64,000 nt of DNA, taken from the NCBI GenBank assembly GCA_016125455.1, contig WGLS01000004.1:124001-188000 (forward strand), in the 5' to 3' direction. Made by a program: the position numbers and the translations under genes. The notes under the pieces were generated by a model, which did no database searches, had not been told where the DNA came from, and saw only the letters and a list, made by a program, of their open reading frames with translations. Below, piece after piece: positions 1 through 64,000 of the stretch; the first letter of the stretch is position 1; every line of letters starts with the position of its first letter. Source of the DNA: Alphaproteobacteria bacterium. Its GTDB lineage: Bacteria > Pseudomonadota > Alphaproteobacteria > Caulobacterales > Parvularculaceae.

Positions 1-148
1 CGATCGGAATATGGCGGCTTCAGGCTTGCCGCCGACGTCCCGCATTGATACTGACCCGGTCGAATTCGAGCCGGACCCGCGGCAGTACATACAGACAATC
101 TCCGTCTCGGGCCACCGGCGCCCGACGCAGAAAGAGGATCTTCAGAAA

Positions 149-571
149 ATGGCGACCGAACGGACGTTTTCCATCATCAAGCCGGATGCAACCCGCCGGA
201 ACATTACTGGAAAGATCATCTCGAAACTCGAGGATGGCGGGCTGCGAGTCGTCGCGCAGAAGCGTATCCACATGACCCGCGAGCAGGCCGAAGGGTTCTA
301 CGCTGTCCACCGTGAACGCCCGTTTTTTGGCGAACTGGTCGACTTCATGATGTCCGGCCCGGTCGTTGTCCAGGTTCTGGAAGGCGAAAACGCGATTGCC
401 CGAAATCGCGAAATAATGGGTGCAACCAATCCCAAGGATGCCGCGCCGGGAACAATTCGAGCTGATTTTGCCGAATCGATCGGTGAAAACTCAGTTCATG
501 GGTCCGACGGGCCGGATACTGCGGCTGAGGAGATCAGGTTTTTCTTCTCTGAGAAGGAAATCACCGGCTGA
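149..571 (+). CDS. ndk: Nucleoside diphosphate kinase
   Basis: Transfers the gamma phosphate of ATP to nucleoside diphosphates through a phosphohistidine; cytosolic, nucleotide pool maintenance. The 140-residue product has the usual family length. The IIKPDA motif near residues 9-14 holds the conserved Lys11, and the active-site signature NSVHGSDG places the phosphorylated histidine at residue 117, its usual number in the family. The frame stays open upstream to position 11, but the added residues do not look like Ndk. The ATG at 149 follows an AGAGGA ribosome binding site at about 133-138, so I chose it. It is followed closely by a secreted hydrolase on the same strand, with no evidence of a functional link. 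Confidence 0.96.
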
Positions 572-600
572 TTTATTCCCGCCCGGCGCCGGAGCAAGCC

Positions 601-1680
601 ATGGTTCGCGCGTTTATTCTGAGCGTTTTTCTGTTCGCGGCTGCCTTGCCGGCGGTTGCGGCGAGCTACGATGCGCCCGCCGAGGGCGAATATGTGGTTG
701 ATCGCTTCGTCTTCCAGTCCGGCGAGGAACTGGAGGGGCTCAGGCTCCACTACCGAACTATTGGCGCACTTCGTCATGATGCGGATGGCAAGGCGTCGAA
801 TGCCGTGCTTGTCATGCACGGGACCACCGGTTCCGGAGCGAGCCTGCTTCGTGAGAGTTTCGCCGGCGAGCTCTTCTGCGCTGGGTGCCTTCTCGACGCC
901 CGAAAGTATTTCATCATTCTTCCGGACGGGATTGGTCATGGGGCATCCTCAAAACCATCAGATGGCCTGAGGATGGATTTTCCACAGTATGACTATGACG
1001 ACATGGTCAAGGCGCAACATCTGCTGCTGACCGAGCATCTTGGCGTCGATCGCCTCCGGCTTGTAATGGGCACGTCCATGGGCGGCATGCAGTCATGGAT
1101 GTGGGCGTACAAGTACCCACATTTTGTTGATGCGGCCATGCCTCTGGCGAGCTTGCCGGTCGAGATCGCCGGTCGGAACCGAATGACGCGACAAATGATC
1201 GTTGATGCGATCAAGGCCGATCCGGCATGGAACAATGGCGACTATGATCCGGCGGAATCGGACTTCGCTGGCATGCGCGCGGCCATGCATGCCTTGGTCT
1301 TCATGGTGTCATCGCCCCTGCAGTATCAGAAGGCGGCGCCGACGCGCGCTGAGGCCGAGATGATGCTGGAGGACATGGTCAATCGATATGCGACGGCGCT
1401 CGATCCAAATGACACCATATACGCGTTTGAAGCTTCGCGTACGTATGATCCGTCATCGCATCTGGAAAAAATCGTTGCGCCGCTGACGGCGATAAATTCC
1501 GCCGACGATCAGGTGAATCCGCCTGAACTCCGCATATTAGAGTCAGAAATTCGGAAAGTCGCAGGCGGAAACGCTGTAGTTCTGCCGATTACTGATGAAA
1601 CCCGGGGGCACGGCACTCACTCCGTTGCTTCTATCTGGAAACATCACCTTGCGGCGTTGCTCGAAGCCAGCGAGCGCTGA
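601..1680 (+). CDS. Secreted alpha/beta hydrolase, MetX (homoserine O-acetyltransferase)-like
   Basis: An alpha/beta-hydrolase of 359 residues. Residues 1-20 form a clear Sec signal peptide ending VAA, so the enzyme is expected in the periplasm. The oxyanion/HG segment VMHGTTGSG lies near residues 71-79, the nucleophile elbow GTSMGGMQ puts the serine at 159, an Asp occurs in SADDQ near 300 and a His in GHGTHS near 338, completing a plausible Ser-Asp-His triad. The overall pattern (HYRTIG, GTSMGGMQ) resembles the homoserine O-acetyltransferase family, but a signal peptide argues against a role in methionine synthesis. The true substrate is unknown. It starts 30 bases after ndk. Confidence 0.8.
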   Translation: MVRAFILSVFLFAAALPAVAASYDAPAEGEYVVDRFVFQSGEELEGLRLHYRTIGALRHDADGKASNAVLVMHGTTGSGASLLRESFAGELFCAGCLLDARKYFIILPDGIGHGASSKPSDGLRMDFPQYDYDDMVKAQHLLLTEHLGVDRLRLVMGTSMGGMQSWMWAYKYPHFVDAAMPLASLPVEIAGRNRMTRQMIVDAIKADPAWNNGDYDPAESDFAGMRAAMHALVFMVSSPLQYQKAAPTRAEAEMMLEDMVNRYATALDPNDTIYAFEASRTYDPSSHLEKIVAPLTAINSADDQVNPPELRILESEIRKVAGGNAVVLPITDETRGHGTHSVASIWKHHLAALLEASER

Positions 1681-1822
1681 AGCCGAGCGTTTCGCGGATC
1701 CTCGGTCCAAAATTCGTCGCATTTGCGTGGATCCGTTGGTCGCCTCGACGGACGCCGACGGAATCCCTGGTCGCCTTCGTTGAACGCAAGGCCAGTGGTT
1801 CTCGCGCAGACAAAGGTGATGC

Positions 1823-4579
1823 ATGGCCAAAAGACGCCTTTCGACCTCTGCAATCCTCGTCATCGCGTGCTCGTCGCCTGGTGTCCTCGCGGCGCAGCCG
1901 CCCGCCAGCGACGACCCATTCGCTTTCGAGGACGAAGTCGTCGTCGTTGGGGAGAGGCGGCGAGGGACCGTCATTGGCGATATCGAGCCGGAAATCACGC
2001 TCAACGCCTCGGAGGTTCGCTCATATGGCGTTTCGACAATCGCCGATTTGCTTGAGGAACTGGCGCCGCAAACGCGATCGGGCAGCGGCCGGGCGGGAGG
2101 TCGGCCAGCGATCCTATTGAATGGACGTCGCGTAGCGAGCCGTCGCGAAATTTTCGAACTGCCGACTGAAGCTGTCGAGCGCGTTGAAATTCTGCCGGAG
2201 GAGGTCGCTCTTAAGTACGGGTTTCGGGCCGATCAACGGGTCGTCAATTTCGTCTTGCGCGAGAGATTCAGGGCTCGGACGGTAGAGGCGACGACACTTG
2301 CAGCGACCGAAGGCGGCCAGTACGAGGGCGCGGCGGACATCAACCAGCTCCGCATTCGAGGTAGTCGAAGATCTACCATCGACGTATCCGCCAGCCACGC
2401 AACCAAACTTCTTGAGTCAGAACGGAACCTGCAAGACTCGCGTTCGAGCGACCGGGCGCTCCTCGGCAACATTCTAGCGCCAATTGCAGGCGGCGAGATA
2501 GACGCCTCCTTGTCGGCGATCGCTGGCGAGGTCGTCACTGTCGCCGGTGCGCCGGTTTCGGCGGGTAATCGCCCGATTGCGCTCGAAGAATTCTACCCCA
2601 ATGCGCCAAACACGACTGACTCGACTGGCGTGCGAACCCTTGCGCCACGACGCGATGCGATCGCTCTTACCGCGAGTCAGACGCGCGCTATCTTCGGCGA
2701 TGTTGCGGTCACTGTCACGGGCGGCCTCGACTTCCAGACAAGCGAAGCGCTCCTCGGTTATGCTGGCGCCGACCTGCAACTGCCGGCCAGCAGCGTGTAT
2801 TCTCCGTTTTCGGACGAAGTGGTCGTCGCGCGTCTTTTCGAAACGCCCGAGGCGCTCAGGCGCTTGATCGATCAATGGAATGGCGAAGTCAGCGCTGCGT
2901 TTGATGGCGCTCCATCGACGTGGACGTGGTCGGTAAACGCAAGATATGCGTTCGGCCAGGTCAGGACAGAAACTGATCGCGGCATCGAAACGACGGCGCT
3001 TCAGGCGAGCATTGCAAACGGCGATGTAAATCCATTCGCGCCGCTACGACCGGGGAGCGTCACGCTCGTTCGTGAAAGCGCTGAAACCGTCAACCATTCA
3101 GGCGGCATCGAAGGACTTGTCTATGGTGAATTGATCGAGTTGCCTGCTGGCGGTCTTTCTGCGTCGCTAAACGTGGGAGGAGATTTTCTCCGCCTAAGGG
3201 GCATTTCCATCGACGCTGACCTGATGGAAACGACCCGAAGACTTGTGCGGGACTCAGGAAACGCCCAGCTTAATCTTGATGCGCCGATCTTCAAGCGCGG
3301 CGCAACGGCTGCGCCCCTCGGCGACCTTACAATCAGCGGCAATGCTCGCATCGATTATCTTTCTGACTTCGGATCGTTAACGACCTACGGCTATTCCGTG
3401 AATTGGCGGCCAGTTGGCGCGGTTCGCCTTATCGGATCTGCTGCCTACGAACAGGGCGCGCCTTCCGTAGCGCAGTTGGGAGATCCAGTTATCCGAACGC
3501 CGAATGTCAGGGTTTTTGATTTCGTGACCGGGACTACCGTTGAGAATGTTACGCGTACGACAGGCGGAACGAGCGACCTTCGAAACGATGACCGCCGCGT
3601 ATACAGACTGAACCTTTCGATAGATCCGTTCGACTTTGAGGATAAGGAACTGACATTCAACGCGTCATTTGTAGATCAGCGAATCTTCAACCCTATCTCA
3701 GAATTTCCGTCCTTGACGCCAGATGTTGAAGCGGCCTTTCCGGAACGGTTTGTGCGCGCAGCCAACGGCGCATTGTTGGAGATCGACGCGCGACCTATAA
3801 ACTACGCAGAAACCGCCCGCCGCGAAGTTCGCTACGGCTTCAACTTCTCGAAATCAATCGAAGCAAAGCAAGCCGAGTTGACCGAAGACGAGCGGGTTAA
3901 ATTGCGCGAGATATTCCGTCAGCGGCTGGATCGTGCGCAACGCAATCAGCGGCGGTCGGAGCAAGCCGATGCAGGCAAAAAAGGGAGCGCTTCAATCGGG
4001 AGCGATCAACAGTCGACGCGCGAAGAGTCGCGAAATGCAAACCGGCCTACGGGCGGTCGTGGCGGATTTCGCGGAGGCGGCGGACGGCGTGGCGGACGCG
4101 ATGGCCGCATCAATGTCTCCGTGTACCATACAATTGCGCTCGAAGACTCCGTGACTGTATTCGAAGGCGCAACGCCGCTCGACTTGCTGGCCGGAGACGC
4201 CGTCAGCGCCTCGGGCGGCGCATCTCGCCATGCGATCGAGGCCGACTTTGGGTTTTTCGGGAACGGACTTGGCGCGCGCGCGGGATTCAACTGGCGGAGC
4301 GGCACGACAATTGACGGTGGCGCTTCTGGCGACCTGCGGTTTGCTGACCTCGGCACCGTCGATTTGCGGTTGTTCTTCGACCCGGCCCGACGCGGAAAGA
4401 CGCTTATAAGGTATCCGTTCTTGATCGGATCAAGATTGTCAATTGAAGTCACGAATCTGTTCAATGATCGGCAGTCCGTTTACGATGCGAGCGGAGCGAC
4501 GCCGATTGGATATCAGCGCGCCCTCATCGACCCGACGGGACGAACGGTTCAAATCCGTTTCCGAAAAATGTTCTTTTGA
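1823..4579 (+). CDS. TonB-dependent receptor with Arg/Gly-rich insertion
   Basis: Outer-membrane active transporter of 918 residues with an N-terminal signal peptide (cleavage near VLAAQ, residue about 24), a TonB-box-like acidic/valine segment (DEVVVVGE), a plug domain (LLNGRRV, VERVEILPEE) and a long beta-barrel ending in aromatic residues (RKMFF). The unusual part is a hydrophilic, highly charged block at about residues 680-765, which ends in an Arg/Gly run at residues 744-762 (GGRGGFRGGGGRRGGRDGR) inside the barrel. The ligand cannot be told from sequence. It is followed by a small membrane protein on the same strand. A 142-base gap separates it from the upstream hydrolase and probably carries its promoter. 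Confidence 0.88.
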   Translation: MAKRRLSTSAILVIACSSPGVLAAQPPASDDPFAFEDEVVVVGERRRGTVIGDIEPEITLNASEVRSYGVSTIADLLEELAPQTRSGSGRAGGRPAILLNGRRVASRREIFELPTEAVERVEILPEEVALKYGFRADQRVVNFVLRERFRARTVEATTLAATEGGQYEGAADINQLRIRGSRRSTIDVSASHATKLLESERNLQDSRSSDRALLGNILAPIAGGEIDASLSAIAGEVVTVAGAPVSAGNRPIALEEFYPNAPNTTDSTGVRTLAPRRDAIALTASQTRAIFGDVAVTVTGGLDFQTSEALLGYAGADLQLPASSVYSPFSDEVVVARLFETPEALRRLIDQWNGEVSAAFDGAPSTWTWSVNARYAFGQVRTETDRGIETTALQASIANGDVNPFAPLRPGSVTLVRESAETVNHSGGIEGLVYGELIELPAGGLSASLNVGGDFLRLRGISIDADLMETTRRLVRDSGNAQLNLDAPIFKRGATAAPLGDLTISGNARIDYLSDFGSLTTYGYSVNWRPVGAVRLIGSAAYEQGAPSVAQLGDPVIRTPNVRVFDFVTGTTVENVTRTTGGTSDLRNDDRRVYRLNLSIDPFDFEDKELTFNASFVDQRIFNPISEFPSLTPDVEAAFPERFVRAANGALLEIDARPINYAETARREVRYGFNFSKSIEAKQAELTEDERVKLREIFRQRLDRAQRNQRRSEQADAGKKGSASIGSDQQSTREESRNANRPTGGRGGFRGGGGRRGGRDGRINVSVYHTIALEDSVTVFEGATPLDLLAGDAVSASGGASRHAIEADFGFFGNGLGARAGFNWRSGTTIDGGASGDLRFADLGTVDLRLFFDPARRGKTLIRYPFLIGSRLSIEVTNLFNDRQSVYDASGATPIGYQRALIDPTGRTVQIRFRKMFF

Positions 4580-4622
4580 CATTCGACAGGAGTGCTCAAG
4601 AAGGCGTCCTTTCAACCGGCCG

Positions 4623-5054
4623 ATGGTCGACGCCGAGACCAAGAAGATGACAGGAAACCTTCTCTTCGATCTTGCAATTTCGCTTGGCGCGGTAGCCTTG
4701 CTCGTTGTTCTTTCAGTTTTGCTTGGCGGCCTTCGCAATGCCGAGGTTACGCTAGATAGCGCCGTGGCGCGTGCACGTCTCGATGAGCCGGATTTTGAAG
4801 CTGAGGAGTGGCTCATCGACCGGGAAGGGCGGGCAGCGGTCGCTGTTTCGGGCAAGGGAGAGGCTCTCCTCGCCTTTGCCGTCGGGGACCGGATCGCGAC
4901 CCGGCGGGTGCTCTTGCAGTCTGTTGCCGCGGCGGCGGATGGAAAATCGCTCCGCCTGGCCGTTAAGGATTCAACGGTCCCGGTATTCTCCCTTGCCGCC
5001 AAAGATACCGCCACGGCCATGAAATGGCTTGGACACTTTTCCGGCCCCGACTAA
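4623..5054 (+). CDS. Small membrane-anchored protein, function unknown
   Basis: A 143-residue protein that I do not recognise. One hydrophobic segment near residues 11-35 (LLFDLAISLGAVALLVVLSVL) would anchor it in the inner membrane, followed by a soluble domain of about 105 residues rich in Ala, Val and charged residues. The start is uncertain: ATG at 4623 or at 4647, both with weak ribosome binding sites. Upstream in-frame sequence overlaps the end of the TonB receptor and is not protein-like. Its stop lies 10 bases before the desaturase-family gene, so the two are probably co-transcribed. Confidence 0.6.
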   Translation: MVDAETKKMTGNLLFDLAISLGAVALLVVLSVLLGGLRNAEVTLDSAVARARLDEPDFEAEEWLIDREGRAAVAVSGKGEALLAFAVGDRIATRRVLLQSVAAAADGKSLRLAVKDSTVPVFSLAAKDTATAMKWLGHFSGPD

Positions 5055-5064
5055 ATTGGCGGTC

Positions 5065-5991
5065 ATGGAGTTTCCAGACGTCGTCACCATGGCCGTTCCG
5101 GCCTTTGTCGTTCTGATCGTCATCGAGATGGTCGCCTGGCGTCTGTCGGGGCGGGGCGACTATGAGGCCCGTGACAGCGCCGCCAGCCTCATTATGGGGC
5201 TGGGCAGCCAGATCGCACCATTATTCGGCGGCGCCGCGATTGTCGCCGCGATCCTTTTCGCGGCGTATGAATTCAGGATTTTCGAGGCGCCAAACACTTG
5301 GTGGGCGGTCGCGCTTTGCTTTGTCGTTGACGACTTTAGATACTATTGGTGGCATCGGATAAGCCACGAACGTCGCTGGTTTTGGGCTAGCCACGTGATC
5401 CATCATTCTTCTCAGCACTACAATCTGACGACGGCTTTGCGTCAGACTTGGACTGGTGCGGTGCTGGGGGCCCTGTTGTTCAAGGCGCCTTTGGCCGTTC
5501 TTGGCTTCCACCCTCTCATGCTCGCCTTTGTCGGCGGGCTAAATCTTGTCTATCAGTTCTGGATCCATACCGAGATGATTGGCCGGCTCGGCCCCCTCGA
5601 ATGGATCATGAACACGCCGAGCCATCATCGCGTCCATCACGCGACCAACCCGCGCTATCTCGACGCAAACTACGCGGGAACATTCATTTTGTGGGATCGT
5701 CTGTTCGGAACATTTATTCCAGAGGATCAAGATGAGCGCCCTCGGTATGGCATTATCAAGAACCTCGGCACGTTCAATCCGGTGAAGATCGCGTTCCACG
5801 AATGGATTGGAATCGCTCGGGACGTGGTTCAAGCCAGGTCATTTCGCGAGGCGCTCGGTTACGCTTTCGGCCCTCCAGGATGGTCGCCGGACGGCTCGCG
5901 CATGACATCGAAGATGATCAAGGCCCGAGCTGCGAAATTTGACGCCGACAAGATCCCCGCGTCGGATCTTCAGAGCCTTCCCGCCGAGTGA
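5065..5991 (+). CDS. Sterol desaturase / fatty acid hydroxylase family protein
   Basis: An integral-membrane di-iron oxygenase of the FA_hydroxylase superfamily, 308 residues. The family's histidine clusters are all visible: HRISH (residues 97-101), HVIHH (110-114) and HHRVHH (187-192), separated by hydrophobic membrane spans. Such enzymes hydroxylate or desaturate lipids, sterols, hopanoids or carotenoids at the membrane. The substrate here is unknown, although a carotenoid locus lies only about 1 kb downstream. A TTG start 12 codons earlier (5029) is possible; I prefer the ATG at 5065 because it avoids overlapping the preceding small gene. Confidence 0.88.
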   Translation: MEFPDVVTMAVPAFVVLIVIEMVAWRLSGRGDYEARDSAASLIMGLGSQIAPLFGGAAIVAAILFAAYEFRIFEAPNTWWAVALCFVVDDFRYYWWHRISHERRWFWASHVIHHSSQHYNLTTALRQTWTGAVLGALLFKAPLAVLGFHPLMLAFVGGLNLVYQFWIHTEMIGRLGPLEWIMNTPSHHRVHHATNPRYLDANYAGTFILWDRLFGTFIPEDQDERPRYGIIKNLGTFNPVKIAFHEWIGIARDVVQARSFREALGYAFGPPGWSPDGSRMTSKMIKARAAKFDADKIPASDLQSLPAE

Positions 5992-6143
5992 TGGAGCGCC
6001 GACCTCGGCGGAACCGCCCGAAATTCGCCTCACTCGCCGTCACATCGCCTTGAAGCGATCTTTTAACCGCCAACTCAAGCCGTCAAATGCGACACGTGAA
6101 GCCGATGCGTTCCATCGGCGCTGCGGAAAGTGGAGACGGTATT

Positions 6144-6698
6144 ATGTCCGAACGGCGGAAGATTGGTCGACTTGAGCGGATTGCGATGCCTGCGCTGATA
6201 AGCGCGTTCGCAGCTGGCGCTGCACTGGCTGCCGTCGGCGAGAATCAGCCCGCCTATGGAGCCGCTATTTCAACCTTGACGGGTGCTGACGTCAAAGCTC
6301 ACGCTGCAGCGCTATTTTCACAGGCGGACCTCGATAATTCAGGCACTTTGAGCGCTTCTGAGTTTGCGGCCGCATCGGTCGTCACCGCTGAACTTGCTCG
6401 CTTGAATGGCTTCGCTGCAGTGAACGCATCGGACGGATCGCTTCGGACAATTGCTATCGACCATCAACTCGATGCGACACTAGCTGCATCCGAAAAGGAG
6501 CGTCTAAAGGCAGTTGCCCTGCGTGATTACTACGCCGCCTCGGGCGCCGACGGCGAACTGCAACAAGATGAGTTCGTTTCATACCAGCGTGCGAAGTTTG
6601 AAAGGTTCGACCTGAATGGCGATGGCGTGCTGCGTCGGCATGAACTGAAGACATTTGCGACGTTCGTTGCCGGCATGCCAGTCACGACGTCGGCCTGA
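6144..6698 (+). CDS. Exported EF-hand calcium-binding protein
   Basis: A 184-residue protein with a hydrophobic segment at residues 15-31 (signal peptide or N-terminal anchor). Two canonical EF-hand loops are present: DLDNSGTLSASEF at residues 62-74 and DLNGDGVLRRHEL at 156-168. A third, weaker loop-like stretch (GADGELQQDEF) lies near 134-144. It probably binds Ca2+ in the periplasm; the partner is unknown. The ATG at 6144 has a GGAGA site 8-12 bases upstream and is preferred over 6087. Its 3' end faces crtD, with 73 bases between the stops. Confidence 0.8.
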   Translation: MSERRKIGRLERIAMPALISAFAAGAALAAVGENQPAYGAAISTLTGADVKAHAAALFSQADLDNSGTLSASEFAAASVVTAELARLNGFAAVNASDGSLRTIAIDHQLDATLAASEKERLKAVALRDYYAASGADGELQQDEFVSYQRAKFERFDLNGDGVLRRHELKTFATFVAGMPVTTSA

Positions 6699-6771
6699 AT
6701 TTCCGGTTCCCTCTGCGGCGCGGACCTCGTCGTTCCGGCGGCGGGGTCCGTGTCGTTATCGGCAGCGACAT

Positions 6772-8277
6772 TCAACTCGCCGATTGGAACCCTTCCATCG
6801 CCTGGGCTGCGGCGAGCCGTCCGGACATTGCGGCCATAGGAACCCCTGGGCCAGGGTGTACGCTTCCTCCGGCGACCAGAAGCCCTCGTATGTGCGTCGT
6901 TGCGCCGGGCCGGTCGAGCGCGCCTGTCATGCCATGGCATGTCCGGCCATAGAGAGCGCCGCCGGTCGCCGGGAACCTGCCATTGAATTCCGACGGCGTC
7001 GCGAAGACGGGCGCGGTGGTTGTATCGTCAATTGATAATCCGCAGGCTGACAGGAGATCTATGGCGCGCTCGAACGCCATTGCCGCGTCAACTGTCGAGA
7101 TGTCGCCATCCGGCGGAGCGTTCATCAACAGGAATAGCCGTTCCGGGGACGCCGAATTTTCAGCGCCGCCAGATGCGCTAGCGGCGCGATCCTGTGCGCA
7201 AAGGTAAACTGTCGGATGCTGAGGCAGGCGACGCGATCGAAAAATCGCATCAAACTCGTCTTTATAGAAATCATTAAAAAAAACGTTGTGAAACGCAAGC
7301 TGAAACCCCGACGGCCGCGCATGCATGCACGCGGTGACCGCCGACAGGGAACGCCTGACACGGGGGGTCGGTTGGAGGCCGCGTCCTACTGACTTGCCGA
7401 GCAGGCCCTCTGCCAGCGCGGAACGGTCGCCGTTGAATATGACGATATCCGCCTTTAGGGCCTTCGAGTTGGCAAGACGCACGCCTGCGACGCGCTGGCC
7501 ATTGACGATGATGTCTTCGACTGTCGAATTGAAGGCAAATTCGACGCCAAGCGATTCCCCGAGTCGGCGCATCGCCGTCGCAACGGCGCCCATCCCGCCC
7601 TCGACCGACCAGACGCCCGTTCGCTCCGCGTGAGCCACCAGCATGATTGTCGCCGGCGTATCAAATGGCGACGAGCCTACATATGTCGCATACCGACCGA
7701 ATAGCTGAATGAGCCGGGGATCGTCGAAGTAGCGGCCAAGGGCCTCCCAAAGCGAGCGCATCGGATCTATCTTCGCCAGGAATGATGGCATCGAGAGGAA
7801 TCCTACTCGCTGCAAGACATCCAGCCGCGAGGGCTTGCGCCCCTTCATGAAAGCATCCCTGAGAGTGTTGTAAATCATCTCGCTTCGTTCGGCGAAGCGA
7901 ACGTACCCGTCGGCGTTCTTGCCGCCAGCAAACGCGGCAATAGCAGCGGCGCTCCGGTTAACATCCGCAAACAGATCGAGCTGTGCGCCGCCGCGCCAGG
8001 CGTGGCGGGCCAGCAAATCCTCTTTTCGCAGCGTCAGATAATCTTCGACGGACGCGCCGGCCGCGGCGAACAGTTCATCGAAAACCCATTTCATCGTGAA
8101 GACCGTCGGCCCGGCGTCAATCGCCGTGTCTCCGATCCGTTCCACGCGCATCTTGCCGCCGACGACTTCGCTGCGCTCGACGACGGTGACTGCAACGCCC
8201 CGACGTGCAAGGTCAATCGCCGCGGCAAGGCCGCCGGCCCCTGCGCCGACGATAACGGCGCGAAGTGGGGCGGTCAC
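6772..8277 (-). CDS. crtD: 1-hydroxycarotenoid 3,4-desaturase (CrtD-type phytoene dehydrogenase family)
   Basis: FAD-dependent carotenoid desaturase of 501 residues, membrane-associated. The N-terminal dinucleotide fold VIVGAGAGGLAAAIDLARRG occupies residues 9-28 and is followed by GGKMR. The stretch DAGPTVFTMKWVFDELF is characteristic of CrtD rather than the phytoene desaturase CrtI, and the C-terminal flavin-binding segment GGSVHPGPGVPMA is intact. CrtD introduces the 3,4 double bond next to a 1-hydroxylated acyclic end group. Its start overlaps the stop of the DUF2306-like gene by 4 bases, indicating translational coupling. No crtC hydratase, crtI, crtB or crtE is present in the window, so the rest of the pathway must lie elsewhere. 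Confidence 0.88.
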   Translation of the reverse strand: MTAPLRAVIVGAGAGGLAAAIDLARRGVAVTVVERSEVVGGKMRVERIGDTAIDAGPTVFTMKWVFDELFAAAGASVEDYLTLRKEDLLARHAWRGGAQLDLFADVNRSAAAIAAFAGGKNADGYVRFAERSEMIYNTLRDAFMKGRKPSRLDVLQRVGFLSMPSFLAKIDPMRSLWEALGRYFDDPRLIQLFGRYATYVGSSPFDTPATIMLVAHAERTGVWSVEGGMGAVATAMRRLGESLGVEFAFNSTVEDIIVNGQRVAGVRLANSKALKADIVIFNGDRSALAEGLLGKSVGRGLQPTPRVRRSLSAVTACMHARPSGFQLAFHNVFFNDFYKDEFDAIFRSRRLPQHPTVYLCAQDRAASASGGAENSASPERLFLLMNAPPDGDISTVDAAMAFERAIDLLSACGLSIDDTTTAPVFATPSEFNGRFPATGGALYGRTCHGMTGALDRPGATTHIRGLLVAGGSVHPGPGVPMAAMSGRLAAAQAMEGFQSAS

Positions 8278-9038
8278 GGCGCCGGGCTCGCGAAAGGCGA
8301 TTGGGCGGTCCCCTTGAAGCGCAGTCGAACGGAACGCTGATGGTAGAGAATAAGCCCCAGCCCTATGGTCAACGGCGTCGCCCAGAGTATGGGGGCGAGG
8401 GCGAGCTCCGGGACGAGCCTGACTGCGCCGAATGCAAAAAAGGCCGTGTACACTGAAATGCCGGCGCCGACGCCGGCTTTGATATGTTCGAGAAGCCAGT
8501 CAGCTGGCCCCGGCGATGATTTCAGCAGGAACGCCGCATTTGTGGTGACGGTTGCGAATCCAATCGTGGAAATGCCTATCATGATAGGTTGATCGATCCT
8601 GACGCCTTCGATCAGACACGCGCCAGCAGCGATCAACAGCGCCGCCTGCAGGAAAATGTTCACAGGACCCACATTTCGCGAATGGTCCAACTTGTTCCTT
8701 GGGCAAAGCCAGCCATACCATGCCAGGTTGATCGTCAATAGTGCGAGATGCAACATCATCACGCCAAAGATCCCGCGCACAAGTATCGGATCGGAGAACG
8801 CCGGATGATCGACGAGGTGGGGGTGAGTCGCCATCGGCGCAAGCATCGTCATGGTCGCCATCGCTATGGCAAAGCCGCCGGTGATCAACATCGCCACGGC
8901 AAAGAAACGTCCGAGCATGCGGTGCCGAGCGCCGCCCTTTTTCGTTGCGACGGGGCCCCAGAAGCCAAGCAGACCGGGCGCGCCGGTGATGATGTGTCCG
9001 GCGATAAGGAATTCAAATATTGCATGGCTGGACAGCAT
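8274..9038 (-). CDS. Polytopic membrane protein, DUF2306-like, coupled to crtD
   Basis: A 254-residue integral membrane protein with roughly six to seven hydrophobic spans. The N-terminal region contains conserved-looking polar residues within membrane context: AGHIITG near residues 13-19 and GGARHRMLGR near 35-44, a pattern resembling the DUF2306 family. That assignment is from memory and is moderate. The gene overlaps crtD by 4 bases (ATGA), so the products are made together. The substrate of CrtD requires prior 1,2-hydration and no hydratase gene is visible, so a role in carotenoid end-group modification is possible but unproven. The start codon lies 77 bases from the divergent P450 start. 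Confidence 0.75.
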   Translation of the reverse strand: MLSSHAIFEFLIAGHIITGAPGLLGFWGPVATKKGGARHRMLGRFFAVAMLITGGFAIAMATMTMLAPMATHPHLVDHPAFSDPILVRGIFGVMMLHLALLTINLAWYGWLCPRNKLDHSRNVGPVNIFLQAALLIAAGACLIEGVRIDQPIMIGISTIGFATVTTNAAFLLKSSPGPADWLLEHIKAGVGAGISVYTAFFAFGAVRLVPELALAPILWATPLTIGLGLILYHQRSVRLRFKGTAQSPFASPAP

Positions 9039-9053
9039 GAAGATTAGCTCGAT

Positions 9054-9078
9054 AAGTTGCGCAAGATGCCTGCAACTT
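9054..9078. promoter_or_regulatory. Inverted repeat in the divergent crtD-operon / P450 intergenic region
   Basis: Perfect 7-base arms AAGTTGC (9054-9060) and GCAACTT (9072-9078) separated by 11 bases. An 8-base palindrome TTGCGCAA (9057-9064) overlaps the first arm. It sits in the 77-base gap between two divergent genes, which is where a shared operator would be expected. No regulator is known for it; the call is positional inference. Confidence 0.35.
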
Positions 9079-9115
9079 GCGCCAGCCGGCGCACCGAGGA
9101 AAGCCTTTTATCGAC

Positions 9116-10591
9116 ATGGATGGGCGGATGCGAAACACCGTACACGGCGCGCCGCCGCAATCCGTCGTTCATTCTCCCGCAGGCGGCGAAACATTCCGCG
9201 ACGACCGGTACGCGCCGCCGCGGCCGTCGCGATTGCCTGCGATCGCAGCGCTCTGGCGGACAATCCGGCAGGGAGATGGCGACCTGCTTAGTCTCTTGCC
9301 TGGCGAAGCGTTTTCTATGGATGCGGGCGAGCTCGGCTATTCCCGACGATCGATCAAGCTCTTCAATGACCCCGTTCTGGTTCGTGAAATCATGCTCGAC
9401 CGTGAAGGCGTGTTTCCGAAGAGTGACCTGATGGTGGGTGCGCTGGAACCCTTGATCGGCGACTCGATCTTCGTGTCCGACGGACCGAAATGGCGCCGTC
9501 AGAGGGCTATGGTCGAGCCCGCATTTACGCGACTGCGCCTTTCCGCCGCGTTCGGATCGATGGAAGCTGCCGTCGACGCCGCGGTCCTGAATCTTGAGGA
9601 GAAGGCGTCGACCGGCGAAGAATTTTCCCTTGACCTGTTCATGAGCAAGCTTGCCGCAGACATTATTTGCCGGACGACATTCTCGGTATCGCTTGAGGCG
9701 GATATCGCGAGTGAGGTGTTTGAGGCCTTTGAGGTGTTCGAACGTGAAGTCGCGCAAGTGCGAATCTGGCGGCTCATTATTGATCCCGCCTGGACGCGTC
9801 CGCGTCAATCTCCCGCTGTGCTCGCGGCGTGCGAAAAAATCCGACTGCGGATTGGTGAATTGGTCGATCGGCGAAGCGGTCGGGAAAAAGACTTCTTCGA
9901 CGACATTGCAAGAGCTGTCATCGACGCGCGCGACAGTGCTACCGGCGAGGCGTTTACGCGCGAGGAGCTTATCGATCAGCTCGGCGTATTCTTTCTGGCC
10001 GGTCACGAAACGACGGCAAGCGCCTTGACCTGGGCGTTCTTCACCCTCGCACAACATCCATATTCCCTCGAGCGCCTGCGGCGCGAAACCCGGGAGGTCG
10101 TTGGCCATAGGCGAATTGATTTCAAGGACATCAAGGCGCTGGACTATGCCAAGGCTTTCTTCAAGGAGACTCTTCGTCTCTTCCCGCCGATAACCTTCAT
10201 GCCGAGGGTCGCAATGAAGTCGACGCGGATTGGCAGATTTCACGTCAGGCGAGGGACGTTGGTGATGATTGCGCCCTGGACAATTCATCGCCACGAGAAA
10301 TACTGGCATGACCCGGACGCATTCGACCCAGGCAGGTTTCTTCCGCCAAAAGATGAAACGCTGGTTGACGGCGCTTACTTGCCTTTTGGTCTCGGACCAC
10401 ATACATGCGTTGGCGCAGGTTTCGCCGCCGTTGAAAGCGCGCTCATCCTTGCGAGCATAGCCCGGCATTTTGACTTTGAAATCATTCGCCCAGAGAGTGT
10501 CCGCCCGGCGGCTCGCTTGACTACGCGTCCGGCTGAGCAGGTTATTTGCCGCGTGAGACGCCATATTTCACATGATCGTGTTCATCATTAG
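9116..10591 (+). CDS. Cytochrome P450, candidate carotenoid-tailoring monooxygenase
   Basis: A complete P450 of about 491 residues. The I-helix oxygen-activation motif AGHETTAS lies near residue 295, the K-helix ExxR motif (KETLRLFPP) near 350, and the heme-binding loop FGLGPHTCVG puts the cysteine ligand near 430. The layout resembles the fatty-acid/carotenoid-hydroxylating bacterial P450s that lack a fused reductase. Its position between crtD and crtY suggests a carotenoid substrate (ring or chain hydroxylation), which is inference. Electron partners are not encoded nearby. ATG 9116 is chosen; a TTG at 9077 and an ATG at 9128 are alternatives. The 3' end overlaps the convergent ATP-grasp gene by 50 bases. 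Confidence 0.9.
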   Translation: MDGRMRNTVHGAPPQSVVHSPAGGETFRDDRYAPPRPSRLPAIAALWRTIRQGDGDLLSLLPGEAFSMDAGELGYSRRSIKLFNDPVLVREIMLDREGVFPKSDLMVGALEPLIGDSIFVSDGPKWRRQRAMVEPAFTRLRLSAAFGSMEAAVDAAVLNLEEKASTGEEFSLDLFMSKLAADIICRTTFSVSLEADIASEVFEAFEVFEREVAQVRIWRLIIDPAWTRPRQSPAVLAACEKIRLRIGELVDRRSGREKDFFDDIARAVIDARDSATGEAFTREELIDQLGVFFLAGHETTASALTWAFFTLAQHPYSLERLRRETREVVGHRRIDFKDIKALDYAKAFFKETLRLFPPITFMPRVAMKSTRIGRFHVRRGTLVMIAPWTIHRHEKYWHDPDAFDPGRFLPPKDETLVDGAYLPFGLGPHTCVGAGFAAVESALILASIARHFDFEIIRPESVRPAARLTTRPAEQVICRVRRHISHDRVHH

Positions 10592-11804
10592 CGGGAGTGG
10601 AAGCTGGTTCTAGACTGCTTGTAGTCGCCTTCGAGGCAATGACGTTGTTGAACGCGTTAACTGAGTCGCGTGTTGGAGGAGCGGTCCAGGCAAGATCCGC
10701 AGTCGCCGCCTCGCCGAAACTCTGTTTACGGAGAAGCGCGCCTATCAGAAGGCGCCAGGACATCGGCGTCATCAGGAAAAATGGCAGTGGGTCGTCGAGG
10801 CGAAAAAGTACGTCTTCCGAACGGGCCATATTTCGCAGATGGCCAAGAAATCGCTGCGGCTTGAATAGGTCTTTATAGGCCATGGTTAGCGCCGTATGGC
10901 CCTCCTGAAAGGCCGTTTGCCGTTTCAGCCGGACATGTCCCCTAAACGCGCAGTCGAGGGCGGCAGCGGCAACGTCATCGTCGACCATGAAATGGATTCC
11001 CGACGTCATGCGTGGATTGCACTCTATCGGCCATGCGATGCCGTTCTGATCTTCGATGAAGTCAAAGCCAATGAACCCTGTATATTTTTCAGCGGCGACA
11101 AAGTCCCTTGCCCAATGTTCCGCGTCCGCCGCATCGTCCACGCGCTCGAAACAACACGCGACCGAGCCTGCAAGAATGAGCCCACGATAAACGACGGTGC
11201 CAAGTGTTCGCCCGTTTCTGGCGATCGAGAATGATGATAGCTCCCGACCGTAGATGCGGCGCTGCAGCACCATGTGGGGCGCGTTTTCAGCGGCGCTCAA
11301 TGGCGTTCCTGCCTTCTTGAGCGACAGTCCCTTCCCGGAGCACCCATTCAATGGCTTCACTACATAGTCGCTCTTGTCGACAAATTGCCGGGCTTCTTCT
11401 GTGTCCGCAGCAAACGTGTCCGGCGCCTTCAGGCCGTGATTGCGAGCAAGGTCTATGAACGCATGTTTGTTGTGCAATTGTATCAACGAATTGGCGGTTG
11501 GAGAAAACATGCGTTCGCCGAGGCGCTCCTTAAGCGGCGCGACGTGCAGAATTTCCTCCGAGACAGGAAAGACATGGTCAATCTTGTGCTGATCGATAAT
11601 GCGCCACAGGGCGTCGGCATAAGCTCCGGAATCCGACGCTGGCGGCGGCAGGCCATGTCGCCGGGAGACGGATCTGGAAGGCCTCGACAAATGGCTTCTC
11701 CAGGGGTCGGCGACGTGCACCTCCGCACCCGCTTTGCTCAGCGCTCTCGCAAGTTCGAGGGCCTTTGGCAGTCGACCAAGCGTCAAGAGGACTTTCTCGC
11801 GCAT
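10542..11804 (-). CDS. ATP-grasp family ligase in the carotenoid locus
   Basis: A 420-residue protein with the architecture of carbamoyl-phosphate-synthase-like ATP-grasp ligases. An N-terminal Rossmann-like domain (LLTLGRLPKALELARALSKAG) precedes the nucleotide-binding segment YVVKPLNGCSGKGLSL, which carries the conserved Lys and Gly-rich loop. The metal-binding end of the fold is FIGFDFIEDQNG followed by IECNPRMTSG, with Glu and Asn expected to bind Mg2+. Such enzymes join a carboxylate to an amine, thiol or hydroxyl through an acyl phosphate. The substrate is unknown. ATG 11804 has an AGGGGA site 5 bases upstream and is preferred over in-frame starts further upstream. It is transcribed divergently from crtY. 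Confidence 0.82.
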   Translation of the reverse strand: MREKVLLTLGRLPKALELARALSKAGAEVHVADPWRSHLSRPSRSVSRRHGLPPPASDSGAYADALWRIIDQHKIDHVFPVSEEILHVAPLKERLGERMFSPTANSLIQLHNKHAFIDLARNHGLKAPDTFAADTEEARQFVDKSDYVVKPLNGCSGKGLSLKKAGTPLSAAENAPHMVLQRRIYGRELSSFSIARNGRTLGTVVYRGLILAGSVACCFERVDDAADAEHWARDFVAAEKYTGFIGFDFIEDQNGIAWPIECNPRMTSGIHFMVDDDVAAAALDCAFRGHVRLKRQTAFQEGHTALTMAYKDLFKPQRFLGHLRNMARSEDVLFRLDDPLPFFLMTPMSWRLLIGALLRKQSFGEAATADLAWTAPPTRDSVNAFNNVIASKATTSSLEPASTPANDEHDHVKYGVSRGK

Positions 11805-11868
11805 GATTCCCCTAGATCCCACGTTCGACGATTCCTGCCTCATCAGAATGCGCGTGAGCCAAGTTGGC

Positions 11869-11884
11869 GTCAAACGCGGTTGAC
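11869..11884. promoter_or_regulatory. Inverted repeat overlapping a -35-like hexamer between ATP-grasp gene and crtY
   Basis: GTCAA (11869-11873) and TTGAC (11880-11884) form perfect 5-base arms with a 6-base spacer. The right arm is part of TTGACA (11880-11885), which matches a sigma-70 -35 element on the plus strand, but I see no convincing -10 at the right distance. It lies in the 138-base gap between divergent genes. A repressor or activator site for crtY is possible; chance occurrence cannot be excluded. Confidence 0.28.
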
Positions 11885-11942
11885 AGGCGACCGGGTGGAT
11901 GCTCGGGGGTAGGTGGCCTATTGATGGGTTTTGGAGCCGCTC

Positions 11943-13133
11943 ATGGCGCAATCAGGATTGTTTGACGTGGTGATAGCCGGCGGCGGGCTGTCCGGCTCCC
12001 TTATCGCCTGGCGACTCGCGCAGGTGCGTCCGGATCTCGCAATTGCGCTGGTGGAACGAGGGGAGCGCCTTGGCGGCAATCATACCTGGTCATTTCACTC
12101 GACCGATGTGCCTGCAGAGGTCGCGACATGGCTGGCGCCGCTGGTCACCTATTCCTGGGACCGACAGGAGGTCCGGTTTCCGCGACAAAGCCGCTTGCTG
12201 CGAACCGGCTACCGTTCGATTACGTCCGAACGACTTCACGACGTTATTGCGCCGGCGCTCGGAGAGGCAGCTTTTTTCAATGCGGAGATTGTCAATCTGT
12301 CCGCATCCGGCGTGACGCTTGGCAGCGGCGAGCGACTTGAAGGCCGCGCCGTTATTGATGCGAGAGGACAGAGGAACAACCGGGCGCTGACCGTCGGGTT
12401 CCAGAAGTTTGTAGGACAGGAAGTTGAGTTTGAGACGCCCCATGGTCTGCGCAATCCGATCATAATGGATGCGACTATCTCCCAGTCAGATGGCTATCGA
12501 TTTATATACGTACTGCCGTTCTCGGCCACGACGGCGCTGATCGAGGATACCTACTACGCCGATGGCGCCAGCATCGATCATGAAGGCGCGCGCCGGGGAA
12601 TACGCGAATACGCTGATAGCTGGGGTTGGCGAATCAAGCGCGTCGTCAGGGAAGAAGAAGGCATTCTGCCAATTGCGCTCGCAGGCGATATTGAAGCCCA
12701 CCTCGCCGATGTGCCGGACGGGGTCGGCGTTGCAGGGTTGTGCGCTGGGCTTTTCCATCCCTTGACGGGATACTCGCTGCCTGACGCTGCGCGGCTGGCC
12801 CACAGAATTGCCGGAGCGGAAGATCTTTCCGGCAAGGCGATAGCAGCATTGACCCGGGGGCACGCTGACGAAGTCTGGCGCGAGCGCGCGTTTTTCCGGC
12901 TTCTTTCGCGATTGCTCTACTATGCTGCGACGCCATCCACCCGGTACAAAGTGCTTGCGAGGTTCTATCGCTTGGGCGAACCCCTGATCGAGAGATTCTA
13001 CGCAGCGCAATCGACACAGGCCGACAAGATGCGCGTTCTGGTGGGCAAGCCGCCGGTGAGTTTTCTTCGCGCGATGGAATGCGTCGATGAGGACCGTTGG
13101 TTGGAACAGTGTTGGAACCGGAGCGTCGCCTAG
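11943..13133 (+). CDS. crtY: Lycopene beta-cyclase, CrtY type
   Basis: Flavoprotein that cyclises psi ends of lycopene-type carotenoids to beta-ionone rings at the membrane. The 396-residue length is normal for CrtY. The N-terminal fold VVIAGGGLSGSLIAWRLAQ is followed by the family motif GNHTWSFH near residue 45; the C-terminal motif FHPLTGYSLPDA near 270 is also diagnostic. ATG 11943 has GGAG 6 bases upstream (11933-11936) and is preferred to the TTG at 11931. The stop is 7 bases from the stop of the convergent lpxR-like gene. Presence beside crtD suggests a monocyclic carotenoid with one beta ring and one 1-hydroxy-3,4-didehydro end (inference). Confidence 0.93.
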   Translation: MAQSGLFDVVIAGGGLSGSLIAWRLAQVRPDLAIALVERGERLGGNHTWSFHSTDVPAEVATWLAPLVTYSWDRQEVRFPRQSRLLRTGYRSITSERLHDVIAPALGEAAFFNAEIVNLSASGVTLGSGERLEGRAVIDARGQRNNRALTVGFQKFVGQEVEFETPHGLRNPIIMDATISQSDGYRFIYVLPFSATTALIEDTYYADGASIDHEGARRGIREYADSWGWRIKRVVREEEGILPIALAGDIEAHLADVPDGVGVAGLCAGLFHPLTGYSLPDAARLAHRIAGAEDLSGKAIAALTRGHADEVWRERAFFRLLSRLLYYAATPSTRYKVLARFYRLGEPLIERFYAAQSTQADKMRVLVGKPPVSFLRAMECVDEDRWLEQCWNRSVA

Positions 13134-13140
13134 CCGTCGT

Positions 13141-14187
13141 TCAGAAATTCACGGTCAGGGCGAGGGAGCCATATTCCGAGCCCTGGCGGTTTTGCTCGTT
13201 ATACTGAACGGTGCGAAAATAGTGGGTATATGAGAGACGCGCGGGTCCTCGATAGATGGCGATCCCAATCAATGCGTCCCCGTCGAAATCGCGTCGCGTC
13301 ACGCGTACGCCGTTGCGGCCCGGTTCATCTAGAAAGAGGTTCCGGGGTACATAGCGGCCTTCAACGCCCGCGTACGCATAGAGGCCGGAATAAGCAGACG
13401 GCTTGAAGTAGCCGGCGCCTGGGAGGCTTGGCTTGAGGCGCGCTGCGCCGGCCTCGACGGGAACGTTCTTTCCAATTCGGACGGCGCCGCCGATGCTGAT
13501 CGACGACTGGAGATTTCCCGCCCGCGCGCCGTAGTGTGGCGCAAAGTCGACGCCGAATCCCGGCGCGCCAACCTTTCCGGCGAGGGCGATCAAGTGGGTG
13601 CGGCGCCAGGAGACCTCCCCGGCAGGCCGGTTGGATATCTGGTTCGACCAGCCCGCCGGAATGCGCGCCCGTATTAACCGATGGTAGCCAACCTGAAGGC
13701 TGTCCGCTTGTGACGCCGGCCCGACCACGCCAAGAAGAAGTTGGACCTGGTCGATACGCTCGTCATTTGCATTGATGATTGCGCCTGCTGACGCGTAGAG
13801 TAGCCCTGCGTATGGGCGATCCCCAAAGACCGGATCACGCTCGACAATGTCCTCAGGGGTGTAGACCTGTTGGCCAACTGCAAAGTGCAGCCGGGTTTCC
13901 ACTTTGTCATCGCTGCCTGTGACAAGCCGAACCAACGGTCCGCTCCAGCCAGGTTCGCGCGCTGGAGAACGAAGCCACGACAACTCCAGGCCGTTGGTAT
14001 AGTCGCGATCGAGCGATTGCCGACCAAAAATGTCATTCTCAAGAACAAGCGTTGCCGAACCGTTTTCTGCGTGGTGCGGACCATTACCGGCAAGCGCCAG
14101 CGCCGTGATGGATTCAATCAACAGCCATGCAGACAATGCGATCGCCATTCTTGGCACGCACGATACGTCACCTGCTGGCATGCCCAT
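13141..14187 (-). CDS. lpxR: LpxR-like outer membrane lipid A deacylase (DUF2219)
   Basis: Predicted outer-membrane beta-barrel of up to 348 residues with a signal peptide (cleavage near ALALA). The diagnostic segments of the LpxR/DUF2219 family are visible: ENDIFG followed by DRDYTNGLELSW, then FGDRPYAGLLYAS, and a C-terminal barrel strand ending VNF. LpxR removes the 3'-acyloxyacyl group of lipid A in a Ca2+-dependent manner, altering surface recognition. Catalytic Asn/Asp/Thr residues of the N-terminal motif appear present. The start is uncertain: 14187, 14181 or 14148 (the last begins right at the hydrophobic segment). Converges on crtY. Confidence 0.82.
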   Translation of the reverse strand: MGMPAGDVSCVPRMAIALSAWLLIESITALALAGNGPHHAENGSATLVLENDIFGRQSLDRDYTNGLELSWLRSPAREPGWSGPLVRLVTGSDDKVETRLHFAVGQQVYTPEDIVERDPVFGDRPYAGLLYASAGAIINANDERIDQVQLLLGVVGPASQADSLQVGYHRLIRARIPAGWSNQISNRPAGEVSWRRTHLIALAGKVGAPGFGVDFAPHYGARAGNLQSSISIGGAVRIGKNVPVEAGAARLKPSLPGAGYFKPSAYSGLYAYAGVEGRYVPRNLFLDEPGRNGVRVTRRDFDGDALIGIAIYRGPARLSYTHYFRTVQYNEQNRQGSEYGSLALTVNF

Positions 14188-14250
14188 TTCCCTGAAATGG
14201 CGACGGAAAAATTGCGGCGCTTGAAATGGTAGTCGACATTCTTGATGGCG

Positions 14251-15396
14251 TCATGTCAGGAGCGATTCCGGTGCGGGTGAGCCGCCGACCAAGTACCGCC
14301 TAACGACACGCGGTGACAGTCGCGTGAGGAGTTCATAGCCGATCGTGCCGCAGGCTGCGGCTATCGACTCTATTGGCATCTTGTCCCCGAAGACTTCGAC
14401 GCGGTCTCCAGCAGCAACCTCGGTCGGCGCATCAGTAATGTCGATCGTGGCAAGATCCATCGACACGCGCCCTACCAAAGGACAGGCTACGCCGCCGACA
14501 TCCACGTACGCTCTGTTGGCGTCATCCGACGGCGGCGCGTGGCGCGGCAGGCCGTCGCCGTAACCGAGCGCAATCGTCGCCAGTCGGGTTGGCCGCCTTG
14601 CCCTGAACAGTCCGCCATATCCGACCTTCGCGTCCATGCGCAGCGACTGCACTTGCAGGATCTCCGCCGTCAGCGTTGCTGCGGGCCGCACCTCGGGGAT
14701 CGGCGCATCAAAGGGCGAGACGCCATAGAGACCGACGCCAAGGCGCACCACGTCAAATCCGAACTCTTCACTGATCATTACGCCGCCGCTTGAAACCAGC
14801 GAAGCTCGCGGCGCTCTCGCGGCCTTCGCCAGTTCGCGGAATCGGGTCAGCTCTATTGCGTTTGCACTGTTGTCCGGCGTTCCAGCGCAAGATAAGTGAC
14901 CCATCAACAAGCACAGGTTAAGTCCGGGTGCGCCGAGCGCTTCTTCTAGTTCATTAGCGGGAACCCCAAGCCGGTTAATTCCGACGTCCGCGTGCAAAGC
15001 AGCCGGTACGCCGGCTCTTTCGGCGGTCCAAAGCCTCGTCTGGGCAAGGCTGTTCAGGATCGGGGTCAGCTTGCCTGCGTCAAATGCGGGAAGCGACCGC
15101 TCTGACGGGCCATTCAGAACGAAAATCTCAGCGGTCGGCGCAATTCGATCGAGGGCCTTTCTAAGCGCCAGACCTTCTTCCGGGTGCGCTACAAAAAACA
15201 TGTTGCAGGCGCAGCGGATGGCGAGGATTCGTGAACAGGGAACCAGCCCCAATCCGTAAGCGTCGCACTTGACCACGGCGGCAGGCGTTGCCGCAGGCTG
15301 TCGGGATGCGAGGCGCTCGAAGTTCCCGACAATGCGATCGAGATTAATCTCGACGATTGGTCGGTAGCCGATCTGATCAATTCTGCCAGGGCGCAT
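14251..15396 (-). CDS. alr: Alanine racemase
   Basis: PLP enzyme that interconverts L- and D-alanine for peptidoglycan synthesis; cytosolic, 381 residues as expected. The PLP lysine lies in VVKCDAYGLG near residue 43 (most family members have VKADAYGHG, so the Cys and Leu are small departures). KVGYGGLF carries the second catalytic Tyr, GYGDGLPRH and GRVSMDLATID are standard. It follows dnaB on the same strand with a 49-base gap; the dnaB-alr order is common in alphaproteobacteria and supports the call. Confidence 0.95.
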   Translation of the reverse strand: MRPGRIDQIGYRPIVEINLDRIVGNFERLASRQPAATPAAVVKCDAYGLGLVPCSRILAIRCACNMFFVAHPEEGLALRKALDRIAPTAEIFVLNGPSERSLPAFDAGKLTPILNSLAQTRLWTAERAGVPAALHADVGINRLGVPANELEEALGAPGLNLCLLMGHLSCAGTPDNSANAIELTRFRELAKAARAPRASLVSSGGVMISEEFGFDVVRLGVGLYGVSPFDAPIPEVRPAATLTAEILQVQSLRMDAKVGYGGLFRARRPTRLATIALGYGDGLPRHAPPSDDANRAYVDVGGVACPLVGRVSMDLATIDITDAPTEVAAGDRVEVFGDKMPIESIAAACGTIGYELLTRLSPRVVRRYLVGGSPAPESLLT

Positions 15397-15445
15397 CCGG
15401 ATAATTTAGAGCGACGCAAGGCCGGGCAAAAGCCGAAACGACAAC

Positions 15446-16954
15446 TTATTCGTACCTAAGAGCGTCGTAGCGTCCATCATCGAGATCGGAGAACTTCGTC
15501 AGGCTTTCTTCAAACCGAAGCGGCACGTTTCCTATCGGCCCGTGCCGCTGCTTTGCAATGATGACTTCTGCGATGCCGCGGACCTGCTCCATACGCTCGA
15601 GCCACTTTGCGTGGCTCATCGATGCGTCGTCCCCATCGCCTTTTGGTTCAGACCGCTTCAGGTAGTATTCTTCCCGGTAGACGAACAGCACGATATCCGC
15701 ATCCTGTTCGATGGACCCGGATTCCCTGAGATCAGACAGCAGCGGACGTTTGTCTTCTCGCGACTCAACCTGCCGAGAGAGCTGGGAAAGCGCAATCACC
15801 GGCACATGAAGCTCCTTGGCGAGCGCTTTCAGGCCGACAGAGATTTCAGTGATCTCCTGAACGCGATTGTCGCCCTTCCGCGATGACCCGCTGAGAAGCT
15901 GAAGATAGTCCACAACGATTAGATCAAGGCCCTTCTGACGCTTCAGGCGACGCGCCCGCGCCGCAACCTGTGCGATCGACAGGCCGCCCGTATCATCAAT
16001 GTGGAGAGGCAAGGCATCCAGTTCCCTCGTCTTCTGGTAAATCCTGTCGAACTGGGCCTGATCGATCGTTCCCCGGCGGATTTCATTCGATGGCACTTCG
16101 GCCATCTCCGAAAGGATACGCATCGCAATCTGGTCGGCCGACATTTCAAGCGAAAAGAACCCGACCACGGCGCCGGTCTCGTCATCGTCTCGCCCCTCGG
16201 CAATCGCCTGCATCTTCGCCCGAGCCGCATTGACAGCGATGTTCACGGCGAGGGACGTCTTGCCCATCGAAGGACGCCCGGCGAGGATCACGAGGTCCGA
16301 TGGGTGAAGCCCGCCCATCATGTTGTCGAGATCGGACAACCCTGTTGCGACGCCTGACAGCCCGCCGCCTCGCTTGAGCGCGGCGTCGGCGACATTTACC
16401 GCTTCGAGGAGGGCGGCGCGAAAGGTCTTGAAGCCTTTTCCGTAGTGGCCCGTCTCAGCCAGTTCGTAAAGCCGTCGTTCGGCATCCTGCAATTGTTGGT
16501 CTGGTTCATCATCGACGCTTGCGCGACGAGCCCGGTCGACGATTTCACCACCGATATCGATGAGACCTCGGTACACCGCCAGATCGAAGACGACGCGCGC
16601 ATAGTCATTTGCGCTCGCCGTCGACGGCACGCTAGCGGCAATGGCTTCGAGGTATTTGCGCCCGCCGAGTTCCTTGTATCCAGCCGAACTTGCCAGATGC
16701 GCATCAAGCGTGATCGGCGAGGCTAGTCGGCCCATGTCGATCAGCGCATGGCATGCATCAAAGATAAGCGCGTGGACCGGATCGAAAAAATGCTCGGTTT
16801 TGAGGAATGACGAGAGCCGCACGTAAATTTCATTATCGAACAGGATAGCGCCGAGCACCGCTCGCTCAGAGTCGATGCTGAATGGAATACGGTCTTCCGT
16901 GCGCTGAACGCCCTCCTTGGCGTCGCCACCGTTGAATTTATCGCCATCCGCCAT
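15446..16954 (-). CDS. dnaB: Replicative DNA helicase DnaB
   Basis: Hexameric replication-fork helicase of about 502 residues. The N-terminal primase-interacting domain begins at PFSIDSERAVLGAILFDN. The RecA-like ATPase domain has Walker A GRPSMGKTSLA, Walker B-type DLIVVDYLQLL, and the DnaB motif LSQLSRQVESR followed by DLRESGSIEQDAD. ATG 16954 is chosen; a TTG 13 codons upstream (16993) is an alternative and neither has a strong ribosome binding site. It lies downstream of the rpsF operon, as in many alphaproteobacteria, but a terminator separates them. Confidence 0.96.
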   Translation of the reverse strand: MADGDKFNGGDAKEGVQRTEDRIPFSIDSERAVLGAILFDNEIYVRLSSFLKTEHFFDPVHALIFDACHALIDMGRLASPITLDAHLASSAGYKELGGRKYLEAIAASVPSTASANDYARVVFDLAVYRGLIDIGGEIVDRARRASVDDEPDQQLQDAERRLYELAETGHYGKGFKTFRAALLEAVNVADAALKRGGGLSGVATGLSDLDNMMGGLHPSDLVILAGRPSMGKTSLAVNIAVNAARAKMQAIAEGRDDDETGAVVGFFSLEMSADQIAMRILSEMAEVPSNEIRRGTIDQAQFDRIYQKTRELDALPLHIDDTGGLSIAQVAARARRLKRQKGLDLIVVDYLQLLSGSSRKGDNRVQEITEISVGLKALAKELHVPVIALSQLSRQVESREDKRPLLSDLRESGSIEQDADIVLFVYREEYYLKRSEPKGDGDDASMSHAKWLERMEQVRGIAEVIIAKQRHGPIGNVPLRFEESLTKFSDLDDGRYDALRYE

Positions 16955-17058
16955 TGGGCCATCGTGCCGGAAGGTAGGCCGCCGGTCGAGCAATACATTT
17001 CCACGGTTGACTTATCGACGGCGCTGCCGTGAAGGCGGCGCGAAATTGCGATTTCCGA

Positions 17059-17094
17059 TTAATAAAGAACGCCCGCCGGTGACCGGCGGGCGTT
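17059..17094 (-). terminator. Rho-independent terminator of the rpsF-rpsR-rplI operon
   Basis: Reading the minus strand, a perfect stem of about 13 base pairs (17082-17094 with 17068-17080, loop at 17081 region) built on ACGCCCGCCGG and CCGGCGGGCGT is followed by CTTTATTAA. It lies 25 bases past the rplI stop, in the right orientation to end that operon before dnaB. Confidence 0.85.
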
Positions 17095-17119
17095 GGTCTA
17101 AGACAAATGGTCTGGTCGA

Positions 17120-17728
17120 TCAGGCGAGGTTCTCGTCGTCCGAGCTTGCGCTTTCATCGGCGGAAACGGTCGCTTCGCCTGTTTCGGCATCGAAGAATTC
17201 GGCCGTCGTGTCGTCCGTATCCACGACATCCACTTCACGCGCCAGCACATCCTCGCCGCGAGCTTGTCTTTCCGCTTCGTCTTCCGAGCGGGCGACGTTC
17301 ACCTCGATTGTGACATGCACCTCCGGGTGAAGCACGATCCGGACCTTTGAAATCCCAATCGTTTTCAGCGGCTTGTCGAGGCGAATTTGTCCGCGCTCGA
17401 TTGCGATGCCGGCATTGGACGCGGTCGACGCGATATCCCGTGTTGAAACCGAGCCATAGAGGACGCCGGTTTCGGACGCCTGACGGATTACAACGAACGA
17501 CTGACCGTCGATCTTCGTCGCTGCAGCTTCCGCCTCGTGCTTGCGTTCAAGGTTGCGTGCTTCGAGTTCAGCGCGTTGAGCGTCGAAGATCCGCTTGTTT
17601 GCATTGTTCGCTCGCAACGCCTTCTTCATAGGAAGGAGGAAGTTCCGCGCGTAGCCGGGTCGTACCTTAACGATATCGCCCATCTGGCCGAGATTTTCGA
17701 CCCGCTCAAGAAGTATGAGCTCCATCAT
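17120..17728 (-). CDS. rplI: 50S ribosomal protein L9 (bL9)
   Basis: Structural protein of the large ribosomal subunit, 202 residues. The N-terminal rRNA-binding domain has the bL9 signature: [20 protein letters not shown] then [12 protein letters not shown] central charged helix follows and then the C-terminal domain with [15 protein letters not shown]. The protein carries an additional acidic tail (about 40 residues rich in Asp, Glu and Ser), which is common in alphaproteobacterial bL9. Its start overlaps the rpsR stop by 4 bases (ATGA). Confidence 0.97.
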
Positions 17729-17958
17729 CTCTGCTGCTCCCCGACGTAAGGCAGAAGCGCTAGGAACCGGGCCCGCTTTATGGCGCGAGCCAATTCCCGC
17801 TGTTTCTTGAAAGACACCGCCGAAATTCGCGAAGGAACAATCTTGCCTCTCTCGGACACGTAACGCTGGAGGAGCTTGGGATCCTTGTAATCAATCTTCG
17901 GCGCGTTATCGCCCGAAAAAGGGCACGTCTTTCGCCGGCGCATGAATGGTTTGGCCAT
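17725..17958 (-). CDS. rpsR: 30S ribosomal protein S18 (bS18)
   Basis: Small-subunit protein of 77 residues that pairs with bS6 on the platform. Typical features are [12 protein letters not shown] at the N-terminus, [19 protein letters not shown] in the middle and a basic C-terminal region [13 protein letters not shown]. It lies 14 bases after rpsF and overlaps rplI by 4 bases, the conserved rpsF-rpsR-rplI operon order. Confidence 0.98.
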
Positions 17959-17972
17959 TTGGATCTGTCCTC

Positions 17973-18419
17973 CTAGCGTCGGCCGCGGTCGCGGTCGCCG
18001 CGATCACGGTCACCCCGATCGCGATCGCCGCGATCACGGTCGCCTCTATCGCGATCACCGCGATCTCCCCGGTCGCCACGATCCCTGTCGGACTTGTCGC
18101 GGCGGCTGAGTACCGGCGATGGCTTATCATCATGTTCTTCGACGCGCAGCGTTAGGAAACGAAGCACGTCTTCGTTGATCTTCTCCTGCCGTTCGAGCTC
18201 ATGAATAGCGTCGGCGGGGGCCTCGATGTTCATGAGCGAGTAGTGGCCCTTGCGATTTTTCTTGATCTTGTACTGAAGATTTCTGAGGCCCCAGTACTCC
18301 GACTTGGCGATCTTGCCGCCATGGTCGGTGACGATTTTCTGAAGCGTTTCAGTCAATGCATCGACTTGCGCAGGCGAAATATCCTGTCGCGCAATAAAGA
18401 CGTGCTCATAGAGCGGCAT
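17973..18419 (-). CDS. rpsF: 30S ribosomal protein S6 (bS6) with Arg/Asp/Gly repeat tail
   Basis: Small-subunit protein that binds bS18. The globular part (residues 1 to about 100) begins [15 protein letters not shown] and contains [19 protein letters not shown]. The C-terminal extension of about 45 residues consists mostly of DRGDR-type repeats. E. coli bS6 carries a glutamate tail instead; charged tails rich in Arg and Asp are known from other alphaproteobacteria. ATG 18419 is chosen because GGAGGAG precedes it by about 5 bases and the next 10 upstream residues are not S6-like. First gene of the operon. Confidence 0.96.
17985..18090 (-). repeat. Degenerate 15-base tandem repeat encoding the bS6 tail
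   Basis: The 3' end of rpsF is made of about six imperfect copies of a 15-base unit that encodes RDRGD on the minus strand. On the plus strand it reads as alternating cggtcgccgcgatca-like blocks. Copies differ at silent and replacement positions, so the array is old enough to have diverged but could still change length by slippage in frame. Confidence 0.75.
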
Positions 18420-18516
18420 TAAGGCTCCTCCACTTGACGGCGGCGACATCGTTCGGGCGGAGCGGCCCGGGATGCCGTCGGTTCAATGTCGTGTCGGGAC
18501 CATCCCGCGCGCCGTC

Positions 18517-18537
18517 CTGAAGCCACCAAGGCTTCAG
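18517..18537. other. Perfect hairpin in the rpsF-fabD intergenic region
   Basis: CTGAAGCC (18517-18524) and GGCTTCAG (18530-18537) form a perfect 8-base-pair stem with a 5-base loop. It would lie about 100 bases upstream of rpsF in its leader. There is no T tract, so it is not an intrinsic terminator. The rpsF leader in many bacteria binds the S6:S18 complex; I cannot show that this hairpin has that structure. Confidence 0.3.
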
Positions 18538-18692
18538 TTCGTCGACTTGACCGCCGTTCGAAGATGCGGCCGATAGCGCAAAGCTACCTTTTGCGCAAGC
18601 TGCCGCGGCCATTTCCGGCGCGCGCCCGCCCTACGCACTTGCCAAGGGGCGCATGGCTTGCAACTGAGCAGGAGATTTCAGGAGGTGCGTGA

Positions 18693-19631
18693 ATGGCCAG
18701 AGCGCTCATTTTTCCGGGTCAGGGGAGCCAGACTGTTGGCATGGGACAGGCGCTTGCGGCGGATTTTCCGATCGCCCGAGCGGTATTTGAGGAAGTTGAT
18801 GAAGCGCTCGGACGAAGGCTGACCTCGGTGATGTGGGAAGGCCCGGTGGAGGCTTTGAACCTGACCACAAACACCCAGCCAGCCTTGATGGCCCATTCGG
18901 TGGCCGCCGCGAGGGTCCTGAAGTCGGAATGCGGGATCGACGTCGCCGAATGTGCGTTTGTCGCCGGGCATTCGCTGGGCGAGTATTCCGCGCTTTGCGT
19001 TGCCGGCGCGATGTCGCTGGCCCAAGCTGCCCGTCTTCTCCAGGTTCGTGGGGAGGCAATGCTTGAGGCGTCGCCCGCAGGGGTCGGGGCAATGGTCGCG
19101 CTGCTTGGCGTTTCGATTGAGCAAGCAGAGGAGGCGATCGCCTCAACTCCAGGCGACGGCGTTCTCGAAATCGCAAACGACAATGCGCCGGGTCAGGTCG
19201 TGCTTTCTGGCGGACGCGCGAGAGTCGAAGCGCTTGCATCAAACGCCCGCGCGCTGGGGATCAAGATGGCGAAGCTCCTGCCGGTTTCGGGCGCATTCCA
19301 CTCCTCCCTGATGGCGCCGGCAGCCGCGACGATGGCCAATGAACTCGCCGTTGCTTCGATTGATTCACCCGCCGCGCCGCTTGTTGCAAACGTAACGGCG
19401 CAACCGACAGGCGATCCTGATGAAATCAAGGACCTACTAGTACGGCAGGTGACTGGCCGCGTCCGCTGGACGGAAAGCGTTACATACATGGCGGCCCATG
19501 GCGCGAGGGATTTCGTCGAAATCGGCCCGGGCCGGATCCTCGCCGGCATGGTTCGCCGGATCGCAAAGGATGCAACCGTTTCCTGCGTTGGCGAACCCAA
19601 CGATATTGCGGCGTTTCACGCCAATGCCTAA
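18693..19631 (+). CDS. fabD: Malonyl-CoA:ACP transacylase
   Basis: Loads malonyl groups onto ACP for type II fatty acid synthesis; cytosolic, 312 residues. FPGQGSQTVGMG occupies residues 7-18, the nucleophile elbow GHSLGEY places the serine at 94, and the catalytic histidine lies in GAFHSSLM (His203). A strong AGGAGGTG ribosome binding site precedes ATG 18693. First gene of the fabD-fabG-acpP-fabF run, 24 bases before fabG. Confidence 0.97.
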   Translation: MARALIFPGQGSQTVGMGQALAADFPIARAVFEEVDEALGRRLTSVMWEGPVEALNLTTNTQPALMAHSVAAARVLKSECGIDVAECAFVAGHSLGEYSALCVAGAMSLAQAARLLQVRGEAMLEASPAGVGAMVALLGVSIEQAEEAIASTPGDGVLEIANDNAPGQVVLSGGRARVEALASNARALGIKMAKLLPVSGAFHSSLMAPAAATMANELAVASIDSPAAPLVANVTAQPTGDPDEIKDLLVRQVTGRVRWTESVTYMAAHGARDFVEIGPGRILAGMVRRIAKDATVSCVGEPNDIAAFHANA

Positions 19632-19655
19632 ATCACGCTGAAGATTGGAGATCAA

Positions 19656-20393
19656 ATGTTTGATCTGACTGGAAAATGCGCACTTGTGACTGGCGCGAGC
19701 GGCGGCATCGGCGGGGCTATTGCCGAAGCCCTTCACGCCCAAGGCGCGACAGTTGCCGTTTCGGGAACCAATGCTGACAGGCTTGCCGCGCTGGTCGATA
19801 AGCTCGGCGAACGGGCATCCGCCGTACCTTGCAATCTTGCGGATCTCGACGCCGTAGACGCGTTGCCGAAGCAGGCCGCAGACGCGCTTGGCGGCCTCCA
19901 CATCGTCGTGTCGAATGCCGGCGTCACCAGGGACGGCCTCCTCATGATGATGAAGCCCGCTCAATGGGACGAAGTGCTGGCGATCAACCTGACCGCCTAC
20001 TTTCGGTTGACCAAGGCGGCGCTCCGCGGCCTGACAAAGCAACGGCACGGACGGATCATCGGAATTACGTCGGTCGTTGGCGTGACTGGCAATCCAGGGC
20101 AGGCCAACTACGCAGCCTCCAAAGCCGGAATGATCGGGTACTCCAAGTCCCTCGCCGCAGAAGTTGCCTCCCGCAATGTCACGATCAATTGCATCGCGCC
20201 GGGGTTTATAGCGACGGCGATGACCGACGCCCTTAATGAAGACCAGCGCGCGGCGATTCTCGGGCGGATCCCGGCCGGCCGCATGGGCGATCCCGACGAT
20301 ATCGCTGCCGCCGCGGTATATCTCGCCAGTGATGAAGCGCGGTATGTCACTGGCCAGACGCTCCACGTCAATGGCGGGATGGCGATGATCTAG
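19656..20393 (+). CDS. fabG: 3-oxoacyl-ACP reductase
   Basis: NADPH-dependent short-chain dehydrogenase that reduces beta-ketoacyl-ACP; 245 residues. Cofactor motif TGASGGIGG at 12-20, NAG structural motif at 87-89, and the catalytic Ser139, Tyr152 and Lys156 (in YAASK). The C-terminal VTGQTLHVNGGMAMI is typical of FabG. GGAGATC precedes the ATG. Position between fabD and acpP confirms the assignment within a family that is otherwise broad. Confidence 0.97.
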   Translation: MFDLTGKCALVTGASGGIGGAIAEALHAQGATVAVSGTNADRLAALVDKLGERASAVPCNLADLDAVDALPKQAADALGGLHIVVSNAGVTRDGLLMMMKPAQWDEVLAINLTAYFRLTKAALRGLTKQRHGRIIGITSVVGVTGNPGQANYAASKAGMIGYSKSLAAEVASRNVTINCIAPGFIATAMTDALNEDQRAAILGRIPAGRMGDPDDIAAAAVYLASDEARYVTGQTLHVNGGMAMI

Positions 20394-20659
20394 GCTCCGG
20401 CGGCGCCCTTTGCGGGGTGGCGTTGCCTTGCCAACCAATTTGCCGTAAGCGCCCTCCGACTTGGCCTATGCGTAAGGATTGCGGCGGCTCGGGTTTTCGT
20501 TGACGGTCGTCCAGTTGCTGGCCGGAGAAGAGGCCCAGACGAAGCGATCGGGTCCGCGAATCGTCCGGATACGGCGAACGGCCGTCGAGGCGAGGGCGTC
20601 GAAGGTAAGAACGGTTGATGCGCTGCGGCGCCGACCAGCGCTTGAGAAGGAGCATTCTG

Positions 20660-20896
20660 ATGTCTGATTTTGCGGAACGCGTGACGAAGATCGTCGTTGA
20701 GCACCTCGACGTCGACCCAGCCAAAGTCGATCCGAAGGCTAGCTTTATCGATGACCTTGGCGCCGACAGCCTCGACACCGTCGAGCTCGTGATGGCGTTC
20801 GAAGAGGAATTTGACGTCGAGATTCCGGACGACGCCGCGGAAACTATTCAAACGGTAGGCGATGCGATCAAGTTCATTCAGGAACAGAAGAACTGA
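20660..20896 (+). CDS. acpP: Acyl carrier protein
   Basis: Small acidic carrier of fatty-acyl chains, 78 residues. The phosphopantetheine attachment serine is Ser37 in the [12 protein letters not shown] motif. ATG 20660 follows GAAGGAG at about 20647-20653; upstream in-frame residues are not ACP-like. The 266-base gap after fabG holds no gene I can support and probably contains an acpP promoter, in keeping with the high expression of ACP. Confidence 0.97.
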
Positions 20897-21050
20897 AGCA
20901 AGCAGCGTCGTCTTCAGCGCCACGCGGCGAGGCTTGACGACAAATCCGCGATCCTGGCGGGCTGCTCGCGCGTTACCTGATGATGTCCTGTAGCGCTAAT
21001 CCCGGTATCCTCCTGGAAGCCGAAATCAGGCGTTTGGCGAGGGTGGTTCG

Positions 21051-22352
21051 ATGAAACGTGCGGTCATAACCGGCTTCGGAATGGTGTCGCCCCTCGCTGG
21101 ATCGGTCGAGCCGAGTTGGCGTCGGTTGATCGCGGGAGAGGCGGCTGCAGGTCCGATCGACAAGTTCGACGCGTCAGACTATCCCTGCCGCATTGCAGCA
21201 GCAGTGCCTAAGGCCAACGGCGCTGGCGGCGGTCGCGCGCTGATCGATGCGGGCGCGGCAGACGAAACGTTCAACCCGGATGATTGGGTCTCGTCAAAAG
21301 ACCAGCGCCGGATGGACGAATTTATCGTATTCGGCATTGCCGCCGCCGAGATGGCCTTCCGTCATTCCGGCATCGAGCTCAGAAGCGAGGACGAACGTGA
21401 ACGTACCGGCGTCCTTGTCGGGGCGGGCATTGGCGGATTGCCGGGTATCGAAACAAACGTCCTTGCGCTGCACAACCAGGGACACCGACGAGTTTCTCCG
21501 TTCTTCGTCACCGGCTCGCTCATCAATCTCGTGTCAGGTCAGGTTTCGATCCGCCTCGGCCTTAAGGGTCCGAATCATGCCGTCGTAACAGCGTGTTCGT
21601 CTGGGGCCCACGCCATCGGCGACGCGGCCCGGCTTGTGATGCTTGGCGATGCCGATGTCATGATCGCCGGCGGCGCGGAATCGACAATATCCCCGATCGG
21701 GATCGCCGGCTTTTGCGCCTGCAAGGCGCTTACGACTCACTTCAACGGTACGCCCGAAAGAGCCTCACGACCCTATGACCAAGATCGCGATGGCTTCCTG
21801 ATGGGCGAAGGCGCCGGCATGGTCGTCGTCGAGGAAATGGAGAGGGCGAAAGCGCGCGGCGCAACAATATACGCCGAGATAGTCGGGTACGGACTTTCCG
21901 GCGACGCCTACCACGTCACGGCCCCTGCTGAAGACGGCGGCGGCGCGTTCCGCGCGATGCGGATGGCCCTGAACCGGGCAGGGCTTGAGCCGCGCCATAT
22001 CGACTACGTCAATGCGCACGGCACGTCGACGCCGAAAGGCGATGAAATTGAGGTTCGAGCGGTTGAGCGGCTGTTCGGCGATGTAGCTGACGGCCTTGTC
22101 ATGTCCTCGACAAAATCTTCGACCGGACACTTGTTGGGGGCTGCAGGGGCCGTCGAGGCGGTGTTTTCGCTACTTGCGATCCGTGACGGGATCGCGCCGC
22201 CGACCATCAACCTTGACAACCCATCGGTGGATACGCCGATCAATCTTGTGGCGAACGCAGCCATTAGAAGGCCCATTGACACCGTGTTGTCGAACTCGTT
22301 CGGGTTCGGCGGCACAAACGCCTGCTTGGTGTTGAGGCGGTTCGACGACTAA
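21051..22352 (+). CDS. fabF: Beta-ketoacyl-ACP synthase II
   Basis: Condensing enzyme that elongates acyl-ACP with malonyl-ACP; 433 residues. The active-site cysteine is Cys182 in VVTACSSGAHAIGDA; the two histidines lie in NAHGTSTPKGDEIE and TGHLLGAAGAVEA, and the C-terminal NSFGFGGTNACLV loop is intact. A short insertion after residue 55 (NGAGGGRALIDAGAADETF) is slightly longer than in E. coli but usual in alphaproteobacteria. Follows acpP by 154 bases. Confidence 0.96.
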   Translation: MKRAVITGFGMVSPLAGSVEPSWRRLIAGEAAAGPIDKFDASDYPCRIAAAVPKANGAGGGRALIDAGAADETFNPDDWVSSKDQRRMDEFIVFGIAAAEMAFRHSGIELRSEDERERTGVLVGAGIGGLPGIETNVLALHNQGHRRVSPFFVTGSLINLVSGQVSIRLGLKGPNHAVVTACSSGAHAIGDAARLVMLGDADVMIAGGAESTISPIGIAGFCACKALTTHFNGTPERASRPYDQDRDGFLMGEGAGMVVVEEMERAKARGATIYAEIVGYGLSGDAYHVTAPAEDGGGAFRAMRMALNRAGLEPRHIDYVNAHGTSTPKGDEIEVRAVERLFGDVADGLVMSSTKSSTGHLLGAAGAVEAVFSLLAIRDGIAPPTINLDNPSVDTPINLVANAAIRRPIDTVLSNSFGFGGTNACLVLRRFDD

Positions 22353-22402
22353 GCTGGCGTTGGGCGCCGGCAGAGAATCGGCATTGCGAATGGGTGGCGG
22401 CG

Positions 22403-23434
22403 ATGCGGTCATTTTTTGTCTTCATTTTCGTCCTGGCGATCATCGCCGTGGTCGCCGCCGGTGGCGGGGCATTCGTCGTGCGCCAGGAAATGATGCGCCC
22501 AGGGCCGCACGCCGGTGACGTAACGGTGCTCTTGAAAGAAGGCGCTTCGGTAAAGGCGATTGCTGAGCAGCTCGAAGATGCCGGGGTCTTGCGCCAGCCG
22601 ATCCTGTTCGTCGCCGCGGTGCGGCTGAAGGGGGTCGATAGCGTCCTGAAGGCGGGAGAATACCGAATTCCCGTGGGAACAAGCGTTTGGGAGCTTGTCG
22701 ATCTGATCGTCGCCGGCAAGAGCATCCTTCATTATCTGACAGTCGCCGAAGGGCTGACAACCTCCCAGACGCTCAAGGTCGTCGTCGAGAATGAAGAACT
22801 GACAGGGGAGCTTACGCTTTCGCCGGGCGAGGGGGAGCTACTGCCGGAAACATACGCATTTACGCGTGGCGAGACGCGGGATCAGATCGTTGCGCGGATG
22901 ATGAAGGCGCAAAAGACGTTGATTGACTCCGCGTGGAATGACCGCGCCCTTGAACTGCCGATTTCGACTCGTGAGGAAGCGGTAATTCTGGCGTCCATTG
23001 TGGAGAAGGAGACAGGCGTCGCCAGCGAACGGCCAAGGATTGCCGCTGTGTTCGTCAATCGCCTGAAGCGCGGCATGCGCCTTGAGTCGGACCCGACCAT
23101 CATCTATGGCCTGACCCGCGGCGAGCCGCTCGGCCGGGGCCTGCGGGTGAGCGAGATCAAGAAAGAGACGCCGTACAACACCTATCGAATCTCCGGCCTG
23201 CCGCCGACTCCGATTGCGAATCCCGGGCGCGATTCCATCCTTGCGGTCCTTAATCCTGCGGACACGAACGATCTGTTTTTCGTGGCGGACGGGTCCGGCG
23301 GCCATGCTTTTGCTGAAACGCTCGCTGAGCATAATCGCAACGTCGCCGAATGGCGTCGTATCGAAAAGGAAAGGCGCTCTGCGCCGGCGAAGTCGGCAAT
23401 CAAATCTGAAGCCGACAAAGAGCCGGCGAACTAG
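22403..23434 (+). CDS. mltG: Endolytic murein transglycosylase MltG
   Basis: Inner-membrane lytic transglycosylase that cuts nascent glycan strands near their ends. The 343-residue product has one N-terminal transmembrane helix (residues 3-25), a LysM-like segment (VTVLLKEGASVKAIAEQL) and the catalytic YceG domain. The catalytic Glu lies in ILASIVEKET, followed by VFVNRLKRGMRLESDPT, and the substrate-groove motif ISGLPPTPIANPG is present. A GTG start 3 codons upstream (22394) is possible. The yicC ATG begins one base after the stop. Confidence 0.93.
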   Translation: MRSFFVFIFVLAIIAVVAAGGGAFVVRQEMMRPGPHAGDVTVLLKEGASVKAIAEQLEDAGVLRQPILFVAAVRLKGVDSVLKAGEYRIPVGTSVWELVDLIVAGKSILHYLTVAEGLTTSQTLKVVVENEELTGELTLSPGEGELLPETYAFTRGETRDQIVARMMKAQKTLIDSAWNDRALELPISTREEAVILASIVEKETGVASERPRIAAVFVNRLKRGMRLESDPTIIYGLTRGEPLGRGLRVSEIKKETPYNTYRISGLPPTPIANPGRDSILAVLNPADTNDLFFVADGSGGHAFAETLAEHNRNVAEWRRIEKERRSAPAKSAIKSEADKEPAN

Positions 23435-23435
23435 A

Positions 23436-24341
23436 ATGGCTGACGATCCGGACCACGCCTTATGCTTGCATTCAATGACGGGTTTTGGGCGATCGAACGG
23501 CAATGTCGCCGGCGTCAGCTGGAACTGGGAGCTCAGAAGCGTGAACTCTCGCGGGCTGGAGGTCAGGTTCAGGTTGCCGGTGGGTTGCGACCGCGTTGAA
23601 GCAGAATGCAGAAAACGGTTGTCGGGTCGCGTGACCAGAGGCGCTGTATCTTGCCTTCTTACGACGGCGACCGTGTCAGGCCCGTCTTCGTTCAACGTGA
23701 ACCGGGAAGCGCTCGAGGTGGCCCTGGAAGCGATTGCATCGGTCCGCAGCAGGATTGAAACCGCACCGCCTCGCCCGGAAGCGATACTTGCATTGCGAGG
23801 CGTTCTTGAGGGCGCTAATCCTGAACTGGTTCTTGATGATGACGTTATCGTCGACGGTTTCATCAAGGGATTTGATGCAGCGCTTGAGGCTCTGGTCAAC
23901 GCCCGTCTCGAAGAAGGCGCTTCGCTCCGAAGCATCGTTACGGCGCAACTCTTTGAGATTGATCGTCTTGTTTCGGCGGCGGAAAAGCTTGCCGGAACGA
24001 CGGCAACGGCCCTGAAGGATCGCCTGGCGGCTCAACTGCGCGAACTGATCGAGGTTGAAAAACTAGCGCCGGAGCGACTGGCCCAGGAGGCGGCTTTGTT
24101 GGCGGTTAAGGCTGACGTCCGCGAAGAACTGGATCGACTTCGAGCGCATGTAATATCGGCGCGCGACCTCATCGCAAGGCCAGGCGCTGCAGGACGCAAG
24201 CTCGATTTTCTCACTCAAGAATTTAACCGCGAAGCCAACACTTTGTGCGCAAAGGCGCCGAACCTGGAGCTGAAACAGATCGGCCTCGACCTAAAGGCCG
24301 TGATTGATCAACTACGTGAGCAGGCGCAAAACGTTGAGTGA
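23436..24341 (+). CDS. yicC: YicC family endoribonuclease/stress protein
   Basis: A 301-residue member of the YicC/YloC family, metal-dependent endoribonucleases implicated in small-RNA decay. The family N-terminus SMTGFGRSNG, then WELRSVNSRGLEVRFRLP, is clear, as is the C-terminal block GRKLDFLTQEFNREANTLCAKA. The start at 23436 lies one base after the mltG stop, and an AAAGAG site sits about 14 bases upstream. The long upstream open frame overlaps mltG and is not YicC-like. It overlaps gmk by 26 bases if gmk begins at 24316. Confidence 0.93.
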   Translation: MADDPDHALCLHSMTGFGRSNGNVAGVSWNWELRSVNSRGLEVRFRLPVGCDRVEAECRKRLSGRVTRGAVSCLLTTATVSGPSSFNVNREALEVALEAIASVRSRIETAPPRPEAILALRGVLEGANPELVLDDDVIVDGFIKGFDAALEALVNARLEEGASLRSIVTAQLFEIDRLVSAAEKLAGTTATALKDRLAAQLRELIEVEKLAPERLAQEAALLAVKADVREELDRLRAHVISARDLIARPGAAGRKLDFLTQEFNREANTLCAKAPNLELKQIGLDLKAVIDQLREQAQNVE

Positions 24342-24993
24342 TGAAGCGCGGCATCAGATCGGCGCGCGCGGCGAACGCCGTGGGCTGATGATGATCCTTT
24401 CCAGCCCGTCCGGCGCCGGCAAGACAACTCTTGCAGCGCGTCTGCTTGCTTCAGATCCGCAGCTGAACCTTTCGATTTCAGCGACGACCCGGCCGCCGCG
24501 GCCAGGGGAACAGGAAGGCGAAGACTACTACTTCAAGTCAATTGCCGAGTTCGAGCGGATGCGATCAGTAGGCGCATTTCTCGAGTCGGCGCTTGTTTTC
24601 GGCAACTACTACGGCACGCCTAGGGAGCCGGTGGAGGCCGCGCTTTCAGCAGGCCGCGACGTCCTCTTCGACATTGACTGGCAAGGGGCGCAGCAGGTCT
24701 CGCAGCGATCGCCCAATGATGTGGTGAAGGTCTTTATTTTACCGCCATCGCGTGTCGAACTCGAAAGACGGCTTCGCGCCCGGAAGGCGGACCCGGAGGA
24801 GGTTGTTCGCAATAGAATGGCGAAGGCGGACTCCGAGATATCGCATTGGGCGGAGTACGACTACGTTATCGTCAACGACGATCTCGACGAATCAGAGCGG
24901 CGGTTGAAGGCGATCCTGACCGCCGAACGGTCGCGACGCGACCGTCAGGTGGGCCTGCATGACTTTGTTAGACGGATGCTCCGTGATTCCTGA
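24316..24993 (+). CDS. gmk: Guanylate kinase
   Basis: Phosphorylates GMP to GDP; cytosolic, about 225 residues. P-loop SSPSGAGKTTL near residues 29-39, GMP-binding residues in SISATTRPPRPGE and DYYF, FGNYYGTP, and DVLFDIDWQGAQQV are all standard. The start is uncertain: GTG 24316 gives an N-terminus similar to other alphaproteobacterial enzymes; TTG 24304, TTG 24334 or ATG 24385 are alternatives. The overlap with yicC indicates co-translation. Confidence 0.95.
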   Translation: MSRRKTLSDEARHQIGARGERRGLMMILSSPSGAGKTTLAARLLASDPQLNLSISATTRPPRPGEQEGEDYYFKSIAEFERMRSVGAFLESALVFGNYYGTPREPVEAALSAGRDVLFDIDWQGAQQVSQRSPNDVVKVFILPPSRVELERRLRARKADPEEVVRNRMAKADSEISHWAEYDYVIVNDDLDESERRLKAILTAERSRRDRQVGLHDFVRRMLRDS

Positions 24994-25019
24994 GTTGACC
25001 TTGGCCGTTTGATCCGTCG

Positions 25020-25679
25020 CTAATTTGTCGCCATGTTCGCGATAAAACGATCCGCCTCGGCAATCGACTCGTTCATTTCGGCGATCAGGAGCTCAATTCG
25101 TTGCTCGATTTCGACGCGCTCGGATTCCAGCGAAGCAATCGCGCGGGCATTTAGATTGTGTTTCAGGTAGAGAACCTGATCATTGTAGAGCGCAAGAACC
25201 GGGTCCATTTTCCCCGAGGCGCGGGTCATCGCGCTCATCAACGCCTCGAATTCGAGCTTCGTGCGCGTCAGTTGGCGCTCTGACTGGGCCCGGAGATCAG
25301 GGCTGGAATATTGTTTCAGCTCTGTTTCCCATTCGCGAAAAAGCCGCCGTCCGACGTCGTCTACGGACTTGACGCGCGCCCGTACGTCATTCGCCTGTTT
25401 TTCCGCACGGCCATAGGATGCGCTCAGCTTGTCGTAATTGCGCTCGAGGTCGCCGCCGTCAAAGTCTACGAGCGACTTAAATTCATCGAGCGCGGTGGCG
25501 AAAACCTGCTGCGCTTCTGCTTGCTCTCCGCGGGCATCCTTCACGCGATCGACGAGAATGTCGCGCTTTTCGACGCCAAACTGCTCCATGGTGGCGTAGT
25601 ATGTTGACGCGCAGCTGGCGGCGCCAACGGCAATCGCGGCAAGAAGGGCCGCAGCGATCGGTTTGCGTCGATTGGTCAT
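25020..25679 (-). CDS. DUF2959 family exported (lipo)protein
   Basis: A 219-residue exported protein. A signal peptide ends with VGAASCAS, which resembles a lipobox although Ala rather than Leu is at -3, so lipid attachment at Cys23 is likely but not certain. The following TYYATMEQFGVEKRDILVDRVKDA is the signature of DUF2959. The rest is strongly predicted to be coiled coil (long heptad-like stretches of Glu, Arg and Leu). Function is not established for the family. It faces gmk convergently, with 26 bases between the stops, and diverges from lemA. Confidence 0.82.
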   Translation of the reverse strand: MTNRRKPIAAALLAAIAVGAASCASTYYATMEQFGVEKRDILVDRVKDARGEQAEAQQVFATALDEFKSLVDFDGGDLERNYDKLSASYGRAEKQANDVRARVKSVDDVGRRLFREWETELKQYSSPDLRAQSERQLTRTKLEFEALMSAMTRASGKMDPVLALYNDQVLYLKHNLNARAIASLESERVEIEQRIELLIAEMNESIAEADRFIANMATN

Positions 25680-25819
25680 GGCGGTCCCCGTTTAGCCTCC
25701 CTGAACTAGTGATTCTCGTTCGTGAATCACGACTCAAGCGCTTATAACCCAATAGTAGCCCACGAAGCCACGGGTGCGGCGTCCGGACACGGCGCCGACA
25801 AATAATGGAGCTTTTAGAC

Positions 25820-26386
25820 ATGTCGGGATTCTGGATCTTCATTGCGGCAGTCGGCGCAATCGGCCTTTTCGTCGTCTTCACCTACAACCGCATTGTCGCG
25901 CTTAATCAGCGGGCGGATCAAGCGTTTGCGGATGTCGATGTCCAGTTGAAGCAACGACATGACCTGATCCCCAATCTTGTCGAAACCGTCAAAGGCTACG
26001 CCTCGCACGAAAAGGAGACGCTCGACGCTGTCATTTCGGCGCGAAACAGCGCTGTTGCCGCATCGGGCCCTGCTCAACAGGGCGCTGCAGAAGGCGCGCT
26101 CGGCGCGGCGCTCGGCCGTCTGTTCGCTCTTGCCGAGGCCTATCCCGACCTGAAAGCCAATACGAACTTCCTCGAGCTTCAGCGCGAGCTTTCAGATGTT
26201 GAGAACAAACTCGCCGCCGCTCGCAGGTTCTTCAACAGTGCAATCCAGGAATTCAATACGATCATCGAACAAATTCCGGGAAACTTCATCGCGCCAATGG
26301 GCGGCTTCAAGAAGCGGGAGTTCTTTGAGATCCCGGAAGGGTCGCGCGCGGCGCTCGATGCGCCTCCCAACGTTTCTTTTAATTGA
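25820..26386 (+). CDS. lemA: LemA family membrane protein
   Basis: A 188-residue protein with one N-terminal membrane helix followed by the long helical bundle of the LemA family: TYNRIVALNQRADQAFADVD, then LKQRHDLIPNLVETVKGYA with HEKETLDAV, and ELQRELSDVENKLAAARRF. ATG 25820 has GGAG 9 bases upstream. LemA proteins are commonly paired with M48-type membrane proteases or TPM-domain proteins. Here an M48 protease gene lies two genes downstream, with a racemase-family gene in between. Confidence 0.92.
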   Translation: MSGFWIFIAAVGAIGLFVVFTYNRIVALNQRADQAFADVDVQLKQRHDLIPNLVETVKGYASHEKETLDAVISARNSAVAASGPAQQGAAEGALGAALGRLFALAEAYPDLKANTNFLELQRELSDVENKLAAARRFFNSAIQEFNTIIEQIPGNFIAPMGGFKKREFFEIPEGSRAALDAPPNVSFN

Positions 26387-26399
26387 CGGAGCCTATAGC

Positions 26400-27101
26400 G
26401 TGGCGCGTCTTCTGGGACTTATTGGTGGCGTCAGCCCGCAGTCGACGCCGATCTACTATCGTCACCTGAACGATGCCGCCCAGGCATCGCGGGGCGGCGA
26501 CAGTTCAATGCCGCTGCTATTGTATGCCCTCGATTACGGCGTCATGGCGGGGCATTACCACGCCGGTCGATGGGATGAGTTCAGGGCCGAGGTGGTCGCC
26601 GCTGCTGAGCGATTGAATGCCGGCGGCGCGACCGCGCTCGTAATTACCTCGAACACAACTCATATCGCGGCGGAAGCGGCGTCCAGTGCGACAGGCCTGC
26701 CGGTTATACATATTATTGATGCATTGGCGGCTACCTTGAAGAAGGATGACATCCGCAGGCCGCTTCTGCTTGGCACGCAGTTTGTCATGGAGGGTGACTA
26801 TTACCTTCAGGCATTCGAGCGCAGGTTTGGCGCAGCGCCGATGGTTCCCGATCCAGTTGACCGCGCCCTTGTCAGTAAGATTATCTTCGAGGAATTGGCG
26901 CGCGGCGTCGTAAGGGCTCAGTCGCGCGAAGACATCCAGCTCGTACTGGCTCGCGCCGCGGCGAATGGCGCTGACGCCGTCATTTTGGGTTGTACGGAGC
27001 TTTGCATGATCTGCGATGACGCTGAAGGTCGATTGCCGAGCTACGACACGACACTGATCCATGCCCGCGCAGCGGCAAGCTACGCCTTGCGTCGCGAGTA
27101 G
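26400..27101 (+). CDS. Aspartate/glutamate racemase family protein lacking the first catalytic Cys
   Basis: A 233-residue protein of the PLP-independent Asp/Glu racemase family. N-terminus LLGLIGGVSPQSTPIYYRHLND is typical (usually GGMSPEST). The first catalytic position, normally Cys in the CNT-H motif, is Ser84 in VITSNTTH; the second, Cys198 in ILGCTELCMI, is intact. E. coli YgeA also lacks the first thiol (it has Thr), so the change may define specificity rather than inactivate. GTG 26400 follows GGAG by 8 bases and starts exactly at the conserved N-terminus. It lies 13 bases after lemA and 6 bases before the protease gene, so all three are probably one operon. Confidence 0.85.
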   Translation: MARLLGLIGGVSPQSTPIYYRHLNDAAQASRGGDSSMPLLLYALDYGVMAGHYHAGRWDEFRAEVVAAAERLNAGGATALVITSNTTHIAAEAASSATGLPVIHIIDALAATLKKDDIRRPLLLGTQFVMEGDYYLQAFERRFGAAPMVPDPVDRALVSKIIFEELARGVVRAQSREDIQLVLARAAANGADAVILGCTELCMICDDAEGRLPSYDTTLIHARAAASYALRRE

Positions 27102-27107
27102 ACTGCA

Positions 27108-28064
27108 GTGGGCGCGTATGGGCTACAGACTCACATCTGGAACAATCAGTTGAAGTCGCTGCTTTTGCTGGCTGGTTTTCCTGCGCTCCTGGCGATTCTC
27201 CTGTTCGGGCTTGTCATCGGATACGTTGGCATAGCTGAAAGCTTCGACAGCTATGACGAAGCCTGGGCCGTCATTCGACGCATTTATCTCGGCGCACTGC
27301 CATTTGCGGTTCTCGGGGCCCTTGTCTGGTTCCTAATCGCCTTGGCGTTTCATCAGCAGATGATCGCAGCGAGCGTCGGGGCCAAATCCCTTGATCGGCG
27401 CGATGCCCCGGAGCTCTACAACCTTCTGGAAAATCTTTGCATTTCAAGAGGCATTAAGATGCCGAGGCTTTCGATCGTCGAGTCATCGGCGATGAATGCC
27501 TTCGCGAGCGGCGTCAGCGACAAGAATTACGCGATAACGGTCACGCGCGGCCTGCTCGACCGCCTTGATTCAGATGAACTGGAGGCGGTGCTCGCGCACG
27601 AACTTACGCACATTAGAAACCAGGACGTCCGATTACTGATTGTAGCCGTCATCTTTGTAGGCATTTTTTCATTTATCGGTGAGCTCATATTCGAGGGACT
27701 ATTTCGCTCGGGCGTCCGGATTGGCGGACATACGCGATCCCGAAACGGTGACAGCCGCGGCGGCGGACTGTTGATCCTGATTGCGATCGCCATGATCGCG
27801 GTCGCCTACATTCTCGCAATTGTCATCCGCTTCGCGTTGTCGCAGCGAAGGGAGTATCTCGCTGACGCTGGGGCGGTCGATCTGACCCGGCGATCCGACG
27901 CCATGATCCGCGCGCTGGAAAAAATATCGGGTCGCTCCGAAATCGAGGCGCCAGCAGATGTTCGCCAGATGATGGTGGACAACCCGGTGCGGTTTCTCGG
28001 CGTGTTTGCCACCCATCCGCCAATCGAGAAGCGAATTGAAGCGCTCCGCGCCTATGGCGCGTGA
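27108..28064 (+). CDS. M48 family membrane metalloprotease (HtpX-like)
   Basis: A 318-residue zinc protease of the inner membrane. Two N-terminal membrane helices (residues 17-42 and 60-82), the zinc motif HELTH at 164-168, two further helices (residues about 172-200 and 222-245), and the third zinc ligand Glu in RREYLADAGAV. The final ATHPPIEKRIEAL is typical of HtpX-like proteins, which degrade damaged membrane proteins. It begins with GTG 27108. The operon with lemA supports a role in envelope quality control. Confidence 0.9.
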   Translation: MGAYGLQTHIWNNQLKSLLLLAGFPALLAILLFGLVIGYVGIAESFDSYDEAWAVIRRIYLGALPFAVLGALVWFLIALAFHQQMIAASVGAKSLDRRDAPELYNLLENLCISRGIKMPRLSIVESSAMNAFASGVSDKNYAITVTRGLLDRLDSDELEAVLAHELTHIRNQDVRLLIVAVIFVGIFSFIGELIFEGLFRSGVRIGGHTRSRNGDSRGGGLLILIAIAMIAVAYILAIVIRFALSQRREYLADAGAVDLTRRSDAMIRALEKISGRSEIEAPADVRQMMVDNPVRFLGVFATHPPIEKRIEALRAYGA

Positions 28065-28079
28065 CGTTTCATTCAGCGC

Positions 28080-29216
28080 CTAGGCGACCGTGATTCGACC
28101 GGGGCGGCTTGCCAGGAGGCGGCGCGCAAGGAAATCCGACGACGCGTCAATCAGGCCCTCTGAAATGAATGGCGTTTCAGAAAACTGCGCCAGACGGAGC
28201 CCCGCGGCGAACGCGGCTGACAATCCCGCGCCGACGCGTTTCGTCGCATCGAACTTGGTGAGGATAATGCGGCGCACGCCAAAGTCCGCAAACGCGAGCG
28301 CCCAATCTTCGTATTCAATGGCGTCGCCGCTTGCCGGCAGGACGAGAACCGGTTCCGCGTCCGCTGCATCCTGGAAGCTTCTCAGCGCCGCGAGGTCGCC
28401 GGCGTCGAACGGACTGATGCCAGGGGTATCAAAGATTACTGCGCCGGAGGGCTTCTTCGCACGAAGCGTCCTTTCCGCCTCTTGCGGGGTCTCCGCGATA
28501 TAGTAGTCGGCGCCAAGCGTGTCGCCATAGGTCTGCAATTGCTCAATTGCGCCTGCGCGGCCGACGTCAGCGGACATCAGGAACGCGGAGCCTGTACGCT
28601 CAATCGCCAGCGCGGCGAGTTTGGCGCCGCAGGAAGTCTTGCCGGCGCCGGTCGGGCCCACAAGCATTATAGGCGTGCGGCTACCGATCACGTCGATTGG
28701 GGAGAATCCGAATGCGTCGGCCAGGCCAGCTTCCAGTCGGACTAGCGGGTCATCGATACGTGCGCCTCGCGCACCGGCAATCACGGCTGCGGCTAGCGGG
28801 TTGCTGACGCCGTGACTGGAAAGGGCGACGGCGACCGCATCGTCAGGGTCCGTTCGTGCCTCGCGAGGGTCTGATTCCCGCGCCTGACGGCCATCTTTTC
28901 CGTGAGAGAGGCGCGACGACAGCCTCGCAAGGTTATCTTCGCCGAATTTTCGCTCGATTGGCTCGCTCAATCGGGAACCGCTCCGCGTGCGTCGCGCCAC
29001 GGCAAGAGCTCGATCTTCTTCGGCGGGCGAGCGGGCGCGCGCCCCGAAGCTGCCTGGCGCAGGGCCGCGGTATCCCGGTTCTTCGCGATCGGAAGCGGCC
29101 AGTTCTACATCGCCGCTTGGGAGGTCGCGCACCGACAGGACAACAAGTTTGTCGCCAAATGCTCGACGGGCCTTGGCTTCCGCTGCAGCGCGGTCGGACG
29201 CAATGAATTTCATCAT
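28080..29216 (-). CDS. flhF: FlhF-like SRP-type GTPase
   Basis: A 378-residue protein with a short N-terminal B-like domain (AEAKARRAFGDKLVVLSVR), a variable acidic/basic linker (residues about 50-130) and an SRP-family NG domain. The P-loop is GPTGAGKTSCGAKLA, the G3 region reads DTPG where FlhF normally has DTAG, and TKFDATKR is the G4 nucleotide-specificity motif. FlhF sets the position and number of polar flagella. No other flagellar structural gene lies in the window. An alternative is a divergent paralogue. It lies 162 bases downstream of sciP on the same strand and faces the M48 gene. Confidence 0.72.
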   Translation of the reverse strand: MMKFIASDRAAAEAKARRAFGDKLVVLSVRDLPSGDVELAASDREEPGYRGPAPGSFGARARSPAEEDRALAVARRTRSGSRLSEPIERKFGEDNLARLSSRLSHGKDGRQARESDPREARTDPDDAVAVALSSHGVSNPLAAAVIAGARGARIDDPLVRLEAGLADAFGFSPIDVIGSRTPIMLVGPTGAGKTSCGAKLAALAIERTGSAFLMSADVGRAGAIEQLQTYGDTLGADYYIAETPQEAERTLRAKKPSGAVIFDTPGISPFDAGDLAALRSFQDAADAEPVLVLPASGDAIEYEDWALAFADFGVRRIILTKFDATKRVGAGLSAAFAAGLRLAQFSETPFISEGLIDASSDFLARRLLASRPGRITVA

Positions 29217-29378
29217 GAACGCAAGACAACCCTAAGACACGCCCAAAGTATACGTGCCTTGGGATATCAGCGCCACGGTCCCGCTGTCTGGAGTGGACGA
29301 AATTCCCGCCCTACGCGAAATTGGTGCGTTTTTGAGGTTGGGCGTGCGGTCGACGACGAGCGCTAGGGCGCCAAGCGC

Positions 29379-29669
29379 CTATCTGTACTGCTGCACACGG
29401 GTCGCCCGAAGGCCGGGAAGGCCGTATTGGTCGATGGCCTTCTGCCAACTGATGAATTCCTCCATCGTCAGCTGATAGCGCTCGCAGGCTTCTTCCAGCG
29501 AGAGCAGCCCGCCGCGCACTGCCGACACGACTTCCGCCTTGCGACGAATGACCCAACGTTTGGTGGAAACCGGCGGGAGGTCGGCCAGCGTCAACGGCAT
29601 GCCGTCCGGGCCGATCACGTACGGCTCGGCGTTTTTCCTCTTATCAACCTTCTCGGCGACACTGCTCAT
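29379..29669 (-). CDS. sciP: CtrA inhibitor SciP (DUF1153)
   Basis: A 96-residue helix-turn-helix protein that binds CtrA and blocks its activation of target promoters, restricting expression to part of the cell cycle. The family core is nearly invariant and present here: PYVIGPDGMPLTLADLPP, STKRWVIRRKAEVV, AVRGGLLSLEEACERY and GLPGLRATRVQQYR. ATG 29669 is chosen over a GTG six codons upstream because the family core begins shortly after it. This gene is the strongest taxonomic marker in the window, since SciP is confined to alphaproteobacteria with CtrA. Confidence 0.95.
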   Translation of the reverse strand: MSSVAEKVDKRKNAEPYVIGPDGMPLTLADLPPVSTKRWVIRRKAEVVSAVRGGLLSLEEACERYQLTMEEFISWQKAIDQYGLPGLRATRVQQYR

Positions 29670-29972
29670 GGCGACGCTATCCCTCACTGGTACGCAACTA
29701 GCCTCGGGAACAATAGGTCGGCGCCTTTTAAGATTGGGTTCAGCGGCTTGGTAAACTCGTTTATAACCCTTTGGAAAGGCTGCATTATTGCTGAACTATA
29801 ACCAATTTGGATTGTATTGGGCCGCCGCCAGAAAGGTCTGGTTCGTTGATCGCCCCGCCGGGGCAATGAACTGCGTTAGAAGCCTGCAGATCTGGGCGCG
29901 ACCGACAGAAAAAGCGGCGTCGGGCAATTGCCGGCGCTAGCGTCTCTGACGTCAGGCGCCTAAATCACGCGT
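29670..29972. other. Divergent intergenic region sciP / mnmA
   Basis: About 300 bases without a gene. It is locally AT-rich at 29750-29820 (TTTATAACC and CTATAACCAA), which fits promoters for the divergent sciP and mnmA. A CtrA-box-like sequence at 29728-29742 is listed separately. I see no RNA gene. Confidence 0.5.
29728..29742 (-). promoter_or_regulatory. CtrA-box-like site upstream of sciP
   Basis: TTAA-N7-TTCA matches the CtrA consensus TTAA-N7-TTAA at seven of eight positions. It lies about 60 bases upstream of the sciP start. sciP is a known CtrA-regulated gene in Caulobacter, so a site here is expected; the match is imperfect and single. Confidence 0.35.
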
Positions 29973-31169
29973 ATGTCGATCGACGATAACAGCCAATCAA
30001 GCGCCGAACTGGCCGCAAAACTAGATCTTGGCGCGCCCAAGGGCTCGCGGATCGTCGTCGCAATGTCAGGCGGCGTCGATTCCTCCGTTACCGCCGCGAT
30101 CGTCAAAGCGGCGGGCTATGACGTAGTTGGCGTCACGTTGCAGCTCTACGACCACGGCGAAGCGGTCCAGCGCAAAGGCGCGTGTTGCGCCGGCCAGGAT
30201 ATCCAGGACGCGCGAAACGTCGCCGATCGGCTCGGCATTCCGCATTATGTGCTGGACTATGAGGACCGGTTTTCGAGTCAGGTCATTGATGACTTTGCGG
30301 ACACTTATCTCGCCGGCGCGACGCCTATCCCGTGCGTGCGATGCAATGAGCGGGTAAAGTTTCGCGACCTGTTGTCGACGGCGCGCCAGCTTGGCGGCGT
30401 CGCGTTGGCCACCGGGCACTATATCAGACGGATAGAAGGACCGTATGGCCCGGAGCTTCACCGAGCGGCCGACGCCGGCAAGGATCAGAGCTATTTTCTA
30501 TTCGCAACGACCCGCGAGCAGCTCGACTACCTCCGGTTTCCGCTTGGCGACCTGCCAAAGGCGGCGACACGCGCCATCGCGGAAGAGCTGGGCCTTGGCG
30601 TTGCGGACAAGCCGGACAGCCAGGACATTTGCTTTGTGCCGAACGGCGACTACGCCAGTGTCGTCCAGCGGCTCCGTCCCGAAGCGTCCGCGCCTGGCGA
30701 CATTGTTACGGTCGATGGCGAATTGCTCGGACGGCACCCAGGCATTGTCCACTATACGGTCGGACAACGGCGGGGTCTCGGCGTGGCGACAGGTGAGCCG
30801 CTCTATGTCGTTCGCCTTGATGCAGAACGCCGCGAAGTCGTCGTGGGGCCTCGTGAAGCTCTGCTTGTGTCCAGAATTTACCTCAAGGACATCGCGTGGA
30901 TCGGCGAAGACTCAATCGTTCAAGCGGCCAAAGCCGGTCGCGAGATCTGCGTCAAGGTGCGCTCGACACGTCCGCCGGCGGCTGCGCGCCTGATTTATGT
31001 GGACAGGCCGTCCCGCGGCGCAGCCGCTGTCGCCGTTGAACTGAAGCAGCCTGAGGAAGGCGTTTCGCCAGGCCAGGCGTGCGTATTCTACGATGGCGAC
31101 ATGCAGTCGCGCGTTCTTGGCGGCGGCTGGATTGCAGGGACCGAGTCGGCCTTAGTCGAAGCCTGTTAG
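29973..31169 (+). CDS. mnmA: tRNA-specific 2-thiouridylase MnmA
   Basis: Adds sulfur at U34 of tRNAs for Lys, Glu and Gln; cytosolic, 398 residues. PP-loop ATP motif SGGVDSS at residues 32-38. The first catalytic Cys lies in [13 protein letters not shown] and the second in [15 protein letters not shown] and the tRNA-binding C-terminal domain with GQRRGLGV are present. It begins a run of same-strand genes (YkgJ-like protein, flavoprotein), 23 bases before the next start. Confidence 0.96.
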
Positions 31170-31192
31170 TCGTTCGGCGAAGGAAATCCTTA

Positions 31193-31561
31193 ATGGCCCG
31201 GAAACACTACGATTGCCTGAAATGCGTCGCCTACTGCTGTTCATATGCTCATATTCCAGTTGAGAAAACCGACCTGAAGCGTCTCGCCAAGCATTTTGAC
31301 GTCTCGATTGACAAGGCTGAGAAGAGATTCACGAAGCGCGGCGACAAGGACACGCCACGCGTTCTGAAGCATACGGAGGATGAGCATTTCGTGTCCTCGT
31401 GCATGTTCTTGGACAAGGAGACCAGGAATTGCACGATCTATGATGCTCGCCCGAAAATTTGTCGTGATTTCCCGACGCAAGCTCGATGCGGGTACTACGA
31501 GTTCCTGAAGTTCGAGCGCGAAGTGCAGGATGATCCGGAATGGGTCGCGACAACAAACTAG
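31193..31561 (+). CDS. YkgJ family cysteine-cluster protein
   Basis: A 122-residue protein whose Cys pattern suggests a zinc or iron-sulfur ligand set: CLKCVAYCC at residues 8-16, SSCMFL, NCTIYDARPKICRDFP and ARCGYYEF. This is the YkgJ/UPF0153 type, whose members are thought to bind metal; some act as oxidases or in protein maturation, but no role is settled. ATG 31193 follows GAAGGAAA by about 8 bases. It lies between mnmA and a flavin-dependent oxidoreductase, and the spacing of about 22 bases on each side suggests one operon. Confidence 0.85.
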   Translation: MARKHYDCLKCVAYCCSYAHIPVEKTDLKRLAKHFDVSIDKAEKRFTKRGDKDTPRVLKHTEDEHFVSSCMFLDKETRNCTIYDARPKICRDFPTQARCGYYEFLKFEREVQDDPEWVATTN

Positions 31562-31583
31562 CTTTGGACAGACAAGGCTTGGC

Positions 31584-32699
31584 ATGAGCGATAAAGTCGA
31601 TGTCGCCGTCATTGGGGCCGGCGTGATCGGTCTTGCTGTGGCGAGAGCGATCGCGAGGGCCGGTCGTGAGGTCATCCTGCTGGAGCGGGAGGGTACTTTC
31701 GGGACGGTGACGTCATCGCGAAATTCCGAAGTCATTCATGCCGGCATCTATTATCGGCCGGGCGGATTGCGCGCCCGGTTCTGTCATCCAGGCAAAATCA
31801 AGCTCTATGAGTTTTGCCGTTCGCACGGCGTCGGTCATCTCAACTGTGAAAAGCTGATTGTCGCCCATGACGACGTTGGCGTCGCCAAGCTCAAGTCAAT
31901 CATCCAGACAGCCCGGGCCAATGGCGTCGAAGATCTCGAATTGATCGACGGTCGAGCCGCCGCGGCGCTTGAGCCCGGACTATCCGCCTACGCAGCAATT
32001 CGTTCGCCATCGACCGGGATTGTCGACAGTCACGGGCTTATGCTGGCCTTGCTCGGGGATTTTGAGGATGCCGGCGGCATGTTCGCCCGGGCCGCGCCGG
32101 TCGAGGCGGGCGAGGATCTTGGTTCAGCATTGCGTATCGAAGTCGGCGGCGACGCGCCGATGACGCTCGAATGTTCCCTCGTCGTGAATTGCGCAGGGCT
32201 ATATGCCGATCAAGTGGCGCGCGCGATTTCAGGCCTCGATCCCGCTTTCATTCCGGTGCAGCGGCCGGCAAAAGGGCAATACTTCGTGTATGCAGGAAAA
32301 GCTCCATTTTCGCGGCTGATATATCCCTTGCACATGCCTGACAGCCAGGGCGTCCACTATACGCGGGATCTTGGCGGGCAAGCGCGGCTGGGGCCGGATA
32401 TCTCCTGGGACGCGCCGCTTGGGGACTACGAAGTTGACGAACGAAGACGGGAGCAATTCGCGTCGGAGTGCCGTAAGTTCTGGCCCGATCTTGACGCCAA
32501 CAAGCTGACGCCGGGCTACGCTGGCCAACGGCCAAAGACGACCGGCCCCGGTGAAGAAGGCGACTTCTACATCGTCGGGCCGTCAGTTCAAGGCTCGCCC
32601 GCGTATATTGGTCTCTACGGCATGGAATCGCCGGGCCTGACATCCTGTCTCGAGGTTGCCGACCATGTGACTGCAATCATTGCGGGCAGCGGTGCCTGA
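31584..32699 (+). CDS. FAD-dependent oxidoreductase, L-2-hydroxyglutarate oxidase-like
   Basis: A DAO-superfamily flavoprotein of 371 residues. Dinucleotide fold VAVIGAGVIGLAVARAIARAG at residues 6-26. The segment SSRNSEVIHAGIYYRPG is typical of L-2-hydroxyglutarate dehydrogenase/oxidase (LhgO), as are RPAKGQYFVY and YGMESPGLTSC at the C-terminus. The likely reaction is oxidation of L-2-hydroxyglutarate to 2-oxoglutarate with electrons passed to the quinone pool, a metabolite-repair function. ATG 31584 is preferred to upstream frame starts that overlap the preceding gene. Confidence 0.87.
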   Translation: MSDKVDVAVIGAGVIGLAVARAIARAGREVILLEREGTFGTVTSSRNSEVIHAGIYYRPGGLRARFCHPGKIKLYEFCRSHGVGHLNCEKLIVAHDDVGVAKLKSIIQTARANGVEDLELIDGRAAAALEPGLSAYAAIRSPSTGIVDSHGLMLALLGDFEDAGGMFARAAPVEAGEDLGSALRIEVGGDAPMTLECSLVVNCAGLYADQVARAISGLDPAFIPVQRPAKGQYFVYAGKAPFSRLIYPLHMPDSQGVHYTRDLGGQARLGPDISWDAPLGDYEVDERRREQFASECRKFWPDLDANKLTPGYAGQRPKTTGPGEEGDFYIVGPSVQGSPAYIGLYGMESPGLTSCLEVADHVTAIIAGSGA

Positions 32700-32809
32700 T
32701 TTCGCGATCGACTGCCCGGAAAAGGCGGCAAGGCGACGGTAGCAGCCGCTTGTCCCGGATTGCCGGCCCCCATACATTTTGTTTCGTAGTCAACGGGGAC
32801 GGGCGAGAC

Positions 32810-33913
32810 ATGACGATTGCAACGGATTTTGGCGATGTGCGTCGTGGCCCGGCGCGCGGGCCAGCTGGTGAAGAGGAGCTGCGATTCATTCGCAACTTCC
32901 ACGACGTCTTTCTGAGCATTGGCCTCGCTCTCTTCGCTGTCGGGCTCGGAATTGTAACCACTCTGATTGTCTTCGAAGGCGCCGACTTAGATGGCGTCGA
33001 GGCGGTCCGCGAAGCCGGATGGACGCTCGCCGGGGCGGCCTATCTGGACGCCGCGGTCATGTGGCTTCTCGCCGAGTTCTTCGCCCGGGGTCGACGCCTG
33101 TTCCTTCCGGCGATCGTCATCCTGCTCGCGTTCACATGGTTCTTCATCGTTGGTACGGCCGCCAGCTACGTGCTTTTCTTCAGCGAGGAGATTGGGGAAG
33201 CCGAAGACGCCCTGCGGCAGCTAAAGGCGATGCCGTGGACAGTAGGCGTTGCGACGACCGTCGCTATCCTTGCCTATTACCTTCGGATGAAGCTCCCTTT
33301 TGCGATGGGGCTTGCCGGCGTGTCGATCGCCGCGACTGGGACGTTCGCCGTCGGTTATCTTGCCCCTGATCTGCTCGTGTCGGCGGCGACCGCATTTCAG
33401 TTCGCGGCCGGATTGTTTCTTTTTCTCCTTGGCGTCGCGTTTGACGCTCGCGACCCCGCGCGAAGGACCCGGTACTCAGACAACGCCTTCTGGCTTCACT
33501 TTTTTGCAGCGCCGCTGATTTTCTCATCCGTGATGACGTTCGTGGGCGGCGGCGTATTGCCCCTTACTCAAGATGCGACCAGCGGTGTCGGTGCGCCCGC
33601 GGCTGCGATCATCTCGCTCGTCGTCGTGATCGCCTTTGCAATTGTGTCGCTCCTGATCAATCGCAGGGCGCTGCTCGTCGCTGGATTGCTCTCTGCGGCG
33701 GTGGCGATCGCAATCCTCATCCGGGAGGTCGGCATGTCCGGCGCGTGGACCGGGGCGGTGACCCTGTTGACGCTCGGCGGAGCGATGGTGCTTCTCGGCG
33801 CTGGCTGGCATGCGGTCCGGCGCATCCTTGTCGCGCCCTTCCCGAAAACCGGTCTGATCGCGCGAATCATTCCGCCTGAACCAGAGCCGGGCGAGGGGCT
33901 GAACGACGAGTAG
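32810..33913 (+). CDS. Polytopic inner-membrane protein, function unknown
   Basis: A 367-residue protein with about ten hydrophobic spans and a charged, soluble N-terminal 30 residues (RRGPARGPAGEEELRFIRNFHD). I do not recognise it with confidence; the pattern of paired helices is reminiscent of DUF2157/DUF4401-type proteins, but no diagnostic motif can be cited. ATG 32810 is chosen over 32750. It stands alone before the tRNA gene. Confidence 0.7.
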   Translation: MTIATDFGDVRRGPARGPAGEEELRFIRNFHDVFLSIGLALFAVGLGIVTTLIVFEGADLDGVEAVREAGWTLAGAAYLDAAVMWLLAEFFARGRRLFLPAIVILLAFTWFFIVGTAASYVLFFSEEIGEAEDALRQLKAMPWTVGVATTVAILAYYLRMKLPFAMGLAGVSIAATGTFAVGYLAPDLLVSAATAFQFAAGLFLFLLGVAFDARDPARRTRYSDNAFWLHFFAAPLIFSSVMTFVGGGVLPLTQDATSGVGAPAAAIISLVVVIAFAIVSLLINRRALLVAGLLSAAVAIAILIREVGMSGAWTGAVTLLTLGGAMVLLGAGWHAVRRILVAPFPKTGLIARIIPPEPEPGEGLNDE

Positions 33914-34000
33914 TCTGCGTCGACGCGCGACGGCGCGTTCGTCGATCGAAACGCTTGTTTCTCACGAACGCCGCAAGTATATGCACGCCTTCGCCGAAAC

Positions 34001-34077
34001 GGCGGGGTAGCTCAGTTGGTGAGAGCGCCGGATTCATAACCCGGAGGTCGGCGGTTCAAGCCCGCCCCCCGCTACCA
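34001..34077 (+). tRNA. tRNA-Met (anticodon CAT)
   Basis: A 77-base cloverleaf with encoded CCA. The acceptor stem GGCGGGG pairs with CCCCGCT (one G-T pair), the D arm is GCTC...GAGC, and the T arm is GGCGG-TTCAAGC-CCGCC. The anticodon loop TTCATAA carries CAT. The anticodon stem lacks the three consecutive G-C pairs of the initiator, and position 1-72 is paired, so this is the elongator Met tRNA or the Ile tRNA that is modified to lysidine; the A31-C39 mismatch is unusual. Ile versus Met cannot be decided by eye. Confidence 0.93.
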
Positions 34078-34528
34078 TTAGTCTGATTGCAATCGCTTAC
34101 GCCCGGTCGCCCGACCTCGGGGGGAACGCACTGAGCGTTGTTCTTCCGCTGGTGCCGGCAGGTCGAGCCGTTCCGTAGCCATGTTGGTGACACGAATGGC
34201 GTTGCAGTCATCTATCTTGCGCTCGCGGCGGCGACTGCGACGTTGCGCAAAAGACCCATCCCGGTGAGATTCGAGCCGTGCATAGGTCACGTCAGGCCAA
34301 TGGTTCCGGCCGCAAAACGCAATTGAATCCGGCGCATGACCGAATTTGCATTGCCGCTCGCTTGATCCGGACGCACCGTCGAACCGCTCACGGCGGCTTT
34401 GTCACATTACTGAATCAAATCGTTCAACAGCCTGTCACGTTTGGGGCCTAGGCGCGTGGTCACATGGCGGGGGCAGAAACTCCGCCGAGTGTTCATTCAT
34501 GCGCCAACCACTCCGCGGGGGTCACGAC
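34078..34528. other. Intergenic region between tRNA-Met and the lipoprotein gene
   Basis: About 450 bases. A 70-codon minus-strand open frame (34078-34290, GTG start) has no recognisable motif or ribosome binding site and I do not call it. The last 150 bases probably hold the promoter and leader of the lipoprotein gene. No integrase remnant or direct repeat of the tRNA 3' end is visible. Confidence 0.4.
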
Positions 34529-37333
34529 ATGCGCCTATTCACCAAAGCTCGTTCATACCTGTTGTCCGGCAGCGCGCTCGCGCTCGTCGCGGCGTGCTCG
34601 CAAGCGGACGTCGAAGACGTCGCATCGCCGGGCACCACTGGCCCGGTCACTGTCATCGACAATGGCGGCGGTGGCGGGGCGACCGGCTTCGCAGCCCGCG
34701 CCACAGCGCCGACGACGTCTGCTGACTGCCCGACGGGAACGACCTTTGATCCGGCTTTCCAATTGCCGAACGGCTCTTTCACGACGATCTGCAAACTCGA
34801 TGCTTCGGCCGGACCGATCACCGGGAACGTCAACATTCCCTTCAGCGCCGATCCGATCGTCATTTCCGGTGCGGTCTTCGTTGGCGACGGCACGAACAAT
34901 GGCTCCGTGACGATCGCGCCAGGTCAGGTGCTTTTCGGCGCTGGCGCAGCGGACGCCTTTTTCGTCTCGCCGGGATCGCAGATCTTTGCCGTCGGCAACG
35001 CGGCGAGCCCGATTGTTTTCACGTCTTTCCAGGATCTTTCGGACAACGGCCAGCCTGACGGCTCGTCCAACTCGGCCGAATGGGGCGGCCTTGCCATAAG
35101 CGGCCGGGCGCCGATCAATGATTGCACAATCGACACGTCGGCGACGCCGGGCTCCGCCGCTTGCCTTAAGGATGGCGAAGGGTCGTCCGGCCAGTTTGGC
35201 GGCAACAACCCGAACGACAATTCGGGCACGCTGCGGTATGTTCGCGTGCAACAATCAGGCATCCTTTTCAACTCGACGAACGAGCTGAACGGCGTCGCAT
35301 TCCAGGGCGTGGGCGACGGCACGACCGTTGAGTATCTTCAGGTCCACAAGACGGCCGACGATGGCGTCGAGGTTTTCGGCGGCACGGTCAACGCACGCTA
35401 TCTCGTCGTGACCGGCGCTGAAGACGACTCGATCGACTGGACCGATGGCTGGACGGGCTCGCTCCAGTTCGCGATCGTTCAACAGCTGCCCGGCCTCGGC
35501 AACCGCGGCATTGAAGCCGACAACCGCGAAGGCGCCGCCGATCTTTCGCCGCCGCGGTCCAATCCGAACCTGTCGAACTTCACCTTCATCGGGTCGAATG
35601 TTGGCGCCGAAAACGACGGCATCAAGCTTCGTCGCGGTACGGCCGGAACGCTTATCAATGGCATCGTGACGAATTTTGCGCTCGACGGTTTCGACTTTGA
35701 CGCAGACTCGACGACGCTGCCGACGATCAACTCGATCCTGTTCGCAGGCAACGGCGTCGATATCGAGGCGAGCTCCGGCTCACAGGCGCTGTTCGCCGCT
35801 GGCGCGAACAACCAGACGGCATCGTCGACGACCCTGACCGGCCTGGTCCCGGGCTCGACTGAAGCTGGCGTCACGCCAATTGATCCGACCACGGTTGACC
35901 CGTCGTTCTTCACCCCCGCCAACTATATTGGCGCTGTCGAAGACGAGAATGATGACTGGTTCGCCGGCTGGACCGTCGGCCTAGGCGCCGCCGCATCCGG
36001 CGGGTGCCCGACCGGCACCCTCCTGCAGGCTGAAGCCGTGCCGGCCGGTCGCACAGAGAGCAATATCTGCGCCGTCCAGAGCCCGGTTCGTGGCGACGTG
36101 ACGCTGACGCGCGGCAATCTATACGTGCTTCAGGGCAGCGTCTTCGTTGGCGAAGATCTTGGCGCCGATCCGGCGGCCCCGCTTTCCGGCGGCACGCGCG
36201 GATCGCTCACGATCCAGCCTGGCGTGACCGTTTTCGGCAACACCGGGGAGGATGCACTTTTTGTCTCGCGCGGCTCGCAAATCTTTGCGAACGGCACTGC
36301 GGCGGAGCCGATCATCCTCACATCGCGTCCTGACGTCTTCGGCGGCTCGCCGGACGCGGCTGACTGGGGCGGTCTGGTCCTGAATGGACGGGCCCCGATC
36401 AATGATTGCACCGTGGACACCTCTGCAACGCCGGGCGCAGTCGATTGCGAAAAGGACGGCGAGGGCGGTTCGGGCCTCTATGGCGGCGCGACGCCGGACG
36501 ACAACTCCGGTCGCCTGAACTATGTCCGCGTTCAGTACGCGGGCAACCTGATCAATTCGACGAACGAACTGAACGGCATCGCGTTCCAGGGCGTCGGTTC
36601 CGGCACGGAAGTCGACTACATCCAGGTTCACGCCAATGCCGACGACGGCGTCGAGGTCTTCGGCGGCACTGTCGATGTGAAGCACGTCGTGATCACCGAC
36701 GCGCAGGACGACTCGATCGACTGGACCGACGGCTGGCAGGGTACGATGCAGTTCGCGATCGTCGCCCAAAATGATGGCGCCGTTAATCGCCTCATCGAAG
36801 CCGACAACCGTGAAGGCGCCGCCGACCAAGGCGGGGCGGAGGGCGTCCGCTCGACGCCGAACATGGCGAACATGACGCTAGTTGGCTTTGACGCCAGCGC
36901 GCCTGGGGACACTGACGGCGTCAAGCTTCGCCGCGGCACCGCTGGTAATTACTACAACAACATTATCACGCGGACGCGGGATGAGGCGCTGGACTTCGAC
37001 GCTGACTCCGCGATCGCCACGCCGCTCTTCTTCACGAGCCTGATCATCGATACGACACCGGACGGTGACGGAAACGGCACCGACTCCAACGCCGAAGCGC
37101 GCGGCGTATTCGATGCCGCAAACGGCAATGTCGACAAAACGGCGACGGTGCGCACGATGACCATCCCGACTGGCTTCATCACGCCGCTTGTTCCTGGCGC
37201 GGAAGAAGCCATTGCGCCAACGACGAGCTTGTCGACTGTTGATGGCCGGTTCGTTGACGCTGACTATGTCGGGGCCATCGAGGACGCCAGCGACGACTGG
37301 TATGTCGGCTGGACCCTGTCGGGCAGCTTCTAA
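34529..37333 (+). CDS. Large surface lipoprotein with two tandem beta-helix-like domains
   Basis: A 934-residue lipoprotein. The signal peptide ends in the lipobox LVAAC with lipidated Cys23, followed by Ser-Gln, which does not favour inner-membrane retention. A glycine-rich linker (DNGGGGGATG) leads into two homologous units, residues 65-488 and 491-934. Each starts with a CPTGT motif and contains WGGL, GRAPINDCT, STNELNG, FQGVG, ADDGVEVFGGT, DDSIDWTDGW, IEADNREGAAD and KLRRGTAG, and ends with a YIGA-EDDW-GWT motif. The short repeating strands suggest a parallel beta-helix. It is separated by 104 bases from a TonB receptor gene, and a ligand-capture role like that of SusD is a reasonable inference. 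No known enzyme motif was seen. ATG 34529 is chosen; 34499 is an alternative. Confidence 0.85.
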   Translation: MRLFTKARSYLLSGSALALVAACSQADVEDVASPGTTGPVTVIDNGGGGGATGFAARATAPTTSADCPTGTTFDPAFQLPNGSFTTICKLDASAGPITGNVNIPFSADPIVISGAVFVGDGTNNGSVTIAPGQVLFGAGAADAFFVSPGSQIFAVGNAASPIVFTSFQDLSDNGQPDGSSNSAEWGGLAISGRAPINDCTIDTSATPGSAACLKDGEGSSGQFGGNNPNDNSGTLRYVRVQQSGILFNSTNELNGVAFQGVGDGTTVEYLQVHKTADDGVEVFGGTVNARYLVVTGAEDDSIDWTDGWTGSLQFAIVQQLPGLGNRGIEADNREGAADLSPPRSNPNLSNFTFIGSNVGAENDGIKLRRGTAGTLINGIVTNFALDGFDFDADSTTLPTINSILFAGNGVDIEASSGSQALFAAGANNQTASSTTLTGLVPGSTEAGVTPIDPTTVDPSFFTPANYIGAVEDENDDWFAGWTVGLGAAASGGCPTGTLLQAEAVPAGRTESNICAVQSPVRGDVTLTRGNLYVLQGSVFVGEDLGADPAAPLSGGTRGSLTIQPGVTVFGNTGEDALFVSRGSQIFANGTAAEPIILTSRPDVFGGSPDAADWGGLVLNGRAPINDCTVDTSATPGAVDCEKDGEGGSGLYGGATPDDNSGRLNYVRVQYAGNLINSTNELNGIAFQGVGSGTEVDYIQVHANADDGVEVFGGTVDVKHVVITDAQDDSIDWTDGWQGTMQFAIVAQNDGAVNRLIEADNREGAADQGGAEGVRSTPNMANMTLVGFDASAPGDTDGVKLRRGTAGNYYNNIITRTRDEALDFDADSAIATPLFFTSLIIDTTPDGDGNGTDSNAEARGVFDAANGNVDKTATVRTMTIPTGFITPLVPGAEEAIAPTTSLSTVDGRFVDADYVGAIEDASDDWYVGWTLSGSF
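34721..37333 (+). repeat. Tandem intragenic duplication of about 1.3 kb
   Basis: The unit at about 34721-35992 and the unit at about 35999-37333 encode homologous domains of roughly 425-445 residues. Identical strings such as GRAPINDC, STNELNG and ADDGVEVFGGT occur at matching positions, while loops differ. The copies are diverged enough to be an old duplication. Confidence 0.88.
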
Positions 37334-37346
37334 TCGCAACCCTTCG

Positions 37347-37373
37347 GCGGCCCTTCTGCAAAGGAAGGGCCGC
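37347..37373 (+). terminator. Strong hairpin between lipoprotein and TonB receptor genes
   Basis: GCGGCCCTTC (37347-37356) and GAAGGGCCGC (37364-37373) form a perfect 10-base-pair stem with a 7-base loop. No T run follows, so it may stabilise the upstream mRNA or attenuate read-through rather than end transcription outright. It lies 14 bases after the lipoprotein stop and 65 bases before the receptor start. Confidence 0.55.
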
Positions 37374-37437
37374 TGGAAATCAGCGCATGATTTTTCCGGG
37401 CCGGTTAGGGCCAAATAGTTAGACAGGTGGGCATCAA

Positions 37438-40059
37438 ATGAGGACTTCCTCGACCTTCATGAGCGTCCTGCTCGGCGCGACGTCCCTGACGTCTCTTGCG
37501 CCAGCGGCCGCGCAAACCGCCGCCCCGCAGGTGACTGACGAAATCGTCGTCCGGGGGGCGCGCATTCCTGACACAAAGCGGGCAACGTCGGAAATCAGCT
37601 CCGTACTCGACGACGTTTCGTTCCAGCGGACGGGCGACTCCGATATCGCGGCCGCGCTGTCGCGCGTCACCGGGCTTTCGATGAGTCAGGGCAAGTACAT
37701 TATCGTTCGTGGTCTAAATGAGCGGTACTCAAACGTGACCATCAATGGCTCGCCGCTGCCAAGCCCTGAGCCTTTGCAGCGCGTTGCGCCCCTCGACATC
37801 ATCCCGACCTCCATCCTCGCGGGGTCGCTGGTTCAAAAGACGTTCTCGCCTGAGTACACCGGTGAATTCGGCGGTGGACAGATCGATCTTCAGACTAAGA
37901 GCATCCCTAGCGAAGGCTTCTTTGACATTTCGCTCTCTGTCGGCGCGGACCTCGTAACGACGGCCCGCGATGGCCTTCAGTATGATGGCGGCGGGCGAGA
38001 TTGGCTCGGCTTTGACGACGGCACCCGCAATACGCCGGCGCCGCTGGCCGGAACATTCGCGACTGGAAACCTGACCGCCAATCAGGACGTGATCGACGCC
38101 AGCGTATTCAACCCCGAGACTCTGATCCTCGTCGACAACAGCGTGCCGGTCGATTATGGCGCGTCAATTTCGGGCGGCGCCTCGTTTGAGCTTGGCAGCG
38201 ATATCGTCATCGGCGCTACGGGTTCGCTCGGCATCTCCAGTGAGTGGCAAACCCGTGAGGGCGTCCGCGAACAGGGCTACATTTCAAGCGCGCTCAACCC
38301 GGACAATGGACTTGAACAATCGTTCCGGAGCACGACGAATGTTGTCGATCTGAACGCAATTGCGACCTTGGGCGTTGAACTCGGCGATGCGCACAAGCTG
38401 ACCTTGACCAACTTCCTCCTGCGCTCGACGCTGAAGGAAGGTCGCGTCACCAACGGGATCAACTTTGACGGCGACGTCAACTTCATACGTCAGAATACCG
38501 ATTTCTTTGAGCGCCAGGTCTGGCAAACGCAAGCCAAGGGCGAGCACGATTTCGACGCAATCGGCGGCCTCTCGGTCGACTGGCGTTTCGCCTATGGCGA
38601 AGCGTTCCGAGATGCGCCGTTCAACCAGGAAATCGCCTACACGACCGACGGCATTCGTCCGCTGATCGACTTTGGTCGAAACTCCTCGACGCTCGCGAAT
38701 ACCCTCAGCTTCTCGAAGATTGAAGACGAAAACATCGATGCAGGCGCAGACCTTGAGCTCCCGTTTTTTGCATTTGGCGGCGAGCACATTCTCAAGGGCG
38801 GATTTTCGTACCTCGAAAAGGACCGGGATACGTTAAATCGCACGTTCCGCTATAACTTCGCCGGCTTTTTTCCCGACCTTTACGGTTCGCGCCCTGACGT
38901 TCTGTTCTCCGAGCCGGTGCTTGCGTCGAGCATTCTCGATCTCTCGCTCCTCGGCGGGAACGAGTTCCACGACAATACGTCGAGCGAACTTAGGGTGATT
39001 GCAGGCTACGCCGGCGCAGAGCTCGAGTTTGGACCATATGTTCGCGTCAATGCCGGCGTCCGCTACGAAGACGGCCGCCAGTCAACGACGTCGTTCAACA
39101 CCTTGTTGCCGGTTTCCTCGCTGACGGGATCGGTCATCGACGAGGACTACTTCCTCCCGGCGGTGACGGTTACCTGGAACCCGGTTGGCGATCTTCAGCT
39201 ACGGGCCGGCTTCTCCCAGACGATTACGCGTCCGCAGTTCCGGGAAACCGCCGCCGCGTTCTTCGTGGATGAAGACACTGATCTTCTGCTGACAGGCAAC
39301 CCGTTCTTGCGAAACACTGAATTGAACAACTTTGACGTTCGCGCGGAATACTACTTCTCGCGAGGTCAGTTCGTTACGATCGGCGGCTTCTACAAAGACC
39401 TTACGAATCCGATCGAGGATGCGTTTGCGCTTCAGGCCGGCGGTCTGCCAATCCAGACTTACATCAACGCGCCGTCGGCGGAGCTTTACGGGTTCGAGTT
39501 CGAATTTGAGAAGAATTTCCTTCTCGATGACCTCGGCTGGTATGTCCTTGCCGACAAGGAGCTCGTGATCAAGACTAACTATACCTGGTCAGACTCTTCG
39601 GTGAGCAGCGACGGGACGGTCACCGTTCGCCAAACTGCCGCGGGCGGTGGATTCCAGCCCCTGGTGCTTCCGGGGGCGAACTTCATCGTTGACGGCCGGC
39701 CGCTTCAAGGCCAGTCGACGCACCTGGTGAATTTCCAGGTTGGCCTCGAAAATCCTGAGACGAACATGCGCGCGACGGTTCTCGTGAATTGGGCCAGCGA
39801 GCGGATCAGAAACGTCGAAACCTTCCGTTCCAGTGGCGTCATCACACCAGCAGTGATCGAAGAACCGCCACTTAATCTCGACTTTGTCTGGAGCCGCGAT
39901 CTTGAGTCGTTTGGCGGCGGCTGGAACATTGGCTTCGAGATCCGTAACATCCTTGGGGATGATTATGAAGCAAACCAGACGTTCGGAGATGGCGTCGCCG
40001 TTTTCGACTTTTACGAGCGTGGGCGGACGTTCTCCGCAAACCTGAAGAAGAGCTTCTGA
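37438..40059 (+). CDS. TonB-dependent receptor paired with the duplicated lipoprotein
   Basis: An 873-residue outer-membrane transporter. Signal peptide (cleavage near PAAAQ, residue about 25), TonB box region DEIVVRGARIPDT, a plug domain with YIIVRGLNERYSNVTINGSPLPS near residues 85-108 and FGGGQIDLQT near 143, then a barrel ending in an aromatic Phe (LKKSF). The plug resembles receptors in marine alpha- and gammaproteobacteria that are found beside large surface lipoproteins. The ligand is unknown. AGGTGGGC precedes the ATG. A strong terminator follows about 50 bases after the stop, so the two genes form one unit. Confidence 0.9.
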   Translation: MRTSSTFMSVLLGATSLTSLAPAAAQTAAPQVTDEIVVRGARIPDTKRATSEISSVLDDVSFQRTGDSDIAAALSRVTGLSMSQGKYIIVRGLNERYSNVTINGSPLPSPEPLQRVAPLDIIPTSILAGSLVQKTFSPEYTGEFGGGQIDLQTKSIPSEGFFDISLSVGADLVTTARDGLQYDGGGRDWLGFDDGTRNTPAPLAGTFATGNLTANQDVIDASVFNPETLILVDNSVPVDYGASISGGASFELGSDIVIGATGSLGISSEWQTREGVREQGYISSALNPDNGLEQSFRSTTNVVDLNAIATLGVELGDAHKLTLTNFLLRSTLKEGRVTNGINFDGDVNFIRQNTDFFERQVWQTQAKGEHDFDAIGGLSVDWRFAYGEAFRDAPFNQEIAYTTDGIRPLIDFGRNSSTLANTLSFSKIEDENIDAGADLELPFFAFGGEHILKGGFSYLEKDRDTLNRTFRYNFAGFFPDLYGSRPDVLFSEPVLASSILDLSLLGGNEFHDNTSSELRVIAGYAGAELEFGPYVRVNAGVRYEDGRQSTTSFNTLLPVSSLTGSVIDEDYFLPAVTVTWNPVGDLQLRAGFSQTITRPQFRETAAAFFVDEDTDLLLTGNPFLRNTELNNFDVRAEYYFSRGQFVTIGGFYKDLTNPIEDAFALQAGGLPIQTYINAPSAELYGFEFEFEKNFLLDDLGWYVLADKELVIKTNYTWSDSSVSSDGTVTVRQTAAGGGFQPLVLPGANFIVDGRPLQGQSTHLVNFQVGLENPETNMRATVLVNWASERIRNVETFRSSGVITPAVIEEPPLNLDFVWSRDLESFGGGWNIGFEIRNILGDDYEANQTFGDGVAVFDFYERGRTFSANLKKSF

Positions 40060-40107
40060 TCTCAGATCTGGGCTTCCATGGATTGAGCTTGTCTTAAGCA
40101 CTGCTTG

Positions 40108-40138
40108 AAAGGCCGCTTCGCACCGAAGCGGCCTTTTT
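40108..40138 (+). terminator. Rho-independent terminator after the TonB receptor
   Basis: AAAGGCCGCTTCG (40108-40120) and CGAAGCGGCCTTT (40124-40136) form a perfect 13-base-pair stem with a 3-base loop, followed directly by a run of five T. It lies 48 bases past the receptor stop on the plus strand. Confidence 0.93.
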
Positions 40139-40453
40139 CGTCGACCGACCCGAATAATCAATTGCGGCAATGACATTAGCCGACGACGTCGCCGCGCAGG
40201 GCCTCTAGCTGTGCCGATCCGCGCAAGCCGTCCGGCATTTGATCGCGAGCCACCCAACAATGCCGCGGCAAGCCTGCGTGGCGGTCCGGCACCCGTGAGC
40301 GCATCAAGGCGATAATTTGGGCGAAACATGCGGCCGGCGCCACAGGCTGGCTCACCTAGGGCAGCGGTGCGAAGCGCCGGGAAATGCGGCGTGAACGAGG
40401 GCCAATCAATGGACCATCGGCGACCTTCTCGCGCCTTCCTGCCGTTAGGCAGG
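40139..40453. other. Intergenic region with no recognised feature
   Basis: About 315 GC-rich bases between the terminator and the 3' end of the convergent metalloprotease gene. I see no tRNA, no conserved RNA motif and no credible gene; a plus-strand open frame starting at 40328 runs antisense into the protease gene and is not protein-like. Confidence 0.4.
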
Positions 40454-43342
40454 TCAGACGCCTTTTGTCAGAAGGCGAATATGCTTGCGATGCGCACGCG
40501 TCTCGGCGGAAAGCCAGAAGTCGAACAGGCCCATACGCGATTGTATGTCGTCGATGGCGATGAGCGCGGCGGACTTCGAAATCGTATCATAGTGCCCGGA
40601 GCCGAGGATGCGACGCAGGTATAGAACGTATTCAACCTGAAGATTCTGGCGGAACGTATTCGGCTTGCCCATCAGGTCGGACCCGAAGACCACGCGGTTC
40701 AAGTCCAGCAGCATCTCTTTAACCGGATAGTCGCCGCCATACGCCATGCTGTCCGTGAGGCGCGTCAGCGTCGATGAGTCCAAAAGGTGCGTTAGGGCCG
40801 CGCGTTGAATCTCCAGCGTCTGGTCATGAAGTTTGGGGTCTTCGTTACCGCGGCCGGCAAACTCGAATCCGCGGCGTTGCGGTTGGAGGCGAGCGACGAG
40901 GTAATCCGGGGCGGCTAAGGCGTCCCCCGCGAACACGGTTTCGCCAAGCGCCTTGATCGCTGCTTTCTGCTTCTCCTTCGGAACCGCAACGTAGGGTCTG
41001 CCGTCGTCAAATTGCTCCGGCGCACGGCGATCGACATACACCCCGCCAACTTGCCGCGCCATCACGGCAGCCATCGCCGCGCGCTGGCCCTGAATGGATG
41101 CGAACTGGCCAAGCAATTCCTGCCAGCTGTCCTGATCCTGATAGCGATCCAACATGTCCTGCAGCGCCGCGTCGATGGCATTGAACCGATCCTTCGCGTA
41201 GGCTACCGGGTCGCTCGACATGTCGCCGACCATGACCCTTGGATCGACCCCGATCCCCGCAAACCACATGGCGTCGGCATCGTTGCCAAACGCATTTTCC
41301 CGTCGATCCGCACGGGCGAGAATAGCGTCGCGGCGTTTCTGGTCCGCGTCCGGGTTCGGCAAGCCAGGCTGGTAGCCAAATTCAATCGCCCATTCGTCAT
41401 AAGGGCCCGGCCGCGTATTCATGTAGTCGCCCTGCGTCACGCCAGGCGGCGCGATATTGATCGCCGGATAGTCCATCACGGAGGCGGACGGCGCGCCTTT
41501 GGTGACATTTGCGTCGTGCACCTCACGAGGACCGAAAAAGCTCGACGCCTTCATGTTGTGATTGAGCCCGAGCGTGTGTCCGACTTCGTGCAACGCAACG
41601 AAGTAAAGGCTCTCCTCGATCAAGCGGCTGATATCAGCGTCGCTGGCTCCTGCGGCGGCCAGCGCGGTTCGGCCAAAAGCGAGTTGCATCGAGAGGTGAT
41701 TGGCGAAATCGCAAAAACCATCAGCGGGCAAAGTCTGTCGCGATTGGGGCGAATTCCCGTTCTCGCCTGATCTTTCCCCGTCGCCAGACGCCCGAAAGCC
41801 AAGTCCTGAATCTCTGAAGCTTGCGGTCGTCGCGTTCGGACGGGTACGGATTGCAATCCCGAGATTCTTCAGCTTGTCCTTTTCGCCGGTCGAAACAGGC
41901 GCTTCGTCATCCGGCGACGGCGCCTCGTCGCTGTCGTTCCCGCCAGGAAGCCTTGCCGCAGCCCAGCCAATCCACCGGCGGAGTTGCGACACGCTGGGTG
42001 ATTGTTGATCTGGAATTTCGCCGCGTTCCAATTCAGGTTCGTCGACAACATTGAAGTCTGCATCCGCAATCAGACCGGTTGCGACCGCACCGGCCGGCGG
42101 GAAGACCTGATCGATCACACGCCGGTTTGTCACGAATGAGTATTCGAGCATGATGTCGGCCCCGAGCGTTTCCCCTGTCCGCGGGTTTGAGAAACGAGGC
42201 CCATAGCCGCCGAAGATGGGATTTGGCGACGAAGTCCAGCGAAGTACGTTGTAGCGAATGTCGCCAGCGTCCCAGTCAGCGTCATCAGGCTGAACATTTA
42301 CCACAATTGCATTTGAAAAGCCGGCCTTCTCGAACGCCTGGTTCCAGGCGAGAACCCCGTCTCGAATTGCGTCCCTGAACTCTATTGGCGTCGTATTCTC
42401 GATCCACCAGACAATTGGTTTCACCGGATCGGAAATGATCGCATCAGGATCCTTTTTCTCCAGTCGCCAGCGATTGATCAGGTCGCGATAGGGCGCAGCG
42501 GATCTGGACGTTAGGTCCGTAACTCGTTCCGCAAAGTAGCCGATCCGGTAGTCATCAAGGCGCGGTTCATAGCCTTCAGGCGGCATTTCGATAAACGAAT
42601 GCTGCATTGTGATGGTGACGCTCCTCGGATCGGCTATAGCGTCAGAGGCGCGACCGCGCGGCTTGTCCTTGGCGAAGACATAATCGACAATAAAGTCAGT
42701 ATTCGAAGGATAATTTCGGATTTCGCGGTAGGAAGTCCGGTCGTCCGAAATCTGGCCGAGCCATCCGCCAGGGCCGCCGTCATTGACGGCGTGCAACGCC
42801 GAAGTCAGCAACAGCGAGTCCGCCTCAACCAGGTATTTCGCTCCTTTCTCCGATTCATCAGCGGCGATAATTGGCAAAGCCGCCAGAACCGCATCCGTTA
42901 TGTTCGCGTCCGCCGCGCGCGAGATCGCTTGCTCAGGATCGAAATAAAAATGCGTATTGCGGCTTACGAGATTGATCGAAAGGTAGTTTCGTTCGAACGC
43001 AAGGATGCTGTTGCCGCGGTAGGAGCCGCGGAAATGTCCGCCTTCCAGGACCCCATTCTCCGTATACGAAAAGCCTATGAAATCCTTGCCGAGGCGCTGC
43101 TCGTCAATTTCCAGAAAGGCCGCGCCATCTCTTGGGTCGACATAGACGACGAAGAAGCCATCAATTCGTTCGAGTTTCTGGGTGACCTTCTCAATCGACG
43201 GCCATCCGGGATTTGACTGAGCTGACGCTGGCAGGACGTGACTGCACGTCACGATGAGCGCCGATACGACGGCCGGCATCAAGCCAAACGGCTTATATTG
43301 CCCGGCTGGGCGACCCCAGCTTCGAACCAAACACTTCCCCAT
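40454..43342 (-). CDS. Secreted zinc-dependent metalloprotease (DUF5117/DUF4953 type)
   Basis: A 962-residue exported protein. A signal peptide ends near LPASAQS (residue about 43). The N-terminal DUF5117-like region includes VVYVDPRDGAAFLEI and NSILAFERNYLSINLVSRNTHF. The metzincin-like zinc site HEVGHTLGLNHN, with three His and the catalytic Glu, is intact, and a downstream Met-turn-like SVMDYPAINI follows at the expected distance. It probably digests extracellular or periplasmic peptides. Start 43342 has GGGGG upstream; an ATG at 43279 is an alternative. A LytTR two-component operon lies directly upstream on the same strand. Confidence 0.87.
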   Translation of the reverse strand: MGKCLVRSWGRPAGQYKPFGLMPAVVSALIVTCSHVLPASAQSNPGWPSIEKVTQKLERIDGFFVVYVDPRDGAAFLEIDEQRLGKDFIGFSYTENGVLEGGHFRGSYRGNSILAFERNYLSINLVSRNTHFYFDPEQAISRAADANITDAVLAALPIIAADESEKGAKYLVEADSLLLTSALHAVNDGGPGGWLGQISDDRTSYREIRNYPSNTDFIVDYVFAKDKPRGRASDAIADPRSVTITMQHSFIEMPPEGYEPRLDDYRIGYFAERVTDLTSRSAAPYRDLINRWRLEKKDPDAIISDPVKPIVWWIENTTPIEFRDAIRDGVLAWNQAFEKAGFSNAIVVNVQPDDADWDAGDIRYNVLRWTSSPNPIFGGYGPRFSNPRTGETLGADIMLEYSFVTNRRVIDQVFPPAGAVATGLIADADFNVVDEPELERGEIPDQQSPSVSQLRRWIGWAAARLPGGNDSDEAPSPDDEAPVSTGEKDKLKNLGIAIRTRPNATTASFRDSGLGFRASGDGERSGENGNSPQSRQTLPADGFCDFANHLSMQLAFGRTALAAAGASDADISRLIEESLYFVALHEVGHTLGLNHNMKASSFFGPREVHDANVTKGAPSASVMDYPAINIAPPGVTQGDYMNTRPGPYDEWAIEFGYQPGLPNPDADQKRRDAILARADRRENAFGNDADAMWFAGIGVDPRVMVGDMSSDPVAYAKDRFNAIDAALQDMLDRYQDQDSWQELLGQFASIQGQRAAMAAVMARQVGGVYVDRRAPEQFDDGRPYVAVPKEKQKAAIKALGETVFAGDALAAPDYLVARLQPQRRGFEFAGRGNEDPKLHDQTLEIQRAALTHLLDSSTLTRLTDSMAYGGDYPVKEMLLDLNRVVFGSDLMGKPNTFRQNLQVEYVLYLRRILGSGHYDTISKSAALIAIDDIQSRMGLFDFWLSAETRAHRKHIRLLTKGV

Positions 43343-43413
43343 AGCTGCCCCCGTCCGAAATCGCTACGAAATTGTCATTAAGTGGGGCGATCCGTCCACC
43401 AGGAAATGCTCGA

Positions 43414-44286
43414 TCAGAGAAATCTCGCGACGACGTCCTTGTAGGAGCGCGACAATTTTAGCTCGGAACCGTTCTCAAGCGTGAGGAAATACTCGCCATT
43501 GGAGTGCGGGTGAAGCTCTTTCACCTTGTTGACGTTGACAATGGCGGATCGGTGGATCCGCTGAAACCTAGTGGGATCAAGACGTTGTTGAAGCGTCTTC
43601 ATGGTTTCCCGAATAATGTGGGTTTTGCCGCCTGCATGGACGCACATATAGTCGCCCGCTGCATCAATCCACTCGATATCATCTGCGTTCAGGATGACGA
43701 CCTTCGATCCGTCCTTGAAGCTCAACCGTTCCGCGAAGCGTTCCTTCGCGACCCAATCAGGGTCGTCAATCAACTCCTTGATCCTGTCGCGATCCCCATC
43801 ACTTAGTGACGCAAGCAGCTCTACCAGTCGCGACTCGCGACTTGCCGCAGTCCGTGAGCGGATTGCTTCGCGGGCGCGCTCTATCGCGGCCTCCAGCCGC
43901 ACCGCTTCAACCGGCTTTACGAGATAGTCGAGAGCATTCGCTTCGAACGCTTCTATTGCGAACTTGTCGTAGGCAGTAACAAACACCACGAGCGGGGCAG
44001 GGCCGCCAAGCAGGGCGCGGACGACGCCGAACCCGTCAATGCCCGGCATCTGGATATCCAGAAAAATGAGATCGGGGGACAATGCCTTTATCTGCTTGAC
44101 TGCTTCGCGGCCGTTCAGGCATTCGGCAACGATTTCAATCTCCTCATAGGCCTCCAGCCGCGCGCGCATGCCCTTGTTGGCGAGCGGCTCATCGTCGACA
44201 AGGATAACGCGAATAGACGAATTGTCAGGTGACGGACGAGCGGGATCGTCAGGCGCAGGTTGCGAAGGGGAGGTGGGATCCGTCAT
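43414..44286 (-). CDS. LytTR family response regulator
   Basis: A 290-residue DNA-binding response regulator. The receiver domain has VILVDDEPLANKGMRARL, the phosphorylated Asp in LIFLDIQMPGIDG, TAY and the conserved Lys in DYLVKPVEA. A linker of about 60 residues precedes the LytTR domain (IEWIDAAGDYMCVH, LDPTRFQRIHRSAIVNVNKV, NGSELKLSRSYKDVV). ATG 44286 follows AGGAG by 9 bases and overlaps the sensor gene's stop by 4 bases. Its targets are unknown; the metalloprotease gene 71 bases downstream is a candidate. Confidence 0.92.
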   Translation of the reverse strand: MTDPTSPSQPAPDDPARPSPDNSSIRVILVDDEPLANKGMRARLEAYEEIEIVAECLNGREAVKQIKALSPDLIFLDIQMPGIDGFGVVRALLGGPAPLVVFVTAYDKFAIEAFEANALDYLVKPVEAVRLEAAIERAREAIRSRTAASRESRLVELLASLSDGDRDRIKELIDDPDWVAKERFAERLSFKDGSKVVILNADDIEWIDAAGDYMCVHAGGKTHIIRETMKTLQQRLDPTRFQRIHRSAIVNVNKVKELHPHSNGEYFLTLENGSELKLSRSYKDVVARFL

Positions 44287-45473
44287 GGGATTCGGCTCCT
44301 GGTTTCGAAAGGCAGTTTGAGCGTTACGCATAGCCCGTTCGGTGTGCGACGCGAGAGGGAAAACGATTGAGTTGGTCCGTATAGATGCGCCAGCCTTTCG
44401 CGCATATTGGCAAGCCCAACGCCGTTAGAGGCGGTTGCGAGAAGCAGCTCCGGGTCATTGGGCGCGTTTGGACCATTGTCGCAAACCTGGAGCACGAGCG
44501 TGTCGCCTTGCCGCTTGGCGACAATCTTGATTTCGCCGCCTGACTCCATCGACCCGATTGCATACTTGATCGCATTCTCGATCGCTGGCTGAAGAATGAG
44601 AGACGGGACCGAGGCGCCCAGTGCCTCTTCGTCCATCTCTTTCACGATCCGGAGGCGCTCGCCGAAACGTGTCGCTTCTATGTCAAGGTACAGCTCCAGC
44701 GCGCGCAGTTCTTCCGCGAGCGTTGTAGTCTGGAGTGGATCGCTATCAAGTGAATATCGCAGGAATGCCGACAGCTTCGTCAGCATCTCGTTTGCGTGCT
44801 CGCCATCCTTGGTCAAGACCAGCGTCGAGATGGCGTTCAGGGTGTTGAAAAGAAAATGCGGGTTCAACTGGTAACGCAACATCTTGAGTTGCGCCTGTTC
44901 AGCAAGGCGCGCCGACCGGATGGCGCGCTCGCTCTCGTCCCGCAAGGTCAAATAGTAGTTGAAGCCAAAGTAAAAGCCGCCCCACGAGCCGAGAAGGAAC
45001 AGGTTCGGCATCAGGTCGGGCACAAGAAGCATCAAGAAGTTGTCTGTGCCGAGTTGTTCAATCCTGTTCTGGATCCACGCATCCCCGAAGATCTGCATGA
45101 AGATGAGCGCTTTGACGCCTGCCATCGCGACGCAAAGCGCGAGAGTGCCGCTGAACGCGACTGTCAACAAAGAACCGGGCTGTTGTCGCCTCGCAAATCG
45201 AAGCACAGGTCGAAGGACGATCGTCGTAGTCAGAAAGCCGATGAGCGATGAAGACAATGAAAAGGCGATTGCTTCGGCCGACATGAGCGTCCCTGAAACC
45301 AGGGACGACACCAGCACAACGTGGAAGACAAAGTACCCGCACCAGCCGCCGCATTGCAGGAGCCAGAAAAGCCGCTCCTTGCGCCCGAAGAACCAGTTCA
45401 ACGCGCGGCGCGATTTGCCGTCGGCTTCAAGGAACGGGCCCTTGCCGTCGGGGGCGAATTCAACAGCCGTCAT
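44283..45473 (-). CDS. LytS/YehU-type sensor histidine kinase
   Basis: A membrane sensor of about 396 residues. Four or so hydrophobic spans in residues 45-190 form the sensor, with no separate periplasmic domain. The His_kinase domain has the phosphorylated His in QLNPHFLFNTLNAIS. The ATPase domain has the N box IENAIKYAIG and a G box GVGLANMRERL. It partners the LytTR regulator encoded next to it with a 4-base overlap. The signal is unknown. ATG 45473 is chosen; the frame stays open to 45572. Confidence 0.9.
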   Translation of the reverse strand: MTAVEFAPDGKGPFLEADGKSRRALNWFFGRKERLFWLLQCGGWCGYFVFHVVLVSSLVSGTLMSAEAIAFSLSSSLIGFLTTTIVLRPVLRFARRQQPGSLLTVAFSGTLALCVAMAGVKALIFMQIFGDAWIQNRIEQLGTDNFLMLLVPDLMPNLFLLGSWGGFYFGFNYYLTLRDESERAIRSARLAEQAQLKMLRYQLNPHFLFNTLNAISTLVLTKDGEHANEMLTKLSAFLRYSLDSDPLQTTTLAEELRALELYLDIEATRFGERLRIVKEMDEEALGASVPSLILQPAIENAIKYAIGSMESGGEIKIVAKRQGDTLVLQVCDNGPNAPNDPELLLATASNGVGLANMRERLAHLYGPTQSFSLSRRTPNGLCVTLKLPFETRSRIP

Positions 45474-45673
45474 GGTCTGATGCCCGAGGAAGCGTGGTTC
45501 CTCTTCAGAATCACTCTCAAAAAGCCTTCTCCTAAACGCCCAATCAAAGCGCTTTTCGACCCTTCGGCACAAGCGACGTTCGGCAGATGGACTGATTCAT
45601 GCGACAGCGTGCGGGCTGAAGCCCGCCGAACTAAGCGCTTCTGTTGTCCGGGCTTCGTGCGCTAGCCGCGAAC

Positions 45674-48600
45674 TTACGATGGCAGCGACAGCAATCGAAC
45701 GTCGCCGCCGGCGGCGGTCGTATTGATTGTCAGGGTCCGTTCGACCCCATACCGCCAGACCGGATCGTGCGCGGAAAGCAAAGGCGTGATCGGTCCATCG
45801 CGATCAGCCAGACATACGCCGAGATGTGAGACATCCGCCATCGCGCCGTCGAATGCGATGCCGGCAATCCTGGGATTGCTGATCAGGTCGGCTGGCGCGC
45901 CGCCCGCGAGCGGCAGCCCAAGGATGATCTCCGCCTGAAGCCCTACTGCTTTCAGGGCCCGCCCAATTGGCTCCGCCAGTCGTTCCGGAGCGACGACAGC
46001 GTTGCCGGCGCCGAGGGCCTTTGCAACCTGGTCAACTTCCAGGCCTGGGGCGCCGCCAATGCACAGGATGATGCCTTTTGGTCTCAACGATAGCGTGTTC
46101 GCCTCGCCGGTTGGTCCCGGCAGCGTCGTAGGCGCCGAAACGCCTTTTATGAATGCCGCCGCGGCGCTTAGCGCTTGTGCGGCGAGGTCTTCGCTGTCCC
46201 TTGATGCGGCATGGGCGGCGCGCTGAAAAATGTCATGCCGGTCAACCAGCAACCGCCACTCTTCAAACCCCGCCTCCAGCAGTTCCATGCGTTGGGCGAG
46301 CATGGCGATCGACCCCTCGGCCGCCATTGCCGGCGACGTTTCGGCCGCGGGTTCGACATTGCGTTTGCGGAGCGCATGAAGGTAGTGCGGCCCCCCAGCC
46401 TTCGGGCCGGTTCCCGAAAGTCCTTCGCCGCCGAAAGGCTGAACGCCGACGACGGCGCCAATCTGGTTACGGTTCACGTAGAGGTTGCCAACCCTCGCCC
46501 TCGCAGCGACTTGATGCATGGCGTCGTCAATACGTGAGTGAAGCCCCATGGTGAGGCCATATCCTAAAGAATTGATCCGCTCGACGACTGATGTCAGGGC
46601 GGAAGACTCGAAGCGGACGACGTGAAGCACCGGCGCGAAAACTTCGCGATCAACGATGTCGATGCGGTCGACTTCGAACGCAATTGGTCGAATGAAGTGG
46701 CCGGTCAACCCATCCGGCGCAGCCGCCTCGGCAATGACCCGCGCATGGCGCTTCATCTCTTCAATGTACGCACTGACCGCCGACTGAGCTTCAGCATCGA
46801 TCAAAGGGCCGACGTCGACGGACAGGAGCTCCGGGGCGCCGATGTTCAACTCGGCCACTGCGCCGGCAAGCATCTCGGCGAAGCGGTCGGCAATATCCTT
46901 CTGGACAAGGACTACCCGGCAAGCGGAGCAGCGTTGGCCAGCGCTCTGGAAGGCGGAAGCAATGACGTCCTTGACCGCCTGTTCAAGCAGAGCGGTGGAG
47001 TCGATGATCATGGTATTGATGCCGCCGGTTTCGGCGATCAACACAGCTTCGGACGATCGTGCCCTCAGCGTCTTGTTGATGGCTTGAGCCACTGAGGTCG
47101 AGCCAGTGAAAACAACGCCGCCGACGCGTCGGTCCGCGACCAGACGCGCGCCCACGCTCGGACCATCGCCCGGGAGAAGTTGCAGCGCTGCGGTCGGAAT
47201 TCCGGCCTCATGCAGCAGCTCGGCCGCACGGATTGCGATCAGCGGCGTTTGTTCGGCCGGCTTGGCGAGGACGACGTTCCCCGTGGCGAGCGCCGCTGCG
47301 ACCTGGCCAAGAAAAATTGCCAGAGGAAAATTCCAGGGACTAATGCATGCGACGACGCCGACCGGCTCGCCAGGCAAGTCGTCCGCACGGGCGGCGTAGT
47401 ACCTGAGAAAGTCAACGGCTTCGCGGACCTCGGCGATCGCGTCGGGTATCGTCTTGCCGGCCTCATTGACCGCCAAACCGATAAACTCGTCATAGCGCGT
47501 CTCGAGCAAGGCGGCGGCGCGGCGCAGCGCCGCCGATCGATCGCTGGACGGACGCCTTGCCCAACTTGCAGCTGCGCCGGCCGCCGCTTTGGCGGCGCGG
47601 TCGACCAGTAGCGCGTCAGCCTCCCTCACGTCGGCGAGTTTGTGATTCAACCTGGCCGGGTTTCTGATTTCACGCGATTTCAGGACAGTCGGATCGATGT
47701 CGAATGCTACCAGCGGTCCGGAGGCGCCGGCATGGTCGGCCGACCAAATTACGGCCTCTTCGAGGCGGCTGGCCGTCGCTGGATCTGTTTCATCAAGTCC
47801 GATTGCCGACAAACGTTCGCCGCGAAACAGGTCGCGAGGCGAAGGAATTTCCGGGTTCGCCGCTTCGGACAATCGCTCGGCCGCCGCAATTGGATCAGAT
47901 ACAATTGCGTCGACTGACAGATCCGGATCAAATAATTGGTTTACAAACGAAGAATTAGCCCCATTTTCAAGCAAGCGTCTCACAAGATACGGCAGAAGTT
48001 CCTTGTGCCCGCCGACCGGCGCGTAAATGCGCGATCGCTCGCCAGCTGCGAGCAACCGGTCGTGCAGGGCCTCGCCCATGCCGTAAAGGCGTTGAAACTC
48101 GAACTCGGCGCCGTCGCCTGCCAGTTCGTCGACAAGTTCAGCCGAAAGCGCATTGTGCGTTGCAATTTGCGGATAGATCACGTCGGCATTCTGGAAAAGC
48201 AATCTCGCGCAGGCGAGGTAGCTCACGTCGGTAATGACCTTTCGCGTATAGGTTGGATAGCTTTCGAGACCCATCACCTGCGCTCGCTTGATTTCTGCGT
48301 CCCAATAGGCGCCCTTCACGAGGCGCACCATGATCCGGCGATCTGCGCCGCGCGCGAGCGAGGCCAGCCACCTGATCACGTGAGGCGCGCGTCGCTGATA
48401 CGCCTGCACAACGACGCCGAAGCCGTCCCAGTCAGCCAGTTCCGGATCATTCACTAGGGCGGCGATAATATCCAGCGACAGGTCGAGCCGGTCCGCTTCT
48501 TCCGCATCGATATTGAAGCCGAGCCGTCCGCTTCGCGCTTTCAGGGCGAGCGCCTTCACGCGCGGCACGAGTTCGGTCATCACGCGATGCTTTTGAACGA

Positions 48601-49411
48601 ACTGGTATCTCGGATGAATCGCGCTGAGCTTAACTGAAATGCCGGGATTCTCCCGGACGTCATCTGATGACGCCTCACTGGACAACGCCTTAATTGCGCG
48701 AACGTAGTCGGCATAAAACTTGTCGGCGTCGGCGGCGGTCAGCGCCGCCTCACCGAGCATGTCATAGGAAAAGAGATAGCCGCGTTGCCGGTAGGGCCGG
48801 GACTTGCGGAGCGCTTCATCGATTGTTTGTCCCAGGACGAAATGCTCGCCCATGATTCGCATCGCTTGGCCGACGGCGGCGCGGATCGTAGGATCGCCGA
48901 GCCGGTCCAGCATGGATTTTGTAGCGCCGACAACGCGGCGTAGCGGGTCCTTTCCATCAACGTCGTCCAGCCATGCCGCAGTTAGCATGAGGGCGCGCGT
49001 CGATACGTTGACGAGGGGGAAGGGGCTCTTTCCGACGTGCGCGCGCCAGTTCCCGATCTCGACCTTGTCCTTTATCAGAGCATCGGCTGTCGCCGCGTCT
49101 GGCGTCCGCATCAGCGCTTCTGCGAGGCGCATCAACGTGACGCCTTCGCTGGTCGACAGGCCATACTCAAGAAGGAATTTGTCAATCAGGCTTGATCTCG
49201 CCGCGCCGGCGCGGGCATTGCGCACAAACTCCGCCGCGTCGGATTGCGCACGGGCTCGCACGTCACTGGGCAGGTCCGCGATCCGGATGAGTTCCGGCAG
49301 TAGCTCCTGTTCTGGTTCTAGCGTCGCCGCCCGCAAGGCGGCCCTGATTTCCTCTAATGAGCCCTGCGGGCCGGTCGACTGAGGCAGCGTCGTGTCCGCC
49401 GTGGAAGACAT
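45674..49411 (-). CDS. putA: Bifunctional proline dehydrogenase / L-glutamate-gamma-semialdehyde dehydrogenase PutA
   Basis: A 1245-residue bifunctional flavoenzyme that converts proline to glutamate with channelled intermediate. The PRODH barrel shows [29 protein letters not shown] and [11 protein letters not shown]. The ALDH domain shows [25 protein letters not shown], the catalytic Cys in GQRCSACRV and [19 protein letters not shown]-terminal ALDH-like domain follows (residues about 1030-1245). No N-terminal ribbon-helix-helix domain is seen, so unlike E. coli PutA it should not autoregulate its promoter. It stands alone on this strand. Confidence 0.95.
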
Positions 49412-49891
49412 AGATGGTTAGGCCCTTCGAATAATCGCCGTTTTCCCAACGGAATGTGTCTTGCTCGCGAGACGACTTCAACGCGTGGTGATCGTCGCAT
49501 TACTCTTCGCGGCCTGGTTTCGCCAGCGATGAATGGTCAGGCGCGCCAACGCGCCTGCCATCGCCAGCTTTCTGACCCGCACTCCCCTGTGCGGGACGAA
49601 TTGTCCTTCTTGCTGAAAGAAGAGGCGAATTGCGGCCGGAAAAGGCGAACCCGTTACTCCCCACGTCGCCTCGCGAAGATTAATTCCACCAAAATCCCTC
49701 GCAATCCGCGACCGTACGGGCTAAATCACCCGCCGAAGAGCGTGGTGTGCTGTCTTGCGTTTAGGACATTTGACCAAATGACAGATCTGTCCAAGGCGGA
49801 CAGGAAGCCATGTCGCGAAAACGCGAGCCTGTCATTCGCGACGGCTCTCAAGTGTGGCGTGAGGCCAGAGGCCAACGAAGGAAACCCCAGA
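49412..49891. other. Divergent intergenic region putA / thiolase
   Basis: About 480 bases between the divergent putA and thiolase genes. An open frame continuous with the thiolase runs back to 49454, but the extra residues are not thiolase-like. The region should hold promoters for both genes. A perfect inverted repeat at 49767-49780 is listed separately. Confidence 0.45.
49767..49780. promoter_or_regulatory. Inverted repeat upstream of the beta-oxidation genes
   Basis: CATTTG-N2-CAAATG, perfect 6-base arms, about 112 bases upstream of the thiolase ATG. It could be an operator for a fatty-acid-responsive regulator, but arms this short occur by chance at this length of DNA. Confidence 0.25.
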
Positions 49892-51112
49892 ATGACCGAA
49901 GCATTTATCTATGACGCCGTGAGGACGCCCCGCGGCAAGGGCAAATCAGACGGATCGCTCCACGAGATAACGCCGGTCGCCATGGCGACGCAGGTTTTTC
50001 AGGCGATCAGGGACCGCAACGGCCTTGAGGGCGATCGCGCTGAGGCGATTGAAGATGTCGCTATGGGGGTGGTTTCCCCAGTCGGCGAACAAGGCGCAGT
50101 CATCACTCGTACTGCACTGTTAAACGCAGGCTTTCCCGAAACTACCTCGGGGATACAGGTGAATCGGTTTTGTGCGTCCGGTCTCGAAGCAATCAATATC
50201 GCCGCTGCGAAAGTGAAATCTGGCGAGGCGGATCTGACGATCGGCGGTGGGGTGGAGTGCATGAGCCGGGTGCCAATGGGCTCTGACGGCGGCGCATGGC
50301 CGGTCGATCCTTCCGTCGCGTTCAAGTCTTATTTTGTGCCCCAGGGCGTTTCGGCGGATTTGATCGCAACCAAGTACGGCTTTTCCCGGGATGATGTGGA
50401 CGCCTATGCGGTCGAAAGTCAAAAGCGCGCTGCAACGTCCTGGAAAGAAGGTCGTTTCAATAAATCAATCGTTGCGGTGAAAGACGTCATCGGCGAACCG
50501 GTGCTTGACCGTGACGAAACCGTGCGACCTGACACCGACATGCAGAGTCTCGGCGCGCTGCCGCCTTCGTTCGCCGCAATCGGCGAGTTTCCCGGATTTG
50601 ATGCGGTCGCGATCCAGAAGTATCCGGAAATCGAAAAGATCAATCATGTCCACCACGCAGGCAATTCGTCCGGGATCGTGGACGGCGCTGCCGGCGTCCT
50701 TATCGGCTCAAAGGAAGCTGGTGAACGACTTGGCCTGAAGCCACGCGCACGGATCATTTCCGCCGCGTCGATTGGATCCGAGCCGACGATCATGCTGACC
50801 GGCCCGGAATTCGCTGCGCGGAAAGCGCTGAAGAAAGCCGGAATGGACAGAAAAGACATCGACATCTGGGAACTGAACGAAGCTTTCGCATCCGTTGTGC
50901 TGCGGTTCATGCAGGCGCTCGACATTGATCATTCCGAGATCAATGTGAACGGCGGCGCGATCGCGATGGGTCATCCGCTCGGGGCGACTGGCGCTATGAT
51001 CTTTGGGACGATGGTCGACGAGCTTGAGCGATCAAACAAGCAGACCGCTCTGATCACGCTTTGCATCGGCGCAGGCATGGGAACGGCAACAATCATCGAA
51101 CGAGTGAACTAG
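49892..51112 (+). CDS. fadA: Acetyl-CoA C-acyltransferase (thiolase)
   Basis: A 406-residue thiolase that cleaves 3-ketoacyl-CoA in beta-oxidation. The nucleophilic Cys94 lies in [14 protein letters not shown], the active-site His in [18 protein letters not shown], and the second Cys in [15 protein letters not shown] 49892 follows GAAGGAAA by about 7 bases. It lies 112 bases before the multifunctional FadB-like gene; together they give the last three steps of beta-oxidation. FadA and FadI cannot be separated by eye. Confidence 0.93.
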
Positions 51113-51224
51113 GCGCGCACATCGCGGCGGCATTGGCGCATCCATCTTTAGACGGTTAATCAGTCAGTCAATTGATGAGCAGCCTTTGTCGGGCAATGTC
51201 CGTATTGAGATGGGAAACGAATAA

Positions 51225-53414
51225 ATGGCTTACGAAACATTCTCACTTGACGTCGACGCTGACGGCATCGCCCTTGTGACGATCGACCTCCCGGGGCAGT
51301 CAATGAATGTCTGGAACGAAACGCTAATGCGCGAGTTCGCCGCGTTTGTTGACGATTTCTGTTCGAATGACGCCATCAAAGGGGCGGTCATCACGTCAGG
51401 CAAGACCTCTGGATTTCTCGCTGGCGCTGATCTTCGAATGCTTGGCGGTCAGAAGGCGTCATCAATGAGGGAAGCTTTCGAGAACTCCTTTGCCTTGAAC
51501 GCGACGCTGCGAAAATTCGAAACCTCAGGCCACCCCGCAAAAAAGCTGGAAAGGGGCGAAGCGACGGCGAAGCCGATCGCAGCGGCGATCAACGGGCTAG
51601 CGCTCGGCGGCGGCCTCGAGCTCTGCCTTGCATGCCATTACCGTGTGTGCTCGGACAATCCGAAAATTCAGCTAGGCTTGCCGGAGGTGCAGGTTGGATT
51701 GCTGCCAGGCGGGGGCGGTACGCAACGCCTTCCGCGACTCGCCGGCCTACAGAACGCGGCGATGATCGCAACCCAAGGAAAGCCTGTCGATCCCCAAAGC
51801 GCCAAGGCGCAGGGCTTCGTTGACGAGTTGGCGCCGGCGGACGAGATCGTTTCGAAGGCCAAGGCCTGGGTTAAGGCGAATCCGAAATCCGCGCAGCCCT
51901 GGGACAGGAAGGGATTCAAGTTCCCTGGCGGCGCCGGCGCGATGGACCCGCGCGCCGTTCAGTTCTTCATTGGCGCCAACGCCATGGCTCAGAAACAGAC
52001 GCAGCACAATTATCCCGCGGTCGAATCGATCCTGTCATGCCTGTACGAGGGGTCGATCGTTCCGATCGACACGGCGTTGCGGATTGAATCGAAGTACTTC
52101 ACCAAGCTGATCGCCAGCCCTCAGGCGAAGAATATGATTCGTACACTGTTCATCAACAAGCAGGCCGCCGAAAAAGGCGAGCAACGCCCGAAAGACGTTC
52201 CTGCCCAGTCATTGAAGAAAGTTGGCGTTCTCGGCGCCGGCATGATGGGCGCTGGCATCGCCTATGTATCGGCCAAGGGCGGCATGAATGTCGTGCTGCT
52301 TGACCGCGAAATGGCGTATGCCGAGAAAGGCAAGGCCTATTCGCAGGGTATCGTGGAAAAGGGCGTTGCGAAGGGAAAGGTAAGCAAGGACAAGGGCGAA
52401 GAGCTTCTGTCGCGAATTACGCCGACAACCGATTATGATGACCTGAAAGACGTCGATATGATTATCGAAGCAGTCTTCGAAGATCCGCAGATCAAGGCGG
52501 AGGTCATCAGAAAAACCGAAGCGGTCATTGGGAATGACGTAATATTCGCATCAAATACATCGACTCTCCCGATAACAGGACTTGCGAAAAATTCCGAGCG
52601 GCCAGACCAATTTATCGGAATTCATTTCTTTTCGCCTGTCGACAAGATGCCTCTGGTCGAAATCATTCCCGGCGAGAAGTCGGGCGACCGCGCGCTGGCG
52701 ATCGCGTTGGACTATGTCAAATTGATCAAGAAAACGCCGATTGTCGTGAAGGACACGCGCGGTTTCTATACCAACCGCGTTGTTCCGCCGTACCTCAATG
52801 AAGCGATGCTGATGGTCAAGGAAGGCGTCAAGCCGGCGATCATCGAGAACGCGGCAAAGTCGCTCGGCATGCCCGTGGGGCCATTGGCGCTCGTCGACGA
52901 AACCTCGCTTGAACTTGGCAAGCGGGTCATGGAGTCAACAAAGAAAGAGCTCGGAGATGACTACAAGCCGACGGGCGTTGAAGATCTTCTTGCCGTGATG
53001 GTCGACAAGCTGGGGCGGCTCGGCCGCAAATCGGGCGGCGGTTTCTACGACTATCCGGAGGACGGAAAGAAACGCCTCTGGCCAGGCGTTGCGGAGTACT
53101 TCCCTGAGGCGCCGCAACAGCCAAGTCTCGCCGACGCGAAGGACCGTATACTCTACGCCCAGCTTATTCCGGCGGCGCATTGCTTTGCCGAGGGAATTGT
53201 TCCCGATCCTCAGTCAGCAGACCTTGGCGCAATTTTCGGCTGGGGGTTTGCGCCCTGGACCGGCGGTCCAATGAGCCATATCGACACTATTGGCATGGAC
53301 GCATTCGTTCGAAAGGCGGAGAGCCTCGCGCAGAAGTATGGCGAGCGTTTCAATCCGCCGGCGAAATTCCGTGAAATGGCGGAGAAAAAAGAGACGCTTT
53401 ACACGGCGGCCTGA
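51225..53414 (+). CDS. fadB: Multifunctional enoyl-CoA hydratase / 3-hydroxyacyl-CoA dehydrogenase
   Basis: A 729-residue enzyme. The N-terminal crotonase domain carries GFLAGADLRML and GLALGGGLELCLACHYR, followed by LGLPEVQVGLLPGGGGTQRL with the catalytic Glu residues. The NAD-binding 3-hydroxyacyl-CoA dehydrogenase domain begins near residue 330 (VGVLGAGMMGAGIAYVSA) and has SNTSTLPI and the catalytic His in GIHFFSPVDKMPLVEII. The C-terminal domain ends with GGPMSHIDTIG and a Lys-Tyr-Gly motif. It works with the upstream thiolase in fatty acid breakdown. FadJ is an equally valid name. Confidence 0.93.
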   Translation: MAYETFSLDVDADGIALVTIDLPGQSMNVWNETLMREFAAFVDDFCSNDAIKGAVITSGKTSGFLAGADLRMLGGQKASSMREAFENSFALNATLRKFETSGHPAKKLERGEATAKPIAAAINGLALGGGLELCLACHYRVCSDNPKIQLGLPEVQVGLLPGGGGTQRLPRLAGLQNAAMIATQGKPVDPQSAKAQGFVDELAPADEIVSKAKAWVKANPKSAQPWDRKGFKFPGGAGAMDPRAVQFFIGANAMAQKQTQHNYPAVESILSCLYEGSIVPIDTALRIESKYFTKLIASPQAKNMIRTLFINKQAAEKGEQRPKDVPAQSLKKVGVLGAGMMGAGIAYVSAKGGMNVVLLDREMAYAEKGKAYSQGIVEKGVAKGKVSKDKGEELLSRITPTTDYDDLKDVDMIIEAVFEDPQIKAEVIRKTEAVIGNDVIFASNTSTLPITGLAKNSERPDQFIGIHFFSPVDKMPLVEIIPGEKSGDRALAIALDYVKLIKKTPIVVKDTRGFYTNRVVPPYLNEAMLMVKEGVKPAIIENAAKSLGMPVGPLALVDETSLELGKRVMESTKKELGDDYKPTGVEDLLAVMVDKLGRLGRKSGGGFYDYPEDGKKRLWPGVAEYFPEAPQQPSLADAKDRILYAQLIPAAHCFAEGIVPDPQSADLGAIFGWGFAPWTGGPMSHIDTIGMDAFVRKAESLAQKYGERFNPPAKFREMAEKKETLYTAA

Positions 53415-53487
53415 CGGGGTCGCGCTAGGCCCGGTGCGCTCGGCGCTGGGCGCCATGCGAAGGTTCAACAAAGGCGGCATTCGATCC

Positions 53488-53919
53488 ATGTTGCGATCCC
53501 TTTGCGCTGTCCTGATCGCCGTCATATTGGGGCTGACGCTTGCGCGTTTCATCGAGGGTATGGGCTCGGCAGCGCTGGGACTCGATCCAGGGCCGGGTCC
53601 GATGACCGATGATCGAAGCGGCAAGACTCAATTGTCGTCAGGAATGGCTGGTGTCCTGTTGGCCAGCTGGTGGATCTCGGCCTTTGTCGCGTCCTGTACG
53701 TCACTGCTGATCGGAGGTCGCTGGGCGCCGCTTGCTTGGCTGGCCGCTACCTGCATCAGCTTCAATGCGATCATTTCTCTTCTGGCGGTCGCGGCGCCAT
53801 GGTGGATCTGGCCAGGCGGAGTCGCAAGCGCGGCGATTGGCGGCTACCTGGGGATCAGGGCATTCGGCGGGACATACGCAGTGCGGCGAGCGTCGCGTAA
53901 GACCGGGGTATTCGAATGA
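53488..53919 (+). CDS. Small integral membrane protein, function unknown
   Basis: A 143-residue protein with four hydrophobic spans (residues about 3-22, 50-78, 83-105 and 107-125) and no diagnostic motif; I do not recognise it. The ATG at 53455 is an alternative start 11 codons upstream; neither has a clear ribosome binding site. Its stop overlaps the Nudix gene start by 4 bases (ATGA), so the two are translated together. Confidence 0.65.
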   Translation: MLRSLCAVLIAVILGLTLARFIEGMGSAALGLDPGPGPMTDDRSGKTQLSSGMAGVLLASWWISAFVASCTSLLIGGRWAPLAWLAATCISFNAIISLLAVAAPWWIWPGGVASAAIGGYLGIRAFGGTYAVRRASRKTGVFE

Positions 53920-54725
53920 CCGATCCCTCTACTCAACCGTCCGTTCCCGCGGCGACGATACTTCTGCTGCGTGATGCAGGACCCATGGAGCGCCGTCACC
54001 TCGAAGTCGTCATGGTTGAGCGGCACCGCGACATCGGCTTTGCCGGCGGCGCGCTGGTGTTTCCTGGCGGGCGGATCGATCCGACAGATCGTTCGCCCGA
54101 ATGGCGAAGCATGGCTAGCGGGCTTGATAGTGACGCGTTGATTGCGGCCGGCCAGATCGCCGCAATTCGCGAGGCATTCGAAGAAGTAGGCGTTATTCTT
54201 GCGCGCCGGCGAGGCGCTGAGGAGTTTCTTGATGCTGAGGCGGCCACGGCGCTCGCTGACTGGCGCGCGAGGTCGGAACGCGATGACGCTGCCTTTCTCG
54301 AAATGGCCACTGTTGAAGGCCTTGTTCTCGCCTGCGACGCGCTTTCGCTTTTTGCCCATTGGGTGCCGCCCGCGGGTCTCCACAAGCGTTTTGACACGTT
54401 GTTCTTTATTGCTGCTGCGCCGGTCGGCCAAACGATCTGTCAAGACGGCTTCGAGGCGACTGAGGCGATCTGGATACGTCCTGCAAAAGCCATTGAGGAT
54501 GGCGCAGCAGGCCGGCGCAAGGTTATTTTTCCGACAGCCAGAAATCTCGAGCTGCTAGGATTAAGTGCGTATACTGACGAGGCATTGATCGATGCCCGCC
54601 GACGCAACATTCGTCGCGTCCAGCCAAGAGTTCTGGAGCGTGATGGCGTTTCCTACCTGACCATTCCTGATGATCTCGGCTACCCAGTGACGGAAGAGCC
54701 TCTCGAAACGGCGATGCGCGGCTGA
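53916..54725 (+). CDS. Nudix hydrolase (NUDT19/CoA-diphosphatase-like)
   Basis: A 269-residue Nudix-family hydrolase. The Nudix box is recognisable as PGGRID followed by AAIREAFEEVGV with the catalytic Glu pair, but the usual spacing is extended by an insertion of about 30 residues between the Gly and the REXXEE half, as in NUDT19-like proteins. HWVPPAGLHKRFDTLFF is also shared with that group. Likely substrates are CoA or acyl-CoA derivatives, which would fit the upstream beta-oxidation genes (inference). Coupled to the small membrane protein upstream. Confidence 0.85.
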   Translation: MTDPSTQPSVPAATILLLRDAGPMERRHLEVVMVERHRDIGFAGGALVFPGGRIDPTDRSPEWRSMASGLDSDALIAAGQIAAIREAFEEVGVILARRRGAEEFLDAEAATALADWRARSERDDAAFLEMATVEGLVLACDALSLFAHWVPPAGLHKRFDTLFFIAAAPVGQTICQDGFEATEAIWIRPAKAIEDGAAGRRKVIFPTARNLELLGLSAYTDEALIDARRRNIRRVQPRVLERDGVSYLTIPDDLGYPVTEEPLETAMRG

Positions 54726-54735
54726 TCCCGATTCG

Positions 54736-55362
54736 TCAGACGGATTTGAGGTTTTGGTCGTGGTCAATGTATCGCTTTGCAATTGCGAGAGCCGCCATGT
54801 CGTAGATCGCGTGCGTTGCAATTGGCGGCGCAAGGCTGCCGGTAAGCGCGAAAATTACGCCAAGATATACGCCAAGGACCCCAGCAATAATGGCGTAGAG
54901 AGTTGTCCGTGCGTGCAAGAGCCCGAAGATAATGTTGGGCGCGACAATCGAAACAACCATCGGCAAGTGCCGTTCGGCAAGCGACTGGAGCGCGCCGCGA
55001 AATAGCATCTCCTCGCTGATGCCTGCCGCCAATCCTATGGCGACAATTCGGAATGGCGTGAGTTCAAAGCCAAGTTCATTTAGAAAGTCGATCTGCGACG
55101 ACCTAAACCTCGCCAGCGGAGGATAGTTTGTCTGCATAAAGAGGAGCAACGCAAGAACGAGCGGCAGCGTCGCAACGGCCCCGACCGCAACGCCTAAAGC
55201 GAGTCCCGCAAAGTCGCCGGGCAGAAAGTCCGCAAGCGGCACAGCAAAATAATGCGAAACGCCGACCGCTGCCGCGAAGACGATAACGGCACCAGCAATC
55301 GAAAGCCAGAACAGTCTCGGCGTGTCGACGAGCGCCGTCGTGTTTCCAGGCGCATCGTTCAC
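54736..55362 (-). CDS. CPBP family intramembrane metalloprotease
   Basis: A 208-residue multi-pass membrane protein. The family motif [10 protein letters not shown] lies near residue 118, followed by FGLLHA and [10 protein letters not shown], which supply the further histidines of the active site. Members process lipid-modified or peptide substrates, or protect from self-bacteriocins. It begins with GTG 55362, which overlaps the stop of the HerA-like gene by 4 bases, so the two are co-translated. It faces the Nudix gene. Confidence 0.9.
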
Positions 55363-56816
55363 CGGCGCCTCAGGCCGCCCAGAACGCCGCGCAACAGCTC
55401 ACGCGCGAGGGTCGTCGATATCGTGCGCGCGGCGCTTTTTATGGCGGCTTCGCCGACGCCCTGCCGGCTTGAACGGCGGGCCGGTCGCGCGCCTGTCTTG
55501 CCCGCATGCTTTGGAGCTTGTCGAATGCGATCCTCAGCGCGCCTCTTCAGAATTTCATAGGCCGAAAGCCTGTCAACGGGCTCGCGGTACCGCGCGTCCA
55601 ATGCCGAGCTTTCAATTGCCGCCATTCGTTCGTTGGCCGTAATCGCGCCAATCCGCGACGATGGAGGCCGCACGATCGTCCGCTCCACGACTGATGGGGC
55701 GCCTCTTTCGTCGAGTGTTGAAACCAATGCTTCGCCTACTGTCAGAACCGTAATCGTCGCTTCGCTTTCGAATTTCGGGTTCGGACGGAACGTTTCCGCA
55801 GCGGCTCTTACGACACGCTGCTCCTTGGGCGTGTACGCTCTCAATGCGTGAATGATCCGGTTGCCGAGCTGGCTTGATACTTCGTCGGGCACGTCAGTTG
55901 GATTCTGGGTGACAAAGTATACGCCAACGCCCTTGGACCGGATGAGTTTCACAACCTGCTCGACTTTGTCGATCAACGCCTTGGGCGAGTCGTCAAACAA
56001 CAGATGCGCCTCATCGAAAAAGAACGCCATGATCGGCTTCTCAGAGTCACCGGCTTCCGGCAGCTCCTCAAACAATTCAGACAAGAGCCAAAGCAGGAAG
56101 GTCGCGTAGGTCTTCGGCGAACGCATCAGGCGATCGGCGGCCAAGACATTGATCACGCCGCGTCCATATTCATCCGTATCAAGAAGGTCGCCGAGCTCCA
56201 GTGCTGGCTCGCCAAAAAATGCGTCGCCGCCTTCCTGTTCGAACGCAAGCAGTCTTCGCTGGATCGCGCCGACCGAGGCCTTTGAGACATTTCCGTATTG
56301 TAGCGACAGTTCGCTAGCGCGCTCGCCGACTTCGACGAGCATCGCCCGTAAGTCCTTGAAATCGAGAAGCAGGAGGCCCTCGTCGTCCGCAAGCCGGAAC
56401 GCCAGGATCAGAACGCCCTCTTGCGTCTCGTTCAGATTGAGGAGGCGCGCGAGTAGGAGAGGACCCATTTCCGTAACGGTCGTTCGAACCGGGTGGCCCT
56501 GTTCGCCGAAAAGGTCCCAGAACCTGACCGGAAACGCGGCCGGCCCATATTCATCCGGTCCCGTTTTCGCAGCGCGCGCGGTCAGTTTCGGATTTTCCGC
56601 CGCCGCCTGTGAAAGCCCGGCCAGGTCGCCTTTTACGTCGGCGCAGAATACCGGCGTTCCAGCTGCTGAGAAACCTTCGGCCAGAACCTGCAAGGTGACC
56701 GTTTTTCCCGTGCCAGTTGCCCCGGCGATTAGACCGTGTCGGTTTGCAAGTCGCAGTATCAATCCTTGGTCGTCGCCGGCGGCGTTGCGTCCGATGTGAA
56801 TTCGCGGCGAAGACAT
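55359..56816 (-). CDS. HerA-like ATPase (DUF853 type)
   Basis: A 485-residue AAA-like ATPase of the HerA/FtsK superfamily. Walker A is [13 protein letters not shown] near residues 32-44, Walker B is [14 protein letters not shown], and the sensor-type motif [21 protein letters not shown] is typical of DUF853 proteins, which are thought to translocate DNA or act in repair. The C-terminal 60 residues are basic ([10 protein letters not shown]). No NurA nuclease is adjacent. Coupled to the downstream CPBP protease gene by a 4-base overlap. Confidence 0.9.
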
Positions 56817-57006
56817 ATTTGGCCGACCTCCCGGTCCCGATTTTTCGTACGTCGCGGCGCGCTTACGGCGATTTAACCGCCGGATTCCTCAATCCCCAAC
56901 GTAAACAAGGGTTTGCATATTTACGCAACGTTGTGTCCGGATTACGTGCAAGCATATACGGAAAGTGCGAGCGCTTCGCCGTAAATCACTGGGAATGGAG
57001 TGGGGA

Positions 57007-57510
57007 ATGCTGAGGATACTCTTGATTATCGCCGTCGCGCTGGCGCTTACCATTGGGTTCATGAAGCTGACCGGCAAGAATGCCGCGGACGTCGTCGATG
57101 ACCTGCAAGACGCCGCTGAGACGACTGGCGAGACGATTGACGATGCAACTGATGCGGCATCGGATGTGGCCTCGGACACCGTGACAGGCGTTGCTGATGC
57201 TGTTGCGGAAACCTTCGACGACGATGTCGCTAAAGCGGTCGACGATCCCCTGGACGCCGCTGCACGGGAGGCGGCGCCTGAACCTGTTGACGTGGTCATT
57301 GAACCCGAGGCTGTTGAAGGCGAACAAGATGGCGGAGAGGGGCCAACCGGCGCCGCAGTGGCGCCGACCGAGCCTATGCCAGGCGACGAGACTGAATCTG
57401 GCGCCAATGCAGTCGCGCCGGCGGTGGAAGCACCCGACGAAGCGCCTGCAGCCGCCGACGCCGCTGACGACGCCGATAATGAAGTCGAAGCCAACCCGGG
57501 CCGGCGTTGA
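57007..57510 (+). CDS. Membrane-anchored, acidic Ala/Asp-rich protein
   Basis: A 167-residue protein with one N-terminal membrane helix (residues 2-18) and a long, low-complexity tail rich in Ala, Asp, Glu and Pro (for example DDATDAASDVASDT). It would be anchored in the inner membrane with a disordered tail. I do not recognise a family. ATG 57007 is chosen because GGAG and GGGGA lie just upstream; 56995 is an alternative. It precedes an Hpt gene by 141 bases. Confidence 0.65.
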   Translation: MLRILLIIAVALALTIGFMKLTGKNAADVVDDLQDAAETTGETIDDATDAASDVASDTVTGVADAVAETFDDDVAKAVDDPLDAAAREAAPEPVDVVIEPEAVEGEQDGGEGPTGAAVAPTEPMPGDETESGANAVAPAVEAPDEAPAAADAADDADNEVEANPGRR

Positions 57511-57651
57511 GGCGTCGCTCGAACGTCAGGCCCCGCCTCGCTTGAATTCAAACGGATGCATTAGCCGCGCGCTAAGGATATCGGCGCTAAGTTTCCCTCT
57601 CAGCCGCAGACGGCGACGCGCGGTTGTGTCGCCGCGGGGAGCTTCCACGCA

Positions 57652-58026
57652 ATGCACTCATTTAATGCCAGCGGGGGCGACGCCGCCATCGATATGAGCC
57701 ACCTCGAGCAGTACACGTGCGGCGAGGCGCAGTTGCTCGACGAGATTCTCGGCATCTTCATTGAGCATGCGGGGCGTTGCGTCGCGAGGCTTGGCGTCGA
57801 TGCTGGCGATGAAGACTGGCGGGAGACGTGCCATTCCCTAAAGGGCGCTGCACGGGGCGTTGGCGCGTGGGCGCTGGGCCAACAGGCGGCGGAGGCTGAG
57901 GGATTGATCGGAGACCTTCCGGCGAAGACGCTCGCGCGGGAGAACAGGTTGAAGGCGCTTCGCCTGGCGGCGCGCGAAGCTGTGGATTACGCCGAGACGC
58001 TCCGGGCCGAGGCGCGGGCGGCCTGA
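57652..58026 (+). CDS. Histidine phosphotransfer (Hpt) domain protein
   Basis: A 124-residue single-domain phosphorelay protein. The phosphorylated His lies in ETCHSLKGAARGVGA near residue 61, in the classic HSLKGxA context, flanked by amphipathic helices of a four-helix bundle. It would shuttle phosphate between a hybrid kinase and a response regulator; neither partner is encoded beside it. GGGGAG lies 10 bases upstream of the ATG. Confidence 0.88.
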   Translation: MHSFNASGGDAAIDMSHLEQYTCGEAQLLDEILGIFIEHAGRCVARLGVDAGDEDWRETCHSLKGAARGVGAWALGQQAAEAEGLIGDLPAKTLARENRLKALRLAAREAVDYAETLRAEARAA

Positions 58027-58080
58027 ACTCGCTACTCAGCAAGGACCTTTTCCCGGCTCGGTTCTTCCCGAACCATTACG

Positions 58081-59256
58081 TCAGCGCCGAAGCTCTGCCA
58101 TCGCGTTTTCGAGGCCGCCCAGCGTCAGTGGGTACATCCGGTCCGCCATCAGTTGCTTCAACATCTGGATCGAAGGCGCATGGTCCCAGTGCTTTTTCGG
58201 TATTGGATTCAGCCAGACGACGCTTTCGTAAATGCCTAGCAATCTCTGCATCCAAACCGCGCCCGGTTCTTCGTTGAAGTATTCCACTGACCCGCCCGGG
58301 ACTGATATTTCATAGGGACTCATCGACGCATCGCCGACGAATATGATCTTGTAGTCAGCAGAAAACTTGTGAAGTATATCCCACGTCGCCGTTTTGTCCG
58401 TCCACCGGCGTTTATTGTCTTTCCAGACATAATCGTACAGGCAGTTGTGAAAATAGAAATATTCTAGGTGCTTGAACTCTGTTCGCGCCGCGGAAAAGAG
58501 CTCTTCGCAGATTTTCACGAAGGGATCCATTGACCCGCCGACGTCGAAGAAAATCAATACCTTTACGGTGTTACGTCGTTCGGGACGCATTTGAATGTCG
58601 AGATAGCCGTGACGAGCAGTCGAATCGATTGTGCCGTCGATATCAAACTCTTCGGCCGCCCCTTCGCGCGCAAATCGGCGCAGCTTTCGAAGCGCCATCT
58701 TAATGTTCCGTGTGCCGATTTCGATATCGTCATCAAGGTTCTTGTAGTCGCGCTTTTCCCAGACCTTGACTGCGCGCCCCTGCCGCTCTCCTTCGTTGCC
58801 GATGCGGACGCCTTCGGGATTGTATCCGCCGGAACCGAACGGCGACGTGCCGCCAGTGCCGATCCACTTCGATCCGCCCTCATGTCGCTTCTTTTGTTCG
58901 TCTAGTCGTTGTTTGAGGGTCTCCATCAGCTTGTCCCATCCGCCGAGCGCCTCAATCTGTTTCTTCTCTTCCTCGGACAGGTATTTCTGCGTGAGCAGCT
59001 TCAACCATTCGTCTGGCAGCTCCGCCTTGACTCCCTCCGAGACCGTCTGGATCCCCTTGAATGCGCGACCGAAGATGCGGTCGAATTTGTCTAGATTTCG
59101 CTCGTCCTTCACCAGTGATGTGCGCGAAAGGTAATAGAATTCTTCGACATTTCTGTCCGCGATCTGGGCGTCCATCGCCTGCATCAGCGTCAGGTACTCT
59201 CTGAGGGAGACGGGCAGGCCGGCGGCCTTCAATTCGTGGAAGAATTTCGTGAACAT
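58081..59256 (-). CDS. VWA (CoxE-like) domain protein
   Basis: A 391-residue protein with a C-terminal von Willebrand factor A domain, the metal-ion site showing as FDVGGSMDPF near residue 236. The N-terminal half resembles CoxE-like proteins (FFHELKAAGLPVSLREYLTLM), which usually act with a MoxR AAA ATPase in protein or cofactor maturation. No MoxR gene lies next to it here. ATG 59256 is chosen because the family N-terminus begins there; the frame remains open to 59388. It diverges from the VOC gene. Confidence 0.87.
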   Translation of the reverse strand: MFTKFFHELKAAGLPVSLREYLTLMQAMDAQIADRNVEEFYYLSRTSLVKDERNLDKFDRIFGRAFKGIQTVSEGVKAELPDEWLKLLTQKYLSEEEKKQIEALGGWDKLMETLKQRLDEQKKRHEGGSKWIGTGGTSPFGSGGYNPEGVRIGNEGERQGRAVKVWEKRDYKNLDDDIEIGTRNIKMALRKLRRFAREGAAEEFDIDGTIDSTARHGYLDIQMRPERRNTVKVLIFFDVGGSMDPFVKICEELFSAARTEFKHLEYFYFHNCLYDYVWKDNKRRWTDKTATWDILHKFSADYKIIFVGDASMSPYEISVPGGSVEYFNEEPGAVWMQRLLGIYESVVWLNPIPKKHWDHAPSIQMLKQLMADRMYPLTLGGLENAMAELRR

Positions 59257-59407
59257 GGCGTCGAGTCTAAACGCGTCGGATGGATTTGGCGACCCGGTTT
59301 GGATTTGACGCTGGGACCGGAGGGTCGGGGCAATTGCCGCTCTCCACGATTGCGATTCCAATTCCCTACGGCACATGTTCGATAGCAAAAACCTGGAGGG
59401 TCGCCGA

Positions 59408-59812
59408 ATGGAGAAAGTTCTTGGGATCGGGGGCGTTTTCTTTCGCGCCAGGGACCCTGTTGCGCTTGCGGCCTGGTATGCAAGTCATCTTGGCGTCGAC
59501 GAGACGCCGACGACCTACGATGAGCCTGGTTGGCGCCAGGGCGGGGGCATCACGGTCTTCGCTCCCTTTTCCGAGAATACCGAATATTTTGGCGACCCTG
59601 ATCGACAATGGATGATCAACTTCCGCGTGCAGGACCTTGCCAGGATGGTCGATCAGCTTCGGAGCAAAGGCATACAAGTCGAAGTCGACGCGGAGACCTA
59701 TCCAAACGGGCGTTTTGCCCGTCTTCAGGACCCGGAAGGAAATCCGATACAGTTGTGGCAACCTGCCGGGGCGTCACTTGACGTCGATGAGTCGATTAAG
59801 CCCATGCGCTAG
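59408..59812 (+). CDS. VOC superfamily (glyoxalase-like) protein
   Basis: A 134-residue vicinal-oxygen-chelate protein. The first beta-alpha-beta unit begins KVLGIGGVFFRARDPVALAAWY and the C-terminal half ends with RFARLQDPEGNPIQLWQP, which carries the metal-binding Glu-type motif common to this family. Reaction unknown. ATG 59408 follows GGAGGG by about 8 bases. Its 3' end overlaps the convergent sigma factor gene by 4 bases. Confidence 0.85.
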   Translation: MEKVLGIGGVFFRARDPVALAAWYASHLGVDETPTTYDEPGWRQGGGITVFAPFSENTEYFGDPDRQWMINFRVQDLARMVDQLRSKGIQVEVDAETYPNGRFARLQDPEGNPIQLWQPAGASLDVDESIKPMR

Positions 59813-61044
59813 GCCGTCACGTCGTTTTGACGCTCTGCAAGAAACGACCGAACCGAGGCGTCGTCACTCAAGCCGATCGCGCGCTGGTAGCAGTCAACGG
59901 CGCACGGAAGATTGAGACGCGCGGCAATTGCGGCTCGCGTCGCCCAGTAGGGTTGATGACGGTCGACGCGCTGCGGATCAATTGCGTCGAGCGATATCAA
60001 CGCTTGTTCCGGTTCGCCTGCCGCGTTTATCGCTGCGGCGCGCGCAATGATCGCCGCGACCGATGGCGCGATCGTCAACAGACGGTCATAGAGCATGACG
60101 ACATGCCGGCGGGTATCGGCGCCATACAGGCGCCGTGCGACGTGAGCGGATTGAATGGCCGCTTCGAGCTGGTATCGACCATGGGTCGCCAGCTGCGCCG
60201 CCGTGGCCAAAGACAGCTCGGCTTCCGAAATCAAATCGACTCGCCAGAGTGTCGTATCTTGACTATCGAACGGAATGTACGCGGCGGATGGCGATCGCGC
60301 TGCATCGCGCGCGTGAATGAAGGCGATCAGCGCGACAAGTCCGTGCGCCTCCGCAGTCTTGGGAGTCAGGCGCGCAACAAGGCGTGCAAGGAAGAGAGCT
60401 TCTTCCGCCAGTCCCGCACCCTGCCTTTGCGCATCGTCAAAGTGTGCGCCGAATGCAGCGTAAATCGCGTCCAGCACGGCTTCGGTTCTTTCCGCGAGGT
60501 CTTCAGGGTCCGGATCGGCAAAGACGATTCGCGCTTCGGCGATCTTGCGTTTTGCTCGGACTAGACGCTGGCCCATGGTCGACGGCGAGGTCAGGAATGC
60601 GCCGGCGATTGTTCTGGCGTCGAGTCCAAGCACCGTCTGAAGCATGAGCGGCGTCCGGATCGACGGATCAATTGCCGGGTGAGCGCAGATGTACATCAGT
60701 CGGAGTCGTTCGTCGGGCAGTGCAGCGGCGGGCGCGCTGTCGCGTTCGTCGATTGACCGAAGAATGTCGTCCATGGCGCCGTGTCGCACTTGGCTATGGC
60801 GGTTGGCGTCAATGAGCTTGCGTCGAGCCGCCGTGAGCAGCCACGCTTCCGGGTTGTCCGGCGGACCGTCGATGGGCCATCTCTCCAGCGCCTTGACGAA
60901 TGCATCCGCCAAAGCGTCTTCGGCCGCCGCGATGCCGGCTCCGCGCGCGGCAAGCCATGCCACCAGCCGCCCGTAGGAGGCTCGGGCGACGACTTCCGCC
61001 GTCGCCCGGGACCGTTGTGGATCCGGTGTTATTCTATGCTCCAT
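59809..61044 (-). CDS. ECF sigma factor, ECF42-like (DUF6596 C-terminal domain)
   Basis: A 411-residue extracytoplasmic-function sigma factor with a long C-terminal domain. Sigma region 2 shows EDALADAFVKALERWP and PEAWLLTAARRKLID, and region 4 shows LGLDARTIAGAFLTSPSTMGQRLVRAKRKI. Residues about 190-411 form a TPR-like helical domain characteristic of the ECF42 group, in which it is needed for activity instead of an anti-sigma factor. That group is usually encoded beside YCII/DGPF proteins, as here: two lie directly upstream and the start overlaps the nearer by 16 bases. Confidence 0.88.
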   Translation of the reverse strand: MEHRITPDPQRSRATAEVVARASYGRLVAWLAARGAGIAAAEDALADAFVKALERWPIDGPPDNPEAWLLTAARRKLIDANRHSQVRHGAMDDILRSIDERDSAPAAALPDERLRLMYICAHPAIDPSIRTPLMLQTVLGLDARTIAGAFLTSPSTMGQRLVRAKRKIAEARIVFADPDPEDLAERTEAVLDAIYAAFGAHFDDAQRQGAGLAEEALFLARLVARLTPKTAEAHGLVALIAFIHARDAARSPSAAYIPFDSQDTTLWRVDLISEAELSLATAAQLATHGRYQLEAAIQSAHVARRLYGADTRRHVVMLYDRLLTIAPSVAAIIARAAAINAAGEPEQALISLDAIDPQRVDRHQPYWATRAAIAARLNLPCAVDCYQRAIGLSDDASVRSFLAERQNDVTA

Positions 61045-61379
61045 ATCGGCCGGACTTCGACGGCGCCATCACTGGCGGCCGGGCACTTTGCGGCCCAATC
61101 GAGCGCTTCATCGAGATCCGAGGCTTCGATGATATAGTAGCCGCCGAGTTGTTCCTTGGCGTCAGAAAATGGGCCGTTCTCCACCAATTGCGAGCCGCCC
61201 CTTTGACGGACAATCCGTCCGGCGCTCGGGCGGCCGAGCGGGTTCCCGGAGACCATCGCGCCCGATTCTGAAAGCGCCTGCGAGAAGGCCATATGTTCTC
61301 CGACGATGCGCTCCTGTTCGGCATGAGGCTTGTCGTGAAACGCTTCTTCGTCGCCATAGAGAAACAGAATGTACTGCAC
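61029..61379 (-). CDS. YCII/DGPF-domain protein
   Basis: A 116-residue small soluble protein of the YCII-related (DGPF) family. The signature appears as ENGPFSDAKEQLGGYYIIEA near residues 67-86, with Asn replacing the Asp of DGPF. Members are thought to be small ferredoxin-fold enzymes or modulators; function is not established. It lies between its paralogue and the sigma factor gene in a tight operon. Confidence 0.9.
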   Translation of the reverse strand: MQYILFLYGDEEAFHDKPHAEQERIVGEHMAFSQALSESGAMVSGNPLGRPSAGRIVRQRGGSQLVENGPFSDAKEQLGGYYIIEASDLDEALDWAAKCPAASDGAVEVRPIWSIE

Positions 61380-61382
61380 TGA

Positions 61383-61748
61383 CTAGCCCTCCTGTCCGTA
61401 GTCGGGCACGTCTCGCACTTCGACATAGCCGGTTGCCGCTGCCGGGCACTTAGCTGCCCATTTTACTGCATCGTCGATGGTTGGCACTTCGATCAGGAAA
61501 AAGCCGCCAATCTGCTCCTTTGCGTCAATAAAAGGTCCGTCCTCGACCTTTCGCCGGCCGCCCGCGACCGATATGCAGGTGGCGCTGTCGGGCCCTTGCA
61601 GCGCTTCGCCACCACGGACTACGCCCGCTTCGCTCAGCTCCTTGGAGTATTCAAACCAGGGGCCCATATAGGCGTTGAACGCAGCTTTCTCCGCTCTTCG
61701 CATAGCGAAGTCACGTTCACTTTCGTAGGCAATTATAAGTGCCTTCAT
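61383..61748 (-). CDS. YCII/DGPF-domain protein, paralogue
   Basis: A 121-residue protein similar in layout to the downstream YCII gene. It carries the canonical EDGPFIDAKEQIGGFFLIEV motif and a matching WAAKCPAAATGYVEVR C-terminus. ATG 61748 follows AAGGGAGA by about 6 bases and is preferred to upstream frame starts. First gene of the YCII-YCII-ECF operon; the promoter should lie in the 215 bases upstream and may be recognised by the sigma factor itself. Confidence 0.9.
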   Translation of the reverse strand: MKALIIAYESERDFAMRRAEKAAFNAYMGPWFEYSKELSEAGVVRGGEALQGPDSATCISVAGGRRKVEDGPFIDAKEQIGGFFLIEVPTIDDAVKWAAKCPAAATGYVEVRDVPDYGQEG

Positions 61749-61963
61749 GCATCGTCTCCCTTGCGACCGTCGGCACGCGCCAATCGCGGGCCATCGCAAT
61801 ATAGACGATTGGCGGAACAGCAAATCGACAACGCCGATAAAAAAAACGCCTGACTGTAGGGTGGGCTAACGGGTTCCTGCTAACCGGCGACTATTTCGTC
61901 GGAACGGACGTTGGCACGTCTCTGGCCTGGCGGAAGCATCAGGCCGGTCCGGCGACCCTCGGG

Positions 61964-62992
61964 TCAACGTTCCCGGCGCGACCGGATTTCGTCCGCAGCC
62001 GGTCCGGGCGGCAATTGCCGTCGGAGGTCCTTTGGATCCCATGGGCCGTAGGAGAAGCTCCGCGAGCCTGGGCCTGGCTCAAATCCGGTAAAGGGCGTGC
62101 GGTCCGCGAGGAATGGTGGACGAGCTGTCTGGTCATCGGGTGCGGTCCGCCGCGCGGCCTTTCTGCTGCGGCCAAAAATTCCGGCGAAGTTGTCAAAATA
62201 AGTTGTTGAGGTCCGACTCATCTTGTCAGGGAAGAGACGCATGATTTCCATAATGTCGTCAGGTACGTCGTTCGAAACATTCAGCCCAAGTTCGCGCGCT
62301 TCAGAAGCTTCGATGGGGTAGTCATGCGTCCAACGTCCCGAGGATAGCTGTTCGGCGACGGCGATCGCCGCGTTTTCGGAAACCGTCCCCTTCAAGAGCT
62401 CCCGCGCAGCACGCTCCAGCTGTTCCATAGCCATGCGTCCGATGTCTGCCAGGACCAGCGTCTGGTCGCCAATAGCGTCAGGCGATTTTGTCTGCGTGAC
62501 CCGAATGACCGAAGCTGCCGGCAGTCCGCCTATCTGGGGATCAATTGGCCCAAGCACGGCGTGAGGGTTCAGGACGATCTCATCGGCGGCAAGCGCAATC
62601 AGCGTGCCGCCGGACATTGCGTAGTGCGGAACGTAAATGCGCGTCGGTCCAGGGTGAGCCTTCACGGCGCGGGCAATCTGCAGCGCTGGCAGGACAAGGC
62701 CGCCCGGCGTATGCAGGATGATTTCAAGTGGCATGTTTTTCGGCGTCGTCCGGATCGCCTCCAGCACGTCTTCTGCGTCATTCAGGTCGATGTACTGAAG
62801 CATTGGAATGCCGAGCAGCCCCATGGGCTCCTGGCGGTGCACGATCGCGAGGATCCGGCTCTTCCGCTTCTTCTGGATCTTGGCGAAGGCTCGTTCGAGC
62901 TCCTCGCCGCGCCGCCGCCGAGACATGGCGGGCAAGAAAAAGAAGAAGAGCAAAAAGAAGAGAAACGGCAGGAAGCCGAAGAGCTGGTCCAT
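61964..62992 (-). CDS. SDH-family Clp-fold serine protease
   Basis: A 342-residue membrane-anchored serine protease. The N-terminal helix at residues 4-22 is very rich in Leu and Phe (FLPFLFFLLFFFFLPA). The Clp-fold domain shows LEIILHTPGGLVLPALQIARA, the serine nucleophile in HYAMSGGTLIALAADEIVL, and GPIDPQIGGLPA. It matches the serine-dehydrogenase-proteinase type (PF01972), without a NfeD partner here. The C-terminal 70 residues are Pro/Arg-rich and probably disordered. ATG 62992 follows GAGGGGA by about 4 bases. Confidence 0.88.
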   Translation of the reverse strand: MDQLFGFLPFLFFLLFFFFLPAMSRRRRGEELERAFAKIQKKRKSRILAIVHRQEPMGLLGIPMLQYIDLNDAEDVLEAIRTTPKNMPLEIILHTPGGLVLPALQIARAVKAHPGPTRIYVPHYAMSGGTLIALAADEIVLNPHAVLGPIDPQIGGLPAASVIRVTQTKSPDAIGDQTLVLADIGRMAMEQLERAARELLKGTVSENAAIAVAEQLSSGRWTHDYPIEASEARELGLNVSNDVPDDIMEIMRLFPDKMSRTSTTYFDNFAGIFGRSRKAARRTAPDDQTARPPFLADRTPFTGFEPGPGSRSFSYGPWDPKDLRRQLPPGPAADEIRSRRER

Positions 62993-63414
62993 TGATCCCC
63001 TCGCTCCGCGCAACAAGGCGCGGCACGCATACCCAAGATGATGGCCCGCCGCCCCCGGGGCGCGACACCGTCACTTATAGACAATCGTCATATCAGATTG
63101 GCCGACTTTTCGTTGTCCCGCCAGTCGGCGGCGAAAATTAGCGGGCCGGAAGCGTTCGGCTGACCGTCAGGACCGGCAAGCCGAGCCAGGATCCAGGGAC
63201 GGCGTCGCCATAGAGGCAGCACAATGCGCAACTGCAGCTAATCTGAGACCGGCGTGAGTAGCCAGAGGGTTGCGCGAGCAAGAAGCGGCGCGTCGGGGAC
63301 TATCCTGACCTGTCCTTCGCCCGGATGGTTGCTCGGCAACTTTTTCCGATGGCATCAGTCATGCGGCTTGCGTGCGGACCGCCAAGCCGCCGCCACTCTT
63401 CCCGGGACGCGGGG
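62993..63414. other. Intergenic region upstream of the protease gene
   Basis: About 420 bases. The part near 63000-63120 probably holds the protease promoter. I looked for a riboswitch on both strands because a TonB receptor follows, but found no complete consensus. No gene is supported. Confidence 0.4.
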
Positions 63415-64000
63415 TTAAAGGGTTCCGGTGATCGAAAATCGCGCGTTGATTGGCTCGCCCGTGGAGATGTTGTCGTCATTATGCGCAGCGGGGAAATAAT
63501 CCGTATCAAGCGCGTTTTCCAGATTGACCTGAACCCGGACGCCGTCGGTCACCCGGTAGTAGATGGCGGCGTCCAATCTGGCGAAGGACGGCAATTCGAC
63601 CGCATTTGAGATTGACGCAAACTGTGACGACTGATGCGTGACGCCGAGACCGAAGCTAAGGCGATCAGTCGCCTCGATCCTGTTCCAGATCGAGAACATG
63701 TGCTCCGGTACTTGCGCCAACTCCTGATTAACAACCACGCCGCCCGAAACGTTGCCGCGCTGGCTCGCGTCAAGATAGCTGTACCCGGCGCTAACGGTCC
63801 ACCACGGCGTTGCCTCGCCGACGACCTGCGCTTCAAAACCTTCCGTCCGGCTGCCAATGATCAGGACGTTCCCGGGATCAGTCGGGTCGACCGTCGTGCC
63901 GTTTTCGCGGTCCAGCCGAAAGACGGCGGCTGTCAGGCTGATCAGGTCGGTTGCGTCCCATTTCACGCCGACTTCGTAGTTGTCGAACTTCTCGGGCGCC
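63415..64000 (-). CDS. TonB-dependent receptor, C-terminal part (runs off the window)
   Basis: The last 194 codons of an outer-membrane receptor; the frame stays open to the window edge, so the N-terminal plug lies beyond it. Features typical of TonB-dependent siderophore receptors are EKFDNYEVGVKWD at the window edge, GYSYLDASQRGN, VPEHMFSIWNRIEATDRLSFGLGV and the final strands ending RFSITGTL. Ending in Leu rather than Phe is slightly unusual. A ferric-siderophore ligand is the likeliest guess. Confidence 0.9.
   Translation of the reverse strand, partial: APEKFDNYEVGVKWDATDLISLTAAVFRLDRENGTTVDPTDPGNVLIIGSRTEGFEAQVVGEATPWWTVSAGYSYLDASQRGNVSGGVVVNQELAQVPEHMFSIWNRIEATDRLSFGLGVTHQSSQFASISNAVELPSFARLDAAIYYRVTDGVRVQVNLENALDTDYFPAAHNDDNISTGEPINARFSITGTL

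Follow-up and report, generated by a model that had tools for sequence, protein, structure and literature searches.

A conserved gene module of anoxygenic phototrophs with a probable role in carotenoid tailoring

Introduction

In the DNA analysed here, the carotenoid genes crtD and crtY flank the genes for a membrane protein, a cytochrome P450 and an ATP-grasp ligase, which raises the question of whether these proteins act on carotenoids and, if so, on which ones. The window, which is the whole stretch of 64,000 nucleotides analysed, corresponds to positions 124001-188000 of contig C33 in a genome of 3.6 Mb. All five reading frames of the locus are intact, and the order and alternating strands given in the initial annotation were reproduced exactly by an open reading frame check of the window. 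The genes, in order, are the following.

6772..8277, minus strand: crtD, 1-hydroxycarotenoid 3,4-desaturase of the membrane-gene-coupled clade (NF045637; clade support 96/96)
8274..9038, minus strand: DUF2306-like multi-pass membrane protein (GTGA translational coupling to crtD; adjacent to the P450 gene)
9077..10591, plus strand: cytochrome P450 (PF00067; divergent from the membrane gene)
10542..11804, minus strand: ATP-grasp ligase (PF02655; convergent with the P450 gene; the reading frame opens at 11951)
11931..13133, plus strand: crtY, lycopene beta-cyclase (TIGR01789; a lineage-specific neighbour outside the conserved module)

Gene boundaries and family assignments

The stop codon of the membrane gene overlaps the start codon of crtD in the sequence GTGA, and the 3' ends of the P450 and ATP-grasp genes overlap by 50 bp. 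The ATP-grasp protein most likely starts at 11804 and not at 11951 because its orthologues begin there. For the P450, an ATG at 9116 or 9128 is the probable start.

CrtD passes the cut-off of the curated equivalog model NF045637 (615.7 bits, cut-off 580), as do CrtY that of TIGR01789 (455.1 bits, cut-off 215.2), the ATP-grasp protein that of PF02655 (36.6 bits, cut-off 23.2) and the P450 that of PF00067 in Pfam (252 bits). The heme-cysteine, ExxR and AGHETT motifs that mark the protein as a P450 are kept in 11 orthologues, and its best match among profiles of solved structures is the plant carotenoid hydroxylase CYP97A3/LUT5 (E 2.6e-64). In the ATP-grasp protein, K150, E261, N263 and an ECNPR motif are invariant in 53 sequences; the fold, the conserved ATP-site lysine and the Mg-binding Glu/Asn place it in its superfamily. 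Its predicted model (pLDDT 90.6) has the complete ligase fold, aligning with 2pn1 at a Z score of 25.0 and an rmsd of 2.8 over 277 positions, and also resembles PurD, PurK, PylC and L-amino-acid ligase. The membrane protein is modelled as all-helical (pLDDT 92.9), and a fold search with this model returned no significant match. Its DUF2306 label is weak overall, as the window protein stays below the gathering cut-off of PF10067 (10.8 bits, E=0.55, cut-off 31.6), whereas nine of 11 orthologues match the family (best E 3.5e-5).

Conservation of the gene set

A P450 orthologue is present in 11 of 100 relatives, beyond which the next-best identity drops to 36%. The membrane, P450 and ATP-grasp genes are contiguous in 10/10 relatives besides the window, and in eight of these ten a CrtD of the module type lies beside them. 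In several related genera, the block sits within the photosynthesis gene cluster (PGC), between crtB and crtI. A scan of named genomes, in which some titles of metagenome-assembled genomes look misnamed, returned 80 P450 loci (54-73% identity) in Halieaceae, Stappiaceae, Hyphomonadaceae, Acetobacteraceae, Rhodocyclaceae, Nevskiaceae and others. A P450 search of plasmids gave no match.

Across these loci, the membrane gene adjoins the P450 gene in all 75 that could be tested, covering Alpha-, Beta- and Gammaproteobacteria, and this recurrence makes the grouping of the genes far greater than chance. The ATP-grasp gene adjoins the P450 gene in 58/73 loci, and crtD lies within 10 kb of it in 64/80, often inside a PGC. 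The set is not invariable. Seven Halieaceae (G337-G342, G344), several of whose genomes are small or incomplete, retain the membrane and P450 genes with no ATP-grasp homologue found genome-wide; G226 has the same pair with no adjoining ATP-grasp gene, and in G090, a related phototroph, the PGC contains the membrane gene while the P450 is absent. Among all loci fetched, the window and one congener (G002/L054) are the only ones with crtY next to the module, and elsewhere the module is found mostly in PGCs of the acyclic type (crtC/crtD/crtF). The co-occurrence expected for all five families in related genomes therefore holds for the P450, the membrane protein, CrtD and, usually, the ATP-grasp ligase, and fails for crtY.

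Association with phototrophy

The set of crtD, membrane protein, P450 and ATP-grasp genes is conserved almost only in organisms with reaction centres. Among the 100 relatives, pufLM and crtD (at least 43% identity) have an identical distribution, being present together in 16 genomes; the P450 (at least 54% identity) and the ATP-grasp ligase are found in 11 of these 16 and in none of the other 84. Fisher's test for the P450 against reaction centres gives 3e-11, a value that ignores shared ancestry among relatives that are not independent and serves only as a guide. A class-wide sample of 240 genomes contains the P450 in four, all of them phototrophs, two of which carry a crtA-linked sister type; relatives and sample combined give 14 of 31 phototrophs against 0 of 306 others. 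Furthermore, pufLM is present in 24 of 25 module genomes tested from several classes, and the sole exception is the genome of L073, whose ATP-grasp frame contains an internal stop codon as scored. The association with phototrophy had not been noticed in the initial annotation.

The five related phototrophs of the 16 that are without the P450 keep crtD and crtF in the clusters sampled, with crtC in at least three, so the P450 is dispensable for the basic pathway. The PpsR/CrtJ motif TGT-N12-ACA is absent from the module promoter of the window, and in relatives it occurs in 4 of 68 regions against 1.2 expected, which is no clear enrichment.

The source organism itself has the gene content of an anoxygenic phototroph. 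Its PGC, at about 51-68 kb on the same contig C33, includes bchI, bchD, bchO, crtC, a second crtD, crtE, crtF, bchC, bchX, further bch genes and pufL/M. The module lies at about 131-137 kb, about 63 kb away and thus outside the bch/crt/puf cluster that encloses it in many relatives. Contig C11 adds crtI, crtB, a second crtE and a CrtZ-like gene, called from its sequence at L040:10701-11210, and a search of the genome with the CrtA model NF045923 as query gave no match. Since the genome has a PGC and crt genes of its own, the block is a separate carotenoid locus that has a crtD to itself.

Evidence for a carotenoid substrate

All 54 CrtD proteins encoded beside the membrane gene, that of the window included, form one clade with a support of 96/96, and the CrtD of the window genome's PGC falls outside it. 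A further pointer comes from crtA, the gene of the psi-end C-2 ketolase. In two other phototrophs, the gene immediately following crtA encodes a sister P450 of 48-49% identity; in one of the two, bchI-bchD-bchO adjoins this pair and crtI-crtB is nearby. Evidence from the P450 tree is limited to this split between crtA-linked and membrane-gene-linked types and to the identity gap (48-73% versus at most 36%). The CrtD clade, the crtA-P450 pairs and the CYP97A3 match are separate pointers to a carotenoid substrate and fall short of proof. Mutual exclusion of CrtA and the module was considered and rejected, as two of three genomes with a strong CrtA match carry the sister P450 right beside it. The CrtC model PF07143 misses the CrtC of phototrophs, and its six matches were excluded as evidence.

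Carotenoid (crt) or bacteriochlorophyll (bch) genes are present at 46 of 49 full-length loci. At the other three, which span a full 20 kb (L063, L073 and L107), neither lies within 10 kb; even so, reaction-centre genes are present in two of these genomes. The P450 and ATP-grasp genes can thus be unlinked from crt genes, an arrangement that counts in part against a carotenoid role. Overall, the reading of the block as a carotenoid-tailoring module is well supported, and the original proposal of such a locus is borne out by the joint travel of the P450, the membrane protein, CrtD and usually the ATP-grasp ligase.

Proposed function and alternatives

The explanation that we favour, with moderate confidence, is that the block forms a conserved module by which anoxygenic phototrophs, mostly aerobic ones, tailor carotenoids: the P450 would oxygenate the acyclic psi-end, and the ATP-grasp ligase would usually conjugate the product. 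Its genes stay together as a set, follow the presence of reaction-centre genes and are often found within PGCs, and the catalytic motifs of the encoded enzymes are intact. CrtC would hydrate and CrtD desaturate the acyclic psi-end to its 1-hydroxy-3,4-didehydro form, which is established chemistry of these families (PMC10604819). The P450 would then use O2 to oxygenate the psi-end, or its methyl, of acyclic spirilloxanthin-type carotenoids without enlarging the main chromophore, and the membrane protein may aid substrate handling or the placement of the P450 and CrtD in the membrane. In lineages that have it, the ATP-grasp ligase may use ATP to activate a carboxylate for bonding to an amine or hydroxyl; the conjugate would then be of the ester or amide type. 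In the window genome, CrtY and CrtZ may place a beta ring on the other end. The product is probably a carotenoid so far undescribed.

For Luminiphilus and Chromatocurvus, UV/visible spectra led to reports of only bacteriochlorophyll a and spirilloxanthin (PMC3679898). Both genera carry the module (L115 and L109), and their unshifted spirilloxanthin spectra imply that a major product would retain the chromophore; any other would have to be minor or spectrally silent. Another candidate product was sought in the unidentified polar pigments of Congregibacter KT71, but the KT71 authors deem carotenoids unlikely for one type. The seven Halieaceae with no ATP-grasp homologue suggest that conjugation is optional and probably not essential to the P450; a carotenoid conjugate as proposed initially may still be formed, although not as a general outcome. 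A more specific proposal, which is tentative, is that the P450 oxidises the psi-end or methyl of spirilloxanthin-type carotenoids to an alcohol or carboxylate, which the ATP-grasp ligase couples to an amino acid, another acid or an amine, yielding a class of carotenoid conjugates in reaction-centre-bearing Alpha-, Beta- and Gammaproteobacteria that would have been overlooked so far because it does not show in UV/visible spectra.

The initial annotation had taken CrtD and CrtY to act on one molecule, giving a monocyclic myxol- or saproxanthin-type carotenoid that would be further hydroxylated and perhaps conjugated. In such a scheme the hydroxylation would fall to the P450, at C-2 for instance, where it would stand in for CrtA-OH, and the conjugation to the ATP-grasp ligase. 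The window genome has crtC, crtD, crtF, crtZ and crtY with no CrtA match, both members of its lineage have crtY beside the module, and the myxol 2-hydroxylase of Nonlabens is CrtA-OH (PMC11855829), so that this step would be free for a P450. Oxygenation at C-2 would be consistent with a myxol-type diol, but the P450s encoded beside crtA in two phototrophs, where a second C-2 oxygenase would be redundant, speak against a simple CrtA equivalence. Moreover, the absence of crtY from almost all module loci implies that the module evolved for substrates other than monocyclic ones; this reading seems unlikely and cannot serve as the general one.

It is also improbable that the P450, membrane protein and ATP-grasp ligase serve bacteriochlorophyll, a quinone, a hopanoid or a lipid of the photosynthetic membrane and neighbour crt genes merely through the PGC. 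Such a role would agree with a reaction-centre association that is stronger than crt adjacency, and with L063 and L107, whose genomes have pufLM away from the crt-free loci. However, it would leave unexplained the coupling of the membrane gene to a crtD of shared descent, the crtA-P450 arrangement, a closest structural relative among the CYP97 enzymes and the position of the window's module far from bch and puf, beside crtY and a second crtD. Lastly, replacement of CrtZ by the P450 as beta-ring 3-hydroxylase, with an unrelated ATP-grasp gene, is suggested by the CYP97A3 similarity and the nearby crtY but is very improbable given the CrtZ-like gene of the same genome, the module loci elsewhere without crtY and the frequent adjacency of the ATP-grasp gene.

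Significance and comparison with known systems

Within the PGC, variation is greatest among the carotenoid genes (PMC12654162), and the papers checked on them name only classical crt genes; the open-access literature searched yielded no description of a P450, DUF2306-like protein or ATP-grasp ligase in a PGC. The module is common to Halieaceae (Luminiphilus, Chromatocurvus), Roseibium, Hyphomonas, Roseomonas-type and betaproteobacterial phototrophs, which suggests that the pigment chemistry of many light users of oceans and fresh waters is incompletely known. A crtD outside the PGC has been noted in Halieaceae (PMC3176799); the module may explain it, as crtD travels with the module in many of them.

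The ATP-grasp carboxylate ligases 2pn1, PurK, PurD, PylC and L-amino-acid ligase share the full-length fold (Z about 23-25) and ATP-site residues with the module enzyme, although identity is about 12-18%; a carotenoid-linked member was not found in the open-access literature searched. The flavobacterial myxol pathway (CrtY, CruF, CrtD, CrtA-OH, CrtZ) has CrtD, CrtY and a CrtZ-like gene in common with the window genome, whose 1,2-hydratase is instead of the CrtC type, which has no CrtA match and in which the P450 and ATP-grasp ligase are extra. The spirilloxanthin and spheroidene genes of PGCs (crtC, crtD, crtF, crtA) include the same crtD family, the module often lies within such clusters and the sister P450 lies beside crtA; the pathway as given in the consulted part of PMC10604819 includes no P450, DUF2306-like protein or ATP-grasp ligase, and CrtA is described there as not a P450. 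The CYP97 hydroxylases (LUT5/CYP97A3) are the closest solved structures by profile and have the same heme motifs as the module P450, but the relation is distant, and the plant enzymes act on beta rings whereas the module context is usually that of acyclic carotenoids. Carotenoid-modifying P450s are thus a known kind of enzyme, and the new part is their place in a conserved module of phototrophs.

Variation around the conserved module

The membrane gene of the module may have a separate role of its own alongside crt genes, because in genome G090 a homologue sits within the photosynthesis gene cluster and the P450 is absent.

L172:1608-2294, membrane gene of G090, 53% identity, between bchO and crtI
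L159:1-20000 (C33:50001-70000), photosynthesis gene cluster of the window's genome

The latter cluster lacks crtI and crtB, which lie on a different contig of that genome together with crtZ-like and crtE genes.

In Halieaceae, a short ORF that overlaps the 3' end of the P450 in L091 and 12 further loci of this family occupies the exact place of the ATP-grasp gene in other genomes.

L091:11334-11729, 131-aa ORF
Window 5029-5991 (+), gene of the fatty-acid-hydroxylase superfamily, close to the block
Window 6087-6698 (+), EF-hand protein gene immediately downstream of crtD

In the Halieaceae clade without ATP-grasp, the P450 is adjoined by a gene 39-49% identical to the fatty-acid-hydroxylase gene; this neighbour could be there by chance or be a partner specific to the lineage.

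Four module loci (L070, L081, L084, and L120) carry the record titles Candidatus Sulfopaludibacter, Acidobacteria, and Klebsiella pneumoniae; the loci themselves are of Hyphomonas or proteobacterial type, and the titles look wrong.

Compared with lanmodulin, the EF-hand protein gives a weak match (E 4.9e-9, under the cut-off).
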